This document shows positions 1 to 64,000 of a stretch of 64,000 nucleotides of DNA, in pieces. Position numbers and translations under genes: made by a program. Source of the stretch: Pseudomonas syringae (lineage in GTDB: Bacteria > Pseudomonadota > Gammaproteobacteria > Pseudomonadales > Pseudomonadaceae). The notes under the pieces are model-generated. The model had not been told where the DNA came from. It made no database searches and saw only the letters and a list, made by a program, of their open reading frames with translations. Numbering within the stretch: the first letter of the stretch is position 1; every line of letters begins with the position of its first letter. The stretch is from assembly GCF_001698815.1 (NCBI RefSeq), contig NZ_LGSI01000073.1, forward strand, positions 72,291 to 136,290, read 5' to 3'.

Positions 1-95
1 CCGTAGGACCGGCTTTAGCCGGGAGGGCGGAAGGTCTGACGACGCAACCGCTGCGAATGTACCGGCCTCCTCCCGGCTAAAGCCGGTCCTACGGG
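1..95. repeat. Intergenic palindrome (GTAGGACCGG type)
   Basis: Two arms, about 3-26 and 71-94, are near-perfect reverse complements built on GTAGGACCGGCTTTAGCCGG and flank a spacer of about 44 bases. The same arm recurs at 16154-16246 and 28932-28983 and in half-copies in the array at 32975-33562. This is a Pseudomonas REP-like element downstream of the LuxR gene. It touches the window edge, so the left side may be incomplete. Confidence 0.8.
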
Positions 96-130
96 ATGTA
101 TTCAGGAGGTCAAGACGGTATCTACTGTAT

Positions 131-853
131 CTATTTGATAATCCCCTGCGACAACGCCTCCCCCACCGCCTGCGCGCGATTAGAAACGCCCAGCTTGTTG
201 TAGATGCTCTTCAGGTGATATTTCACGGTTGGCGCGGCTATTTGCCGGATCGATGCGATCTCGGAAGTGGTCTTGCCTTCTCTGACCCACTCCAGCACTT
301 CAATTTCCTTCTCGCTAAGCCCCCGGGATCGTAACTTTGCACCTCTGCCCACCATGTGCAGAACCGGCACCAGACTGGACAGCAAGTATTTATCCGCACC
401 GGTGAGGCTTCTGGTCAAACCGTTGAGCGAGCAGATTGAAGTGACACCCTGAAACCCCTGGCCCTGATGACTGTAGCCATAGGAACAACCTGGAGTCAGT
501 TGATGACTGGCAACGGCCTCGCTATAGGTGCTGGAAGGTGGATCAAGCTGGAACGCCTTGCGCCAGTCGAGAAAACCCAGCTGTTCCCGGTAATAGTTGA
601 CCACAGGATCTTCCAGCAGCATCCGAGTGCGGCGGTACATGTGGCGCCAGTTGCTGTCGACGTTGGACGTCACAATGGTCAGCAGCATCGAACCCCGGAA
701 CTGATAAAACATTGCCCGCTCGCAATTACACTCGCGTCGCAACCAGATCAATGCGTTTTCAATCGCATACTCGCCGTCCAGCTCGGTAATGCTGCTGACC
801 ATTTGCTGGATGAGCGGATCGAGATTCGCGTTTCGTGACTTGGCAGTTTCCAT
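131..853 (-). CDS. LuxR-family regulator, autoinducer-domain type (LuxR solo)
   Basis: A 240-aa transcription factor with an N-terminal autoinducer-binding-like domain (about residues 20-165) and a C-terminal LuxR helix-turn-helix (about 178-240). The residues conserved in N-acyl-homoserine-lactone receptors are present with the right spacing: W69, Y73, D82, P83, W97 and a glycine near 122-126. No luxI-like synthase lies nearby, so it is a solo receptor that may sense AHLs made elsewhere in the cell, by neighbours, or related plant compounds. The gene stands alone; its targets are not visible from context. Ligand identity is inference. Confidence 0.85.
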   Translation of the reverse strand: METAKSRNANLDPLIQQMVSSITELDGEYAIENALIWLRRECNCERAMFYQFRGSMLLTIVTSNVDSNWRHMYRRTRMLLEDPVVNYYREQLGFLDWRKAFQLDPPSSTYSEAVASHQLTPGCSYGYSHQGQGFQGVTSICSLNGLTRSLTGADKYLLSSLVPVLHMVGRGAKLRSRGLSEKEIEVLEWVREGKTTSEIASIRQIAAPTVKYHLKSIYNKLGVSNRAQAVGEALSQGIIK

Positions 854-1116
854 TGGCGCTAGCTCCTTATCCAGCTGGCCACTGTTTTATGGTGTTCAAG
901 CAATATCGGCGATGGCTGGATGGGCAGAAAACTACACGAATAAACGCGCTGAAAAGCCAAAGCGAAAACAAACAGTCTTCGCTGACTTACATCAAAGCCG
1001 CATCCCACAGCGCATTCAGAAAAGGCTGACTAAAGTTCTGCAGATTGGTAACGAGGCAGGCGATGTTTACTGACGGCAGTCGCGGTTCTGGCCCGCAACT
1101 GCCGGGGGAAGAGGAA

Positions 1117-1800
1117 TCAGAAGCGAGTCAGATCAATCACGGCGAAACTGGCAACGTTGCTATGCCCGACCAATTCCCCGCCGTTGCGGACCAGGCCACA
1201 GGTCGGCATGCCGGCAGCTTGTGCGGCGTCCAGTTCCTCGACGATGTCGGACAGGAACACGATCTGCTCGGCAGGCAAGCCGATAGCGGCGGTGATAGTT
1301 CTGTAGGACTGCGGATCGCGCTTGGGTCCGGAAGTGGTATCGAAATAGCCGCTGAACAACCCGGACAAATCGCCCGCTTCAGAGCAGCCGAAAATCAGTT
1401 GCTGCGCCTGAATCGACCCGGAAGAATAAACGTACAGCGCGTAACCTTCCTGATGCCAGCGCTTGAGTGCTTCTACGGCGTCGGGATAAACGTGCCCCTT
1501 GAGCTGACCGGCCTTGTAGCCCTGCTCCCAGACCATACCTTGCAGCGCTTTCAGAGGCGTGGCCTTGCGGTCCTCGGCGATCCATTGCAGCAGAATTTCG
1601 ACAACCCGTTCCACCGAAGCATCCGGCTCGTTGTTTTCAGCGCGCACAGCTTGCAATTGCGCGGCAACCGCAGGCTCGCTGGCGTGCTGGAGCACGAAGT
1701 CCGGCAGATGTTTCGCGGCGAAAGGAAACAGCACTTCCAGGACAAAGCTCACGGCGCTGGTGGTGCCTTCGATATCGGTCAGGACAGCTTTAATCGTCAT
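1117..1800 (-). CDS. mtnC: Enolase-phosphatase E1 (methionine salvage)
   Basis: A 227-aa HAD-superfamily enzyme that enolises and dephosphorylates 2,3-diketo-5-methylthiopentyl-1-phosphate to acireductone. HAD motif I appears as DIEGTT near residue 9 and the C-terminal acidic motif as [12 protein letters not shown]. The length fits the family. It is the last gene of the leftward operon aroC-MFS-mtnB-mtnD-mtnC, 12 bases after mtnD. An imperfect hairpin (1075-1103) follows and could terminate the transcript. Confidence 0.95.
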
Positions 1801-1812
1801 CGGTATCCGGTC

Positions 1813-2361
1813 CTATAAATCGTCGAGCTGCGGAAAGTTGCGGGCGATGCTTTCGCCGGTGAAGTTGGCAACCCAGCCTTCAGGATTGTTGAACAGACGA
1901 ATGGCCACGAAATGCGGGTTCTCGCCCATGTCGAACCAGTGCCGGGTACCCGCCGGAACGGAGATCAGGTCGTTCTTTTCGCACAGTACGGCATAGACAT
2001 AATCGTCGATGTGCAGCGTAAACAGCCCACGGCCAGCGACGAAAAATCGTACTTCGTCTTCTCCATGACGATGTTCGTCGAGGAATTTGGCGCGCAGTTC
2101 GGCTTTTTGCGGATGGTCACTGTTGAGGCTGATCACGTCGACGGTGACATAGCCACGTTCGGTCATCAGCTTGTCGATCTGCACCTGATAGGCACTGATG
2201 ACTTCTTCCTGGGTTGCGCCGGGCGCAATCGGTGTGGCCGCCTGCCAACGATCAAAACCGACGCCGTGTTCGGCCAGGGTCGAGGCGATGTCTTCGACGT
2301 GGGTCAGGACTTTGTTGGGCTGGTCAGGGCTGGACTCGTGGTAAACGAACAGGCTGCTCAT
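1813..2361 (-). CDS. mtnD: Acireductone dioxygenase
   Basis: A 182-aa cupin metalloenzyme that cleaves acireductone with O2 to 2-keto-4-methylthiobutyrate and formate (Fe form), or by the off-pathway Ni route. The metal-binding motif HRHGEDEVRFF (about residues 97-107) and the downstream histidine in PAGTRHWFDMG are intact. It sits between mtnB and mtnC in the salvage operon, so the enzyme can act directly on the MtnC product. Confidence 0.95.
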   Translation of the reverse strand: MSSLFVYHESSPDQPNKVLTHVEDIASTLAEHGVGFDRWQAATPIAPGATQEEVISAYQVQIDKLMTERGYVTVDVISLNSDHPQKAELRAKFLDEHRHGEDEVRFFVAGRGLFTLHIDDYVYAVLCEKNDLISVPAGTRHWFDMGENPHFVAIRLFNNPEGWVANFTGESIARNFPQLDDL

Positions 2362-2438
2362 GGGGCAATTCCTCGGTTTTGGTGAACCCTGCGGCGGATT
2401 TTAATAATGAGAAAGCCAGGCCGCTGCGGGTAAATCTG

Positions 2439-3053
2439 TTATCGATTCAATATGGCGAGGGTTTTCAGCTCGCATTCAAACAGAAACTCGAACGCTTCGA
2501 TCTGACGCAACGCATCGCTCATTCGCGCCCCCCAGGTATACAGACCGTGGCCGCGAATCAGATAACCGGCGCAGTCTGGATGGGCATCGAGCCAGGGCTG
2601 GACCTTGGCGGCCAGTCGGGCGATATCCTGATCGTTGTCGAAAATCGGCACCACAACCCGGGATTCATGGGTGACGACACCGCTGAATGCCTTTTGCAGC
2701 TCGTAGTCCTCGAACACCAGATGATCGGCGGCGGTCAGACGAGACAATACCGTAGCGTTCACCGAATGGGTGTGCAGCACCGCGCCGACGTCCGGCCTGC
2801 AGCTGTAAAGCTGAGTATGCAGCAAGGTTTCCGCTGAAGGCTTCTTGCCCGGTTCCAGACTGTTGCCGGCCAGATCGGTCGCCAGCACGTCGTCCGGCCC
2901 CAGTTCGCCCTTGTGCTTGCCGGAAACGGTCAACAGCACTTCGGTGGTGCTCAGGCGTGCGGAATAATTGCTGCTAGTGGCTGGCGACCAGCCCCGTGCA
3001 TATAAAAAGCGCCCGGCATCAATAATCGCCTGGCTTAGCTGTTCGCGGCTCAT
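2439..3053 (-). CDS. mtnB: Methylthioribulose-1-phosphate dehydratase
   Basis: A 204-aa class II aldolase-fold enzyme that dehydrates 5-methylthioribulose-1-phosphate to the diketo compound used by MtnC. Zinc-ligand histidines are visible in VLHTHSVNAT and RGHGLYTWG. Its start overlaps the end of the upstream MFS gene by 4 bases, implying translational coupling. mtnA and an MTA phosphorylase, needed upstream in the pathway, are not in the window. Confidence 0.95.
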   Translation of the reverse strand: MSREQLSQAIIDAGRFLYARGWSPATSSNYSARLSTTEVLLTVSGKHKGELGPDDVLATDLAGNSLEPGKKPSAETLLHTQLYSCRPDVGAVLHTHSVNATVLSRLTAADHLVFEDYELQKAFSGVVTHESRVVVPIFDNDQDIARLAAKVQPWLDAHPDCAGYLIRGHGLYTWGARMSDALRQIEAFEFLFECELKTLAILNR

Positions 3054-4243
3054 GCGCGCTCCTCTTTCATTCTTGAACCTGTGATGACGGCGGCGGCCAA
3101 CGCTGCAATGCTGGCGATGCTGAACGTCCAGCCCGGACCCAGCAGATTCCAGCTGTAGCCTGAATACAACGCCCCCAACGCGCCGCCGGTGCCGGCCAAC
3201 GCCGCATAAAGCGCCTGACCCTGGCCTTGTTGTTGCGGCCCGAAACTACGTTGCACGAAATGGATGGCAGCTGCGTGAAAACTGCCGAACGTCGCCGCAT
3301 GCATGAGTTGGGCAATCAGCAGCACCCCTAAATGCTCGGCAAAGCTGCCCAGCAACACCCAGCGCAACGCCGCCAGCAGGAAACTCGCCAGCAGCACCTG
3401 ACGCACGGTAAAACGCTTCAGCATCCGGCTCATGGCCATGAACATCAGCACTTCAGCCACCACGCCCACGGCCCAGAGCAGCCCAATAATGCCGCGACTG
3501 TAACCCAGGCTTTCAAGGTGCAGGGTCAAGAAGGTGTTATACGGGCCGTGGCTCAACTGCATCAGCCCGACGCTGACATAAAACGCCAGCACCCCGGGTC
3601 GGGTCAGTTGCCGGAAAAATCCCCCGGCGCCCAGGCGCGCGGCCGACAGCACCGGCTGGGCATTGGGCACCCACCAACTGCTGGCGACGATACCGAGCAG
3701 GATCACCAGCAGCGCCTGAGGATAAAGGTCGAGGCTGAATCCTTCAAAGAGCCGGCCCAGGGCGACAACCGCGAGGATGAAACCCACCGAACCCCAGAGT
3801 CGAATCTGACTGTAGCGTGATGTTTGCCCTTGCAGGTGCGCCAGGGTAATGACTTCAAACTGCGGCAACACCGCGTGCCAGAAGAAGGCGTGCAACGCCA
3901 TGACCATCGCCAGCCAGGCATAGCTTTTGTCGAACAGAATCAGCGAGAACGTCAGCAGCGTGCAGACTGCGCCGAAGCGCACGATGGTCAGGCGTCGCCC
4001 GGTGTAATCGCCGAGCCAGCCCCAGAGATTGGGCGCGATGCAGCGCATCAGCATGGGAATTGCCACCAACTCGCCGATCCGCGCGCTGGAAAAACCCAGA
4101 TGATGAAAATACAGCGCCAGATACGGCGCCGTGGAGCCGAGCAAGGCGAAGTAAAACAGGTAGAAGCTGGACAGCCGCCAATACGGCAACGGCCCGGCTG
4201 AGGCTGGCGCCACGCTAACGGGCTGCGCTGGCAGCGGCGCCAT
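3050..4243 (-). CDS. MFS transporter, HcaT/phenylpropionate-permease-like
   Basis: A 397-aa membrane protein with about 12 hydrophobic segments, resembling the MFS_1-like group that includes E. coli HcaT. The first half contains the conserved LWGWLGDYTGRR loop. The gene lies 6 bases after aroC and overlaps mtnB by 4 bases, so it is cotranscribed with methionine salvage genes. Substrate is unknown. The operon position makes a methylthio-sugar, aromatic or shikimate-related compound conceivable, but this is inference. Confidence 0.85.
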   Translation of the reverse strand: MAPLPAQPVSVAPASAGPLPYWRLSSFYLFYFALLGSTAPYLALYFHHLGFSSARIGELVAIPMLMRCIAPNLWGWLGDYTGRRLTIVRFGAVCTLLTFSLILFDKSYAWLAMVMALHAFFWHAVLPQFEVITLAHLQGQTSRYSQIRLWGSVGFILAVVALGRLFEGFSLDLYPQALLVILLGIVASSWWVPNAQPVLSAARLGAGGFFRQLTRPGVLAFYVSVGLMQLSHGPYNTFLTLHLESLGYSRGIIGLLWAVGVVAEVLMFMAMSRMLKRFTVRQVLLASFLLAALRWVLLGSFAEHLGVLLIAQLMHAATFGSFHAAAIHFVQRSFGPQQQGQGQALYAALAGTGGALGALYSGYSWNLLGPGWTFSIASIAALAAAVITGSRMKEERA

Positions 4244-4249
4244 CGATCA

Positions 4250-5341
4250 TCAGAGCTGACCCAGCACAGGCGTGCTGACCTGCACACCGGCGTTTTGCCC
4301 ACGATGGCGCAGCAGGTGGTCCAGCAACACGATGGCCATCATCGCCTCGGCAATCGGCGTGGCGCGAATGCCGACGCACGGGTCATGACGACCCTTGGTG
4401 ATCACGTCCACCGGGTTGCCGTTGACGTCGATGGAACGCCCCGGCGTGGTGATGCTGGAGGTCGGCTTCAGCGCCAGATGCGCAACAATGGGCTGTCCGG
4501 AAGAAATGCCACCCAGAATGCCGCCGGCATTGTTGGACAGGAAGCCTTCCGGCGTCAGCTCGTCGCGATGCTCGGTGCCGCGCTGGGCAACACAGGCAAA
4601 ACCGGCGCCGATCTCGACGCCCTTGACGGCGTTGATGCTCATCAGCGCATGGGCCAGCTCGGCGTCCAGACGATCGAAGATCGGCTCGCCCAGACCCGGC
4701 ATCACACCTTCGGCGACCACGGTAATCTTCGCACCGACCGAATCCTGATCGCGACGCAGCTGGTCCATATAGGCTTCCAGCTCCGGGACCTTATCCGGAT
4801 CAGGGCAGAAAAAGGCGTTGTCTTCGACGCAATCCCAGGTCTTGAACGGAATCTCGATCGGGCCCAGCTGGCTCATGTAGCCGCGCACCACGATGCCCAG
4901 GCTCGCCAGGTATTTCTTGGCGATGGCACCGGCCGCAACCCGCATGGCGGTTTCCCGCGCCGAACTGCGACCGCCGCCGCGATAATCGCGAATGCCATAT
5001 TTATGGTGATAGGTGTAATCGGCATGGGCCGGACGAAACAGGTCCTGAATCGCGGAATAGTCCTTGGACTTCTGATCGGTGTTGCGAATCAGCAAGCCGA
5101 TGGACGCACCTGTGGTCTTGCCTTCGAAGACACCCGAGAGGATTTCCACCTCGTCGGCTTCCTGACGCTGGGTGGTGTGGCGGCTGGTGCCAGGCTTGCG
5201 CCGGTCGAGGTCGAGTTGCAGGTCTTGCAGCGACAGCTCAAGGCCCGGCGGGCAGCCGTCAACGATAGCAACCAGCGCCGGGCCATGGCTTTCGCCAGCG
5301 GTGGTGACAGTGAACAGCTTGCCGAAAGTGTTACCGGACAT
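4250..5341 (-). CDS. aroC: Chorismate synthase
   Basis: A 363-aa FMN-dependent enzyme converting 5-enolpyruvylshikimate-3-phosphate to chorismate, the last step of the shikimate pathway. Signatures are [18 protein letters not shown] near the N terminus and [20 protein letters not shown] in the middle. The reading frame is open further upstream to 5395, but the family start is MSGNTFGK at 5341, which I chose. It is the first gene of the leftward aroC-MFS-mtnBDC unit. Synteny with prmB and smrB resembles the E. coli smrB-prmB-aroC neighbourhood. Confidence 0.97.
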
Positions 5342-5501
5342 GCGGACGCTCCGAGAAGTCAGCGAAAAAAGCGAGATCGATAAAAACCAGATCAATAAAA
5401 ACCAGGCGCGCCAGTATACGCAGGCTGGTCGTGTAGTTCATCCTCGAACCTTATTCGTCTGGCCGCGTCCAATCGGCACCCAAACAGATAGTGGCCCAAC
5501 G

Positions 5502-6461
5502 ATGTTACGAGTTATTGCCTTGATACTTCCCTTGCTCACCGGGCTTGCCTACGCTGGCGAACCAGTTGTCCTGCAACGTCCTATTAGTCTCGACACCGGT
5601 ACCGGTGAGCTGTTCGGCACCTTGCTGCTGCCTAAATCCGACGCGCCAGTGCCGGTGGTGCTGATCATTGCCGGCTCCGGTCCAACCGACAGAGACGGTA
5701 ACAACCCCGATGGCGGGCGCAACGACAGCATGAAGCGTCTGGCGCGCATCCTCGCCAAACACAACATTGCCAGCGTGCGTTACGACAAGCGCGGGATCGC
5801 CGCCAGCAAACCAGCCACACCGGACGAACGCAACCTGAGCATCGAAGGTTATGTGGCGGATGCCCAAGCCTGGGGGCAAAAACTCAAGGCTGATCCGCGT
5901 CTGGGCCAGCTGATTCTGCTGGGGCACAGCGAGGGCGCTCTGGTCGCCTCGCTGGCTGCCGAGAAAGCTGGCGCCGCTGCGGTGATTTCCGTGGCAGGCA
6001 CTGGCCGCCCGGTTGATCAGGTGCTGCGCGAACAGCTTCAGTACCGTCTGCCGCCGCCGCTGCTGGCGCGCAGCAATCAGTTGATCGATGAAATCAAGGC
6101 CGGCAAGACCGACGACGATGTGCCCGCCGAGCTGGAAGTGGTGTTTCGTCCCAGCGTGCAGCCGTACCTGACCTCGCTGTTCCGCCAGGATCCGGCCGCT
6201 GCCTTCGGCAAGTTGCAGGTCCCGGCGCTGATCGTTCAGGGTCGCCATGACATTCAGGTCGGCGTGGGCGACGCACAGTTGTTGCAGCAAGCCAAACCCG
6301 ATGCTGAGCTGGCATTGATCGACGGCATGAATCACGTGCTACGCATTGTGCCCAACGACATCAAACGCCAGCTCGCGTCGTATAAGGATCCGCAATTGCC
6401 GCTGGCCAGTGAACTGACCACCCGCATTCTGCGTTTCATCGGCGCCCTGCCCGCCGCTTGA
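5502..6461 (+). CDS. Secreted alpha/beta hydrolase
   Basis: A 319-aa protein beginning with a signal peptide (MLRVIALILPLLTGLAYAGE). It has an alpha/beta-hydrolase core: oxyanion-region motif IIAGSGPTDRDG, nucleophile elbow GHSEG, and a C-terminal histidine in DGMNHVLR. The start at 5502 was chosen because the hydrophobic leader begins there; the open frame further upstream overlaps aroC on the other strand. Substrate is unknown. It is transcribed divergently from aroC. Confidence 0.85.
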   Translation: MLRVIALILPLLTGLAYAGEPVVLQRPISLDTGTGELFGTLLLPKSDAPVPVVLIIAGSGPTDRDGNNPDGGRNDSMKRLARILAKHNIASVRYDKRGIAASKPATPDERNLSIEGYVADAQAWGQKLKADPRLGQLILLGHSEGALVASLAAEKAGAAAVISVAGTGRPVDQVLREQLQYRLPPPLLARSNQLIDEIKAGKTDDDVPAELEVVFRPSVQPYLTSLFRQDPAAAFGKLQVPALIVQGRHDIQVGVGDAQLLQQAKPDAELALIDGMNHVLRIVPNDIKRQLASYKDPQLPLASELTTRILRFIGALPAA

Positions 6462-6592
6462 TGCACTTTTTGACGCCAGCACACGCGAAACGCCCTTCAG
6501 GACTGGCAAAAGCAGCCGATAGGATGCTACTGGCACCGTGTTGCAATACTTTGTATGCAACATAAGGATCATGAACAAGATCGGCGGGAAAA

Positions 6593-7390
6593 ATGACTGA
6601 AACGAATGCCCTGCACACTGTTGCCGAAAAACCCGCCACTGCTGAAGTACCGGCGGTTGCGCAGCCGTGGGAAGAGGTTCAGCCGGAAACCTTCATGATG
6701 TTGCGGCTGGCACCGCTGCAGACGGACCGGGCCACCGGCGCCCGTCCCCTGCGATTCGTGCAGCTCGGTCGAGCCGAGCGCCACAGCAAGGAACTGAGCC
6801 TGCTGCGCCTGGCCATTCAGCTGCCAGGACAACGGGTTCGGCGCGAACAGAATCATCTGGACGTCTGGGTCGACCACGAGAAGCGCCTGGTGCGTATGGG
6901 GCCAGACTCCGGCTTGCAGATCGAACCGTGGAACCGCGGCATCGGTCGTTTCCTGGCCGCCCAAGGCATTCTTTGGGCGCAGAAGAAATGGTCGACGTAC
7001 AAGATTGAAAGCGTGGCGCTGGCCAGTAAAGACGGCCTGAACGAAGACACCCGACTGCGCCGCGACCACTTTTTGCGCACCCAGGGTTTCGAAGTCGTCT
7101 ACGCCGATGCGCAGCATATGAAAGGCAGCGTCAAGGATGTCCAGGTCGGCAACCTGCACAGCACCTGGAATATCGAAAAAATTCAGATCATCGAAATCCT
7201 CGAAGCCTCGCAAATGCTGGAGAACGCCGAGAAAAAGATGATCGAGCAGGAAGTGCTGATTCGCCAGCACGAAGACCGGGTGGCCAAATACAAGCGCGAG
7301 GACAGCAGCCTGCGCTTCACGATTGCCTGCCTGGTAACCTTCGCGGTATTCCAGGCAGGGTTGCTGATCTGGATTGCGACGCATCGGTAA
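6593..7390 (+). CDS. Conserved hypothetical protein with C-terminal membrane anchor
   Basis: A 265-aa protein with no domain I recognise. A charged helical stretch with likely coiled-coil character (about residues 195-238) precedes a single C-terminal transmembrane segment near residues 242-261, ending in IATHR. The N-terminal 30 residues are low complexity (Ala/Pro/Glu). The topology suggests a tail-anchored cytoplasmic protein. The gene stands alone and a strong palindrome follows at 7441-7512. Confidence 0.75.
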   Translation: MTETNALHTVAEKPATAEVPAVAQPWEEVQPETFMMLRLAPLQTDRATGARPLRFVQLGRAERHSKELSLLRLAIQLPGQRVRREQNHLDVWVDHEKRLVRMGPDSGLQIEPWNRGIGRFLAAQGILWAQKKWSTYKIESVALASKDGLNEDTRLRRDHFLRTQGFEVVYADAQHMKGSVKDVQVGNLHSTWNIEKIQIIEILEASQMLENAEKKMIEQEVLIRQHEDRVAKYKREDSSLRFTIACLVTFAVFQAGLLIWIATHR

Positions 7391-7440
7391 CCGGCATTCA
7401 CCAATGCCGGAAATGAAAACCTGTGCCGACTGTGCACGAA

Positions 7441-7512
7441 TCGGGTAGGAGGGGACTTGTCCCCGATGGGGTCTGCGCCGAAGCCATCGGGGACAAGTCC
7501 CCTCCTACCCGA
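7441..7512. repeat. Perfect intergenic palindrome (GGGGACTTGTCCCC type)
   Basis: Perfect 29-base inverted arms (7441-7469 and 7484-7512) are separated by 14 bases. Each arm contains GTAGGAGGGGACTTGTCCCC. It lies between two convergent genes (the hypothetical protein and prmB) and could act as a bidirectional terminator. Related copies are at 21144-21243, and half-copies sit in the tandem array. Confidence 0.85.
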
Positions 7513-7528
7513 TCCTTAGGCGCTACGT

Positions 7529-8437
7529 TCACATCCGCGTTTCAAACAACGCCTGATGATCCCGGCACTGGGCGGCGGTCAGCATGAACACGCCATGCCC
7601 GCCCCGCAGGAAGTCCAGCCAGGCGAAGTCCACTTCCGGGTACAGCGCCTGCACATGAACCTGGCTGTTACCGACCTCGACGATCAACAAGCCCTTGTCG
7701 GTCAAATGATCGGCTGCCTGGCTGAGCATGCGCCGGACCAGATTCAAGCCATCACTGCCGCAGGCCAGAGCCAGTTCCGGCTCGTGCTGGTATTCGTCAG
7801 GCATATCGGCGAAATCTTCGGCGTCGACATAAGGCGGATTGGAGACGATCAGGTCGAAGCGCTGCCCCGGCAAACCATCGAAACCATCGCCCTGCACGGT
7901 GTACACGCGAGTGTCCACGCCATGGCGCTCGATGTTCTGATTGGCGACTTCCAGCGCTTCGTAGGACAGATCCGCAAGCACCACTTCGGCGTCCGGAAAT
8001 ACGTCGGCGCAGGCAATGCCGATGCAACCGGAGCCTGTGCACAGGTCGAGAATCCGCGCCGGTTCGTCGGGCAGCCAGGGCGCAAAGCGATTTTCGATCA
8101 GCTCGGCAATGGGTGAGCGTGGAATCAACACGCGATCATCGACAATGAAAGACATCCCGCAGAACCAGGCTTCGCCGAGCAGATAAGGCGTCGGGATGCG
8201 CTCGTCGACGCGGCGCATGATCAAGCGTTGTAGGAGCGCAATCTCATCGACTTCAAGGCGGCAATCCAGATAGCTGTCAGCAATTTCCCAAGGCAGGTGT
8301 ACGGCACCCAGCACCAGTTGCCGGGCTTCATCCCACGCGTTATCGGTGCCATGCCCGAAAAACAGGTCTTCTTCGTGAAAGCGACTGACCGCCCAACGGA
8401 TATGGTCGCGCAGCGTACGCAAGCGGGATGTGATCAC
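7529..8437 (-). CDS. prmB: Ribosomal protein L3 N5-glutamine methyltransferase
   Basis: A 302-aa SAM-dependent enzyme methylating a glutamine of ribosomal protein L3. The SAM motif [14 protein letters not shown] and the glutamine-binding NPPY motif ([12 protein letters not shown]) are present. The GTG at 8437 is preferred as start because AAGGAG lies 9 bases upstream and the protein then begins with the family pattern [15 protein letters not shown]; the frame is open upstream to 8554. Neighbours smrB and aroC match the E. coli arrangement. Confidence 0.93.
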
Positions 8438-8684
8438 TTCAGACAACTCCTTGAGAAAACGACGGGGGATTCTAACAGACGATGCCGTGACGCCGTGAAA
8501 CCGTATCGGGCCATCGTTTGCGCTGCACTTTATGTATCTCGGCAAAACAATCAAGGCATACTGCCATTATTCAGCTGAAAACAGCCCTACAGCCCAGCAA
8601 AACCGTTAGTTGTCATCGTTGCCATTCCCAGAACCGCTCAGCCGGAGGAGAATGTCGCAAAAGCCCCACCTGAAGGAGCCCCAG

Positions 8685-9275
8685 ATGTCAGATCCAAAGA
8701 CCATGTTTCAACTCAGCGGCCGTGGTTATGCACCCGCCACTTTGAGTAATGCCACCCTGATTATCATCGACGCCCAGAAAGAATATGTCAGTGGTCCACT
8801 GGCACTTAGCGGGATCGATGAAGCCGTCGCCAATATTTGCCTGTTGGTAGCGGCTGCCCGCGCTGCAAAATGCCCGATCGTGCATATCCGCCACCTCGGC
8901 ACCGTCGGCGGCCTGTTTGACCCACAAGGCGAGCGCGGCGAATTCCTGCCCTCGTTGCTGCCCCATGATGGCGAACGCGTCGTCGAAAAGCGCCTTCCCA
9001 ATGCCTTCAATGGCACCGGTCTTGACGATCTGTTGCAGAGCCTTGGTCATCTGGACCTGATCGTGTGCGGCTTCATGAGCCATTCGAGCATCAGCACCAC
9101 GGTCCGCGCGGCCAAGGACTATGGCTATCGCTGCACACTGGTCGACGACGCCTGCGCAACCCGCGACCTGCCAAGCCCTGAAGGCGTCGTCAGCGCTCGG
9201 GTCGTGCATCGCACCGAAATGGCCATCATGAACGACAACTTCGCCACACTGGCCTTGACCAAAGACTTGATCTGA
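8685..9275 (+). CDS. Isochorismatase-like protein lacking the catalytic cysteine
   Basis: A 196-aa isochorismatase/cysteine-hydrolase fold. The conserved Asp (IIIDAQKEY) and Lys (VVEKRLPNAF) are present. The position normally holding the catalytic Cys (family pattern GFMTHMCVSTTVRAA) reads GFMSHSSISTTVRAA, so Cys is replaced by Ser. ATG 8685 is chosen, with AAGGAG 6 bases upstream; ATG 8652 is a less well-spaced alternative. Without the Cys it may be a non-hydrolytic member, as with PhzD/EntB-type enzymes that do not need it, or an altered hydrolase. Substrate is unknown. Confidence 0.85.
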   Translation: MSDPKTMFQLSGRGYAPATLSNATLIIIDAQKEYVSGPLALSGIDEAVANICLLVAAARAAKCPIVHIRHLGTVGGLFDPQGERGEFLPSLLPHDGERVVEKRLPNAFNGTGLDDLLQSLGHLDLIVCGFMSHSSISTTVRAAKDYGYRCTLVDDACATRDLPSPEGVVSARVVHRTEMAIMNDNFATLALTKDLI

Positions 9276-9500
9276 GGCGCTTGAGCATCAGGAATCGATC
9301 CACCGTCACCCTGCGCCACTGGTGCGCCGGAGCATCTCAGGACGGTTCCTGAAGCAATGCCTGCACCCCCTGCGAACATGTGATCTACTTCTCATAACCG
9401 CCTATCCATTAATCACCCGCATTTGCCTCTGAGCCCGTTGTGGCGGGAACCACCGGTTCATATCCGGGTCAGAGCGCCGATACACCTGGAGGAAATCGGA

Positions 9501-9821
9501 ATGAAAATATCCGATGGTTTCGACGCCCGTCGCCTGCGCCCCAAAGGGCAAGGGAACTGGGGTGTGCGTATTGGTTCTGCGATTGCTGCCTTGCTGGCGA
9601 CGCTGGGCGTTTTGCTGACCATGGCGGGTGTGTCCAGTCTCATCGGGCATCCCCAGGCATTGGGCGAACTCAATGCCAGCCCGGTCGGCGCGGCATTCAT
9701 CGTGGCTGGCGGCTTGCTGGTGCTGTATCTCGGCATCTGGTTGTGGAGGCGCTGCCGTTTGAGTCGGCGCCGGGCAAAGGGGTTGAATATGTCCCCGCAC
9801 CTGATGAAAAAACACGACTGA
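9501..9821 (+). CDS. Small two-helix membrane protein, unknown
   Basis: A 106-aa protein with two hydrophobic segments (about residues 22-44 and 60-80), then an Arg-rich loop and a positively charged tail. GGAGG lies well placed before ATG 9501. I do not recognise the family. It sits between the isochorismatase-like gene and smrB, reading in the same direction. Confidence 0.65.
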   Translation: MKISDGFDARRLRPKGQGNWGVRIGSAIAALLATLGVLLTMAGVSSLIGHPQALGELNASPVGAAFIVAGGLLVLYLGIWLWRRCRLSRRRAKGLNMSPHLMKKHD

Positions 9822-9907
9822 TGGCTGCAGCGTTTTTTCTCGACACGAGTTTAGTCAACCCGAGCACCCCGCGACTTGGTTAAACTAGCCCTCTTCGCGG
9901 AGGCACC

Positions 9908-10465
9908 ATGCAAGACGACGACTTTTCCCTGTTCCGAAACGAGACGCGCGGCGTCAAGCCCATCAAGCATGAACATGCGGATGTGGGCAAACCCAAGACC
10001 GATCGTAAACTTCTGGCCAGGCTGCGCCAGTCGGCAACCGTGCGCACCGATTCGGTGACCGTTGACGGGCTGTCTGATCAATTCGTGATTGATGTGGGCC
10101 CCGAGGACGTGCTGAGCTGGTCAAGGGACGGTGTACAGGAAGGTCAGATGCGCAAGCTCAAGCTGGGTCAGATCAGCTTCGAGGGCAGTCTGGACCTGCA
10201 TGGCATGAGCGTCGAAGTGGCGCGCGAGACCTTGTGGGAATTTCTCGCCGAAGCGACCAAGCTGGAAATCCGCTGCGTGCGCGTGACCCACGGCAAGGCG
10301 GTGCGCCTGGACGGCAAGCGGCCGATGATCAAAAGCCACGTCAACACCTGGCTGCGGCAACATACGCAAGTCCTGGGTTTCTGTTCATGCCTGGCCAAGC
10401 ACGGCGGCGCGGGAGCGGTTTACGTGATCCTCAAGCGGACCATGATGGAAGGCCGCGACGAATAA
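9908..10465 (+). CDS. smrB: Smr-domain endonuclease
   Basis: A 185-aa protein with a C-terminal Smr domain. Characteristic motifs are LDLHGM (about residue 97) and VTHGKAVR (about 122-129), followed by a Gly-rich HGGAGAVYVIL end. In E. coli, SmrB cleaves mRNA at collided ribosomes to start rescue. Assignment to SmrB rather than the paralogue SmrA rests on the E. coli-like context of prmB and aroC nearby on the opposite strand. The N-terminal 80 residues are probably flexible. Confidence 0.85.
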   Translation: MQDDDFSLFRNETRGVKPIKHEHADVGKPKTDRKLLARLRQSATVRTDSVTVDGLSDQFVIDVGPEDVLSWSRDGVQEGQMRKLKLGQISFEGSLDLHGMSVEVARETLWEFLAEATKLEIRCVRVTHGKAVRLDGKRPMIKSHVNTWLRQHTQVLGFCSCLAKHGGAGAVYVILKRTMMEGRDE

Positions 10466-10510
10466 ACCGTCGCAGCCTGATTCAAGCCTTAGCCTGAAGT
10501 AACGCAGGTG

Positions 10511-10702
10511 TTACGGACGGCCGCCTGAGCCGCCAAAGCCCGGGCCACCTTGACCACCGCCGCCGCCCTGGCCGCCACCGTCATGATGACCACCGCCACC
10601 ACCACCGCCGCCATGACCACCCGGGCCCCAGAACGGGAAGCATCCGGAAACCGTGGACAGTACAGCTACAACCATTGCGACTTTAACTATTCGAGCAAAC
10701 AT
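10511..10702 (-). CDS. Gly/His-rich small lipoprotein
   Basis: A 63-aa protein with a lipoprotein signal (hydrophobic VAMVVAVLSTVSGC; lipobox VSGC, Cys21). After it comes an almost pure Gly tail with His pairs, Asp, Gln and a few Pro residues. The mature part would be about 43 residues of flexible, possibly metal-binding chain. The low-complexity coding sequence makes this call less certain, but the combination of signal peptide and lipobox in frame is hard to get by chance. Confidence 0.6.
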   Translation of the reverse strand: MFARIVKVAMVVAVLSTVSGCFPFWGPGGHGGGGGGGGHHDGGGQGGGGGQGGPGFGGSGGRP

Positions 10703-10920
10703 CTAATTAACTCTCTATGCGACAGGTATTTGTTACCTGTACGTCAGACAGCGCCAGCACCCATATGTACGTAGCAGCTTGGTAGAGGCCAGGTATCAGG
10801 CTTGATACAAAGGCGTGCCGCCCGGCCCGGACCGCGACTTGTCGGCAGCAGGTAAGTTACTATGTGCGCCTTGGCGGGCCGCAAACCCGCGTTTATTGAA
10901 CCCACACGGAATAAAGCTCT

Positions 10921-11466
10921 GTGACACTGGAACAGAATTACACCGAGATCCTTGGCCAACTGGGCGAAGACGTTTCCCGCGAAGGGCTGCTCGACACACC
11001 CAAGCGCGCTGCCAAGGCGATGCAGTATCTGTGTCGCGGCTATGAGCAAACCCTGGAAGAAGTCACCAACGGCGCGCTGTTCAGCTCCGACGCCAGCGAA
11101 ATGGTGATGGTCAAGGACATCGAATTGTATTCGTTGTGCGAGCATCATTTGCTGCCGTTCATTGGCAAGGCCCACGTTGCTTACATCCCCAACGGGAAAG
11201 TGCTCGGTCTGTCCAAGGTCGCGCGCATCGTTGACATGTACGCCCGTCGCTTGCAGATCCAGGAAAACCTCAGTCGCCAGATCGCCGAAGCCGTGCAGAC
11301 TGTTACCGGCGCGCTGGGTGTGGCCGTGGTCATCGAAGCCAAGCACATGTGCATGATGATGCGTGGTGTCGAAAAGCAGAATTCGGCGATGATCACTTCG
11401 GTGATGCTCGGTGAATTCCGTGAAAACGCGGCTACCCGCAGCGAGTTTCTCAGCCTGATCAAATGA
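10921..11466 (+). CDS. folE: GTP cyclohydrolase I
   Basis: A 181-aa enzyme converting GTP to 7,8-dihydroneopterin triphosphate, the first step of tetrahydrofolate synthesis. The zinc-site motif [10 protein letters not shown] (about residues 60-69) and the second Cys in [10 protein letters not shown] are intact. The start is GTG at 10921, giving the family N terminus [11 protein letters not shown]. Pseudomonads often carry two FolE paralogues; which one this is cannot be decided here, although its prmB/aroC-side position resembles PA1674 (folE2) of P. aeruginosa. Confidence 0.95.
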
Positions 11467-11542
11467 TTGCCGCCCTGCCCGACTGCTTTGCGTTCGGGCC
11501 TTGGGCAATCTATCCGCCTAGGTTTTTCAGAAGGTTTGCATC

Positions 11543-11914
11543 ATGTTTATCAAGGCATTAAGAGTTGGCCTGGGCCAGCTGATCATCTTCGGCGACTTCC
11601 TGACCCGCCCCGGCAAAAAGCAGCGCACGCCGCAAGCTCAGGCAACGGTCGATGCAGCAGCGCACGACCTGACTCTGTATCAGTTTCACGCCTGCCCGTT
11701 CTGCGTGAAGACGCGCCGCACCCTGCGCCGCCTGAACGTTCCCGTTGGGCTGCGCGATGCGAAGAACAACGAGCTGGACCGTCAAACGTTGCTCACGGAA
11801 GGCGGCAAGATCAAAGTCCCTTGCCTGCGCATTGATGAAGGCGGCAAAACGGTCTGGATGTACGAATCCAAGGTCATCATCGATTACCTGAATCAGCGCT
11901 TCGCTGCGGTCTGA
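11543..11914 (+). CDS. Glutaredoxin-like thioredoxin-fold protein
   Basis: A 123-aa protein with a hydrophobic N-terminal helix and a glutaredoxin/GST-N-type domain from about residue 45. The redox motif is CPFC (FHACPFCVKTRR), followed by a cis-Pro region KVPCLRI and an ESKVIIDYLNQRF end. It probably reduces disulfides or glutathione mixed disulfides. It follows folE by 76 bases in the same direction and may share its transcript. Confidence 0.85.
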   Translation: MFIKALRVGLGQLIIFGDFLTRPGKKQRTPQAQATVDAAAHDLTLYQFHACPFCVKTRRTLRRLNVPVGLRDAKNNELDRQTLLTEGGKIKVPCLRIDEGGKTVWMYESKVIIDYLNQRFAAV

Positions 11915-11926
11915 TACCTCGTTCGA

Positions 11927-12319
11927 TCAGTTCGGGCAACCGTCCTGGCGACAGGCGACGTAAGCCTTCAATTGCTTGACCCGCAACTCAGTGTGCTCGG
12001 CCAGACACTGGGATTGCAGCAGCGGCCAGATTGACCCGGAATCCTCGCGTTTGCCCACCTGATACAGGCAATCGGCGTCGCGAAACGCGATCCACGTGAC
12101 CTGCGCATCCTTGAGCGACTGCTTCTGCGCGGCGTCTTTGAGATAGCTCATCTGCGCCTTGTACTGCTTATTCAGATCCGCATCCAGCGCCGCCAACTGC
12201 TTGCCCGCGCAGGCGTTCATTTCGCCTTGGGTGCCATCGCAATCCTGGATCTGCGCCTGTGCCGAACAGCCAATGCCCAAGGCCATGAATGCCAGCACCG
12301 CCATCATCGAAAATCGCAT
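11927..12319 (-). CDS. DUF1311 / LprI-like secreted protein
   Basis: A 130-aa protein with a signal peptide (MRFSMMAVLAFMALGIGCSAQA) and a Cys-rich mature part of the DUF1311 type: CDGTQGEMNACAGKQLAALDADLN, then WIAFRDADCLYQ and QCLAEHTELRVKQL in separate stretches. The family includes the mycobacterial lysozyme inhibitor LprI, but most bacterial members have no proven role. It is convergent with the glutaredoxin-like gene. Confidence 0.8.
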   Translation of the reverse strand: MRFSMMAVLAFMALGIGCSAQAQIQDCDGTQGEMNACAGKQLAALDADLNKQYKAQMSYLKDAAQKQSLKDAQVTWIAFRDADCLYQVGKREDSGSIWPLLQSQCLAEHTELRVKQLKAYVACRQDGCPN

Positions 12320-12365
12320 GTGAAACTCCTCATCAGCAACTGCCTGAACTCCGGGGGCACGCGTC

Positions 12366-12391
12366 CCTCGCGGCTAAAGCCGCTCCTACGG
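12366..12391. repeat. Half-copy of intergenic palindrome
   Basis: A single arm of the GTAGGAGCGGCTTTAGCCGC palindrome family, with no matching partner arm nearby. The full element is at 25752-25804. Confidence 0.6.
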
Positions 12392-12418
12392 TTCCATATT
12401 TGCCCCATTAAACACGCA

Positions 12419-13021
12419 TCAATCCAGCATACCCACATATCCCGGTTGCCCCTTGACCCGTGCCAGCCAGTGTTGAATAGCTGGATACGGTGCCAGGTCG
12501 AAACCGCCCTGATGGGCCACATGGGTGTAAGCGTAGAGCGCAATGTCGGCGATGGAGAACATCTCGCCCACCAGATACGGCGTGCGCTTGAGCTGTTGTT
12601 CCATCACGGCCAGGGCGCGATAACCGGCCTTCTGCAAGGAGCGGTATTCAGCGAGCCGTTCCTCGGGCAGGCCCAGATAGAACTGAATAAAGCGCGCAAC
12701 CGCAATACATGGCTCGTGGCTGTATTGCTCGAAGAACTGCCATTGCAAAACCTGAGTGCGCAAGCGCGGCTCGGCCGGCAGGAAATGGCTGCCATCGGCG
12801 AGGAAATTGAGGATCGCATTGGATTCCCACAGACAAGTGCCGTCCTCAAGCTCCAGGACCGGAATCTTGCCATTGGGATTTTTTTCCAGAAACGCCGGCG
12901 TCTGGGTCTCGCCGCTGAGGATGTCCACCGGAATCCATTGATACGCGATGCCCAGCAGGCTGAGCATCAGCTTGATCTTGTAGCAGTTGCCCGAGTTGTA
13001 ATCGCCATAAACCTTGTACAT
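12419..13021 (-). CDS. Glutathione S-transferase family protein
   Basis: A 200-aa protein with an N-terminal thioredoxin-like domain (residues 1-80, NPNGKIPVLELEDG with the cis-Pro, WESNAIL glutathione-binding pattern) and an all-helical C-terminal domain. ATG 13021 has AAAGGAG at good spacing. It lies 35 bases downstream of the aminotransferase gene on the same strand and is likely cotranscribed. Its substrate is unknown. Confidence 0.9.
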   Translation of the reverse strand: MYKVYGDYNSGNCYKIKLMLSLLGIAYQWIPVDILSGETQTPAFLEKNPNGKIPVLELEDGTCLWESNAILNFLADGSHFLPAEPRLRTQVLQWQFFEQYSHEPCIAVARFIQFYLGLPEERLAEYRSLQKAGYRALAVMEQQLKRTPYLVGEMFSIADIALYAYTHVAHQGGFDLAPYPAIQHWLARVKGQPGYVGMLD

Positions 13022-13056
13022 CACTGCTCTCCTTTCACTGCTTGTCCTGATTGCCC

Positions 13057-14223
13057 TTAAGCCGCTTGTTGCTGCTGAGCCATTCGCACCACCGCCGCCA
13101 GTCGCTTCAGGCCTTCGCCGAGGCGGGTCGGGTCGATGTGGCTGAAGTTCAAACGCAGATAGCCATGATTGGCATCCGGGTCGGCAAAAAACGGCTCGCC
13201 GGGCATAAACGCAACATCCTGTGCCAACGCTTCATTGAGCAAGGTGCGAGTATCCAACGGTTGCCGCAAAGTCAGCCAGAAAAACAATCCGCCTTGCGGG
13301 TTGTTCCAGTCGGCCAGATCGCCGAAATGCTCTTGCAGGGCGGCTTCGAATGCATCACGACGCCCACGATAGAAGTCCTGCAATTGCAGCAAATGCTTGC
13401 GGTAGTGCTCGGTGCCGATCCATTGCAGCGCCTGCCATTGGCCCAACCGATTGGTGTGCAGGTCGGCTGACTGCTTCAAGCGCAGCAGATGGGGAAACAG
13501 GTCAGGACTGGCAATCAGATAACCGACGCGCAAGCCTGGCAACAAGGTTTTCGACACGGTACCAGTGTAGATCCAGCTGGCTTTTTTCAGGCGACTGGCA
13601 ATCGGTCGTGCGCTGCCACCGTCGAAGGTCAGGTCACGATACGGCTCGTCTTCGATCAACGTCACGCCGAACTCATCAAGCAGCGCCGCGACCGTTTCGC
13701 GACTGGCCTCGCTGTAACGCACTGCAGACGGGTTCTGGAACGTCGGAATCAGGTAGGCAAACGCTGGCTTGTGCTGCTCCAGGCGCTGACGCAGCGCAAG
13801 CAGATCCGGGCCGTCGGCCTGCAACGGTACGGTCAGGCAGTCAGCACCGAACAGCTGGAATATCTGCAGCGCAGCCAGGTAAGTCGGCGCTTCCAGGACG
13901 ATTTCCGTGCCTTTATCGATGTATAGCTTGGCGGCCAGATCCAGGGTTTGTTGCGAACCGCTGACGATCAATACCTGGCTCGCATCGCAGCGCAGACCGA
14001 TGGCGCGGGCTTCATCAGCCAGGGCTTCGCGCAACTCGGGCTCACCTTCGCTCATGCCGTATTGGCCCAACGCCACAGGCATGTCGGCCCACTCCACACG
14101 GGGCAGCATGGCTTCGGCAGGCAGACCGCCAGCAAACGACATGACTTCCGGGCGCTGCGCTGCCGCGAGAATTTCACGAATCAAGGAGCTTTTCAGGCGG
14201 GAAACGCGTTCGGAGAATGCCAT
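13057..14223 (-). CDS. PLP-dependent class I/II aminotransferase
   Basis: A 388-aa fold-type I aminotransferase related to 2-aminoadipate/aromatic aminotransferases (LysN/MocR-catalytic-domain-like). It has no N-terminal HTH. The PLP lysine lies in GTVSKTLLPGLRVGY, and the substrate carboxylate Arg is likely in LRLNFSH. Start 14223 (MAFSERVSRLK) is chosen; a TTG at 14262 is an upstream alternative. It is divergent from a MarR gene, which probably regulates it, and precedes the GST gene. Confidence 0.88.
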   Translation of the reverse strand: MAFSERVSRLKSSLIREILAAAQRPEVMSFAGGLPAEAMLPRVEWADMPVALGQYGMSEGEPELREALADEARAIGLRCDASQVLIVSGSQQTLDLAAKLYIDKGTEIVLEAPTYLAALQIFQLFGADCLTVPLQADGPDLLALRQRLEQHKPAFAYLIPTFQNPSAVRYSEASRETVAALLDEFGVTLIEDEPYRDLTFDGGSARPIASRLKKASWIYTGTVSKTLLPGLRVGYLIASPDLFPHLLRLKQSADLHTNRLGQWQALQWIGTEHYRKHLLQLQDFYRGRRDAFEAALQEHFGDLADWNNPQGGLFFWLTLRQPLDTRTLLNEALAQDVAFMPGEPFFADPDANHGYLRLNFSHIDPTRLGEGLKRLAAVVRMAQQQQAA

Positions 14224-14257
14224 GGAGATCACCGGTAGCCGATATAAATGGAAATAA

Positions 14258-14272
14258 GTCAAACTGGTTGAC
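14258..14272. promoter_or_regulatory. Candidate MarR operator
   Basis: The sequence GTCAAACTGGTTGAC is an inverted repeat with matching GTCAA/TTGAC ends. It lies in the 82-base gap between the divergent aminotransferase and MarR genes, where a MarR dimer would typically bind. No binding evidence exists here. Confidence 0.45.
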
Positions 14273-14305
14273 CGAAATTACGATATCGCAACCGGATACG
14301 TCAAT

Positions 14306-14782
14306 ATGCTTGACCTTAAAAATCCCGCCACGCAGCAAGCCGCCATGGAAGCTTTTTTCTTCGGCTATCAGGCCTTCACTGCCAAGGCGGACGAAATGCT
14401 GGAGCGGCGCGGCTGCAGCCGGGTGCATCAACGCATCGTATTTTTTATCGCGCGCTACCCCGGTTTGAGCGTGACGGAGTTGCTCAGTGTGCTGGGGGTC
14501 AGCAAGCAAGCGCTGAATGCGCCTTTACGCCAGCTGGTTGCCATGGATCTGGTGCAAAGCGCCGCGCCGGACAGCGACAAACGCAAGCGCTTGTTGGCAC
14601 TGACCCCCGAAGGCATAAAGTTTGAACAGGCGCTGCGCCGCGAGCAGGTCAAACTTTTACAACGGGTATTTCGCGAGGCGGGCCAGGAAGCAGTGGACGG
14701 TTGGTTGGCGGTGAATGAGGCGCTGGGACAAACCCGGCAAAGCCTGGCGAAACCTGTCGCGGGACATGAAGAACCCATTTAA
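14306..14782 (+). CDS. MarR-family transcriptional regulator
   Basis: A 158-aa winged-helix regulator. The recognition region is GLSVTELLSVLGVSKQALNAPLRQLV (about 53-78, described in parts) and the wing contains DSDKRKRLLALTPEG. It is divergent from the aminotransferase-GST pair with a palindromic site between them, so local repression relieved by a ligand is the likely mode. The ligand is unknown. Confidence 0.88.
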   Translation: MLDLKNPATQQAAMEAFFFGYQAFTAKADEMLERRGCSRVHQRIVFFIARYPGLSVTELLSVLGVSKQALNAPLRQLVAMDLVQSAAPDSDKRKRLLALTPEGIKFEQALRREQVKLLQRVFREAGQEAVDGWLAVNEALGQTRQSLAKPVAGHEEPI

Positions 14783-14939
14783 TGAGCGCTGTATGAGCGG
14801 TTTTCAGCACACCCGTACAACGCTTCACTTTTGCTATGTTTTAGCTAACTGTACTTGCGTTTGTGCAGCTGGCTGTATCGCAACGCCTTGTAACGACTAC
14901 GTTTAGGCTTGGCGCCTGATTTCGCGCAAGGAATGTCCG

Positions 14940-16130
14940 ATGACCGACACCACACAAGCCCCGTTACGCCCGCTGGCGGACTCTTCCGCGTCAGCCATTG
15001 TGGCCGGGTTTATTGCCATGATGACGGGCTGCACCAGCTCGCTGGTCTTGATGTTTCAGGCCGGTCAGGCAGCAGGCCTGACCACGGCGCAGATTTCTTC
15101 GTGGATCTGGGCGCTGTTCATGGGCATGGCGGTGTGCAGCATCGGCCTGTCGCTGCGTTACCGCACACCGATCACTGTCGCCTGGTCGACGCCCGGCGCA
15201 GCATTGCTGGTCACCAGCCTGGGCGGCGTGGCCTACCCCGAAGCGATCGGCGCCTTTATCACCTGCGCGGTGCTGGTGATGATCTGCGGTTTGACCGGCA
15301 GCTTCGAACGCCTGGTCAAACGCTTGCCGGCATCACTGGCCGCGGCATTGCTGGCCGGAATCCTGTTCAAGATCGGCAGCGAAATTTTCATCGCCGCTCA
15401 GCACCGCACAGCGCTGGTGCTGGGCATGTTCTTCACTTACCTGATCGTCAAACGCCTTTCGCCGCGCTATGCCGTACTGGGCGCGCTGTTGGTGGGCGTC
15501 GCGCTGGCCGGTTTGCTGGGTCTGTTGGATTTCAGCGGGTTCGCCCTGGAAGTCGCCCTGCCGGTCTGGACCACGCCTGAATTTTCCCTTGCCGCGACGA
15601 TCAGCATTGGCATTCCGTTGTTCGTCGTTGCCATGACCTCGCAGAACATGCCGGGTATCGCCGTGCTGCGCGCCGACGGCTATCAGGTGCCCGCCTCGCC
15701 GCTGATTTCCGCCACCGGCATTGCATCCCTGATCCTCGCGCCGTTCGGCTCTCACGGGATCAATCTTGCGGCGATCAGCGCGGCAATCTGCACCGGCCCT
15801 CATGCCCATGAAGATCGGGACAAGCGTTATACCGCGGCGGTCTGGTGCGGGGTTTTCTACGGCGTTGCCGGAATTTTCGGCGCAACCCTTGCGGCCCTGT
15901 TTGCGGCATTTCCCAAGGAACTGGTGCTGTCCATCGCCGCCCTGGCGCTGTTTGGCTCGATCATCAACGGCCTGACCGTGGCGATGAACGAACCCAAGGA
16001 ACGTGAAGCGGCGCTCATCACCTTCATGGTCACGGCGTCGGGGCTGACGCTGTTTTCCATCGGTTCGGCGTTCTGGGGGATCGTGGCGGGGGTTTTGACG
16101 TTGTTGATTCTGAATGGACGGCGGGGTTGA
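14940..16130 (+). CDS. Benzoate/H+ symporter, BenE family
   Basis: A 396-aa inner-membrane protein with about 12 hydrophobic segments and the BenE pattern, including WSTPGAALL and a central FGSHGINLAAI motif. AAGGA precedes ATG 14940. BenE proteins import benzoate with protons, but no benzoate catabolic genes lie in the window, so its true substrate is uncertain and benE is not assigned. Confidence 0.85.
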   Translation: MTDTTQAPLRPLADSSASAIVAGFIAMMTGCTSSLVLMFQAGQAAGLTTAQISSWIWALFMGMAVCSIGLSLRYRTPITVAWSTPGAALLVTSLGGVAYPEAIGAFITCAVLVMICGLTGSFERLVKRLPASLAAALLAGILFKIGSEIFIAAQHRTALVLGMFFTYLIVKRLSPRYAVLGALLVGVALAGLLGLLDFSGFALEVALPVWTTPEFSLAATISIGIPLFVVAMTSQNMPGIAVLRADGYQVPASPLISATGIASLILAPFGSHGINLAAISAAICTGPHAHEDRDKRYTAAVWCGVFYGVAGIFGATLAALFAAFPKELVLSIAALALFGSIINGLTVAMNEPKEREAALITFMVTASGLTLFSIGSAFWGIVAGVLTLLILNGRRG

Positions 16131-16153
16131 AGGACGGTTTTGTCTGCGAAGAC

Positions 16154-16246
16154 TGTAGGACCGAATTCATTCGGGAAAGAGCCAGCGTGGACAAGGAATT
16201 CTTGTGAATACGCGCTAACGCCCTCCCGGATAAATCCGGTCCTACA
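16154..16246. repeat. Intergenic palindrome (GTAGGACCGG type, diverged)
   Basis: Arms at about 16154-16176 and 16222-16246 match imperfectly (TGTAGGACCGAATTCATTCGG against its partner containing CCGGATAAATCCGGTCCTACA in parts). It lies between convergent genes benE-like and the chemoreceptor. Confidence 0.65.
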
Positions 16247-16268
16247 AAGGTTACCGCGTACGGAAACC

Positions 16269-18239
16269 CTACAACCTGAAATGCCCCACCATCCCCTTCA
16301 ACTCCATGCCCAGCGACGCCAGCTCGATACTTGACGCCGCATTGCCGCGCATCGCCAAGGCCGATTGATCGGCGCTGGCGCGGATACTGGTAACGCTGCG
16401 GTTGATTTCCTCGGCCACTGACGTCTGCTCTTCGGCAGCCGCAGCGATCTGCTGATTCATCTGCTGGATCATCGACACCGCCGAGGCGATGCTGCCCAAC
16501 GCGCTTTCGGTTTGCAGCACATCGCTGACTGCCAGCTTGACCAGTTCTGCGCTGCTGCGAATCTGCGTCACCGACGCCTGCGCGCCGTTCTGCAAGCTGC
16601 CCACCAGACGTTCGATTTCTTCTGTTGATTGCTGAGTACGCTTGGCCAGTGCCCGAACCTCATCAGCGACAACCGCGAAGCCTCGACCTTGCTCACCCGC
16701 CCGCGCGGCTTCGATGGCTGCGTTCAAGGCCAACAGGTTGGTCTGCTCGGCAACGCTTTTGATCACGCTGAGCACGGTCCCGATGTTCTGAATTTCCGCA
16801 CTGAGGCTTTCAATGCTGTCGCTCGCCGATGTCGCCGACGTGGCCAGTTGCTCGATACGTTGCAGACTCTGGCGCACGACGCTCTGGCCGCTGTCGACTT
16901 TGTTGTCGGCGGTCTGCGCGGCCAGTGCCGCCTCTTCGGCATTGCGCGCCACATCATGGACCGTGGCGGTCATCTGGTTCATGGCGGTCGCCACTTGCTC
17001 GGTTTCCTGCTGCTGGCTGCTGACTTCCCGATTGGTCTGTTCCGTCACCGCCGACAGGGAATGAGCCGAGCTGGCCAACTGTTCGATACCTGCTTGCAGG
17101 CCACTGACGATACCGCTCAGGCCTGCGCCCATCTGTTGCATGGCGAGCATCAGCTGGCCAATTTCATCGCGACGCTTGACCGCTGCACTGGCGCTCAAGT
17201 CGCCGGCGGCAATACGCTGCGCGAAGGCGATGACACTGCGCAACGGCCCGACAATCAGCCGGGTAATCAGCCAGGACGCAATCAGCCCCACGAACAAGGC
17301 GATGATCGACGAGCCGATGATCTGCATGGAATTGGTCTTGATTTGCGCCTGCATGGAGTCGTCTTCAGCGGCGTAGGCTTGATTGACCTGATCCACGACC
17401 TGCCGGGCATTGGCGGCCAGTTGTTTGGAAACCTGCGCTTCGCTGGCCAGCAATCCCGTGTATTCGTTGAGCTTGTCGGTGAAATTGACGATGTGCGTGC
17501 CGACTTCCCCCAGCACAGTGAGATAACCCGGATCCTTGATCACGCCCTTGAGTTCCTCGGCCAGAGCCTGGGCCTGATCGGCCTGCTCGATCTTGCCGGT
17601 CTTGGCTTCCTCGCCCGAGCCCGTCTTGCGGCTTTTGTCCAGGCGCACCCGCGCTTCGTCCATGGCCTGCATCATCAGTTTGGAAACCTGACTGACCTGA
17701 TTGGCCTGCTCGATGAACTCACCACCTTGCTGGCCTTGTGAATCTTTCAGACCATACGCACCGTCATCGGCCAGCCCGGCCTGCAGCACATCGAGATTGT
17801 TGGCTACGCTGGAGACCGACCAGCTGGCCATTTCCAGCGCCAGATCCTTGCTTTGACTGAGGCTGACGAATTCATCGAAAGATTTGCGGTACGCGGCCAG
17901 GCCTTGCTGGACCTGAGTCATCATTTGCTGGTTGGCGGGCGACTGGCCCTTGAGGTTTTCAGCGAGGAGATTGAGGTTTTCAACGCCGGCATGCAGCTCT
18001 TCAACGATTTTCGGGTCGCTGCGCAGCGCATAATCCTGCTCCAGCAGCCTGACTTTGAGCACGCCGCTGTTCAACGCAGACATCTGCTTCAATCCGTCGA
18101 AATGCACGCTGATGTTTTTCAACGACCAGACGCCGATGGCTGCCACCAGAACAGTCAGCAGCAGAACCAGCGCGAAGCCCACGCCCAGTTTTTTCGCCAT
18201 CCCAAGATTAGCGAATCGTGCTTGCACGGCCGAAATCAT
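16269..18239 (-). CDS. Methyl-accepting chemotaxis protein with HBM-type sensor
   Basis: A 656-aa chemoreceptor. TM1 is near residues 18-38. It is followed by a long all-helical periplasmic domain of about 250 residues, the size of the helical bimodular (HBM) sensors found in McpS-like receptors. TM2, a HAMP domain and a cytoplasmic signalling hairpin follow, with the tip motif [20 protein letters not shown]. In the HBM family the ligands are often TCA intermediates or polyamines; here the ligand is unknown. The start MISAVQARF at 18239 is chosen over the open upstream frame because it places TM1 normally. Confidence 0.92.
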
Positions 18240-18501
18240 AGCGTCGCATCCCCTGTGAATACCTTGGGCACTCTGGCCTTTAAGCAGGCCATTCAATAAT
18301 CGTGCAGATTCGCAATGGCTCACGGCAGATACAAGTCTTTGCCGACGGAATAATGGCAAAAAGCTACGCTGAAGTCGCTTTCAGGACGGTCTGAGTCGGC
18401 GCACAGAAATTCGGTGCGACCGACTATCAAAAAACCTCGAAATGGCGCCCGGATTCGAACCCGTAAGGGGCAACGCTGTACTGATCTGGTGCGACTGAAA
18501 A

Positions 18502-19434
18502 CTACCGGGCGGCGGCAGCCACCAGCAGCGTGCCCGCATCGGCATCAAGCGTGGCGTCGGTGCCCAACGGCACTGCGAAATTGCTGGTGCCATGCCCGAT
18601 GGATAGACCACCCAGGACCGGAATACCCAGCTTGCCCAGACGCTCAGTCAATACCTCGGACGCTGATACTGCACTAAGCCCGTTGCCCGGAAGACTGAAT
18701 TGGCCAACGGCGATACCGGCCAGACGTTGCAGGATTCCGCAGTTGAGCAAATGGGTGAGCATGCGATCAATCCGGTAGCTCGCCTCGCCCACGTCTTCGA
18801 GCAGCAGAATGGCGCCGGTCAGGTCGGGCATGAACGGGGTACCGACACAGGTACTGAGCATGCTCAGATTCCCGCCGAGCAATACTCCCGAGGCACGGCC
18901 CTTGATACGGACATTGAAAGTGGGTTCGTCTGCGTTGGCCTCGACCAGAACCGGCTCGGTGTTCATCAGTGTGTGACGCATGCCACTGGTGAACACACCG
19001 CCGCGCTCAAGCTGGGTCGCCACCGGTCCGTGAACAGTTGCCAGCCGGGCCTCGGTCCAGAGTGCCGCATGCAGGGCGGTAATATCGGAAAAACCTACCA
19101 CCAGCTTCGGATCGCGGCGCACCGCCTCAAAATCCAGACGCTGGATGATCCGCTGCACGCCGTAGCCGCCACGGTTGCAGATAACGCCACGGATTTCAGG
19201 GTCGGCCAGCGCATCATTCAGGTCGCTCGCACGATCTTCATCGCGGCCGGCGTAGAACGAGTATTGATCCAGCGCATGGGGATAGACGCGAGGACGCAAG
19301 CCCCAACCTTGCAACACCTGCACGGCTGATTCGATTTTTTCAGCGGCCACGGGACCGGCTGGCGACACCAGCGCCACCGCATCGCCAGGGCGCAGTGCTT
19401 TGGGATGGAGCGTCGGCAAGCAGATGGAAGGCAT
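18502..19434 (-). CDS. LD-carboxypeptidase (peptidase S66)
   Basis: A 310-aa S66-family enzyme that removes the terminal D-Ala from tetrapeptides during murein recycling. The N-terminal LRPGDAVALVSPAGP, the nucleophile region VGFSDITALHAAL (Ser about 118), the Glu in LLLEDVGEASYR and the His in LSIGHGTSNFAVPLG are all present. It is transcribed from its own region and separated by 97 bases from the MscS-type gene upstream. Confidence 0.92.
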   Translation of the reverse strand: MPSICLPTLHPKALRPGDAVALVSPAGPVAAEKIESAVQVLQGWGLRPRVYPHALDQYSFYAGRDEDRASDLNDALADPEIRGVICNRGGYGVQRIIQRLDFEAVRRDPKLVVGFSDITALHAALWTEARLATVHGPVATQLERGGVFTSGMRHTLMNTEPVLVEANADEPTFNVRIKGRASGVLLGGNLSMLSTCVGTPFMPDLTGAILLLEDVGEASYRIDRMLTHLLNCGILQRLAGIAVGQFSLPGNGLSAVSASEVLTERLGKLGIPVLGGLSIGHGTSNFAVPLGTDATLDADAGTLLVAAAAR

Positions 19435-19531
19435 TCAACTGACTCAGGCTTGAAGTGAAAGGGACTATTCGGAAGCCAAGGTAATGTAGAGCACTCGTGG
19501 CGGTTGATCTACATAACTAATTACCGACACG

Positions 19532-21010
19532 TTAACTGAGTTTGTCCGTCTTGCGCGTCTCTCGCGGTGCCTGGAAGCGCGTGACACCCTTGCGCAGCCA
19601 TTTCAGAAAGCCATTGGGATCGGGCGCCGCCGGCTTGTTGGTGAGCATAGCCGCGCGGGCCTTGGCCCGGAAACGTGCCAGCCCCGCCAACGCGCCGCGC
19701 AACTCGGGATGATCCTTGAGCCAGGGCTCCAGGTCCGCCAGCGCGATGCGGTACACCATGCAATCGGTCAGGGCACTAAAACGTCCCACAGCCGGCGATT
19801 GATCGACAAACCCGGTTTCGCCCATCAGCTCGCCGGGGCCCATGCGCCCTGCTTCGACCCAGCCCTCGGGACGCTCGATGGACACCGAAACGATCCCGGA
19901 TTCGATGATATACAGCGCATCAGGGACGACGCCCGCCGCCAGAATCACTTCATGGTTCTGGAAGGCATTGAGGCGCATGTTGCGCTCAAGCTCGGCCAGG
20001 TCAGCGTTGCTCAACATGCGCAAGGCACCGACCGTGTTGAGCACTGCCGAAACACGGGTCGCGGGGCGCACTTGGTCCTGGCGCGTTTCGCTGGCAGCCA
20101 GTTGGCGATAGATCAAGTCATGCAACTGGTTACGTACCGCAGAACGACGGTCCCGAGACTGAACGTAGCCGGTGACTTCATATTCGACGCTGCGCAGCCC
20201 GGACTTGACGACCACCGCGCTGGAAGCCGGTTGTACCAGCAACTCCCGACAACCTTGCAACGCCTTGCCGATGGCATCCAGGACGAGACTGGGCCGCAGG
20301 CGCACTGAGAGCTCGATGCTCAGGGTCACCGCGTGGAAATGATCCGGACGACTGAAATTGACGATCCGCGTCTTGGCGGCCATGGCATTGGGAATGACCG
20401 CCATGCTGCCTTCGGAGGTCAGCAAATGGGTCGAGCGCCAGTCAATCTCAATGACCTTGCCTTCAATGTCGTCGACACGAATCCAGTCATCGACGCGAAA
20501 CGGTTTGGTGGCATTGAGCACGATGCCGGAGAACACGTCGCTTAACGTGCTCTGAACCGCCAGGCCGAGAATGATTGCCACGGCGCCGGAGGTTGCCAGC
20601 AGGCCTTTGACTGGCAGATCGAGGACGTAAGCTGCTGCCGCCACCGCTGCGACAAGAAAGATGATCGCACCCAGCACGTCTTGCAGCAGATGGCCCTTGC
20701 CGCCAATGCGCGGCGCCAGCAGCACGCTGATGAGGATCGTCAGGGTCCGCGCACCAAACAGCCACCAGGCGATGGACAACGTGGTCGCCAGTACGTGGCG
20801 CGATACCGGCAACTCGGTCGGCACCGTGTTCAAGGGACTCAACCCGGCCTGGACCAAACACATGCTGAACAGCAGGAACAATCCCAGCCGCACCGCCATC
20901 TTCCAGCGTAACCAACGCTGATCCACCCACTGCCAGAATGTCAGGTCGATGACCAGGATCAGCGAAGCGCTGACCAGCGGAAAAGCCAACCACGGGAAAT
21001 CCATCGACAC
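19532..21010 (-). CDS. MscS-type channel fused to cyclic-nucleotide-binding domain
   Basis: A 492-aa protein. The first ~130 residues hold several transmembrane segments. The MscS pore/beta domain follows (LATSGAVAIILGLAVQSTLSDV, then FRVDDWIRVDDIEGKV, described in parts). A C-terminal cyclic-nucleotide-monophosphate-binding/Crp-like domain spans about residues 330-450 (GIVSVSIERPEGW, GPGELMGETGFVD). This is the bCNG architecture: an ion channel of MscS descent that may be gated by cAMP/cGMP rather than only by tension. Gene length is typical for the group. Confidence 0.9.
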   Translation of the reverse strand: MSMDFPWLAFPLVSASLILVIDLTFWQWVDQRWLRWKMAVRLGLFLLFSMCLVQAGLSPLNTVPTELPVSRHVLATTLSIAWWLFGARTLTILISVLLAPRIGGKGHLLQDVLGAIIFLVAAVAAAAYVLDLPVKGLLATSGAVAIILGLAVQSTLSDVFSGIVLNATKPFRVDDWIRVDDIEGKVIEIDWRSTHLLTSEGSMAVIPNAMAAKTRIVNFSRPDHFHAVTLSIELSVRLRPSLVLDAIGKALQGCRELLVQPASSAVVVKSGLRSVEYEVTGYVQSRDRRSAVRNQLHDLIYRQLAASETRQDQVRPATRVSAVLNTVGALRMLSNADLAELERNMRLNAFQNHEVILAAGVVPDALYIIESGIVSVSIERPEGWVEAGRMGPGELMGETGFVDQSPAVGRFSALTDCMVYRIALADLEPWLKDHPELRGALAGLARFRAKARAAMLTNKPAAPDPNGFLKWLRKGVTRFQAPRETRKTDKLS

Positions 21011-21143
21011 GCTCCAGAAAAACCGGAAATCAGGCGCAGCTAAAGCCGATCCGCCTGAAACAAGCCGAGCTTAGCTGATTGAAATCCAAAGCGGTGGGAT
21101 CGGTTGCAAGAGCGCGTCGTCGTGCAACAAATAAGGGCTTGGC

Positions 21144-21243
21144 GGGAGGGGACTTGTCCCTGAAGGCAGTGGCTCAGACGGCATTAATATCAAACTATCC
21201 CGCTGCCTGGCCTATTGCTTTCGGGGACAAGTCCCCTCCTACA
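21144..21243. repeat. Intergenic palindrome (GGGGACTTGTCCCC type, long loop)
   Basis: Arms of the GGGAGGGGACTTGTCCC family at 21144-21160 and about 21221-21243 flank a spacer of about 60 bases. It is situated between two leftward genes. Confidence 0.7.
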
Positions 21244-21262
21244 GAGAGATATATTCAGCGCT

Positions 21263-22024
21263 TCACATCGCCGTCACCCCGCCATCAACCGCCAGCGCCT
21301 GGCCGGTGGTGAAGGCGGCGCCGTCGCAGCACAGGTAAAGCACCGCAGTGGCGACTTCGTCGACCTTTCCGATCCGGCCGACCGGATGCATGGTGGCGGC
21401 AAATTCGCCTTTCTTCGGATCGGATTCCCAGGCGCGGCGGAACATGTCGGTGTCGATGACCGCCGGACAAACCGCGTTGACGCGGATTTTCTTCTTCGCA
21501 TATTCGATAGCGGCAGACTTGGTCAGGCCGATCACCGCGTGTTTCGATGCGCTGTAAATACTCATCTTCGGCGCCGCGCCAAGGCCCGCAACCGAAGCCG
21601 TGTTGACGATGGCCCCGCCGCCCTGGGCGAGCATCAGCGGCAACTGATATTTCATGCACAACCAAACGCCTTTGACGTTGACGCCCATGATCGCGTCGAA
21701 CTCGGCCTCGCTGCCCTCGGACAAGCGACCTTTCTCAATCTCGATCCCGGCATTGTTGAAGGCGTAATCAACCCGGCCATAAGCCGCCACAGCGCGCTCC
21801 ATCAATTGCCGCACTTCGCTTTCCTGAGTGACGTTACAACGCACGAACAACGCGTCGCCGCCGGCTTCGTGAATCAGCTGTGCGGTCCGTTCGCCGCCAT
21901 TGCTGTCCAGATCCGCCACCACCACTTTCAGTCCTTCGGCGGCGAACGCCAGCGCAGTGGCGCGGCCAATGCCTGCTGCGGCGCCTGTCACCAGCGCCAC
22001 CTGACCGGAAAACGTCATGCTCAT
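21263..22024 (-). CDS. SDR-family NAD(P)-dependent oxidoreductase
   Basis: A 253-aa classical short-chain dehydrogenase. The cofactor motif is TGAAAGIG, with NNAG (NNAGIEIEKG), the catalytic Ser in NTASVAG, and YSASK giving the Tyr/Lys pair. Asp39 (VVVADLD) after beta-2 favours NAD(H). It ends in GQALAVDGGVTAM, as common in the glucose/3-oxoacyl-reductase-like group. Substrate is unknown. Confidence 0.92.
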   Translation of the reverse strand: MSMTFSGQVALVTGAAAGIGRATALAFAAEGLKVVVADLDSNGGERTAQLIHEAGGDALFVRCNVTQESEVRQLMERAVAAYGRVDYAFNNAGIEIEKGRLSEGSEAEFDAIMGVNVKGVWLCMKYQLPLMLAQGGGAIVNTASVAGLGAAPKMSIYSASKHAVIGLTKSAAIEYAKKKIRVNAVCPAVIDTDMFRRAWESDPKKGEFAATMHPVGRIGKVDEVATAVLYLCCDGAAFTTGQALAVDGGVTAM

Positions 22025-22273
22025 CGGAATTGTCCTTATTGTTGTGATGAATCGGGAAGAACATTGAGTCTAGCCACTGGGCAGCCCGCTCCGTCAGCAC
22101 TATCAAGCGCTCGGTTGGGGAAGCATGAATTGCAGTGATACAGATGACCTCGCTTCATCATCTTGCTGGATCGACTTGCATTCGCTGAACGCCCTTTGCT
22201 TGCCTCAACCTCGGGCAGCGACTTCAATGATCTTTTACCGTTGCGCCCTTTTGCCCCTTTGCGAGGACCTGCC

Positions 22274-23278
22274 ATGACCAACCAGACCAATCGTCAATTC
22301 CTGCTCGCCAAACGTCCCGTCGGCACAGTCAGCCGGGAAGATTTCACCTATCAGGAAGTGCCGCTCGGCGAGGTTTCGACCGGGCAGATTCTGGTCAAGA
22401 ACCAGTATTTGTCGTTGGACCCGGCCATGCGTGGCTGGATGAACGAAGGCAAGTCATACATTGCGCCAGTGGGTTTGGGCGATGTGATGCGCGCGCTGGG
22501 CGTGGGCGAGGTCGTCGCGTCAGAGAACGACAAGTTTGCCGTAGGCGATTTCGTTCAGGGCGCGCTGGGTGTTCAGGATTACTTCCTCGGCGAGCCCAAA
22601 GGCTTCTATAAGGTCGATCCGAAGCTTGCGCCGCTGCCGAGATACCTGTCTGCGCTGGGCATGACCGGCATGACCGCGTACTTCGCGTTGCTGGATGTCG
22701 GCGCACCGCAAAGCGGCGATACCGTCGTGATTTCCGGTGCGGCGGGTGCAGTAGGCAGCGTCGCGGGACAGATCGCCAAGATCAAGGGCTGCCGCGTGGT
22801 GGGCATTGCCGGCAGCAAGGAGAAATGCCAATCGCTGGTGGAAGAGTTGGGTTTCGATGGCGCTATCGACTACAAGAACGAAGACGTGCTGGCGGGGCTG
22901 AAACGCGAGTGCCCGAATGGGGTGAATGTGTATTTCGATAACGTTGGCGGCGACATCCTCGACGTGGTGCTCAGCCGTTTGGCGCCCAAGGCCCGAGTGG
23001 TGATTTGCGGTGCGATCAGCCAGTACAACAACACGTCACCGGTGAAAGGCCCAAGCAATTATCTGTCGCTACTGGTCAACCGGGCGCGCATGGAAGGTTT
23101 TGTGGTGATGGACTACGCCGACCGCTTCGCCGCCGCAGGCCAGGAAATGGCTGGCTGGATGGCAGCAGGTAAACTCAAGAGCCGGGAAGATATCGTCGAA
23201 GGCCTGGAAACCTTCCCGGAAACCCTGCTGAAGCTGTTCAAGGGCGAGAATTTCGGGAAGTTGGTGTTGAAGGTTTGA
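22274..23278 (+). CDS. Zinc-independent MDR oxidoreductase (CurA/LTB4DH type)
   Basis: A 334-aa medium-chain reductase of the leukotriene-B4-dehydrogenase/curcumin-reductase group. It has the YLSLDPAMRGWMN N-terminal pattern and the NADP motif GAAGAVGSVAGQIAK. No structural zinc cysteines are seen. It likely reduces alpha,beta-unsaturated carbonyls with NADPH. ATG 22274 (MTNQTNRQFLL) is chosen, with GAGGA upstream; the frame is open to 22163. It is divergent from the SDR gene. Confidence 0.9.
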   Translation: MTNQTNRQFLLAKRPVGTVSREDFTYQEVPLGEVSTGQILVKNQYLSLDPAMRGWMNEGKSYIAPVGLGDVMRALGVGEVVASENDKFAVGDFVQGALGVQDYFLGEPKGFYKVDPKLAPLPRYLSALGMTGMTAYFALLDVGAPQSGDTVVISGAAGAVGSVAGQIAKIKGCRVVGIAGSKEKCQSLVEELGFDGAIDYKNEDVLAGLKRECPNGVNVYFDNVGGDILDVVLSRLAPKARVVICGAISQYNNTSPVKGPSNYLSLLVNRARMEGFVVMDYADRFAAAGQEMAGWMAAGKLKSREDIVEGLETFPETLLKLFKGENFGKLVLKV

Positions 23279-23289
23279 ATGCTGATTCC

Positions 23290-23381
23290 GTTGGAGCGAG
23301 GCTTGCCCGCGAAGAAGCAGGTCGCCTCACCCCGAACTTCGAACCTGAGACGCCGCCTTCGCGGGCAAGCCTCGCTCCAAC
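23290..23381. repeat. Perfect intergenic palindrome (GAGCGAGGCTTGCCCGCG type)
   Basis: Perfect 25-base arms (23290-23314 and 23357-23381) contain GGAGCGAGGCTTGCCCGCGA and flank a 42-base spacer. It lies between convergent genes and is a third palindrome family in this window; related halves occur at 31290-31313 and 37646-37673. Confidence 0.85.
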
Positions 23382-23402
23382 AGTGCAATGGTCCGTGATC
23401 AC

Positions 23403-24110
23403 TCAGCCCGGCAAATTCAGCTCAGCCACCACCGCCGCCAGCGCCTTGGCCGGATCGGCGGCCTGACTGATCGGGCGACCGATCACGAGGTAGTCGGAGC
23501 CGGCGTCCAGCGCCTGACGCGGAGTCAGGATGCGGCGTTGGTCGTCCTGGGCGCTGCCGCTTGGGCGAATCCCCGGTGTCACCAATTGCAGCGACGGGTG
23601 CGCGGCTTTCAGGGCCTGAGCTTCCAGCGCCGAGCAAACCAGGCCGTCCATACCGGCTTTTTCCGCCAGCGCCGCCAGACGCAAAACCTGCACCTGCGGA
23701 TCGACGTCCAGACCGATGCCGGCCAGATCTTCACGTTCCATGCTGGTCAGTACAGTCACGCCGATCAGCAACGGTTTAGGACCGCTGCGCTGATCCAGGA
23801 CTTCGCGGCAAGCAGCCATCATGCGCAAACCGCCCGAGCAATGCACATTGACCATCCATACGCCCATTTCCGCAGCGGCCTTGACCGCCATCGCCGTGGT
23901 GTTGGGGATGTCATGGAATTTCAGGTCCAGAAACACTTCGAAGCCCTTGCCGCGCAGGGTTTCCACGATGTCCGACGCACAGCTGGTGAACAGCTCCTTG
24001 CCGACCTTGACCCGGCACAGCTTGGGGTCGAGCTGGTCGGCCAGCTTCAGGGCGGCCTCACGGGTCGGGAAATCCAGGGCGACGATGACAGGAGTCTGAC
24101 AGGCGGACAT
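23403..24110 (-). CDS. pyrF: Orotidine 5'-phosphate decarboxylase
   Basis: A 235-aa TIM-barrel enzyme making UMP from OMP in pyrimidine synthesis. Catalytic DLKFHDIPNT is present (about residues 65-74), and VALDFPT near the N terminus and GIRPSG near the phosphate site are typical. The start at 24110 gives the normal family N terminus (MSACQTPVIV); the open frame extends further upstream without support. Confidence 0.96.
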   Translation of the reverse strand: MSACQTPVIVALDFPTREAALKLADQLDPKLCRVKVGKELFTSCASDIVETLRGKGFEVFLDLKFHDIPNTTAMAVKAAAEMGVWMVNVHCSGGLRMMAACREVLDQRSGPKPLLIGVTVLTSMEREDLAGIGLDVDPQVQVLRLAALAEKAGMDGLVCSALEAQALKAAHPSLQLVTPGIRPSGSAQDDQRRILTPRQALDAGSDYLVIGRPISQAADPAKALAAVVAELNLPG

Positions 24111-24324
24111 GAGCGGGTTCTCTGGTAAGTCGAAATCGGCGCGCATTGTAGCCGAACCCGTCCCCGTACGGGTAATCGATCCGGTGTGCGCAAACCATTG
24201 GCCGATGAACACGCCCTGGACCGGCGCGGTTTCGCAAACAGCAGCAACCAAAGGGGTATGGGGCTAGACTTGAACCATTGAGCAGCGACACCGCTCAAAC
24301 CGGTATCACAAAAAGGAGAGCACT

Positions 24325-24492
24325 ATGCCCTGGTATGCCTGGTTAATTCTGGTAGTTGCAATCGGCTCGATCGTCGGGGGGCTGATGATGCTGCGCGACT
24401 CGGCAAAAAAACTGCCGCTGACCGATGAACAACTCAAACGCGTCCATGAGCGCAATGCCGAGATGGATGCCAAGGAAGCCAAGGATCGCTGA
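24325..24492 (+). CDS. DUF2897-like small membrane protein
   Basis: A 55-aa protein starting MPWYAWLILVVAIGSIVGG. One N-terminal transmembrane helix is followed by a charged cytoplasmic helix (DEQLKRVHERNAEMDAKEAK). It matches the Pseudomonas DUF2897 pattern as I remember it. AAGGAG sits 6-7 bases before the ATG, and a strong terminator follows 8 bases after the stop, giving a compact single-gene unit. Function is unknown. Confidence 0.85.
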   Translation: MPWYAWLILVVAIGSIVGGLMMLRDSAKKLPLTDEQLKRVHERNAEMDAKEAKDR

Positions 24493-24500
24493 ATGCCCCG

Positions 24501-24529
24501 GGGCGATGCCTAACCCGCATCGCCCTTTT
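24501..24529 (+). terminator. Rho-independent terminator of the DUF2897 gene
   Basis: A perfect 9-bp stem GGGCGATGC/GCATCGCCC with a 7-base loop is followed directly by TTTTG. Confidence 0.88.
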
Positions 24530-24551
24530 GTATTGAGCTGATTGTTGCAGC

Positions 24552-25382
24552 CTACGGCGCTTCGAGGCGTTGCTTGCCGGCCACCGAAGACTCGGTCAGC
24601 GGCGAAGTGACAGCAATGCGAAACGGCTGGAAAATTTTCAGCATCTGGCCGTTATCACGCAACTTCGCCAATAACTGGTCAAACCGTGCAGCCGAGATCG
24701 GCGCAGCCGGACGCAGCAAAGCGTAATGCCGATAAACCTGATCGATACGTTCTGAAACCAGCAGTTGTCGGGCTTCGTTTGGGTTGCGCGCGAGAAAGTC
24801 GCTCAAATATGAGCGGGTTACCAGAGCAATGTCGGTACGTCCGCGCAGAACCATCAGCAGGTTGCTGTCGTGGGAATACGTCAGGGTTACGTTAAAGTTT
24901 TCCGCAAGATAAGCAGGATCGGCATTGAACTGCGCAAATGCGTAGTGGTAACCGCTGAACAGGGCCAAGCGCTTGCCGTCAAAATTATTGAAATACGTCT
25001 GATCTCGCCCCTCTACCTTGCGTGCCACGAAAATCTCGGCGTCTTCCAGCTTCATGTCGACAGCCTGATGAGCGATGCGCTCCCAGCCCCAGTCGGGGTT
25101 CTCGAAAATCGCCATGTCGATGCGGCCCTGCTCCAGATCCCGAAAACGGCGCGGGATTGAGGTCGGCACCAGCACGAACTTATAGTCGTGTTGCGCAGCA
25201 TTCAGAGCAGCGGCCAATTCCGGCAGCAGCCCGGTGTCTGCGCCCTTTTCCGGCCGAATGGTATAAGGCGGAAAATGCGCGGCACCAATTCGCACAACTT
25301 GCTCGGCGGCTGCCTCCAGGGACAACAACGCCACTGCGGCCATCAAAACTGCCCGCCAAACCTCTCGCACAGACACATACAT
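24552..25382 (-). CDS. Periplasmic substrate-binding protein (SBP_bac_3 type)
   Basis: A 276-aa protein with a hydrophobic leader ending around LLSLEAAAEQ, then a family-3 solute-binding core: VVRIGAAHFPPYTIRP, RFRDLEQGRIDMAIFENPDW, and a C-terminal half with VLRGRTDIALVTRSYL. It has no adjacent ABC permease genes, so it may be a stand-alone sensor-like or orphan binding protein. The start is uncertain: Met at 25382 or 25343 both fit a signal peptide, and TTG 25448 would add an unlikely N-terminal extension. Confidence 0.78.
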   Translation of the reverse strand: MYVSVREVWRAVLMAAVALLSLEAAAEQVVRIGAAHFPPYTIRPEKGADTGLLPELAAALNAAQHDYKFVLVPTSIPRRFRDLEQGRIDMAIFENPDWGWERIAHQAVDMKLEDAEIFVARKVEGRDQTYFNNFDGKRLALFSGYHYAFAQFNADPAYLAENFNVTLTYSHDSNLLMVLRGRTDIALVTRSYLSDFLARNPNEARQLLVSERIDQVYRHYALLRPAAPISAARFDQLLAKLRDNGQMLKIFQPFRIAVTSPLTESSVAGKQRLEAP

Positions 25383-25914
25383 CAAGACTGCGCACCCCAG
25401 AGTAATAAACAAACGAGCTAAATTAGGCGTTTTGCCAAGTTTAAACAATTGCCCAAAAGAATGAATTCACAGGGTTTTATACCGAAACGTGCCTGAGAAT
25501 CAGTGGCAATGCTTCGTCGGTTCACAACGGCACCTTGCTCACTCATCAATACCCCTCCAGCGACCATTGCGCCAGCGTGGGCAATTTAAGCTGCCCTCTG
25601 CAACCAGGCAAGCATCAGGCCAGGCAGTCGCGCAAATACTTGGCCGAAGACGCCGCCGACGGTCTGCGTGTCGTGCGGGAAATCACTGCACTGCTACTGT
25701 GCAAGGTGTTGAGCGATACGTAATGAGAGTGAACTTGTTCGCGAGGGTCACGTAGGAGCGGCTTTAGCCGCGAGAGACTTTTTCCCGGCTAAAGCCGCTC
25801 CTACACCGCTATGCGGGCAACCAGGAACGCCGCCCGCTCGCTCTAACGGGACCGGCGATTAGTGACAGGACGGCACTGTTTAAACGCCAGCCGGGACGAG
25901 GAGAACAATAAGAA
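25383..25914. other. Intergenic region, 532 bases
   Basis: It contains the palindrome at 25752-25804 and no reading frame I can support. Short open frames near 25489-25755 have Arg-rich, low-information translations and look like chance. It may hold remnants of a lost gene upstream of the biotin carboxylase gene. Confidence 0.6.
25752..25804. repeat. Intergenic palindrome (GTAGGAGCGGCTTTAGCCG)
   Basis: Perfect 19-base arms (25752-25770 and 25786-25804) with a 15-base loop that contains a run of T. It could also act as a terminator. Confidence 0.85.
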
Positions 25915-27924
25915 ATGCACGTTATTCAAGAACACGAATCAGTGGGCCGTAATTTGCCCGTCTTCGACAAGATTCTCATTGCCAATCGGGGGGAAATTGC
26001 CTGCCGCATCATCGGCACCGCCCGCGATCTGGGTTATCGCACGGTGGCGGTCTTCAGTGCCGCCGACAGCGACGCCCGGCACGTGCAGATGGCTGACGAA
26101 GCGGTGTGCATCGGGGCGCCAACGGTGCAGCAGTCTTATTTGAATATCGAGGTGATTCTCGATGCCGCGCAGCGCTCTGGAGCCAACGCCATTCACCCCG
26201 GTTACGGCTTTCTCTCGGAAAGCGCCGAATTCGCCCGCGCCTGCCAAGCCGCCGGCCTGGTGTTCATAGGCCCCAGCGCGGAAGCCATCGAACTGATGGG
26301 CAGCAAGCGTTTGTCAAAATTGGCCATGATTGCTGCCGGTGTACAGTGCGTCGCCGGTTATCAAGGTGTAGAACAGGACGATCAGACCTTGAGCCGCGAA
26401 GCGCGGCGGATCGGCTATCCAGTGCTGATCAAGGCCAGTGCCGGAGGTGACGGACGAGGCATGCGCCTGGTGGAACATGAAGGTCAGCTGCTGGAGCGGC
26501 TCAACACCGCGCGTGCCGAGGCGCAGAACGCTTTCGGTTCGGCGGAGTTGATTCTGGAGCAGGCGCTGATTGATCCGCGTCATGTCGAGGTGCAGGTTTT
26601 CGGCGACAGCCACGGCAACCTGGTCTTTCTCGGCGAGCGCGATTGCTCGGTGCAGCGTCGCCACCGCAAAGTCATTGAAGAGGCGCCCAGCCCCGCCGTC
26701 GACCCGCAGCTGCGCGAAGCCATGGGCAGCGCTGCCTTGACGGCTGCCCGAACCGTGAACTATCAGGGCGCCGGCACTGTGGAGTTTTTGCTGACCCATG
26801 ACGGTCAGTTCTACTTTTTGGAAATGAACACCCGCCTGCAGGTCGAACACCCGGTAACCGAGATGATCACTGGGCAGGATCTGGTGGCCTGGCAGATCAG
26901 AGTGGCGGCTGGCGAAACCCTGCCTTTACGCCAGGACCAGATTCAGCTGAGCGGTCACGCCATCGAGGCGCGGCTGTACGCTGAAGACCCGGCGCGAGGT
27001 TTCCTGCCGCAGACCGGTCGAGTGTTGCGCTGGCAGCCGCTGCTGTTCGAAGGTGTGCGAGTCGATCACGGCTTGCTCGAAGATCAGGCCATCAGCCCGT
27101 TCTACGATCCGCTGCTGGGCAAGATCATCGCTCACGGTGCAACCCGCGAAGAGGCGCGACGCAAGCTTCTGCGCGCGGTGCAAAGCAGCGTGTTACTGGG
27201 CGTGCAGACCAATCAGCGGCTGTTGGCAGGTGTACTGAAACATCAGGCTTTTGTCGACGCACGGGTCGGCACCGGTTTCATCGGCCAGCACCTGCGCGAG
27301 GACGCGAGTCTGCTGCCGCAGATTGCCAAGGCCTCGCAGCTGGCCCTCGCCACGGCCCTGTTCTATCAGGGCTCGGCCAGCGCCCACCCGTCCAAGCCCG
27401 CGGGCTGGAGCAATACGGGGCCGGAGCAACGTCGTTACCTGCTGGGCCACGACGAGCGGGTCATGGAAGTGAATCTGATCCGCAACGGCGCCCGCCTGGA
27501 CCTGAGCATCGCCGACAGCGTCCATAGCGTTCAGGTACTGGAAGCCGACGGACGCTCGGCCCATGTCGAAATCGACGGGGTTCGACGTCGCTATGCCTGC
27601 CACTTGCAGGGCAAGAATCTGTGGTTGCATTGCGAGTCCGGTGCGTTGCATTTCGTTGATCGCACCCATGACACCCTCACCGGTCCGGCGCTCGCCGGTT
27701 CCGGAACCGTCAGGGCGCCCATGGACGGCTCGATTGTCGAGGTATTGGTCAGCGAAGGCGCGACGGTCAGCCAGGGTCAGCTGCTGGTGGTGCTCGAAGC
27801 GATGAAAATGGAGCAGCCGCTCAAGGCCGGGATCGCTGGCGTCATCCGTCAGGTTCAAGTAACCCGCGGCGATCAGGTCAAGGGGCGACAAGTGTTGCTG
27901 GAAGTCGCGCCGTTTCAGGCCTGA
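25915..27924 (+). CDS. Biotin carboxylase/BCCP alpha subunit of an acyl-CoA carboxylase
   Basis: A 669-aa biotin-dependent carboxylase alpha subunit. The biotin carboxylase N domain has KILIANRGEIACRII, the ATP-grasp domain KASAGGDGRGMR, and a long central linker (about 460-590) leads to a C-terminal biotinyl domain with EAMKM (biotin-Lys near residue 631). It resembles methylcrotonyl-, geranyl- or propionyl-CoA carboxylase alpha chains. The usual carboxyltransferase (beta) gene, acyl-CoA dehydrogenase and enoyl-CoA hydratase are all absent next to it, so the partner must be elsewhere or lost. GGAG lies upstream of the ATG with long spacing. Confidence 0.9.
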   Translation: MHVIQEHESVGRNLPVFDKILIANRGEIACRIIGTARDLGYRTVAVFSAADSDARHVQMADEAVCIGAPTVQQSYLNIEVILDAAQRSGANAIHPGYGFLSESAEFARACQAAGLVFIGPSAEAIELMGSKRLSKLAMIAAGVQCVAGYQGVEQDDQTLSREARRIGYPVLIKASAGGDGRGMRLVEHEGQLLERLNTARAEAQNAFGSAELILEQALIDPRHVEVQVFGDSHGNLVFLGERDCSVQRRHRKVIEEAPSPAVDPQLREAMGSAALTAARTVNYQGAGTVEFLLTHDGQFYFLEMNTRLQVEHPVTEMITGQDLVAWQIRVAAGETLPLRQDQIQLSGHAIEARLYAEDPARGFLPQTGRVLRWQPLLFEGVRVDHGLLEDQAISPFYDPLLGKIIAHGATREEARRKLLRAVQSSVLLGVQTNQRLLAGVLKHQAFVDARVGTGFIGQHLREDASLLPQIAKASQLALATALFYQGSASAHPSKPAGWSNTGPEQRRYLLGHDERVMEVNLIRNGARLDLSIADSVHSVQVLEADGRSAHVEIDGVRRRYACHLQGKNLWLHCESGALHFVDRTHDTLTGPALAGSGTVRAPMDGSIVEVLVSEGATVSQGQLLVVLEAMKMEQPLKAGIAGVIRQVQVTRGDQVKGRQVLLEVAPFQA

Positions 27925-27995
27925 TTGGACGTAACGAGGCTAATGTGACTACCCTCCACTCCAGACCAAGTCGATTTGATGGAAAGGAGCCTCAC

Positions 27996-28538
27996 ATGCC
28001 GCACTGGTTGGTGATAGATCTGGAGGCCACCACGGATGAAGGCGGATGGCCAGTGGCAGAAATGGAAATCATTGAAATCGGAGCCACCCTCGTCAATCAG
28101 GATGGACGCGAACTGGATCACTTCGAACGCTTCGTTCGACCGGTGCGCCGTCCACTGCTGACCAATTTCTGTCGGGAACTGACCCATATCAGTCAAAGCA
28201 ACATCGACAGCGCCGCGCCGCTCACGGCGGTCTGGCCGCTGTTCGAACGCTGGCTGAGTCATCATCAGGCGCATATCGTCGGCTGGGCCAGCTGGGGCGA
28301 TTACGACCGCCAACAGTTCGAGCAGGAATGGCGTCAACAGGGCTTGACCAGCGTCCTGAGCACCTTGCCCCACGTCAATCTCCGGCAACGCTTCGCTCAG
28401 GCGCGTCAATTACAACGCCCGCTGGGCCTCAATGGCGCGCTGCAACTGGCAGGCATGCAGTTCAGTGGGCAACAGCACCGAGCCTTGGTCGATGCGCGCA
28501 ACACCGCCCGCCTTCTGCCACTGATTCTGCCCAATTGA
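27996..28538 (+). CDS. DEDDh-type 3'-5' exonuclease (KapD/ERI-1-like)
   Basis: A 180-aa exonuclease-fold protein. ExoI motif: VIDLEATTDEGG; ExoII: VGWASWGDYDRQQFEQE; ExoIII: HRALVDARNTARLL with the final His/Asp pair. It resembles the ERI-1/KapD group that trims structured RNA or acts in KinA control; the substrate is inference. AAGGAG sits 6 bases before ATG 27996, favoured over an upstream start at 27945. Confidence 0.9.
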   Translation: MPHWLVIDLEATTDEGGWPVAEMEIIEIGATLVNQDGRELDHFERFVRPVRRPLLTNFCRELTHISQSNIDSAAPLTAVWPLFERWLSHHQAHIVGWASWGDYDRQQFEQEWRQQGLTSVLSTLPHVNLRQRFAQARQLQRPLGLNGALQLAGMQFSGQQHRALVDARNTARLLPLILPN

Positions 28539-28628
28539 ATGCAATGCAACGCTTAAAGCGGGTGACGGCCTTTTATGCGTTGGGCATACTGGCCAGCCCT
28601 TTTTAACAGCCCTTTTCGAGGAATCGCC

Positions 28629-28910
28629 ATGTTCAAAGTCAACGAGTACTTCGACGGCACCGTCAAATCCATCGCTTTCAGCCAGGCTGAAGGTCAGGCC
28701 ACCATCGGCGTTATGGCGGCAGGCGAATACGAATTCGGCACAGCGCAACGGGAAATCATGCACGTCATCTCCGGCAAGCTGAGCGTCAAACTCCCGGACA
28801 GCACCGACTGGGAAGATTTCGCCACCGGCAGCCAGTTCAACGTGCCAGCCAACAGCAAGTTCCAGCTCAAGGTAGCGGTTGATACTGCTTACCTGTGTGA
28901 GTATCGCTAA
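28629..28910 (+). CDS. ppnP: Pyrimidine/purine nucleoside phosphorylase
   Basis: A 93-aa single-cupin protein of the former DUF1255 family. It has the family N terminus [15 protein letters not shown] and the central [12 protein letters not shown] and [16 protein letters not shown] patterns. PpnP phosphorolyses diverse nucleosides to free bases and ribose-1-phosphate. GAGGA precedes ATG 28629. A palindrome follows. Confidence 0.92.
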
Positions 28911-28931
28911 GCGCGCGTCTGCGCATAATCG

Positions 28932-28983
28932 GTAGGACCGGCTTCAGCCGGGAGCACGTCCTCCCGGCTGAAGCCGGTCCTAC
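28932..28983. repeat. Perfect intergenic palindrome (GTAGGACCGG type)
   Basis: Perfect 23-base arms (28932-28954 and 28961-28983) with a 6-base loop lie between convergent ppnP and the ABC exporter gene. They probably also act as a transcription barrier. Confidence 0.85.
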
Positions 28984-28990
28984 AGATCAT

Positions 28991-30769
28991 TTACACCACC
29001 TCTTCCATCCGCGCATTGAACTGCAACGCTGCCAACCTCGCGTACAACGGGTTGCTGGCGATCAATTGCTGATGCGTGCCCACCGCCACTAACCGGCCCT
29101 GATCAATGACCGCAATCCGGTCAGCGTTCTGCACCGTGGCCAGCCGATGCGCGATCACCAGCGTGGTGCGGCCTTTCATCAGGCTCGGCAGCGCTTCCTG
29201 AATCAAGTGCTCGCTCTGGGCGTCCAGTGCGCTGGTCGCCTCGTCCAGCAGCAGAATCGGAGCATCCACCAACAAGGCACGGGCAATCGCCAGACGTTGG
29301 CGCTGCCCGCCGGACAAGCCCAATCCACCGTCCCCCAAATGAGTCTGATAGCCGTCAGGCATCTGCATGATGAATTCATGGGCATGGGCGATACGCGCGG
29401 CGGCCTCGATCTGCTCGCTGCTGGCGCCGGGATTGCCGTAGCGGATGTTGTCTTCGACGCTGCCAAAGAACAACGCTGGCGTCTGGGAAACCAGGGCAAA
29501 GCAGCGGCGCAGGTCCAGCGGATCAAGCTGCGCGATGGGCACACCTTCCAGCAGGATCTGTCCTTGCTGGGGGTCGTAGAACCGCAACAGCAGATCGAAC
29601 AGCGTCGATTTGCCCGCCCCTGAAGGGCCGACCAGTGCCAGGGTTTCCCCCGCATCAATAGTCAATGTCATGCCATCCACGGCGTTACGTTCGGGACGCG
29701 ACGGGTAGGCGAAGCTGATATTTTCCAGCTCCAGCCGACCGCTCACCCGCTCCGGCAGACGCAGCAAATCGCTGGCTGGCGGGGTGATTTCGCTTTTGGC
29801 CTGAAGCAGCTCGGAAATGCGCTCGGCAGCGCCTGCCGCCCGCTGCAACTCGCCAATCACTTCGCTCAGCGTACCGAAGGCGCTGCCGACGATCAGGCTA
29901 TAGAACACAAAAGCCGCCAGCTCGCCGCTGGAGATCGTGCCTTCGATCACGTCCATCCCGCCCACCCACAGCATCACCGCCACGGCACCCAGGACCAGCA
30001 CAATCACCAGCGTGATCAGCCATGAGCGCTGCAAAATGCGCTTGCGAGCGGTCTCGAAAGCGTCTTCGGCGGTGCGCGCAAAGCGCTGCTTGTCCTGCTG
30101 CTGATGGTTGTAGGCCTGAACCGTCTTGATCTGTCCCAAAGCTTCGGACACATAGCTGCCGACATCGGCGACACGATCCTGGCTTTCCCGAGACAAGGCG
30201 CGCACTCGTCGGCCAAAGATCAGGATCGGCGCCACCACCAATGGCAACGCCACCACTACGATGCTGGTGAGCTTCGGATTGGTGATGAACAGCAGAACGA
30301 TGCCGCCGATCACCATCAAGGCATTGCGCAGGAACATCGACAGCGACGAACCGATCACCGATTGCAGCAGCGTCGTATCCGCGGTCAACCGCGACTGAAT
30401 CTCCGAGCTGCGATTGTTCTCGTAAAAGCCCGGATGCAAGTTGATCAAGTGATCGAAAACCCGCTTGCGCAGATCCGCCACCACTCGTTCACCAATCCAC
30501 GACACCAGATAGAAGCGCGCAAAGGTGCCGACCGCCAGGCCCAGGATCAACAACATGAACAGGCTGATCGACTGATTGAGCAGATGCGGCGAACGGGTCA
30601 TGAAGCCTTGGTCGACCATCAACTTGATGCCTTGGCCCATGGACAAGGTGATGCCGGCGGTGACAATCAACGCCAACAGGGCACCCAAGGCCTGCCAGCG
30701 ATACGGCGCGACAAACTGCGAAGCCAGACGAATCGCCTGACGCTGACGGCTGGAAAGCAATGAAGCCAT
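28991..30769 (-). CDS. ABC exporter, fused permease-ATPase (MsbA/MDR type)
   Basis: A 592-aa half-transporter with six N-terminal transmembrane helices (about 1-310) and a nucleotide-binding domain with Walker A GPSGAGKST, Q-loop VSQTPALFFG, signature LSGGQRQRLAIARALL, Walker B ILLLDEATSALD and the H-loop IAHRLATV. All catalytic motifs are intact, so a working homodimer is expected. Substrate (lipid, drug or peptide) is unknown. Confidence 0.93.
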   Translation of the reverse strand: MASLLSSRQRQAIRLASQFVAPYRWQALGALLALIVTAGITLSMGQGIKLMVDQGFMTRSPHLLNQSISLFMLLILGLAVGTFARFYLVSWIGERVVADLRKRVFDHLINLHPGFYENNRSSEIQSRLTADTTLLQSVIGSSLSMFLRNALMVIGGIVLLFITNPKLTSIVVVALPLVVAPILIFGRRVRALSRESQDRVADVGSYVSEALGQIKTVQAYNHQQQDKQRFARTAEDAFETARKRILQRSWLITLVIVLVLGAVAVMLWVGGMDVIEGTISSGELAAFVFYSLIVGSAFGTLSEVIGELQRAAGAAERISELLQAKSEITPPASDLLRLPERVSGRLELENISFAYPSRPERNAVDGMTLTIDAGETLALVGPSGAGKSTLFDLLLRFYDPQQGQILLEGVPIAQLDPLDLRRCFALVSQTPALFFGSVEDNIRYGNPGASSEQIEAAARIAHAHEFIMQMPDGYQTHLGDGGLGLSGGQRQRLAIARALLVDAPILLLDEATSALDAQSEHLIQEALPSLMKGRTTLVIAHRLATVQNADRIAVIDQGRLVAVGTHQQLIASNPLYARLAALQFNARMEEVV

Positions 30770-31056
30770 GAAAAATGGACCTGCATAAAGGCTGAAGGCA
30801 CAGAGCCTACACCCGTCAAGGGCAGCATGGCTCGGGTTACCGTACGGCGGGGTTAATGAACTTCCAGCGATAAAGCCCGGTCAGTGAGTTATGACCGCTT
30901 CGTCGGGGCGCTAGATAGCATTGATCTAAGCCCGGGCTGGCGGTTTTCTGCCGATTCTGGTGGAGTAAGCACGCGTCGGAAGAGCTGAGGGATGTCACAG
31001 CGGAGTCATCTGGCGCGAGTAGTTTTAGGCGCAACACCTGATGAAGGAGACAGGCC

Positions 31057-31233
31057 ATGAGCTTGCACGAAAGCAGCAATCAAGTCCCGGTGGTCCGAGC
31101 CAATCCCGACCTGCACGTTGGCGGCGCAGTGCTCGATAAGGACGGACGCGAAATCCTGATTACTGAAGAAATGGTTCAGGCCGCGTGTCAGGAATGCGAC
31201 AAAAACTGGGTCAAACCTGAAAAACAAGATTGA
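31057..31233 (+). CDS. PA1571-family small protein
   Basis: A 58-aa acidic protein (MSLHESSNQVPVVRANPDLH, then GREILITEEMVQAACQECDK). It resembles the small Pseudomonas PA1571 family, whose role is unknown; rlmM and tusA nearby match PA1563-PA1564 in synteny. GAAGGAGA lies 6 bases before the ATG and a strong terminator follows. It is too short to be called by length alone, but the expression signals support it. Confidence 0.85.
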   Translation: MSLHESSNQVPVVRANPDLHVGGAVLDKDGREILITEEMVQAACQECDKNWVKPEKQD

Positions 31234-31250
31234 GCAGTACCAAATTTTAG

Positions 31251-31276
31251 AACCCGACTTCGCGTCGGGTTTTTTC
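31251..31276 (+). terminator. Rho-independent terminator after the PA1571-like gene
   Basis: Stem AACCCGAC/GTCGGGTT with a TTCGC loop followed by TTTTTT. Confidence 0.9.
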
Positions 31277-31289
31277 TGTCTGGCGTTTG

Positions 31290-31313
31290 GTAGGAGCGAG
31301 CTTGCTCGGGAGG
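31290..31313. repeat. Half-copy palindrome (GTAGGAGCGAGCTTGCTCG)
   Basis: A self-complementary hairpin-forming core GAGCGAGCTTGCTCG in a GTAGGAGCGAGC arm; no clear partner arm lies within 100 bases. Confidence 0.55.
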
Positions 31314-31406
31314 GTTTGGGGTTGTGGGAGCTCCCAAGCGACGCGAGGCAGCGATAGCGGGTTGACTGACCCACGCCATCGCGGCCGTCGTAACCTCCTA
31401 ACGCTT

Positions 31407-32549
31407 CTACAGCTGCTTGCTTGCGCCCAGCGCCTGCACCAACTGCTCCAGCGCTGCGGACTGGCCATTGATGCGCACCAGCAGGCTGTCGATTTCGCGA
31501 CGAGGCGGATAGTTTTTGCGCAGGGCATCGAAAGCCACCGGTTGGCTGACCGGTCCCACCAGGCTACGGCGGAAATCGGCGTCGTCCCGGCGTGGGTCGT
31601 AAACGCCCCGGCACAGGGTATTCAACGCCCAGGTCGGATCGGTCCGCTCATCCAGCGTGACTTCTGCCAGCCAGGGCTTGGGCAGCAGGTCATCGAGGCT
31701 GATGGTCGCCGGTTGTTGGAGAAACCCGCACAACGCCTGGTAAATCTGCGCGGTGCCGCGTTGTCGACCATCCAGGCTGTAACCGGCAATGTGCGGCGTG
31801 GCGATGACGCACAGGTCGGCAAGCGCCGCGTTCACGCGCGGTTCGCCTTCCCAGACATCCAGCACGGCTTGCAGATCTTCGCGCTCCAGCAATACGTCGT
31901 ACAAGGCGTCGTTATCGACCACCGGTCCACGTGCGGCGTTGATCAGCCAGCAACCCTGTTGTAACTGCAGCAACCGTGGATGATCGAACAAGTGCCAGGT
32001 CGGGTGCTCGCCGGTCTTGTCCAGCGGGGTGTGCAGGCTGATGACGTCGCAGCGCTGGACGATTTCATCCAGGCTGACAAAATCGCCACCTTCGCTGGCT
32101 TGCCGAAGCGGGTCGCAGACCAGCACATTCCAGCCCAGCCCCTTCAAGACATTAACCAGACGCCCGCCCACCTGACCCGCGCCCACGACGCCATAAGTGC
32201 GCTGATTGAGGTCAACGCCTTCTATTTCCGCCAGGGTCAACAGGCTGCCGAGTACGTAATCCACCACGCCGCGAGCATTGCAGCCCGGTGCGCTGGACCA
32301 CTGAATGCCCGCCTCCCGGAAATAATCCAGATCCAGGTGGTCGGTGCCAATCGTGCAGGTGCCGACGAAACGCACCGGACTGCCCTCCAGCAGTTCGCGA
32401 GTGACCGGCGTCACCGAGCGCACCAACAGGATATCGGCGTCGGCTACCGCTGCGCGGTCAATGGAACGGCCCGGAAAACGCTGAATTTCACCGAAATGGG
32501 CGAAAAAAGCATCGAGCAGCGGAATATTTTCGTCAGCAACAATTCGCAT
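31407..32549 (-). CDS. pdxB: Erythronate-4-phosphate dehydrogenase
   Basis: A 380-aa D-isomer 2-hydroxyacid dehydrogenase acting in the DXP-dependent route to pyridoxal 5'-phosphate. The N terminus [16 protein letters not shown] is typical, the NAD motif reads [12 protein letters not shown], and catalytic Arg (NAARGPVVD), Glu and His (TPHIAGYS) are present. A C-terminal dimerisation extension marks PdxB rather than SerA. GGGGAG precedes ATG 32549; the frame is open to 32612. Confidence 0.95.
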
Positions 32550-32629
32550 GGTGTACTCCCCGGAAGACCGCGGCAGTGTAGGCGCGGATCGTTCCGATGG
32601 GCCAGTAAACAATCAGCGGGCCGGAAAAC

Positions 32630-32884
32630 TCAGTCGGCTTTCTTGCGAATCCAGTACAAAAAGGTGCCGCCTTCGGCCTGTTGATCGACCAGTTCGTGAT
32701 CAAGAAACACGCAGAACTTGGGGATATCGCGCCGGGTCGACGGATCGGTGGCAATCACCTTGAGCAAGCCGCCTGCGGGCAAGTCGCGCACTTTCTGGTG
32801 CAGCATCATTACCGGTTCAGGACAGTTGAGACCGCTGGCATCGAGGATGGCGTCAACGGGCAGGGTTTCAGATGATTCAGGCAT
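32630..32884 (-). CDS. tusA: Sulfur carrier protein TusA
   Basis: An 84-aa SirA/TusA-family protein that carries sulfur from IscS to the TusBCD/TusE relay for tRNA 2-thiolation. The active Cys lies in [13 protein letters not shown] (about Cys20). ATG 32884 has TTTGGAG upstream; the longer frame to 33016 would run into the repeat array and is rejected. Confidence 0.95.
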
Positions 32885-32974
32885 AAAGGGCTCCAAAAGC
32901 TGGTGGGCATTGTCGCTTAAAAGCCCCCCTGCATTCCACTGTACCAAGCCTTTGCCGGCGCAACCGGGTCTGCC

Positions 32975-33562
32975 GAGGAAGATCTTCAGCGCTTGCACCG
33001 GCGTCTTCGGGGACAAGTCCCCTCCTACCGGGTTGTGTTGATTCGGTAGGACCGGCCGGGGTGGCGCTCCACCTTGTCCGGGAAGGCGTCAGGTCTGACG
33101 AGGAAGATCTTCAGCACTTGCACCAGCGTCTTCGGGGCCAAGTCCCCTCCTACCCGGTTGTGTTGATTCGGTAGGACCGGATTTATCCGGGAAGGCGTCA
33201 GGTCTGACGAGGAAAATCTTCAGCGCTTGCACCGGCGTCTTCGGGGACAAGTCCCCTCCTACCCGGTTGTGTTGATTCGGTAGGACCGGATTTATCCGGG
33301 AAGGCGTCAGGTCTGACGAGGAAGATCTTCAGCACTTGCACCGGCGTCTTCGGGGACAAGTCCCCTCCTACCGGGTTGTGTTGATTCGGTAGGACCGGAT
33401 TTATCCGGGAAGGCGTCAGGTCTGCCGAGGAAGGTCTTCAGCGCTTGCACCGGCGTCTTCGGGGACAAGTCCCCTCCTACCCGGTTGTGTTGATTCGGTA
33501 GGACCGGCCGGGGTGGCGCTCCACCTTGTCCGGGAAGGCGTCAGGTCTGCCGAGGAAGATCT
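32975..33562. repeat. Tandem array of 109/125-bp palindrome-bearing units
   Basis: Units start at 32975, 33100, 33209, 33318 and 33427, with a partial sixth start at 33552. Unit lengths are 125, 109, 109, 109 and 125. Each unit begins GAGGAAGATCTTCAGC, then carries a half-arm of the GGGGACAAGTCCCCTCCTACC family and a half-arm of the GGTAGGACCGGATTTATCCGG family, and ends in GGAAGGCGTCAGGTCTG. The two 125-base units have an alternative segment GGCCGGGGTGGCGCTCCACC instead of the shorter GGATTTATCC. The sixth unit start merges into the 3' end of rlmM. The only inferred gene content in the tusA-rlmM gap is this array. Confidence 0.93.
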
Positions 33563-34630
33563 TCAGCCCTTGCGCTTGCCATCCAGCCGACGTAAATGGC
33601 ACGTCACTTCTTCGCGGTCGTGGTACAGCTGTTTGCAGCCAATCTCGACGCGGATGCCGCGCGCTTCAAACCCGTCTTCAATGCGTTGCAACAAACGCCG
33701 CACTTCAGCGTAGCGCTGCTTCATCGGCAGCTTGAGGTTGACTACCGCCTCACGGCACAGCCCTTCGCCGATCCAGGTTTCCAGCAACGCGGCATTACGC
33801 GCAGGCTTTTCGACGATATCGCACACCATCCAGTCCACCGGATGACGCGGTTTGAAGGTAAAACCATCGGCCATCAAATGCTGCACCAGCCCGGTATCCA
33901 TGAGGCTTTCCGCCATCGGACCGTTATCGATGGCGGTGACCAGCATGCCACGGCGCACCAGTTGATAGGTCCAGCCGCCCGGTGCGGCACCCAGATCGAC
34001 ACCCGTCATGTCGCCGGACAGCCGCTCGTCCCACTGATCGCGGGGGATGAAATGGTGCCAGGCTTCTTCCAGCTTCAAGGTCGAGCGGCTCGGCGCTTCC
34101 CGGGGGAACTTCAAGCGCGGAATACCCATCGGCCACATCGCCGAGTTATTCGCTTCGGCCACGCCCAGAAACACTTCGCGGCCGCTCTTGAAGGTCAGCA
34201 GCAGGCGCGGTTTGCGCGGGTCATCCACCAGTTTGCCGGCCTCGGTCAGGGCCTTGCGCAGTGGCGCTTCAAATTTGCGGCAAAAATTGGAAAGCTCCTT
34301 GCCATCATTGGTGTCGACCACTTCCAGCCACAGACTGCCGCAGGTCGCAAAACCCGCCATGTGCGCCAGAATCACGCTGATGCGGTCAGTTTCCGGCAAA
34401 TCAAGAAACACCCCGCGCGCCCACTGCCGAGGGAAGATCAACTGGGCGAAACGCTGGCCGTTCATCAAGCGTTCTGCGCCTTCGACTTCGGTGCATATGA
34501 ACTCGGCGCAGGCCGCGTTGGGCTTGGCCTTGGCGTAACCGGACACATTCAGGCGCGCCGCGTGTTCGGCGATTTCCGAGCAGACTTCACCCTCGAAACC
34601 GGGACGGCAGTGCATAAAAAGGGTGTTCAT
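33563..34630 (-). CDS. rlmM: 23S rRNA C2498 2'-O-ribose methyltransferase
   Basis: A 355-aa enzyme that methylates C2498 of 23S rRNA. The N terminus MNTLFMHCRPGFEGE is typical, and the SAM motif is VDLGAAPGGWTYQLV (about 219-233). The stop codon lies within the first bases of the tandem repeat array, where GAGGAAGATCTTCAGC is also the start of every repeat unit, so the array seems to have grown from this gene's tail. It is divergent from acnA. Confidence 0.95.
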   Translation of the reverse strand: MNTLFMHCRPGFEGEVCSEIAEHAARLNVSGYAKAKPNAACAEFICTEVEGAERLMNGQRFAQLIFPRQWARGVFLDLPETDRISVILAHMAGFATCGSLWLEVVDTNDGKELSNFCRKFEAPLRKALTEAGKLVDDPRKPRLLLTFKSGREVFLGVAEANNSAMWPMGIPRLKFPREAPSRSTLKLEEAWHHFIPRDQWDERLSGDMTGVDLGAAPGGWTYQLVRRGMLVTAIDNGPMAESLMDTGLVQHLMADGFTFKPRHPVDWMVCDIVEKPARNAALLETWIGEGLCREAVVNLKLPMKQRYAEVRRLLQRIEDGFEARGIRVEIGCKQLYHDREEVTCHLRRLDGKRKG

Positions 34631-34897
34631 GGGTATCTCCTGGGCAGCGATCAGACACTTGACCGCTGCGTCGTCCCGGCAAAGAGCCTGGACCAGCTAT
34701 ACATGAGGGTTAACCTCAAGGACGCGAAAGCGGCGCATGATAGCTGAATCAGGAACCACTGGCGCGGCCGACAGGTCCAGTACTACACCAGTCAGATTGC
34801 AGACGGCGTCACAACCGGCTCAACCGAGCAGACGCAAGCCTGCAGCAGATGCCAATCGTCAAGTCCGTGACCGTGCGGACGCGCAAGGAGTAATTTC

Positions 34898-37642
<2,745 letters not shown>

Positions 37643-37645
37643 CCT

Positions 37646-37673
37646 GATTCGCGAGCAAGCTCGCTCCCACAGA
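37646..37673. repeat. Half-copy palindrome (GCGAGCAAGCTCGC)
   Basis: A self-complementary core CGCGAGCAAGCTCGCTCCCAC directly after the acnA stop, of the same family as 31290-31313. Confidence 0.55.
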
Positions 37674-37689
37674 ATCAGTCAACGAGACA

Positions 37690-37723
37690 AGGGCGATAAC
37701 CGAACGGATTATCGCCCTGCTTT
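37690..37723 (+). terminator. Rho-independent terminator of acnA
   Basis: Stem AGGGCGATAA/TTATCGCCCT with a 9-base loop, followed by GCTTT. Confidence 0.82.
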
Positions 37724-37740
37724 GATGTAGGCTCTTTCGC

Positions 37741-37764
37741 AAAATTAACCATCTGGTACATTTT
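37741..37764. promoter_or_regulatory. Operator-like site upstream of the shikimate dehydrogenase gene
   Basis: AAAATTAACCATCTGGTACATTTT (written here as AAAA-TTAACCATCTGG-TACATTTT) is matched on the opposite strand at 41467-41490 with only three mismatches over 24 bases. The core ACCANNTGGT is a palindrome. The TetR gene at 38689-39360 is the natural candidate to bind it. Confidence 0.7.
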
Positions 37765-37824
37765 GTGAAAACGGCGTTCACTCAGGTCGAACGCACTCAT
37801 AACAAGAATCGAGAGCCTATCGCC

Positions 37825-38685
37825 ATGACCTCATCCAAAATCCCTTCGATCCTTGCCGGGCTGATCGGCGCGGGCATTCAGTCTTCGCGCACCCCAGCCT
37901 TGCATGAGCACGAAGGCGACGCCCAAGGCATGCGCTATCTCTATCGGTTGATTGACCTCGATGCGCTCAAGCTCGACAGCAGCGCCCTGCCAGATTTGCT
38001 GCAGGCGGCCCAGCGCATGAGTTTTACCGGGTTGAACATCACGTTCCCATGCAAACAGGCAGTGATTCCCCTGCTGGACGAACTGTCCAGCGAGGCCTTG
38101 GGCATTGGCGCGGTAAATACCGTGGTGTTCAAGGACGGCAAGCGCATCGGCCACAACACTGACTGCCTGGGTTTTGCCGAAGGCTTTCGCCGAGGCCTGC
38201 CGGATGTGCCGCGCAAGCGTGTAGTGCAACTGGGTGCCGGCGGCGCGGGAGCCGCCGTGGCTCATGCGCTGCTGGCCGAAGGCGTCGAGCAGCTGAGCAT
38301 TTTCGAAGTCGACCCGGCGCGGGCGCAAAGCCTGGTGGACAATCTTAACGCGCACTTCGGCGCGACACGTGCGCAGGTCGGGCGGGATTTACCTGGCGCG
38401 ATGGCCAGCGCTGACGGCCTGGTCAACACCACGCCCGTGGGCATGAGCAAATTGCCCGGCACCCCGCTGCCACCGGAACTGCTGCATGCCGCGCTGTGGG
38501 TTGCGGAAATCATCTACTTCCCGCTGGAAACCGAATTGCTGCGCCACGCTCGGGCGCTGGGCTGCCGCACGCTGGATGGCGGCACCATGGCGGTTTTCCA
38601 GGCGGTGAAAGCGTTCGAGCTGTTCAGCGGCCAACCCGCCGATGCCGAACGTATGCAAGCGCACTTTCAGCACATGAACGACTGA
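37825..38685 (+). CDS. Quinate/shikimate dehydrogenase, QsuD-like
   Basis: A 286-aa AroE-family enzyme that resembles the catabolic NAD-dependent QsuD of Corynebacterium rather than biosynthetic AroE. SSRTPALHEHEG replaces the usual S-x-S-P-x-H-N segment; the catalytic Lys lies in NITFPCKQAV and the Asp in HNTDCLGF. The dinucleotide motif is LGAGGAG. With TetR, QuiC and a transporter it forms a quinate/shikimate degradation locus. ATG 37825 is preferred over 37765, which overlaps the operator-like site's flank. Confidence 0.88.
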   Translation: MTSSKIPSILAGLIGAGIQSSRTPALHEHEGDAQGMRYLYRLIDLDALKLDSSALPDLLQAAQRMSFTGLNITFPCKQAVIPLLDELSSEALGIGAVNTVVFKDGKRIGHNTDCLGFAEGFRRGLPDVPRKRVVQLGAGGAGAAVAHALLAEGVEQLSIFEVDPARAQSLVDNLNAHFGATRAQVGRDLPGAMASADGLVNTTPVGMSKLPGTPLPPELLHAALWVAEIIYFPLETELLRHARALGCRTLDGGTMAVFQAVKAFELFSGQPADAERMQAHFQHMND

Positions 38686-38688
38686 GGT

Positions 38689-39360
38689 TCAGGGTCGCAG
38701 GTAGCGCGTCACTGAATCGCAGATCATGTCCTTGTGGCGCTGCTTGACCTGTTCATCCACCAGATCGATCTGGAAGATTTCCGAGAACGTGTGGCGGTTC
38801 GAGATCCGGTAGAAGCAGAACGAACTGATCATCAGGTGCAGATCGATAGCGTCCACGCCCTGGCGAAAGATGCCGTCGCTCTCGCCCCGGCGCAGCAGCT
38901 TGTCGAGCGTCTCGACGATGTTCTGGCTCAAGGCGCGGATCGTCGGCGATTGTTTGACGTTTTCGCCGTTATGAATATTTTCGATGCAGACGATGCGCAC
39001 GAAATCGACGTTGCGGTCGTGGTGGTCGAAGGTGAATTCCACCAGACGCTGGATGGCCTGCATGGGTTCCAGTGCATCCAGATTCAGCCCGGTTTCGGTG
39101 CGGCGAATATCGCCGTAGAGCTTCTCCAGCACTTCAGCGTAAAGCTGCTCTTTGCTGTTGAAGTAGTAATAGATCATCCGTTTCGAGGTATGCGTGCGTT
39201 CGGCGATGGCATCGACACGCGCGCCGGACAGTCCTTGCGCGACAAACTCGACAATGGCGGCTTGCAGGATGTTGTCACGGGTCTTTTCCGGGTTGTTCTT
39301 GCGGCCCTTGACGGGTACCGGCAAAGGCGCCTCGGCGAGACTGTCTTCGGTAGTTTTCAT
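38689..39360 (-). CDS. TetR/AcrR-family regulator of the quinate/shikimate locus
   Basis: A 223-aa repressor-type protein. The N-terminal HTH (about 25-70) contains RVDAIAERTHTSKRMIYYYF, and the C-terminal helical part would bind the effector (possibly shikimate, dehydroshikimate or a downstream product). It is convergent with the dehydrogenase gene (4 bases between stops) and lies upstream of, and in the same direction as, quiC's 3' end side. The repeated operators at 37741 and 41467 flank its likely targets. Confidence 0.88.
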   Translation of the reverse strand: MKTTEDSLAEAPLPVPVKGRKNNPEKTRDNILQAAIVEFVAQGLSGARVDAIAERTHTSKRMIYYYFNSKEQLYAEVLEKLYGDIRRTETGLNLDALEPMQAIQRLVEFTFDHHDRNVDFVRIVCIENIHNGENVKQSPTIRALSQNIVETLDKLLRRGESDGIFRQGVDAIDLHLMISSFCFYRISNRHTFSEIFQIDLVDEQVKQRHKDMICDSVTRYLRP

Positions 39361-39460
39361 TATTGATTCACGGTTCGGATAAACGATTGGCCGCGTGCAT
39401 TATGCAGGCGACTGCGCCAAAGATCCCGTCCCTGACGCAGCCGTTCAATCAGCTACTCAA

Positions 39461-41377
39461 TCAAAGTCGGGCTTGCCGTGCCGCGCCGCTGCGAGCCTTG
39501 GCCATCGCCGCCAGCCGCACGGCCACGTTTGCGGCGCCATAACCGACATATCCGTTCTTGCGCTGCAGGATTTCGAAGAAGAATCGATCATCGAATGACT
39601 CGGTGTACACATGAAACAATTCGCCACCTTGGGCATCACGGTCGTACAGCACGTTGTAATACGCCAATTCGCTGAGAAATTCGTCGTCGAAATCGAAACG
39701 CGCGGCCAGATCGTCGTAGTAATTGAGCGGGATATCCAGCAATTGCACGCCCGCCTCTTTCGCGCGGCTGACCTGGACGAAGATGTCCTCGCAGTCAAAA
39801 GCGATGTGGTGCACACCGGAGCCGCGATAACTCGACAACGCGTGGGAAATCGCCGTGTTGCGGTTTTCCGAAATGTTCAGCGGCAAGCGCACCGTGCTGC
39901 ACCGGCTGCGCAGCGCCCGGCTTTTCACCAGCCCGTAAGGGTCCGGCAGCACCACTTCGTCGTCGGCCTCGAAATCCAGCACGGTTTTATAGAACAGCAC
40001 CCAGCTGTCCAGGCTGTCAGCCGGCAGGGCCATGGCCATGTGGTCGATGCGCTGCAAGCCACCGCCCTGTTCAGCGTCAGGGTTGATGATGAAATCGCTG
40101 TCGTAGATCGACTGGCCCGGTTGAGCCGGCTCGACAAGATAAATCAGGCTGCCATCAGGTGCGCGCACGGCGAGAATTTCCCGCTCATTGGGCCCGACCA
40201 GACCGCGATAGGGCTGACCTTTGTAGACCCTGGCCCGCTCCAGCGCCGAAGCGCCGTCGTCGACCCGTAATGCGGTGGCGCACAACGAAGGACCGTGGGC
40301 TTCGAAGAAACTGTGGGCAAACGAATAGGGCTCAGCGTTGAGCACGATTTTGATATCGCCCTGCCCCAGCAGGCTGACGGCTTTGGAGCGGTGCTGGCCC
40401 AGTTTGGCGAACCCGAGGTTTTCCAGCCAGCCGGAGAGTTTCGCGCCCTGGGCGTCGTCCACGGCGAACTCCAGGAACTCGACGCCGTTGTAGGTACTGG
40501 CGGGCGGCGGACTGAACAGCAGGCCCTGAGGTATCGCCTGTTCTTGTTGCAGCTGCTGCTCAAGCAACAAGCGGGTCTTCTCTTCCAGGTACAGCAATGA
40601 GCGCAGACCATCGGCGGCGTTGGCCCGAGGCGGTGCGGCGCGGAAACCGTCGTTGAAAATTTCCAGGGACAGCGGGCCCGTGTAACCACTTTGCAGGATA
40701 GGCGCGAGAAAACCCGGCAGATCGAATTCGCCCTGACCGGGGAAGCAGCGGAAATGCCGGCTCCACTCCAGGACATCCATGGCCAGTAACGGCGCGTCGG
40801 CCATCTGCACGAAGAAAATCTTCTCGCCGGGGATTTGCGCAATGCCGCTCGGATCGCCCTTGAGCGACAAGGTGTGGAAACTGTCGAGCAATACGCCGAG
40901 TGCCGGATGATCGACCTGACGCACCAGATTCCACACCTGTTGCCAGGTATTCACATGGCGACCCCAGGCCAGCGCTTCATAGCCGATGCGCAACTGTCGG
41001 GCACCGGCACGTTCGGCCAACAGGCTCAGGTCATCACGCAGAATGTTTTCATCGCCAAGGGAATCAGCGGCGGCGTTGCTGCACACCAGCACCAGATCGG
41101 TGCCCAGTTCCTGCATCAGATCGAACTTGCGCTCGGCGCGGTCGAGATTGCGTTGCAGACGTTCCCGGCGACAGCCTTCAAAGTCGCGAAATGGCTGGAA
41201 CAAGGTGATGGCAATGCCCAGATCGGCACACAGCTGCCGAACATGGCGCGGGCTGCCGTCGTAATACAAAAGATCGTTCTCGAAAATCTCCACCCCGTCG
41301 AAACCGGCGGCAGCAATGGCTTCAAGTTTTTCCGGCAGGGTTCCGCTCAAGGAAACGGTGGCAATCGAACGTTGCAT
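39461..41377 (-). CDS. quiC: 3-Dehydroshikimate dehydratase, TIM-barrel/HPPD-like fusion
   Basis: A 638-aa two-part protein. The N-terminal half (about 1-280) is a xylose-isomerase-like TIM barrel with metal ligands spread over ELGTDLVLVC, IGYEALAWGRH, LLDSFHTL and SLEIFND; it converts 3-dehydroshikimate to protocatechuate. The C-terminal half (about 300-630) is two VOC modules of the 4-hydroxyphenylpyruvate dioxygenase type, with a His in RIDHMAMALP, GVHHIAFDCEDI and a late Glu. This is the architecture of QsuB and of Pseudomonas QuiC-type enzymes. Whether the VOC half is catalytic is not evident. Confidence 0.92.
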   Translation of the reverse strand: MQRSIATVSLSGTLPEKLEAIAAAGFDGVEIFENDLLYYDGSPRHVRQLCADLGIAITLFQPFRDFEGCRRERLQRNLDRAERKFDLMQELGTDLVLVCSNAAADSLGDENILRDDLSLLAERAGARQLRIGYEALAWGRHVNTWQQVWNLVRQVDHPALGVLLDSFHTLSLKGDPSGIAQIPGEKIFFVQMADAPLLAMDVLEWSRHFRCFPGQGEFDLPGFLAPILQSGYTGPLSLEIFNDGFRAAPPRANAADGLRSLLYLEEKTRLLLEQQLQQEQAIPQGLLFSPPPASTYNGVEFLEFAVDDAQGAKLSGWLENLGFAKLGQHRSKAVSLLGQGDIKIVLNAEPYSFAHSFFEAHGPSLCATALRVDDGASALERARVYKGQPYRGLVGPNEREILAVRAPDGSLIYLVEPAQPGQSIYDSDFIINPDAEQGGGLQRIDHMAMALPADSLDSWVLFYKTVLDFEADDEVVLPDPYGLVKSRALRSRCSTVRLPLNISENRNTAISHALSSYRGSGVHHIAFDCEDIFVQVSRAKEAGVQLLDIPLNYYDDLAARFDFDDEFLSELAYYNVLYDRDAQGGELFHVYTESFDDRFFFEILQRKNGYVGYGAANVAVRLAAMAKARSGAARQARL

Positions 41378-41952
41378 GCTTGCACTCCTTTGAGGTCGCG
41401 ACCTCTGCGGATCGCGTGTTGATGCTTCTGAGCGAATTATTCGCCTCGCAAACCGCTACCGCAAATAAAATGTACCAACTGGTTAGTTTTGCGTTCGATA
41501 ATCGCCCAAAACCCTTTTCAGCCAATTGACGGTGCTGGCCGTGATGCCCAAGATCAGCTCCACATTGTCGGACAAGGTTAATCCTGACGTCGTAACCGCT
41601 CATGTAGGCAACGTTGCAAGCTGCCTCAAATGCTTGGTTCAAGCAGTCCCATAACAATTTCAATAAGACGGTCAATCGCCATGAACGCTCAACACAACAG
41701 CACTATTTGCCCTTGCGGCCCCCCGCCCCGATCATCGGCCTCGTCGACCCAATCCGTTGAATGCGCTTTTATTACCCGCCCGACGGGTATCGGATCGCGC
41801 TTCGCCTGATTAAAATCCAGCGCCCTCGAAGAGTGGCCCTTGCAGGATTGACGCCTGCGGGATCGCCCACGGCCCGTCAACGGCCCTGATTCGAGTCGCC
41901 TTTTCAGTTCGATCGTGGCCCATGCCGCGGTCCTTGAACGGATGGCCAGACC
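41378..41952. other. Divergent promoter region between quiC and the transporter, 575 bases
   Basis: It contains the operator-like site at 41467-41490, 90 bases upstream of quiC. No reading frame here has a convincing protein translation; two antisense open frames are GC-rich chance frames. Confidence 0.65.
41467..41490. promoter_or_regulatory. Operator-like site upstream of quiC
   Basis: AAAATGTACCAACTGGTTAG and TTTT continue into a 24-base site that, read on the minus strand, matches 37741-37764 except for three positions. The core ACCANNTGGT is shared. It is likely bound by the neighbouring TetR protein. Confidence 0.7.
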
Positions 41953-43290
41953 ATGCTTTCGACACATTCCTCTGCAACGGCGGCCAAGACCGCGCACCCT
42001 CACGCCGGTATCGGCGAGAAAATCCGTGGCGCCATGGCCGTGGGCAAAACCCGCTGGGGCATGCTCGCCCTGGTGTTCTTCGCCACGACGCTGAACTACA
42101 TCGACCGCGCCGCGCTGGGCGTCATGCAGCCCGTACTTGCCAAGGAGATGGGCTGGACGGCGATGGACTACGCCAACATCAACTTCTGGTTCCAGGTCGG
42201 CTACGCTGCAGGTTTCCTGTTGCAAGGCCGCTTTATCGACAAGGTCGGCGTCAAACGCGCGTTCTTCCTGGCGGTATTACTCTGGAGTGTTGCCACTGGC
42301 GCCCACGGCCTGGCGACTTCGGCAGCCGGATTCATGGTCTGTCGCTTCATTCTCGGCCTGACCGAAGCCGCCAACTATCCGGCCTGCGTGAAGACCACCC
42401 GGCTGTGGTTCCCCGCTGGCGAACGCGCCATTGCGACTGGCATCTTCAACGCCGGCACCAACGTCGGCGCCATGGTGACCCCGGCCCTGCTGCCAATCAT
42501 CCTGACCGTTTGGGGCTGGCAGGCCGCGTTTCTGTGCATGGGACTTCTCGGTTTGAGCTGGGTGGTGATCTGGCGTCTGAAGTATTTCAATCCGGACGAG
42601 CATCCAACCGTCAGCCAGGCTGAACTGGACTACATCCACAAGGCCGTCGAACCCGAGCCGGTCAAGGTTCCGTTCACACACATCCTGAAAATGCGCGGCA
42701 CCTGGGCCTTCGCCCTGGCGTACTCGCTGACCGCTCCGGTGTTCTGGTTTTACCTGTACTGGCTGCCGCCCTTCCTCAATCAGCAATACAACCTGGGGAT
42801 CAGCGTCACACAGATGGGTATTCCGTTGATCCTTATCTGGCTGACGGCGGACTTCGGCAGCATCGGCGGCGGGATTCTTTCGTCCTGGCTGATCGGCCGT
42901 GGCATGCGCCCGATTACCGCGCGATTGCTGTCCATGCTGGTATTTGCGATCACCATCATCAGCGTGATCTTCGCTGCCAACGCCAGCGGCCTCTGGGTCG
43001 CGGTACTGGCTATCGCCCTGGCAGTGGGTGCGCATCAAGCCTGGACCGCGAACATCTGGAGCCTGGTGATGGACTACACGCCCAAGCATCTGATCAGCAC
43101 GGTATTCGGCTTCGGCGGCATGTGCGCAGCGATTGGCGGCATGTTCATGACTCAGATCGTCGGAGCCGTCCTGACGGCGACCAACAACAATTACAACGTG
43201 CTCTTCACCATGATCCCGGCCATGTACTTCATCGCCTTGATCTGGATGTACTTCATGGCACCGCGCCAGGTACCGACCATCAAGGAATAA
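41953..43290 (+). CDS. MFS transporter, ACS (hexuronate/aromatic acid) family
   Basis: A 445-aa 12-helix transporter of the anion:cation symporter family: ATTLNYIDRAALGVMQP in helix 1 and AANYPACVKTTRLWFP in helix 4-5 are characteristic. Context with QsuD-like and QuiC-like enzymes suggests it imports quinate, shikimate or dehydroshikimate. Start 41953 is the first Met of a 27-residue polar leader; Met at 42034 is an alternative nearer to helix 1. A strong terminator follows. Confidence 0.88.
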   Translation: MLSTHSSATAAKTAHPHAGIGEKIRGAMAVGKTRWGMLALVFFATTLNYIDRAALGVMQPVLAKEMGWTAMDYANINFWFQVGYAAGFLLQGRFIDKVGVKRAFFLAVLLWSVATGAHGLATSAAGFMVCRFILGLTEAANYPACVKTTRLWFPAGERAIATGIFNAGTNVGAMVTPALLPIILTVWGWQAAFLCMGLLGLSWVVIWRLKYFNPDEHPTVSQAELDYIHKAVEPEPVKVPFTHILKMRGTWAFALAYSLTAPVFWFYLYWLPPFLNQQYNLGISVTQMGIPLILIWLTADFGSIGGGILSSWLIGRGMRPITARLLSMLVFAITIISVIFAANASGLWVAVLAIALAVGAHQAWTANIWSLVMDYTPKHLISTVFGFGGMCAAIGGMFMTQIVGAVLTATNNNYNVLFTMIPAMYFIALIWMYFMAPRQVPTIKE

Positions 43291-43302
43291 ATCGCTGCAC
43301 CT

Positions 43303-43337
43303 TAAACAAGGCCGCTTATTGCAAGCGGCCTTGTTTA
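43303..43337 (+). terminator. Strong hairpin terminator after the transporter gene
   Basis: A 15-bp stem (TAAACAAGGCCGCTT and its complement) with a 5-base loop. The A-rich and T-rich base of the stem allows termination from both strands. Confidence 0.88.
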
Positions 43338-43511
43338 TGGCAAAAAAACATCACAGGGAAATATCCGACAAACATTTCTCTCAGAAAAAACTGACAAACA
43401 ACTGGAAATTTTCCTTGCCGATCAGTGAAGCTTGGCGCCGGTATCTGCCCCTCGCTTCGAGCGTGGGCATCTGCGCCCAAGCCTCGACTGAATGGACTCA
43501 AGGAACTCCAC

Positions 43512-44303
43512 ATGTTTGCCACGCGCTGGACCAGCCTGACGCTACTGACCCTGGGCTACGGCCTCGCCATTGCCTATGGTCATTTCAGCCTGCCGGTCGT
43601 CGTCACCTTTGCGCTGTTGATCATGGCCGGGATCTGCGTTACGCAGTTCAAACAGCGCGCGGTGATGGGCTTTGGTCATTGTCTGTTCATCGCGCTGGCG
43701 ATAGCACTGGCCAGCCACTGGCTGCCGGGTTTCTTCAGTGAACGGGTAATAGCGGCGCAACGACTGACGCCACAGTCCGCACCTTTTTCCATGTACCTGA
43801 ATCTGGATAAACCGCTGATCGGATTCTGGATCCTGCTGGCCTGCCCCTGGCTGCTGCGCAACGTTGCCATCGGGCAAATTGTCAAGACGACATCATTGAC
43901 GCTGCCGGGCACCGCGTTCGCCTGTTTGAGCACCGCAATGGCATTGGGGCTTATCGGCTGGGACCCTAGCTGGCCAGCGAAAAGCTCACTGTGGCTGGCG
44001 AACAATCTGTTACTGGTGACCCTGACCGAAGAACTGCTGTTTCGCGCTTATATTCAGGGCGGCCTGCAACGGTTGTTCAAACCGCTGCGTTATGGGAGCA
44101 CACTGGCGCTCGGCTGCGCAGCACTGCTTTTCGGAGTGGCGCATTTTGGCAGCGGTTGGCAATGGGTCCTGCTCGCTGGCCTGGCGGGCGTTGGCTACGG
44201 CCTGGCCTTTCGCTTCGGTGGATTGCCGGCAGCGGTCATTACCCACTTCGGCGTCAATCTCGTGCATTTCAGCTTTTTCACTTACCCCATGTTTGATCGG
44301 TAG
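43512..44303 (+). CDS. CPBP-family intramembrane glutamic endopeptidase
   Basis: A 263-aa polytopic membrane protein with a C-terminal Abi/CPBP domain: motif 1 [12 protein letters not shown] (about 174-185), motif 2 FGVAHFGSG, motif 3 HFGVNLVHF. The N-terminal ~150 residues have five or six hydrophobic stretches. Members process CAAX proteins in eukaryotes and may act in bacteriocin self-protection or peptide processing in bacteria. AAGGA precedes ATG 43512. No bacteriocin gene is recognised nearby. Confidence 0.87.
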
Positions 44304-44358
44304 GCTGCCTGTTAGCGCAAGTGGCTCAGGTGACTCGTCGGTCATTTTGTCGATCAGC

Positions 44359-44385
44359 TCAATATATCGGTACCAGTGCCGATAG
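44359..44385 (+). promoter_or_regulatory. FliA (sigma-28) type promoter of aer
   Basis: TCAA, a 15-base spacer, then GCCGATAG; this fits the flagellar sigma pattern (TAAA/TCAA-N15-GCCGATAA) with one or two mismatches. It ends 28 bases before the aer ATG, and aer is sigma-28 controlled in other motile bacteria. Confidence 0.65.
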
Positions 44386-44413
44386 TATCCCAAAGCCTAG
44401 CGGATCGAAGCTC

Positions 44414-45979
44414 ATGCGTAATAACCAGCCCATCACTCAACGTGAACGGACCTTTCCGGCCAATCAGCGGTTGATCTCAACCACTGACGCCCGTGGTGTC
44501 ATCACCTATTGCAACGACGCTTTCGTTGAGATCAGTGGCTTCTCCCGGGAAGAACTGCTCAAGTCGCCACACAATACCGTTCGCCATCCCGACGTGCCTG
44601 CCGCCGTTTTCGAACATATGTGGACGACACTGAAAAGCGGTCAACCGTGGATGGGCATCGTCAAGAATCGCAGCAAAAATGGCGACCATTACTGGGTCAA
44701 CGCTTATGTCACACCCATGTTCGAGAATCAGCAGGTGGTCGGCTTCGAATCGGTTCGGGTCAAACCCACCACCGAGCAGGTTCAACGCGCCGAGTCGCTG
44801 TATGGCCGTCTGAACAACGGCAAGTCGGCGATTCCAGGTCGGGATAAGTGGCTGCCGGTGCTACAGGACTGGCTGCCGTTCATCATGGTCAGCCAGCTGA
44901 GTTTCCTGATCGGCGTGTGGCTCAATTCCCACTGGGGTTTCGCCTTGGCCGCCGGGCTGTCGGTACCGCTGGGCCTGCTGGGCCTGACCTGGCAACAGCG
45001 GGGCATCAAGCGCTTGCTGCGTCTGGCGGAACAAACCACATCCGACCCGCTGATCGCGCAAATGTACACCGACAGCCGTGGCCCGCAGGCGCGTCTGGAA
45101 ATGTCGATCCTCAGCCAGGAGGCGCGGATGAAAACCTGCCTGACGCGCCTGCAGGACACCGCCGAACAACTCAACGGCCAGGCACGTCAGTCCAATACCC
45201 TGGCCCACGCCAGCTCCTCCGGCCTGGAGCGTCAGCGGATCGAAACCGAGCAAGTGGCCACCGCCATCAACCAGATGGCCGCCACCACTCAGGAAGTCGC
45301 CAGCCATGTACAGCGCACCGCTGACGCCACGCAGCAAGCCAACGAGCTGACGCGTCGCGGCAGAGACATCGCCGGGGAAACCCGCGAAGCCATTCAGCGC
45401 CTGTCCACTTCCGTGGGCGAAACCGGCCTGACCGTGACCCAACTGGCTAAAGACAGCGACGAGATCGGCGGCGTGGTCGACGTCATCAAAGGCATCGCCG
45501 ACCAAACCAACCTGCTGGCCCTCAACGCTGCCATCGAAGCTGCACGCGCCGGGGAAATGGGCCGTGGCTTTGCGGTCGTCGCCGACGAAGTCCGTCAACT
45601 GGCGCAACGCACCACCGAGTCCACAGGCCAGATCCACGGCCTCATCGCCAAGCTGCAACAGACCGCCAACGCCGCCGTGCAAACCATGAACTCCGGCCAT
45701 CGCCAGGCCGAAGAAGGTGTCGCCAAGGTTCTCGAAGCGGATCAGGCATTGATCGGCATCAGCGAAGCCGTGGCCCACATCACCGACATGACCACCCAGA
45801 TCGCAGCCGCGACCGAAGAGCAAAGCTCGGTGGCCGAAGAAATTAGCCGCAACATCGCCACCATCTCCCACCTGGCCGACCAAACCTCCGAAGAAGCACT
45901 ACGCTCGGCAACCCTGAGCGGCGAACTGACCAGCACTGCCCATTCGCAGTATTCGTTGGTGGAGCGGTTTAATAGGTAG
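44414..45979 (+). CDS. aer: Aerotaxis receptor (PAS-MCP)
   Basis: A 521-aa receptor, the length typical of Pseudomonas Aer. An N-terminal PAS domain (about 20-120, [20 protein letters not shown] and [17 protein letters not shown]) would bind FAD and sense redox state. Two hydrophobic segments follow (about 155-200). The MCP signalling hairpin has [20 protein letters not shown]. Start [15 protein letters not shown] at 44414 is chosen over the open upstream frame. Nearby acnA and cco genes match PAO1 synteny. Confidence 0.94.
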
Positions 45980-45998
45980 TTTCCGCACGCAATAAAAG

Positions 45999-46032
45999 AA
46001 CCCCAATGAACCTGGTTTATTGGGGTTTTTTG
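45999..46032 (+). terminator. Rho-independent terminator of aer
   Basis: Stem AACCCCAAT/ATTGGGGTT followed by TTTT; it marks the boundary between core genes and the accessory block. Confidence 0.88.
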
Positions 46033-46277
46033 TTGGGTTTTTTTGAGTTGCAGTTTGATTAATTAAGTGTGGACTACACGATTGAGGAAGTGAGTTGTAG
46101 GGCTGTTCTGAAAGTAAATAGTTAGTGGGTTTTTGGGTGAGTCGGGTGTTGACGGCTAGTGCTGATTGATATTAGTTGGATTTCAGGTTGAGTGATTGGT
46201 GACTGCCTGAGGGTGGAACGCTTGACCTTTGAATCTAATTAATTGTGCAGACATTACTGCGCACGATGGAGAACGAC

Positions 46278-47624
46278 ATGAACAAAAACAACGAACTTCT
46301 CGCACCTAATGTACCCGCCGCAGAGACCGACGGACTTATCAAATTAAGCGATCTCACTAGCGACTTGATTGTCACTCTACCGGTGTGGCCTTTCGCGATG
46401 CCCGACGATGGATTTCAACTGACTCTGGATGAAACGCCTGTGGGTACGAAGATCGTACTCCCTGATCCAGTACCTGATGAGGGGACTGTACTGACGGCGG
46501 CAATTCCCCTCACAAATCTGGACCAAGATAAGAGCTATGCGGTTGGCTACTTAGTGATTGCATCACCTGGAGGTGGTGGCCGGCCTTCTGAGCAAACTTC
46601 GATTCGTATTGATCGCACGCCAGCCGGCGGACCGCTGCTCGCCCCCCTACTTCTGCCGAGTATTTCGCTGGCGAATGTCACCGGTAAAATCCCCGGCTAT
46701 ATCGGCATGGAAGTGGGTGACACCATTCAGACCCTCTGCAATACAGCCGAAGGCCCCGCCTACATTATCATCGCCGAAAATCTGACCACGCTACCCATCG
46801 AGATCACCTTTACCCGTGAATTCCTCGAAAGCCTTCAAAGCAACAAGGTCAACATTACCTATCACGTCACAGACCGAGCGGGTAATCAGTCGATGTTCGC
46901 GCAATCTGTAGAACTGACTTTAGGGGGCGACGATGCAACACACCTAAACCGACATTCGAATCAAAACGATAAAACCACCGCACATACCTATGCCCTTGAT
47001 GCCCCCAGCATTCCAGTCGCACAAGCTGATGGCTTGATCGCCGTCGACGATTTGAACAGCAACATCATTATCTATTTCCCCGTCTGGCTCGGGGCACACC
47101 TCGGCATCGACACCAATCAACTGATGATCAACGGAGTGTTGGTGGGCGACCCGGTAACGGTTCCCGATGAGGCCACCGAGTTTTCGCTCACTATCCCGCT
47201 GGCGACCCAACTCAAGGAGGATGGCAACTACGATATCGGCTACCGGGCGACCAGCGTCATCGGTGGGACGCCCAACGACTCAGAAGTCACCACCATCCGC
47301 ATTGACCGCACCGCCCCCGGCGCTGCAATGCTCGCGGCCTTGGTATTCCCCCAGGTCAACTTCGGCGACAGGTTGATCGGCCGGATGCCGGGTTACGCTG
47401 GCATGGAGGTAGGCGATCTTATTCAGACTATTTGCAATGGTGCCAATGGTCCTTCTTATCTGATTCAGACCGAGGACCTGACCAAGTCCATGGAAATCTC
47501 CTTCCCTCGGGAATTCTTGCAAAGTCTCGAAAGCGACGAGGTCAACATCACCTACCAGATCACCGACCGTGCCGGTAATCGCTCCATTCTGGCGGAGCCA
47601 GTTGATTTAATACTGCAATCTTAA
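46278..47624 (+). CDS. Ig-like modular protein, two duplicated modules (448 aa)
   Basis: Two tandem copies of a ~200-residue module (about 1-212 and 240-448). Each copy has a first beta-sandwich (AQADGLIAVDDLNSNIII, FPVW, DRT border) and a second one (PGYAGMEVGDLIQTICN, FPREFLQSLESDEVNITYQI, TDRAGN). No signal peptide, membrane segment or sorting motif is seen. The module recurs in the 610-aa protein at 51303. GGAG precedes ATG 46278. Base composition is lower in GC than the flanking core genes. Function unknown; surface or intercellular binding is only inferred from the fold. Confidence 0.85.
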   Translation: MNKNNELLAPNVPAAETDGLIKLSDLTSDLIVTLPVWPFAMPDDGFQLTLDETPVGTKIVLPDPVPDEGTVLTAAIPLTNLDQDKSYAVGYLVIASPGGGGRPSEQTSIRIDRTPAGGPLLAPLLLPSISLANVTGKIPGYIGMEVGDTIQTLCNTAEGPAYIIIAENLTTLPIEITFTREFLESLQSNKVNITYHVTDRAGNQSMFAQSVELTLGGDDATHLNRHSNQNDKTTAHTYALDAPSIPVAQADGLIAVDDLNSNIIIYFPVWLGAHLGIDTNQLMINGVLVGDPVTVPDEATEFSLTIPLATQLKEDGNYDIGYRATSVIGGTPNDSEVTTIRIDRTAPGAAMLAALVFPQVNFGDRLIGRMPGYAGMEVGDLIQTICNGANGPSYLIQTEDLTKSMEISFPREFLQSLESDEVNITYQITDRAGNRSILAEPVDLILQS

Positions 47625-48061
47625 TCAAGATAAACACCCATATGTATTAAATCTTGCTGATCCTGCACGCGCTTGCGTGCAGGATCAGTATTAATCCGTT
47701 GAATGAAATTTCCTAGGACCATAAAACACCAAAATTCGGCCATCAGCATTAGTTCGTCTCCGGCAACAATTGTAGTACTTGACCTACAGATATACCTCTT
47801 AGGCTCCTACAACTACTTTCAAGACAACAGATTTACCCCCTGTAATTCCTGCACTATACCTAAAACTCACAACTGAAAGAATCGCCCTTTTATGTCGTTC
47901 AAGGAAACAATAAAAAAGTCAGCAGCGCGAGTTTTCGGAGAAACATCCTGACTTGACGACCGAGCGCTGAAGCAATGTAATGCGCCAAAAAAAACCGCCA
48001 CGAGCGGCACTGATGAGTTTCATTACCGGACCATAGCCAATAACAAATTAAGGATTATCAT
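47625..48061. other. AT-rich intergenic region, 437 bases
   Basis: It contains a perfect 14-bp hairpin (47657-47688) and two palindromic TCCTAGGA-like sequences (47711-47718; TAGGCTCCTA at 47800-47809). I see no reading frame with a plausible start and Shine-Dalgarno. Confidence 0.65.
47657..47688. terminator. Hairpin after the 448-aa gene
   Basis: Perfect 14-bp stem CTGATCCTGCACGC with a GCTT loop, 32 bases after the stop codon. A U-tract is lacking, so it may be an mRNA 3'-stabilising hairpin or a weak terminator. Confidence 0.6.
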
Positions 48062-48580
48062 ATGGATGAAACGCCTCCAACCAATAACACCGACAAGAAC
48101 AAGCAGCAGGAAACACCCAGCGCCAATGTCGATAAACCACAAGCCCAGCCAACATTTGGGGATATCTCAGATAGTCTGAAAGCGCCTTTTCTGCCGCATG
48201 TAAAACCCGACGCAATCAGTTATGAGGAAGTGCACACGGGTGTCTGCGTCCATATTCCAGGATCAGCGAAGATGTTGTTCGGCGACGAGCTGGTGTTCTA
48301 CTGGGGCGTCAACAGTTCCTCGACCCCCATATTGCTCAAGCACGTGAACTCAAACAGCGTGGTGCGCGTGCTGTGCATCAGTTATCACTTTATTGAGTGC
48401 GTGCAATACGGGTTGGTGGATCTGTACTTCGAGGTTTATCGAGATCAGCAGTTGATCGGCACCTCGCCAGCACTGGTGGTCACGGTCAACCGCAACTCAC
48501 CGGTGACTCCCAGGCAACGGCAACGCAAGCGCAATATGATCCGCAGGTACGCAAAAAAACCTGATAAAAACCGCTTCTGA
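48062..48580 (+). CDS. Ig-like single-module protein with basic tail (172 aa)
   Basis: An N-terminal disordered segment (about 1-35, rich in Asn, Lys, Gln, Pro), one Ig-like domain (about 40-145, with FGDELVFYWGVNSS, and VDLYFEVYRDQQLIGTSPAL) and a strongly basic tail (RQRQRKRNMIRRYAKK). The FYWG/YWG strand motif matches modules of the 610-aa and 981-aa proteins. No signal peptide is seen. AAGGA precedes ATG 48062. It converges with the autotransporter gene across two hairpins. Confidence 0.78.
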   Translation: MDETPPTNNTDKNKQQETPSANVDKPQAQPTFGDISDSLKAPFLPHVKPDAISYEEVHTGVCVHIPGSAKMLFGDELVFYWGVNSSSTPILLKHVNSNSVVRVLCISYHFIECVQYGLVDLYFEVYRDQQLIGTSPALVVTVNRNSPVTPRQRQRKRNMIRRYAKKPDKNRF

Positions 48581-48585
48581 AAAAA

Positions 48586-48616
48586 AGAACCCCGGTGTGA
48601 AACGCACCGGGGTTCT
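48586..48616. terminator. Hairpin after the 172-aa gene
   Basis: Stem AGAACCCCGGTG/CACCGGGGTTCT with a 7-base loop, preceded by an A-run, so it would terminate leftward transcription best. Confidence 0.75.
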
Positions 48617-48658
48617 GGAGGAAGAAATACCGTCCCGTAGGACTTATGAAAACCAAGC

Positions 48659-48694
48659 GATGCCGCCGTCTCAAAGAAACGGCGGCATCCTTTT
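48659..48694 (+). terminator. Second terminator before the autotransporter 3' end
   Basis: Stem GATGCCGCCGT/ACGGCGGCATC with a 9-base loop followed by CTTTT. Confidence 0.8.
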
Positions 48695-48719
48695 CCAGCG
48701 CCTAATACAGCGCGACTGC

Positions 48720-50927
48720 CTAGAACGCCAACTTCAACCCGACATTCGCCCCCCATGGCTGCTCGACGTTTTTGCCTTTCATGTAATCAAAGTCGGCATG
48801 CAGTTGCAGCCGCTCCGACAGCGATACGGAAACCCCCGCGCCCAACTCGGCACGCGAGCCAGACAAATCATTGCCGAAGCGCTTGTCGTTGACCTTGACG
48901 TCATTGCTGCGCGAAAACTCCTGCGCCATGGCCACCCGAAGATAAGGTGTCAGCACGCCGCCATCCTTAAGGGTGATGCTGCGTCCGGCCGAAGTCCCGA
49001 CTTTGCCCAACGTTGATTGCGTACGCTCGTTGTTGGCCTGCATGCCGTTGTCCAGCGTGTAGCTGTCGCCTTGCACCCACACGCTGGACAGCTGCGCGTA
49101 AGGTTCGAGGAAATAGCCATCGGCAAAGTTGATGTGCCTGCCAAACTCCAGCGAGCCACCAACAGCGCTGCTTTCATAGTCGCCCTTGGCCTTGGTGCCA
49201 TCGCTCATGGCCACTTTCGACTCGTTGCGAAAGCGGTTGAGCTTGAGCACGCCGTCCAGGTAGTAGCCAGCGTCAAGCAGCCAGGTGCCGTAACCGCCGA
49301 CGTAGTAGCTGTCGACATTGCCGGTGGTGCCGCGACTCAGGTCCAGGTCGTTTTTGCTGTAACCAGCCATGACGCCCAGCGACAACTCGCCGATGCCCAC
49401 TTGCAGCGGCGCATCAACACCCAGGGTCAAACCGCTTTGCTTCTGCTGGTAATCCACACCATCGCCGGTCGAGGCATTGAACCGACTGCCATAGCTGCGC
49501 ATCCATGCGCCGCCCAGTGGCTTGCCGCGCACCTCGCCCATGCGACTGCGCAAGGTAGTCAGCTCGCTGTTCCAGATGTTCGGCGCCGCGTTGAACAGCG
49601 CCAACACACTTTGCGTCGACGGGCTGATGGTCTTGCCGGAACCGACAATGAACCAGTCATCGCCGCGTTGCTCCAGCTCGTAGGAATACACCCCAAGATC
49701 CGCCTTGCCACCCAGCAGACCAAACTGCGCATCCCCGCCCGCAGTATCCACCACCATCAAGGGCTCAACTTCAGGCGTCACCAACTCCAGCCCGGTGTTT
49801 TGCACCTTCAACGTGTGATTACCGTTGGCCTGACCGTTCACCTTGAGCAAATCCCCGGAATGGTTATCCAGGTTTATGCGCATATCGAACGTGCCACTGC
49901 CGGACAACTCGCCAAGGGTCAAGGTCTTGAAAGCCCCCTCGCCAAAACTCACCCGCCCGCCATTCATGGACAAAGCCTTGACGCTGCTGTCATCCACCAT
50001 CTGCCAACTCGCCCCGGAATTAATTGCCAACGTGTTGCTGTTGATAATATTGCCGGTGAGTTGCGCGTAGTTTTGCAGGGCGACGTTTAGGGTGCTGGTG
50101 TCATCGGCGATGAGGTTGCCGTTTAGGCGACTGTCGTCGACTGTAAAGTTGGCGGTGCTCCGGTCTTCCACTTCCAGTAGATTGCCGTTCCCGGCTATCA
50201 GCGTTGTATTGTTCTTAATATTGATGTTGGCGGTATAGGGAACAGTAAAACTGGCTGAAGTATCGACTTTGATGGCAGCTCCAATTTTAGACTCCACAAT
50301 GGAGTCATCCACGGTCAACCAGCCGGTATGTGATGACGCAGAGTTACCGTCCGCATAATTCAGATAGGCGCCATTTTCCCTGCCTACGATGTGACTTTTT
50401 CCGACTATATTCATAGTCGCACCAAAGACACCAACCCCCCACCCTCCCCTTGATACCGTAGCCTCCAGGGACTCCACCTGGGTATCGACAATATCTAGAT
50501 TCCCACCGTTAGTAACGCTAACCGCCATTCCCGAACCACTGATCAAGCTGTTGGAAATATTGCCTCGTGCGCCATTTCCAACTACGACAGCCGGCAATTG
50601 AGTTGAATTCACGACAACAGAGTTCGCAATACTGAGCACTCCACCATGCTGAAGCCTCACTGACCCTTCCACCCTGGTATTATTCTCCAACGATACATTA
50701 GACCCCCAACTTTCAACCGTATAAACGGTTGCGCCATCGGCGTTCAGTTCGCTGCCATTGATTAACTTGTAATACTGCTCAGCGACGCTTGTAGAATCCA
50801 GATTCACTACGCCGTGATCGATGGTTTCTTTTGTTTGCATTTCCGCTTTCACGGCAGTATTAAGCGAGCAAATAACAACACCCAAACCCACGGACTTTAA
50901 AGCACTCGTTCCAATAGAAATCCTCAC
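48720..50927 (-). CDS. Pertactin-type autotransporter
   Basis: A 735-aa type Va autotransporter. A signal peptide (RISIGTSALKSVGLGVVICSLN) is followed by a beta-helix passenger (about 30-440) with repeated short turns such as LNGNLIADDTSTLNVAL and DMRINLDNHSGDLLKV, then a C-terminal 12-strand barrel (about 480-735) ending in the aromatic GANVGLKLAF. The GTG at 50927 is chosen: AAGGAG sits 7 bases upstream, and the longer frame to 50966 adds residues that do not fit a leader. No protease or lectin motif in the passenger is recognised; adhesion or aggregation is likely. It is divergent from the 610-aa Ig-like gene. Confidence 0.92.
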   Translation of the reverse strand: MRISIGTSALKSVGLGVVICSLNTAVKAEMQTKETIDHGVVNLDSTSVAEQYYKLINGSELNADGATVYTVESWGSNVSLENNTRVEGSVRLQHGGVLSIANSVVVNSTQLPAVVVGNGARGNISNSLISGSGMAVSVTNGGNLDIVDTQVESLEATVSRGGWGVGVFGATMNIVGKSHIVGRENGAYLNYADGNSASSHTGWLTVDDSIVESKIGAAIKVDTSASFTVPYTANINIKNNTTLIAGNGNLLEVEDRSTANFTVDDSRLNGNLIADDTSTLNVALQNYAQLTGNIINSNTLAINSGASWQMVDDSSVKALSMNGGRVSFGEGAFKTLTLGELSGSGTFDMRINLDNHSGDLLKVNGQANGNHTLKVQNTGLELVTPEVEPLMVVDTAGGDAQFGLLGGKADLGVYSYELEQRGDDWFIVGSGKTISPSTQSVLALFNAAPNIWNSELTTLRSRMGEVRGKPLGGAWMRSYGSRFNASTGDGVDYQQKQSGLTLGVDAPLQVGIGELSLGVMAGYSKNDLDLSRGTTGNVDSYYVGGYGTWLLDAGYYLDGVLKLNRFRNESKVAMSDGTKAKGDYESSAVGGSLEFGRHINFADGYFLEPYAQLSSVWVQGDSYTLDNGMQANNERTQSTLGKVGTSAGRSITLKDGGVLTPYLRVAMAQEFSRSNDVKVNDKRFGNDLSGSRAELGAGVSVSLSERLQLHADFDYMKGKNVEQPWGANVGLKLAF

Positions 50928-51004
50928 CACCACTCTCCTTTCAATTGAGCGGCAATTATCAGGCAAGAAAAATCTTACGACGTCTTAGGACCAATGCCAA
51001 CTCG

Positions 51005-51018
51005 TAGGACATTTCCTA
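51005..51018. promoter_or_regulatory. Palindrome TAGGACATTTCCTA
   Basis: TAGGA-4-TCCTA inverted repeat, 78 bases upstream of the autotransporter start. The form resembles binding sites of NarL/RcsB-type regulators, but TAGGAC also occurs in the intergenic palindromes of this genome, so common origin is possible. Confidence 0.35.
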
Positions 51019-51184
51019 AAGAAACATCAAATGAGTCCTACATACCTTTACAAGACACTGACATTGACGAAACCATCACCACCCAAACTACAAGAACATG
51101 CTTTTTCCTACCAGAAAAAATGGTGAAAATTATTTACCCAAAAAACCCTTGACGACGTCGGCAATTTCCTATTAGTTAGTTTTA

Positions 51185-51201
51185 GATAGTCACAGACTAT
51201 C
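51185..51201. promoter_or_regulatory. Palindrome GATAGTCACAGACTATC
   Basis: A perfect 7-bp inverted repeat with a 3-base spacer, 102 bases upstream of the 610-aa gene. A third half-site ACTATC follows at 51212-51217 on the same strand. A dimeric regulator could bind here. Confidence 0.5.
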
Positions 51202-51302
51202 AATACGACAAACTATCAACACGGCGTAAATACACTTGCGTGGTTATCTACGTAGATGCCTTACAGTCGTGGCGACCATAAATCAATAGTTGGAGATTCA
51301 TC

Positions 51303-53135
51303 ATGTGTAATTCACATCGCCGCTCAGTAACCCGCAGTGCCAGAAAAGCGGATCCGGTTCTTGCGCAGCCAATTGTGCCTGTTGCAGATGAAGTCGACGG
51401 GCTCATCAAGACGGCAGATCTTGACCGCGACGTTGTCGTCAACTTTCCGGTGTGGGATGGCGCGGATTTCATGGACAGATATGTACTGGCTCGAGACGGC
51501 GCTGAAATTGGTACGCCTAAAAACCTGGATCCAGTGCCTCCAGTTGGGACCATCCTCACGTTAGAAATACCCGTAGCAACCGAACTGACTGAGGATGGCC
51601 TGCATTCTTATACTTATCTTGTATCCAGCTTTCCGGGGGGAAACGGTTCACACTCCCCAGAAGTAACGGTATTAATTGACCGTACCCCGCCTGGCGCGCA
51701 TCAACTGGGGCATATGGATTTCCCCGATGAAGCCAAGGATGGTCTGACTGCTGCAGAACTCAACGACATGGGCAACGTACTGACTGGCCAGATCCTCGGT
51801 TATACGGGACTTAGCCGTGGCGACGTGATCAAGACCTATTGGGGTGACGTCGCTGGGCCTGAGGTCGAATTACAAGGCGACGAGGATGGCAGCCAGCCGA
51901 TCGAAGTACTTTTTGACAAGGCGTTCCTGACATCGTTGGGTAATTCTGCGGGAGCCACTTTTTACCGAGTGATGGATCGTGCCGGTAATCTTTCTGGAGA
52001 ATCGCGAAAGCTGACTATCCCGCTGTTCCTGACGGAAATCACCCCCGACCTGCCACCACCTGTTATCGACGCTTTTGATGGCACGATTGATTACAACGAA
52101 GCCAAGGCTGGCGTGGAAGTCAAAATCCCCACTTCAGATGTGCTTGAAGAAGGGGATGAGATTGTACTCAACTGGGGCTCCCAAGCTATCGGCCCATACC
52201 CAATAGCTCCGGGAGATATTGGAGAACCTTTCGTACTGATTTTCGATGTAGCTTACGAGACCATTGAACTGGCTGGTGATGGTTTGCGCCAACTCAAGTA
52301 TGACGTTGTACGAAACAGCCAGATTGTGGGTTTTTCGGAACAACTCGAAGTGAACGTCAATGTGGAGCTGCCCGTTCCTGGCAACCTCGACAAACCTACC
52401 ATCCGAGGTGCCAGCAGCATCCCGAGCAATGAAGATAACTTCATTGACGTTGAAGATTTCGAGCTTAATGCAACAATTATTATCAATTGGAACAGCGGCT
52501 TCAAAGCGGCTCAGATCATCAACATTTACTGGGGTGGGCAGGAGGTTCTTGCTGCGCCGTATGTAATCACCAATACCGATGTTGCAGCGGGGCGGTCGTT
52601 ATTGTTGACTGCGTTGAACAGCAAATTCAAACCAGTCGGCGCAGGCAACGATATCAGAGTTTTTTACACCGTTGCCAGCACAGGAAACCCAAACGCCTCC
52701 ACATCCCCAGAACAAAGCATTATCGTTCAATCCAAGGATGAGTTGCCAGGCGGACCAGATGGCCCAGACGCACCCGAGTTCACAGCACTTAATGAAAACG
52801 GCGCAATTAACGTCGAGTTATCAGTCAACGGAGCGCCAGTTTTTATTAAACCTTACACCAACATCGCGTCAGGCCAAACGATTGTATTCACATACGAAGC
52901 CTACAACAAACTCGTGGGAGGCGAACAGAAATTTATCTGGACACACACCTCACTACCACTGAGTGAGGAGGAAGCAACCGCGGGCTACAACTTCGCTGTT
53001 CCGCTCGCTCAACTGACTAACCATTGCTATGGTCACGCGGAAGCATTTTTCCAAGTACAAAGCGATAAGGGTCAAGGTAATTCGAAACGAGCCAGCGTAT
53101 TTGTTGACCTACGCGTTGCAGGTGTTTGCTCTTAA
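51303..53135 (+). CDS. Ig-like modular protein with conserved C-terminal domain (610 aa)
   Basis: The first ~243 residues repeat the module of the 448-aa protein (DEVDGLIKTADLDRDVVVNF, GYTGLSRGDVIKTYWG, and VMDRAGNLSG). Two more Ig-like domains (about 243-355 and 362-475) have LNWG and IYWGG strand motifs. The C-terminal domain (about 489-610) contains EFTALNENGAINVELS, FTYEAYNKLVGG, CYGHAEAFFQVQ and ends RVAGVCS; it is paralogous to the entire 122-aa downstream protein. No signal peptide is visible. TTGGAG precedes ATG 51303. It likely forms an operon with the 122-aa and 981-aa genes. Confidence 0.85.
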   Translation: MCNSHRRSVTRSARKADPVLAQPIVPVADEVDGLIKTADLDRDVVVNFPVWDGADFMDRYVLARDGAEIGTPKNLDPVPPVGTILTLEIPVATELTEDGLHSYTYLVSSFPGGNGSHSPEVTVLIDRTPPGAHQLGHMDFPDEAKDGLTAAELNDMGNVLTGQILGYTGLSRGDVIKTYWGDVAGPEVELQGDEDGSQPIEVLFDKAFLTSLGNSAGATFYRVMDRAGNLSGESRKLTIPLFLTEITPDLPPPVIDAFDGTIDYNEAKAGVEVKIPTSDVLEEGDEIVLNWGSQAIGPYPIAPGDIGEPFVLIFDVAYETIELAGDGLRQLKYDVVRNSQIVGFSEQLEVNVNVELPVPGNLDKPTIRGASSIPSNEDNFIDVEDFELNATIIINWNSGFKAAQIINIYWGGQEVLAAPYVITNTDVAAGRSLLLTALNSKFKPVGAGNDIRVFYTVASTGNPNASTSPEQSIIVQSKDELPGGPDGPDAPEFTALNENGAINVELSVNGAPVFIKPYTNIASGQTIVFTYEAYNKLVGGEQKFIWTHTSLPLSEEEATAGYNFAVPLAQLTNHCYGHAEAFFQVQSDKGQGNSKRASVFVDLRVAGVCS

Positions 53136-53174
53136 AGTTCTTATATCAATCACCTCAAACAACCAGGAAAACAC

Positions 53175-53543
53175 ATGAATCACGCACCCGTATTTACTTC
53201 AACTAATCAAAATGGCGCCATCAATCAAAAGCTTTCCCTTCAAGGAGCCCCCGTCTTCATCAAGCCCGTTAAAGGCATGAGACTTGGTCAAAGAATTGAG
53301 TTCACTTACGAGGCGTATGACAAATTAGACGAAGGCAATAAAAAATTCGTATGGACCTTCCTCTCTCAGGGACTGACCGAAAGAGAACTGCGTGGAGGCT
53401 ATCACTTGAATCTACCTCGAGAACAGCTTATCAAACACTGTTTCGGCCACGGCGAAGCGTTTTACGTAATCCATGACGAGCAGCAACCCTCCCACCGCAG
53501 CCATATATGGGTTGACTTGCGCCACGGCGGCTCTTGCGAATAA
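53175..53543 (+). CDS. Stand-alone copy of the 610-aa protein's C-terminal domain (122 aa)
   Basis: The full length aligns with residues ~489-610 of the preceding protein: FTSTNQNGAINQKLSLQGAP, VFIKPVKGMRLGQRIEFTYE, CFGHGEAFYVIHDEQ and a GGSCE end (each shown in part). Conserved Cys and His (HCFGHGEAF against HCYGHAEAF) may bind metal or form a disulfide. AGGAAAAC precedes ATG 53175, 39 bases after the upstream stop. It may be a modulator, a competitor or an immunity-like partner of the long protein; all are speculation. Confidence 0.8.
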   Translation: MNHAPVFTSTNQNGAINQKLSLQGAPVFIKPVKGMRLGQRIEFTYEAYDKLDEGNKKFVWTFLSQGLTERELRGGYHLNLPREQLIKHCFGHGEAFYVIHDEQQPSHRSHIWVDLRHGGSCE

Positions 53544-53554
53544 CCACATCTGAC

Positions 53555-53575
53555 GAGACGGGATTCACCCGTCTC
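53555..53575. other. Hairpin between the 122-aa and 981-aa genes
   Basis: Stem GAGACGGG/CCCGTCTC with an ATTCA loop and no U-tract. It could partially attenuate or stabilise the operon mRNA. Confidence 0.55.
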
Positions 53576-53597
53576 ACTAAAACAATAAGGAAACAAC

Positions 53598-56543
53598 ATG
53601 AACACAGTCAAAATGCTAAATTCACTCCCAAAACCTACCATCCGCAGCCACAACGAAAGTGGCGTAGGTGATGTTGACGTTGCCGATCCAACCAAGCCAT
53701 TGGAAGTTCTTATCGGCCCATTGGACATGAACCCCAAAGACCGTATTGATCTGTTCTGGGGCGCTAATGAGGAGCCTGTCGATAGCTACATACACTCACC
53801 CGATGCCCCGAATACCAATGGTATTTTCTCTCTCTATGTCGATACTCACTGGATACAGCCAGGCGTAGCAGAAGTATTTTATAGTTACACGCCATTCCCT
53901 TCTGGTATTCCGGACACATCCGAATCAACCTCAGTCATCGTCAAATTGTCGATCCCTGGCGGGCGTGATCCTGACCCCGAAAGTCCCTACCAAAACGAAG
54001 CCCTCCTAAAACCCAGCATTTTCCCCGCTGGCATCATCACCTCCCCGGATGGGGTGAGTGTGATTCTCATGCCCTATCTGAACATGGAAACAGGCGACAA
54101 GGTGACGGTGTCGTGGAACGGTGAGTTTGTCCCGCACACCATTGAGTCCGAGGATCAAGTCGGCCATCCCGTGGTGGTGCCAGTGCCGAGGACGATTATC
54201 GAAATGGCCGGGGATTCGGACATGCTGGAGGTCCGGTACGAAGTGCGCGACATCGTTAATAACTGGTCGCGCTGGTCGCTGCCGACCTTTGTTGAAGTGG
54301 AAGCCGGCAATTCCAGCTTGCCAGCAGTGATTACCCCGCAGGCGCCAAATTCGGTGCTGGATCTGGACCGGCTGGCTGGCAATCCGGTTCAGGCATTGGT
54401 TGTGGCGTATCCGGAAATGGCGGGCAGTGACGAGATCACATTGGTCGTGGAGCGCAATACCGCCGAAGGCATGGCGCTGGAGCCTTTCGTGATCACCAAG
54501 ACGGTGCAGAACCCATCGAGTTTCGTGGAGTTCTTCGTGCCGTTCGAGCAGTTCGTGCCGATTACCCAAGGCCGGGCGCGCCTGAAATATACGGTGGAGA
54601 AAGCCAGCGGCGCGATGTTGCGCTCCAAGAGTCTGTCGCTGACGGTTATCGGCGAGGTCCAGGAGCTGCAAGCACCGAAGGTCCCGGCAGCACAAGACGG
54701 TGTGCTTGACCCGGCTTCGCAAAATGTCGTCTCACTGGTGCCGCCGTATTACTTCATGGCGGATGGCAATGACGTGACCTTGGTGTGGTCCGGCAAAACG
54801 GCCAGCGGTGCGAATGTGTTGCACGAGGAACTGAGGACGTTGAGCCGCGACGATGTCGGTAAGACCCTTGAATATCGTATCCCTCAGGACAAGGTCAGCG
54901 TGCTGGCCGGAGGCACGGTGCAGGTCTATTACACGGTCAACACCTTCACCCGCGCGTTCTTCAAATCGCCGGTACTGGACTTGAAAGTGAGTCAAGACAC
55001 CAGCGTGCCATTGCCCGCGCCGAGCGTGGATCACGTCAGTGCCGACGGCGTGCTCGACCCGGCGAACATCGGCCCGGAAGCCATCGTGCGTATCCAGCCT
55101 TACACCGGGATGGCGATCCGCGACAAAGTCATCCTGCATTGGGAAGGCCGCGCGCCTGATGGTGTGTACAGCACTTATACGGTGCTCAATAGCGGCACGG
55201 TAGACCGCGAAGTGGTGTTCCGTGTGCTGAAAAGTATTGTCGTCGCCAGCCTCGATGCGCGGGTCAACGTCTGGTATGAAGTCGAGCGCAACGGCCAGAC
55301 CTATCGCTCCACCAGGCTGGCGTTTGTTGTGCAGGAAACCGTGGTGACGCCGCTTCCTGTACCCCACGTCAAGGAAGCAAGGGGCGACACTCTTTACCTT
55401 GCCGACACTGCAAATGGGGCGACTGTGGTCGTTCAAACCAGTGCGAATCTGAAGCGAAATGATTGGGTGCGGGTCGACGTCAAGGGCACCAACGCCAGCG
55501 ACAGCAAGGAAAAAGTCATTCAGGAGGGTGATGTCGGCAAAGAGCTGTCGCTGGTATTTGCCGGTGCGGTGATCGCCGCCAACGTTGGCCAGACCATTGA
55601 GGTGGCTTACAGCGTGCAGCGCGCGTCAGGCGTTGTGCAGACTTCGCCCTCGCTGCTGCTGAAAGTGGTGGGCAGCCTTAGTAACCTTTCCGCTCCGCTC
55701 ATGGATGGTGTCGGGCCAGACGGTATTCTCGTGCCCTCTAAAATCCCCGAATCCGGCGCAACCGTGCGGGTTGCCTATCAAGACATGCAGCCCACGGACA
55801 GCGTAATCGTCAGCTGGAAAGGCGTGAGCGCACACGACACCCCGCCACAGGTGGTGGGCAGTGCAGCGCAACTGCAATTCAACCTATCCAAATCCCTCAT
55901 CACTGCCACCGCCGGCCACCCTGCAACAGTCACTTACACCGCGACCCGCGCCTCCACAGCGGTGGTTTCCACTCCGTTGCAGCTGAGCGTCAGCCCGTTG
56001 CTGGAGTTCGATGCTTCGCCCGTCACGCTGCCCGGCAAAATCTATTTGCTCCCCGGTGCGCCCGATCTGCTTCCCGCTTTTCCGGACGGCACAACGGTGC
56101 AGCGGGTTGCCAGTGGCGGTCAGGCGCCTTATGTGTACAGTTCAAGTGACCCATTGGTGGCCGTGGTTGACCAAACCGGGCTGACTTCGGTGCGCGGAAG
56201 GGGTGAAGCAATCATTTCGGTAACGGATTCGCTGGGCATAACCGCGAGCTACACGGTTACGGTAACCGGCGTGATTCACTGCATCGGCCTGGGCAACGGA
56301 ACCTCCAACCCTATCTTCATCGCCGCCGCCAATGCCGGTGCACGGATTCCCTCCATCGAGGAACTGCGGGAGATATTCCACGCTTACGGCAGTCGCTGGC
56401 CGATGGGCAATAACACGTACTGGTCTTCGAGCATCACTTCCCAGAGTTTGCTGGGAACCTGGTATTGGGTGAAAAACCTGGTGTTGGGGCAGGAAGTCCA
56501 GACCAAGCACTCGCAGTACAGTAATGGTGTTGGCCTGCGCTAG
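53598..56543 (+). CDS. Large Ig-like repeat protein with C-terminal adhesin/lectin-like domain (981 aa)
   Basis: Approximately seven Ig-like repeats: boundaries near residues 10, 133, 253, 357, 473, 588 and 698, the middle ones starting with patterns like LQAPKVPAAQDGVLDP and LPAPSVDHVSADGVLDP. They are followed by a Big_2/bacterial-Ig domain (about 801-890, FDASPVTLPGKIYLLPGA, VAVVDQTGLTSVRG) and a C-terminal ~90-residue domain (IHCIGLGNG, RIPSIEELREIFHAYGSRWP, YWSSS, WVKNL) that resembles the C-type-lectin-like/adhesion domain of intimin- and invasin-class adhesins. No N-terminal signal or beta-barrel is seen. The first ~150 codons are AT-rich like the upstream genes and the rest GC-rich, suggesting a gene fusion. 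A terminator follows. Confidence 0.87.
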   Translation: MNTVKMLNSLPKPTIRSHNESGVGDVDVADPTKPLEVLIGPLDMNPKDRIDLFWGANEEPVDSYIHSPDAPNTNGIFSLYVDTHWIQPGVAEVFYSYTPFPSGIPDTSESTSVIVKLSIPGGRDPDPESPYQNEALLKPSIFPAGIITSPDGVSVILMPYLNMETGDKVTVSWNGEFVPHTIESEDQVGHPVVVPVPRTIIEMAGDSDMLEVRYEVRDIVNNWSRWSLPTFVEVEAGNSSLPAVITPQAPNSVLDLDRLAGNPVQALVVAYPEMAGSDEITLVVERNTAEGMALEPFVITKTVQNPSSFVEFFVPFEQFVPITQGRARLKYTVEKASGAMLRSKSLSLTVIGEVQELQAPKVPAAQDGVLDPASQNVVSLVPPYYFMADGNDVTLVWSGKTASGANVLHEELRTLSRDDVGKTLEYRIPQDKVSVLAGGTVQVYYTVNTFTRAFFKSPVLDLKVSQDTSVPLPAPSVDHVSADGVLDPANIGPEAIVRIQPYTGMAIRDKVILHWEGRAPDGVYSTYTVLNSGTVDREVVFRVLKSIVVASLDARVNVWYEVERNGQTYRSTRLAFVVQETVVTPLPVPHVKEARGDTLYLADTANGATVVVQTSANLKRNDWVRVDVKGTNASDSKEKVIQEGDVGKELSLVFAGAVIAANVGQTIEVAYSVQRASGVVQTSPSLLLKVVGSLSNLSAPLMDGVGPDGILVPSKIPESGATVRVAYQDMQPTDSVIVSWKGVSAHDTPPQVVGSAAQLQFNLSKSLITATAGHPATVTYTATRASTAVVSTPLQLSVSPLLEFDASPVTLPGKIYLLPGAPDLLPAFPDGTTVQRVASGGQAPYVYSSSDPLVAVVDQTGLTSVRGRGEAIISVTDSLGITASYTVTVTGVIHCIGLGNGTSNPIFIAAANAGARIPSIEELREIFHAYGSRWPMGNNTYWSSSITSQSLLGTWYWVKNLVLGQEVQTKHSQYSNGVGLR

Positions 56544-56573
56544 CATGACCCAAGCTCAATCCTGAATTACATG

Positions 56574-56605
56574 GGGCGTCATTCATGAATGGTGACGCCC
56601 TTTTA
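56574..56605 (+). terminator. Terminator after the 981-aa gene
   Basis: Stem GGGCGTCA/TGACGCCC with an 11-base loop followed by TTTT. Confidence 0.82.
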
Positions 56606-56639
56606 GATAACGTCAATCCAGTGCGTCAAGAGCATGATC

Positions 56640-57098
56640 ATGAGCAACCCTGCAAAGCCAGCCAAGCGTTCCATTCCGCCCGCCCACTGCACGGGAAGTT
56701 TCGCGGCGGCTGTCAATCAGCGGCCCATGGTCATCAAGTCTTTACGCGCCCGGCTGACACTTCGGCCTGAATTGGCCGAAGCGCCGAGGCACTGGATCTG
56801 GAAGATCATCGCCGAAGGCAAGGTGGGTCAGAAGCGAACAAGTATCGGTTTGTTCTTCGACCGGGATTTGCCCGCCGGCACTTATGATCTTGTCGTCAAT
56901 GAGCACATCAAGATTGTCTATAACGAGAGTCCTGGCAGGCGCAACGTGGTCTATCACTCGGCCAACTTGCAGACCGGTCAGTTCACCCTTCTCGAAACCG
57001 ACGTAGCACGGCAGCAGATCAAAGGGCTTTTCAGTTTCGGCATGTCCGCCATTGACTTTGAAGTCAGCGACGGTGTGTTCGATCTGCGATGCCGGTGA
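56640..57098 (+). CDS. Hypothetical protein of 152 aa
   Basis: No family recognised. A Pro/Lys-rich N terminus is followed by a mostly beta-strand body, with GLFFDRDLPAGTYDLVVNEH, NVVYHSANLQTGQFTLLE and IDFEVSDGVFDLRCR in turn. The GTYDL... segment resembles a beta-sandwich carbohydrate- or lipid-binding edge, but that is a guess. ATG 56640 or 56634 are both possible; a separate terminator precedes, so it is its own unit. It is convergent with the hydrolase gene (2 bases between the stops). Confidence 0.7.
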   Translation: MSNPAKPAKRSIPPAHCTGSFAAAVNQRPMVIKSLRARLTLRPELAEAPRHWIWKIIAEGKVGQKRTSIGLFFDRDLPAGTYDLVVNEHIKIVYNESPGRRNVVYHSANLQTGQFTLLETDVARQQIKGLFSFGMSAIDFEVSDGVFDLRCR

Positions 57099-57099
57099 G

Positions 57100-57792
57100 T
57101 CATTCAGCCAGCAGGAACTGCCCGATACGCTCGGCCGTATTCGCCAGGCACTCTTCATAAGTAACGCCCGAGGCTTTCAGCGGTTTGAGATCGTGATTGG
57201 CGGTGGGTAACCAGAGTAATTCAATCGACTTCGATAACGCATAGCCTTCGACCGCCTCGCGGTTACCCAATGCGTCTCGCTCGCCTTGCACGATCAGGCT
57301 CGGGGTTTTCAGTTCGGCCAGATGCGCGACCCTTGGCTTTTCCGGCTTGCCCACTGCATAGAACGGATAGCCCAGACACACCAGCGCATCAGCGCCCAAT
57401 TCATCAACGACCAGACTGGCCATGCGCCCGCCCATGGATTTGCCGCCAATGGCCAGGCTTCCAGAGACATGAGGTCGCAGGCTGGCATACACCAGCCGCC
57501 AGCTTTCAAGCAGCTGCGCCTGTTGATTGGGCGGGCGTCTGCGACCGTCGATGCGGCGCTGGGCCATATAAGCAAACTCGAAACGCAAGACGTTGACGCC
57601 TTGTGCGGCAAGGCGTGCCGCCATGTCGTTCATGAAACCACTGTCCATGGGCGCGCCGGCGCCATGGGCCAGAACAAGCGTCGCCGTTTTGCTGCCTGAA
57701 TGCCCTTCTGCCCGGTTCCACAACCAGCCATTGTCCTTTGCCAGTTGCGCGCATTGATCCTCGTCAATACAGGCATTTTGCCCATTGCTCAT
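57100..57792 (-). CDS. Alpha/beta hydrolase, KANL3/Tex30-like
   Basis: A 230-aa alpha/beta hydrolase of the small KANL3/Tex30 dienelactone-hydrolase-like type: LVLAHGAGAPMDSGFM near the N terminus, nucleophile GGKSMGGRMA (Ser about 118), an Asp in VQGERDALG, and His in LPTANHDLKP. Substrate unknown. It reads towards the accessory block, away from the cco operons. Confidence 0.87.
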   Translation of the reverse strand: MSNGQNACIDEDQCAQLAKDNGWLWNRAEGHSGSKTATLVLAHGAGAPMDSGFMNDMAARLAAQGVNVLRFEFAYMAQRRIDGRRRPPNQQAQLLESWRLVYASLRPHVSGSLAIGGKSMGGRMASLVVDELGADALVCLGYPFYAVGKPEKPRVAHLAELKTPSLIVQGERDALGNREAVEGYALSKSIELLWLPTANHDLKPLKASGVTYEECLANTAERIGQFLLAE

Positions 57793-57882
57793 GCTTGCCT
57801 CGCTTTTGATGAGTCTGCCAATAACCCGGAGCTATAACCGTGCGTAATGGCCCCGACCTAGCTGGATGGGAAATACACCTAA

Positions 57883-59307
<1,425 letters not shown>

Positions 59308-59317
59308 GGAGTCGACC

Positions 59318-59926
59318 ATGAGACATGAAGTAATCGAAAAAAACGTCGGCCTGCTGATGATTCTGATGGTGCTGGCCGTCAGCATCGGCGGCCTGACCCA
59401 GATTGTGCCGCTGTTCTTCCAGGATGTGACCAACAAGCCGGTCGAGGGCATGAAGCCCTACACCGCGCTGCAACTCGAAGGTCGCGACATCTATATCCGC
59501 GAAGGCTGCGTCGGTTGCCATTCACAGATGATCCGTCCGTTCCGCGCCGAGACCGAACGCTACGGCCACTATTCGGTTGCCGGGGAAAGCGTCTGGGATC
59601 ACCCGTTCCTGTGGGGTTCCAAGCGTACCGGTCCGGACCTGGCCCGGGTTGGCGCCCGGTACTCGGATGACTGGCACCGCGCGCACTTGTACAACCCGCG
59701 CAACGTCGTGCCTGAGTCGAAGATGCCTGCTTATCCATGGCTGGTGACCCAGCAACTGGACAGCAGCCATACCGAAGCCAAGATCAAGGCCATGCGCACC
59801 CTCGGCGTGCCTTATACCGATGCCGATATCAGCGGCGCCGTAGCGACCCTCAAAGGCAAGACCGAGATGGATGCGCTGGTTTCTTATCTGCAAGTGCTAG
59901 GCACTTCGATCAAGAGCAAGAGGTGA
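59318..59926 (+). CDS. ccoO: cbb3 oxidase subunit II (first operon)
   Basis: A 202-aa mono-heme c-type membrane subunit; the heme motif CVGCH follows an N-terminal anchor, and the axial Met is probably in ESKMPAYP. It passes electrons from CcoP to CcoN. It lies 10 bases after ccoN1. Part of its 5' half shares a 62-base identical tract with ccoO2. Confidence 0.96.
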
Positions 59927-59929
59927 GCC

Positions 59930-60148
59930 ATGGATATTCAAGACTTGCGCGGCCTCGGCACGCTGGTGGTGGCAATCGCATTTATCGGCCTGTCGCTCTG
60001 GGTTTTCAGCAGCCGACGCAACTCGGAATTCGCTGAAGCGCGCATGGCACCGTTCGCCGATGAACCTTTGCCGACACCCGTCAACGAGCAACTTTCACAA
60101 GAGCGACTCTCCAAACAGCAGTCTGTCGCGCGGAGTAAACAGTCATGA
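59930..60148 (+). CDS. ccoQ: cbb3 oxidase small subunit CcoQ (first operon)
   Basis: A 72-aa single-pass membrane subunit that stabilises the cbb3 complex. One transmembrane helix (about 8-25) and a polar tail ([20 protein letters not shown]). It overlaps ccoP by 4 bases at its end. Confidence 0.93.
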
Positions 60149-61095
60149 CCACCTTCTGGAGCACCTACATCTGCGTGCTGACCATTGGCAGCCTGATCGG
60201 CCTGACCTGGCTGTTGATCGGTACCCGCAAGGGCGAAACCAAAGGCAGCACCGACCAGACCATGGGCCACAGCTTCGACGGCATCGAGGAGTATGACAAT
60301 CCGCTGCCCCAGTGGTGGTTCATGCTGTTCGCCGGCACGCTGGTGTTTGCGGTGGGTTATCTGATCCTGTATCCGGGTCTGGGCAACTGGAAAGGCGTAC
60401 TGCCCGGCTACGAAAATGGCTGGACCGGCGTCAACGAATGGCAGAAGGAAATGGACAAGGCTGACGCCAAATTCGGACCGATCTTCGCCAAGTTTGCCGC
60501 GATGCCGGTGGAGGAAGTGGCCAAGGATCCGCAGGCCCTGAAAATGGGCGGCCGCCTGTTCGCCTCCAACTGCTCGGTCTGCCACGGCTCGGACGCCAAG
60601 GGCGCTTACGGCTTCCCGAATCTGGCTGACGATAGCTGGCGTTGGGGCGGCGCGGCCGACACCATCAAGGCCACCATCATGGGTGGGCGCGTGGCAGCGA
60701 TGCCAGCCTGGGGGCCAGTCATTGGCGAAGAAGGCGTGAAGAACGTTGCCGCTTACGTGCGCCACTCCCTGGCCGGTTTGCCTCTGGCCGCGGATGACAC
60801 CGCGAACCTCGAGGCCGGACAGCAAGTGTTCAGCTCAACCTGTGTAGCGTGTCATGGTGCTACAGGCAAAGGCACCGAAGCGATGGGCGCCCCAAACCTG
60901 ACGCAGCCGGGCGGTTTCATCTACGGTACCAGCCTGGCTCAACTGCAACAGACCATCCGTCTTGGTCGCCAAGGTCATATGCCTGCTCAGGCCGATTTGC
61001 TGGGCAATGACAAAGTGCAGTTGCTCGCCGCTTATGTTTACAGTTTGTCCAAGGGTCCTGATCAACTCGCGGCCAAGGTAAAACAGGCGGAGTAA
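60145..61095 (+). CDS. ccoP: cbb3 oxidase diheme subunit III (first operon)
   Basis: A 316-aa protein with two c-type heme sites (CSVCH near residue 150, CVACH near 235) after two N-terminal membrane segments. It is the entry point for electrons from cytochrome c. Its N terminus contains the FixP-like [11 protein letters not shown] segment. The operon ends here; a GC-rich hairpin without a U-tract follows. Confidence 0.96.
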
Positions 61096-61121
61096 CGATT
61101 CAGCAACATGCTGGATCCCAC

Positions 61122-61155
61122 GAACGCCGCACCCTGCAACGGGGTGCGGCAGTTC
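61122..61155 (+). terminator. Hairpin after ccoP1
   Basis: GAACGCCGCACCC pairs with GGGGTGCGGCAGTTC with one bulge; no U-tract, so weak terminator or processing site. Confidence 0.55.
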
Positions 61156-61421
61156 CCTGGCCATACGCGACCAAGTGTCGCACCCCTCGTTAGTACAGCT
61201 TCCCACTCCTGGCTTTCGGGTCTAAGCTTGCCCGCATAGTGGACTGGCAATAGCTGGCCACAGGCCAAGTGAAAGGAATGTGTCCGACATTCATACAGGC
61301 AAAGCCTGACAGGCTGATTCATGGTCTGCTCGAGCCTTGCCCCGTATGCAGCCAAAATGTCCGCCACTCACGCGCCCTATTTCACAAGACCTGTCTCCCC
61401 CGCCTTTTTCAGTCTGCTTGG

Positions 61422-61437
61422 ACACGATAATTCGTGT
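61422..61437. promoter_or_regulatory. Palindrome ACACGATAATTCGTGT
   Basis: A perfect 6-bp inverted repeat with a 4-base spacer in the upstream region of ccoN2, 164 bases from its ATG. It does not fit ANR or RoxR consensus as I know them. Confidence 0.4.
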
Positions 61438-61600
61438 GCCTTGCGTTCGAGATATGCCTGAAAGGGCCGTAGTTTCAGCTTCGGATAGCATGTGCAACGC
61501 CCTTTTTGCGTTGCATCGACCAATGCCCTCCCCATACCTGCGCCCGTGGCAACTCGGATAACAGTACCTCTAATAAATATCCAAACCGTGGAACCTTAGA

Positions 61601-63043
61601 ATGAGCACAGCAATCAGTCAGACTGCTTATAACTATAAGGTCGTTCGCCAGTTCGCCATCATGACGGTGGTCTGGGGAATCCTTGGCATGGGATTAGGTG
61701 TCTTCATTGCCTCACAACTGGTGTGGCCTGATTTGAACCTCGGCCTTGAATGGACGACGTTCGGACGCCTGCGCCCGCTGCACACCAACCTGGTGATTTT
61801 CGCCTTCGGTGGCTGTGCGTTGTTCGGCACTTCCTATTATGTCGTGCAGCGAACCTGCCAGACGCGGCTCATCTCCGACAGCATGGCGGCCTTCACCTTC
61901 TGGGGCTGGCAAGCGGTGATCGTCGGCGCAATCATTACCTTGCCACTGGGCTATACGACCACCAAGGAATACGCCGAACTGGAATGGCCGATTGCCATTC
62001 TGCTGGCCATTGTCTGGGTGACTTACGGCGCGGTGTTCTTCGGCACCATCGTCAAACGCAAGACCAAGCATATCTATGTCGGCAACTGGTTCTACGGCGC
62101 ATTCATCGTCGTGACCGCGATGCTGCACATCGTCAACCACATGTCGCTGCCGGTCAGCCTGTTCAAGTCGTATTCGGCTTATTCGGGTGCCACGGACGCC
62201 ATGATCCAGTGGTGGTACGGCCACAACGCGGTAGGATTTTTCCTGACTACCGGCTTTCTGGGGATGATGTACTACTTCGTTCCCAAGCAGGCCGAACGTC
62301 CGATCTACTCCTATCGCCTGTCCATCGTGCACTTCTGGGCGTTGATCACCCTGTACATCTGGGCTGGTCCGCACCACTTGCACTACACCGCATTGCCGGA
62401 TTGGGCGCAGTCGCTGGGCATGGCGATGTCGATCATTCTCCTGGCACCCAGCTGGGGCGGCATGATCAACGGCATGATGACCCTGTCGGGCGCCTGGCAT
62501 AAGTTGCGCACCGACCCGATCCTGCGCTTTCTCGTGGTGTCCCTGGCGTTCTACGGCATGTCGACCTTTGAAGGCCCGATGATGGCCATCAAGACGGTCA
62601 ACTCGTTGTCGCACTACACCGACTGGACCATTGGTCACGTTCACGCCGGTGCGTTGGGCTGGGTGGCGATGATTTCCATCGGCGCCCTGTACCACATGAT
62701 TCCGAAAGTCTTCGGTCGTCCGCAGATGCACAGCATCGGTCTGATCAACACGCACTTCTGGCTCGCGACCATCGGCACGGTGCTGTACATCGCTTCGATG
62801 TGGGTCAACGGTATTACCCAAGGCTTGATGTGGCGTGCGATCAACGACGACGGCACCTTGACCTACTCGTTTGTCGAAGCCCTGCAAGCCAGCCATCCGG
62901 GCTTCATCGTCCGGGCCGTGGGCGGTGCATTCTTCGCCAGCGGCATGCTGTTCATGGCTTACAACGTATGGCGCACCGTCCGTGCTTCCGACCCGGCTGA
63001 AGCAGAAGCCGCCGCCCAGATCGCTGTCGTTGGAGCTCACTGA
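61601..63043 (+). CDS. ccoN: cbb3 oxidase subunit I (second operon)
   Basis: A 480-aa paralogue of the ccoN at 57883 with the same catalytic histidines. The middle and C-terminal thirds are very similar at the nucleotide level (for example 62330-62600 versus 58610-58880), while the first 40 codons and the tail (AQIAVVGAH) differ. It overlaps ccoO2 by 1 base. Confidence 0.97.
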
Positions 63044-63651
63044 TGAAGCATGAAGTCGTCGAGAAGAATATTGGCCTGCTGGCCTTCTTCATGGTTATCG
63101 CCGTCAGCATTGGCGGCCTGACCCAGATCGTGCCGCTGTTTTTCCAGGACGTGACCAATAAGCCGGTCGAGGGCATGAAGCCGCGCACCGCACTGGAAGT
63201 CGAAGGTCGCGACGTGTATATCGCCAACGGCTGTGTTGGCTGCCACTCGCAGATGATCCGGCCGTTCCGCGCCGAGACCGAACGCTACGGCCACTATTCG
63301 GTTGCCGGGGAAAGCGTCTGGGACCACCCGTTCCTGTGGGGTTCCAAACGCACCGGTCCGGATCTGGCGCGAGTCGGCGGACGTTACTCTGATGACTGGC
63401 ACCGCGCGCACTTGTACAACCCGCGCAACGTCGTGCCTGAATCGAAAATGCCCGCCTACCCCTTCCTCGTCGAGAAAAAGCTCGACGGCAAGGAAACCGC
63501 GAAGAAACTCGAGGTCCTGCGCACGCTGGGCACGCCTTACACCGACGAAGATATCGCCGGCGCCCAGGCGGCCGTGAAAGGCAAGACCGAAATGGACGCA
63601 CTGGTGGCCTACCTGCAAGGCCTTGGCACCATCATCAAAAGCAAAAGGTGA
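63043..63651 (+). CDS. ccoO: cbb3 oxidase subunit II (second operon)
   Basis: A 202-aa mono-heme subunit, heme motif CVGCH. ATG overlaps the last base of the ccoN2 stop codon (TGATG), a coupling arrangement. The 3' part differs from ccoO1 ([19 protein letters not shown]). Confidence 0.96.
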
Positions 63652-63656
63652 TCTTG

Positions 63657-63845
63657 ATGGATATCGGGATGATTCGAGGCCTTGGCACCTTGGTGGTGAT
63701 GGTGGCCTTTATCGGTCTGGCGCTCTGGGTGTTCAGCCCTCGGCGCAAGTCAGAGTTTGAAGACGCGACCTTGCTGCCCTTCGCGGATGATCCCGAAGCC
63801 ATCAAGAACGTCGAGCAAGCGCAAGCTTCCAGGAGCAACAAATGA
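63657..63845 (+). CDS. ccoQ: cbb3 oxidase small subunit CcoQ (second operon)
   Basis: A 62-aa single-pass protein starting [15 protein letters not shown]. Start ATG 63657 is preferred over an in-frame GTG at 63648 that overlaps the ccoO2 stop. It is ten residues shorter than CcoQ1. Confidence 0.92.
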
Positions 63846-64000
63846 GTACGTTTTGGAGTCTGTACGTCACAGTCCTCACCCTGGGTACGATCTTCGTCCT
63901 GACCTGGCTGTTGCTGTCCACCCGCAAGGGCCAGCGCAACGAAGCCACGGAAGAAACCGTTGGTCATTCCTTCGATGGCATCGAGGAGTACGACAACCCG
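63842..64000 (+). CDS. ccoP: cbb3 oxidase diheme subunit III, partial (second operon)
   Basis: The first 53 residues ([18 protein letters not shown] to [12 protein letters not shown]) are present and the gene runs off the window end. It overlaps ccoQ2 by 4 bases, as in the first operon. Confidence 0.95.

Follow-up and report, generated by a model that had tools for sequence, protein, structure and literature searches.

Regularly spaced, alternating REPs are known as BIMEs, and hybrids built from two REP classes are among those described (Nunvar 2010, PMC2817692). In that report the length of a BIME differed between strains, a variation considered unlikely to come from homologous recombination or strand slippage only, and RAYT was proposed as the BIME maker. 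Within Pseudomonas, P. fluorescens SBW25 has 16 tandem REPIN clusters, for whose formation a second mechanism was suggested (Bertels and Rainey 2011, PMC3116915), and 22 REP classes, PF1-PF22, have been assigned along with their cognate RAYTs (Nunvar 2013, PMC3686654). Pseudomonas GTAG-1 REPs are likewise reiterated in tandem, and a rule of thumb from the same study holds that the spacer of a dimer is conserved when GTAG lies on the outside and variable when it lies on the inside (Di Nocera 2013, PMC3733652). The array examined here, between rlmM and tusA, was not itself met in the available parts of the REP and BIME literature, which were not queried for it by name.

We examined the array within the window, i.e., the whole 64-kb stretch of DNA that was analysed; the 6.6-Mb draft genome to which it belongs is called the window genome. 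The original prediction of five units (125, 109, 109, 109 and 125 bp) plus a partial sixth, lying head to tail, was confirmed for 32975-33567. The interval had been drawn to 33580; the repeat was found to run to about 33567, and the remainder is rlmM coding sequence (stop codon 33563-33565). Tandem Repeats Finder gave 33077-33507 a score of 806 (period 109, 4.0 copies, 96% matches), and the only two other rows for the 64-kb window scored 58 and 50, which excludes chance. Each unit was also said to open with the 16-mer GAGGAAGATCTTCAGC; this held exactly at four of the six starts, with one mismatch each in units 3 and 5. Elsewhere in the window there are two short tandem repeats, at 5363-5405 and 51192-51223, with periods of 15 and 16. 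The features, in window positions, are as follows.

32633..32884, minus strand: tusA (Pfam), downstream neighbour of rlmM in the same direction
32975..33099: unit 1, 125 bp; half spacer, A REP (minus strand), 17-bp linker, long-loop B REP (plus strand), half spacer
33100..33208: unit 2, 109 bp; A (minus), linker, short-loop B (plus)
33209..33317: unit 3, 109 bp; A (minus), linker, short-loop B (plus); 16-mer with one mismatch
33318..33426: unit 4, 109 bp; A (minus), linker, short-loop B (plus)
33427..33551: unit 5, 125 bp; A (minus), linker, long-loop B (plus); 16-mer with one mismatch
33552..33567: partial unit 6; consists of a half spacer alone and continues into the stop codon of rlmM
33007-33028, 33132-33153, 33241-33262, 33350-33371, 33459-33480, minus strand: the five A REPs
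33171-33192, 33280-33301, 33389-33410, plus strand: the three short-loop B REPs
33046-33083, 33498-33535, plus strand: the two long-loop B REPs, a variant that also adjoins rlmM in Pseudomonas sp. CFII64
33168..33264, plus strand: one complete heterotypic doublet; B, 48-bp spacer, A, with the GTAG ends outward
33563..34630, minus strand: rlmM (Pfam); native stop codon kept, the array beginning at the stop
7445-7508, 21142-21242: further doublets, A-A
3-92, 28932-28983: further doublets, B-B
16155-16245, 25752-25804: further doublets, related variants

The predicted alternation of REP-like palindromes from two genome-wide families was borne out, with one REP of each family in every unit. On the plus strand the order reads a-17-L-48-a-17-B-48-a-17-B-48-a-17-B-48-a-17-L (lower case, minus strand; L, long-loop B), so that REPs alternate in orientation at regular spacing as in a BIME. 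The A REP is GTAGGAGGGGACTTGTCCCCGA; the B REP consists of GTAGGACCGG, a loop (six bases in the short form) and CCGGGA. B and A enclose the 48-bp spacer, which contains the 16-mer, and the 17-bp linker separates consecutive doublets. The wording that a unit holds half of each of two families was right, because there are also inverted doublets in which both REPs come from one family: A-A on other contigs and in the window, B-B in the window. Of the 272 A sites in the window genome 49 were listed, and these included 10 A-A pairs at 78-80 bp.

For single-stranded DNA of one doublet the predicted fold has an energy of -21.3 kcal/mol (z -2.92), a stability matched by 2 of 200 shuffles. In this fold the GTAG heads pair with each other, the A and B palindromes make a hairpin each, and the tails pair to give an inner stem; heads and tails can pair despite the differing A and B palindromes. 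By this predicted fold the inverted pair B-48-a can form one hairpin, as a REPIN does. Having both REPs of the same class is, however, a defining feature of the REPIN, and the stems of A and B differ; the unit is therefore heterotypic and is filed as a hybrid BIME and not as a plain REPIN. The array is thus a hybrid BIME (a tandem REPIN array) of a sort already known.

Comparisons beyond the window relied mainly upon Pseudomonas sp. CFII64, the nearest named genome found (91.7% identity over 6.27 kb), which is taken as a sister species of the window species. The array matched 49 places in the window genome at E <= 0.001; arrays of 8-11 REPs were seen on contigs C42, C60, C63, C40 and C26, and the retrieved stretches (40 from the window genome, 20 from CFII64) contained arrays, doublets or single REPs of like kinds. 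Tandem modules with inter-REP segments common to the family were therefore present at many loci, as the BIME concept has it. For neighbours passing distance filters of 10-25 and 38-64 bp, linkers measured 15-20 bp, and the spacers of the window genome fell at 46-50 bp (38 of 54), 56-61 bp (11) and 40-44 bp (5). The A REP, at up to two mismatches, was counted 272 times in the window genome, 192 times in CFII64, once in genome G018 and not at all in ten others; leaving aside that single stray match, only two of the 13 genomes counted carry it. The B REP is widespread, with 605 copies in the window genome, 716 in CFII64 and 0-986 in the others at up to one mismatch. When 398 genomes of the genus were searched, a two-unit query matched in 55, the window genome included, and the full query matched the window genome only, the best outside match being 72% over about 150 bases; weak matches may have been missed, because two candidates per genome were scored.

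We compared the likeness of linkers and spacers within one locus to that between loci. Linker identity was 0.913 within versus 0.682 between loci in the window genome (57 linkers, 28 loci), and 0.910 versus 0.661 in CFII64 (35 linkers, 20 loci). For spacers of 44-52 bp the values were 0.914 versus 0.781 (window genome; 39 spacers, 22 loci) and 0.868 versus 0.716 (CFII64; 29 spacers, 18 loci), the CFII64 tests being made on the first 20 stretches retrieved. None of 2000 permutations attained the observed within-locus likeness in any of the four tests. Repeats are more alike within one array than between arrays. Variants in the window array were common to units in conflicting patterns (2 and 4; 1 and 4; 2, 3 and 5), as exchange between units would leave.

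The search for a RAYT gene, proposed along with the original prediction, found two in the window genome, both as Y1 transposase matches that pass NCBIfam NF047646. On contig C11 (L198:1444-2360), B-type (GACCGG) and GAGCGG-type REPs form a tandem array immediately after the RAYT gene; that array has its own spacer and forms a second array family. Flanks were surveyed for B (at up to one mismatch) at 30 loci from 12 genomes, of 39 RAYT matches. The nine loci whose RAYT is 64-100% identical to that of C11 all had 3-13 B REPs in their flanks, B being present at each of the eight other than C11 (64-70% identity); the single locus at 56% had two, and none of the 20 at or below 54% had any. Some RAYT flanks bore the GTGGGACCGG form of the B REP. 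RAYT genes of this lineage are flanked by the B class, as in a REPIN-RAYT system, and since B presence tracks RAYT identity, B looks like the cognate REP of the C11 RAYT lineage. No A REP lay beside a RAYT at the 30 loci examined, both RAYTs of the window genome included.

At the same rlmM junction CFII64 has l-17-A-48-b, about 1.5 units versus 5.5 in the window, followed by other sequence and one more B; the contig ends 307 bases after rlmM. For a wider comparison 40 stretches per genome were picked by similarity to the window array, of which 15 from the window genome, representing 13 places, were partnered and 25 were not; for the window place only the rlmM flank served for the pairing, and two of the places each consist of two window-genome contig ends. 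REP number differed at 8 of the 13 places, 7 being longer in the window genome and 1 in CFII64. The REP counts (window genome/CFII64) were 10/4 at the window place, where three of the four are regularly spaced, and 10/2, 10/4, 8/2, at least 10/3, at least 6/2, 4/3, 3/3, 2/2, 2/3, 2/2, 3/3 and 2/2 at the others. The original prediction that unit number varies concerned strains; the variation shown here is between sister species, with one genome compared for each. The larger numbers in the window genome partly reflect choice, because likeness to the window array was the basis on which loci entered the comparison. CFII64 has long arrays too, of up to 12 REPs (L246), the partner of which was absent from the stretches retrieved from the window genome. 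Growth here versus loss in CFII64, as read from these sequences, is not polarised by an outgroup. In the CFII64 genome no close tusA turned up (only a 44% match, also present in the window genome), nor did a pdxB orthologue (best match 35%) or anything matching the C11 RAYT protein. This may represent contigs missing from the CFII64 record, or it could be real and represent loss of tusA, pdxB and the C11 RAYT; because the tusA and pdxB orthologues were also not found there, absence of the C11 RAYT is weak evidence.

The gene after rlmM varied among close relatives (loci L010, L069-L092), being tusA in some, and in others miaE-like, universal-stress-type or a regulator by our reading of the sequence. 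The rlmM downstream junction is a variable spot, since the next gene differs among close relatives.

We favour, with a probability of roughly 0.88, a reading of the whole as a Pseudomonas BIME of heterotypic REP doublets that was seeded by a RAYT and grew in place. One module is a pair of facing B and A REPs whose GTAG ends point outward; 48 bp of inner spacer lie between the two REPs, and a linker of 17 bp leads to the doublet that follows. The founder, either a doublet or a triplet, may have been copied into the gap between rlmM and tusA by a RAYT transposase, probably that of C11, an insertion that would precede the split of the window species and CFII64. The founder would then have grown in place, slippage or unequal crossing-over adding units; the three-REP form a-17-B-48-a holds a direct repeat 109 bp apart, so that either process can do so. 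Exchange between units would keep the repeats of one array alike and distinct from those of other arrays. Although the array has probably multiplied in place, several points stand against this reading, i.e., the argument of Nunvar 2010 against slippage, the lack of a C11 RAYT match in CFII64 despite its many arrays, and the A REP without an adjoining RAYT in the loci seen; the transposition and growth events are ones that we infer.

The original prediction had the array grow from the rlmM tail, by unequal duplication of the 3' end of the gene together with two palindromes. The rlmM tail and the unit start do have 16 bases in common in the window, and capture of gene ends by BIMEs has a precedent, rayt 3' ends lying within four BIMEs (Nunvar 2010, PMC2817692). 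The claim was nevertheless not supported, in that the 16-mer belongs to the inner spacer of an element found across the genome, and relatives have rlmM ends without it. At up to one mismatch the window genome has 29 copies, 6 in the window array and 23 elsewhere, and all 23 of the latter fall in places matching the array; in the 12 other genomes there were 13 copies in CFII64 and 0-2, never exact, in each of the remaining 11 (a reversed control pattern gave one match, in genome G034). Relative genomes G025 and G018, compared at loci with rlmM on the locus plus strand and with the window's own locus (L009) left out, retain the native rlmM end CGCAAGGGCTGA but have neither the array nor the AGATCTTCCTC that comes next in the window. 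The same holds for 10 of the 33 rlmM loci inspected out of 80 (L068-L096, L099, L101, L118, L133), namely L070, L071, L081, L084, L087, L088, L090-L092 and L095; the remaining inspected loci, L068 apart, have different gene ends. Because the GGGCTGA end precedes other sequence in relatives that lack the array, the array joins at the native stop codon. Some likeness is left to the idea of a duplicated gene end: L071, alone among the ten array-free loci, continues GGCTGA with AGAT (the others have different sequence), and the native rlmM end shares only GCTGA with the spacer or, more loosely, agrees with it at 11 of 13 bases. This agreement is only moderately unusual, reaching at least 11 in 12 of 2000 shuffles and 11 at 3 of 711 other gene ends (open frames of at least 250 codons, not curated genes, with those ending in GGGCTGA dropped). 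The genome-wide 16-mer count, the 13 copies in the sister genome and the rlmM ends of relatives are the grounds for rejecting a tandem duplication of the gene tail; the rlmM-tail origin is already largely refuted, and we hold an unequal duplication with two palindromes to be very improbable. For the RAYT-seeded BIME grown in place, the same likeness has another use. The rlmM-side end of the array is cut mid-spacer, at the point where the spacer resembles the rlmM end, and a homology-assisted deletion may have fused the two; such a fusion would account for the truncation of the last doublet, the 11/13 match being compatible. That the number of units is an artefact of the draft assembly we regard as unlikely. 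Of the 41 strongest array places (among 49 matching), 15 lie within 50 bp of a contig end, as against an expected share of 0.11%; two shared loci are split over two contigs in the window genome and lie on a single contig in CFII64, and two other arrays contain N. Unit numbers in the draft are therefore uncertain, because array places pile up at contig ends and these two loci are split. The five window units, however, differ by base changes and loop, and being distinguishable they are not a single unit laid down repeatedly. The 15 contig ends with arrays fall on C6, C7, C14, C24, C25, C40, C41, C46, C55, C57, C59, C63, C69 and C73, and C6/C40 and C57/C73 are probably neighbouring contigs, since their ends pair by comparison with CFII64. 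Arrays at so many contig ends are a likely reason that such genomes break in draft assemblies.

A role in expression, by which the array would be kept as an mRNA stabiliser, attenuator or gyrase site between rlmM and tusA, seems quite improbable. The predicted fold of the rlmM-tusA strand was stabler than that of its shuffles (z -5.13; 0 of 20 as stable), and E. coli BIME-2 is reported to bind gyrase (PMC2817692); but the same element lies at dozens of other places, the rlmM-tusA gap of L074, L076, L077 and L087 is 54-80 bp without an array, and a simple scan of 32800-33700 gave 0 intrinsic terminator-like and 0 promoter-like sites, where shuffles averaged 1.1 and 0.2. Short ORFs are listed in or over the array. 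A structured RNA of a known family was also considered and rejected, there being no Rfam match at E <= 1 in 32500-33800. The block GCGACAAT just before tusA is common to array-free relatives (e.g., L074, L077 and L087), so that the tusA-proximal region looks untouched. We expect little effect of the array on expression, and any effect on tusA would be secondary. It is possible, and deserves more weight, that RAYT itself catalysed growth of the array by rolling-circle copying of one module, in place of slippage or recombination. B REPs track one RAYT lineage, the C11 RAYT is followed directly by a tandem REP array, and Nunvar 2010 (PMC2817692) offers both the model and the argument that recombination and slippage are insufficient alone; yet the C11 RAYT is unmatched in CFII64 (a record that may be incomplete), which has arrays of up to 12 REPs, and exchange between units would also fit the scattered way in which units 1-5 share variants. 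More tentatively, two REP lineages may depend on one transposase: A, beside which no RAYT lay in the loci seen and which among the 13 genomes counted is abundant only in the window species and CFII64, would have spread as the partner half of B-type doublets, and mixed doublets would have become arrays independently in both sister species, in CFII64 possibly after RAYT loss. Were this doubtful proposal true, arrays could grow without a transposase, and the founder doublets common to both species would offer a start-and-end comparison for BIME growth.

These results correct a tempting but wrong origin story: the repeats look as if copied from the end of a gene, yet they belong to an element spread over the genome, which merely stops at that gene. 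The loci shared by the sister genomes, with short forms in one to set beside long arrays in the other, should be useful for learning how BIMEs grow.

In its tandem modules, its alternating REPs and its two different REPs per module, the array resembles E. coli BIME-2, where the two are Y and Z2, and it resembles those Stenotrophomonas BIMEs that are hybrids of REPs from two RAYTs (PMC2817692). It differs from both in its REP sequences and spacers, and in that A is without a RAYT beside it in its own genome. SBW25 likewise has tandem, near-identical REPINs with flanking sequence, and arrays that alternate two REP groups, GI-GIII; the GI-GIII spacings, however, are 112 and 72 bp (peak at 184) versus the 109-bp unit of the window, and a GACCGG-type REP is not named in the available sections of that paper (PMC3116915). 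With classes PF1-PF22 the window REPs have in common the GT(A/G)G head, the short hairpin and an abundance of the class tied to RAYT (PMC3686654). A and B are themselves absent from the 22 classes of Table 1 in that paper, though between A and class PF1 (GTGGGAGGGGGCTTGCCCCCGAT) there are only 3 differences in 22 positions. Neither the window array nor its species is named in the available sections of the GTAG-1 report (PMC3733652), but the GTAG-1 rule was matched in the window genome, where between-locus identity was 0.781 for spacers versus 0.682 for linkers.
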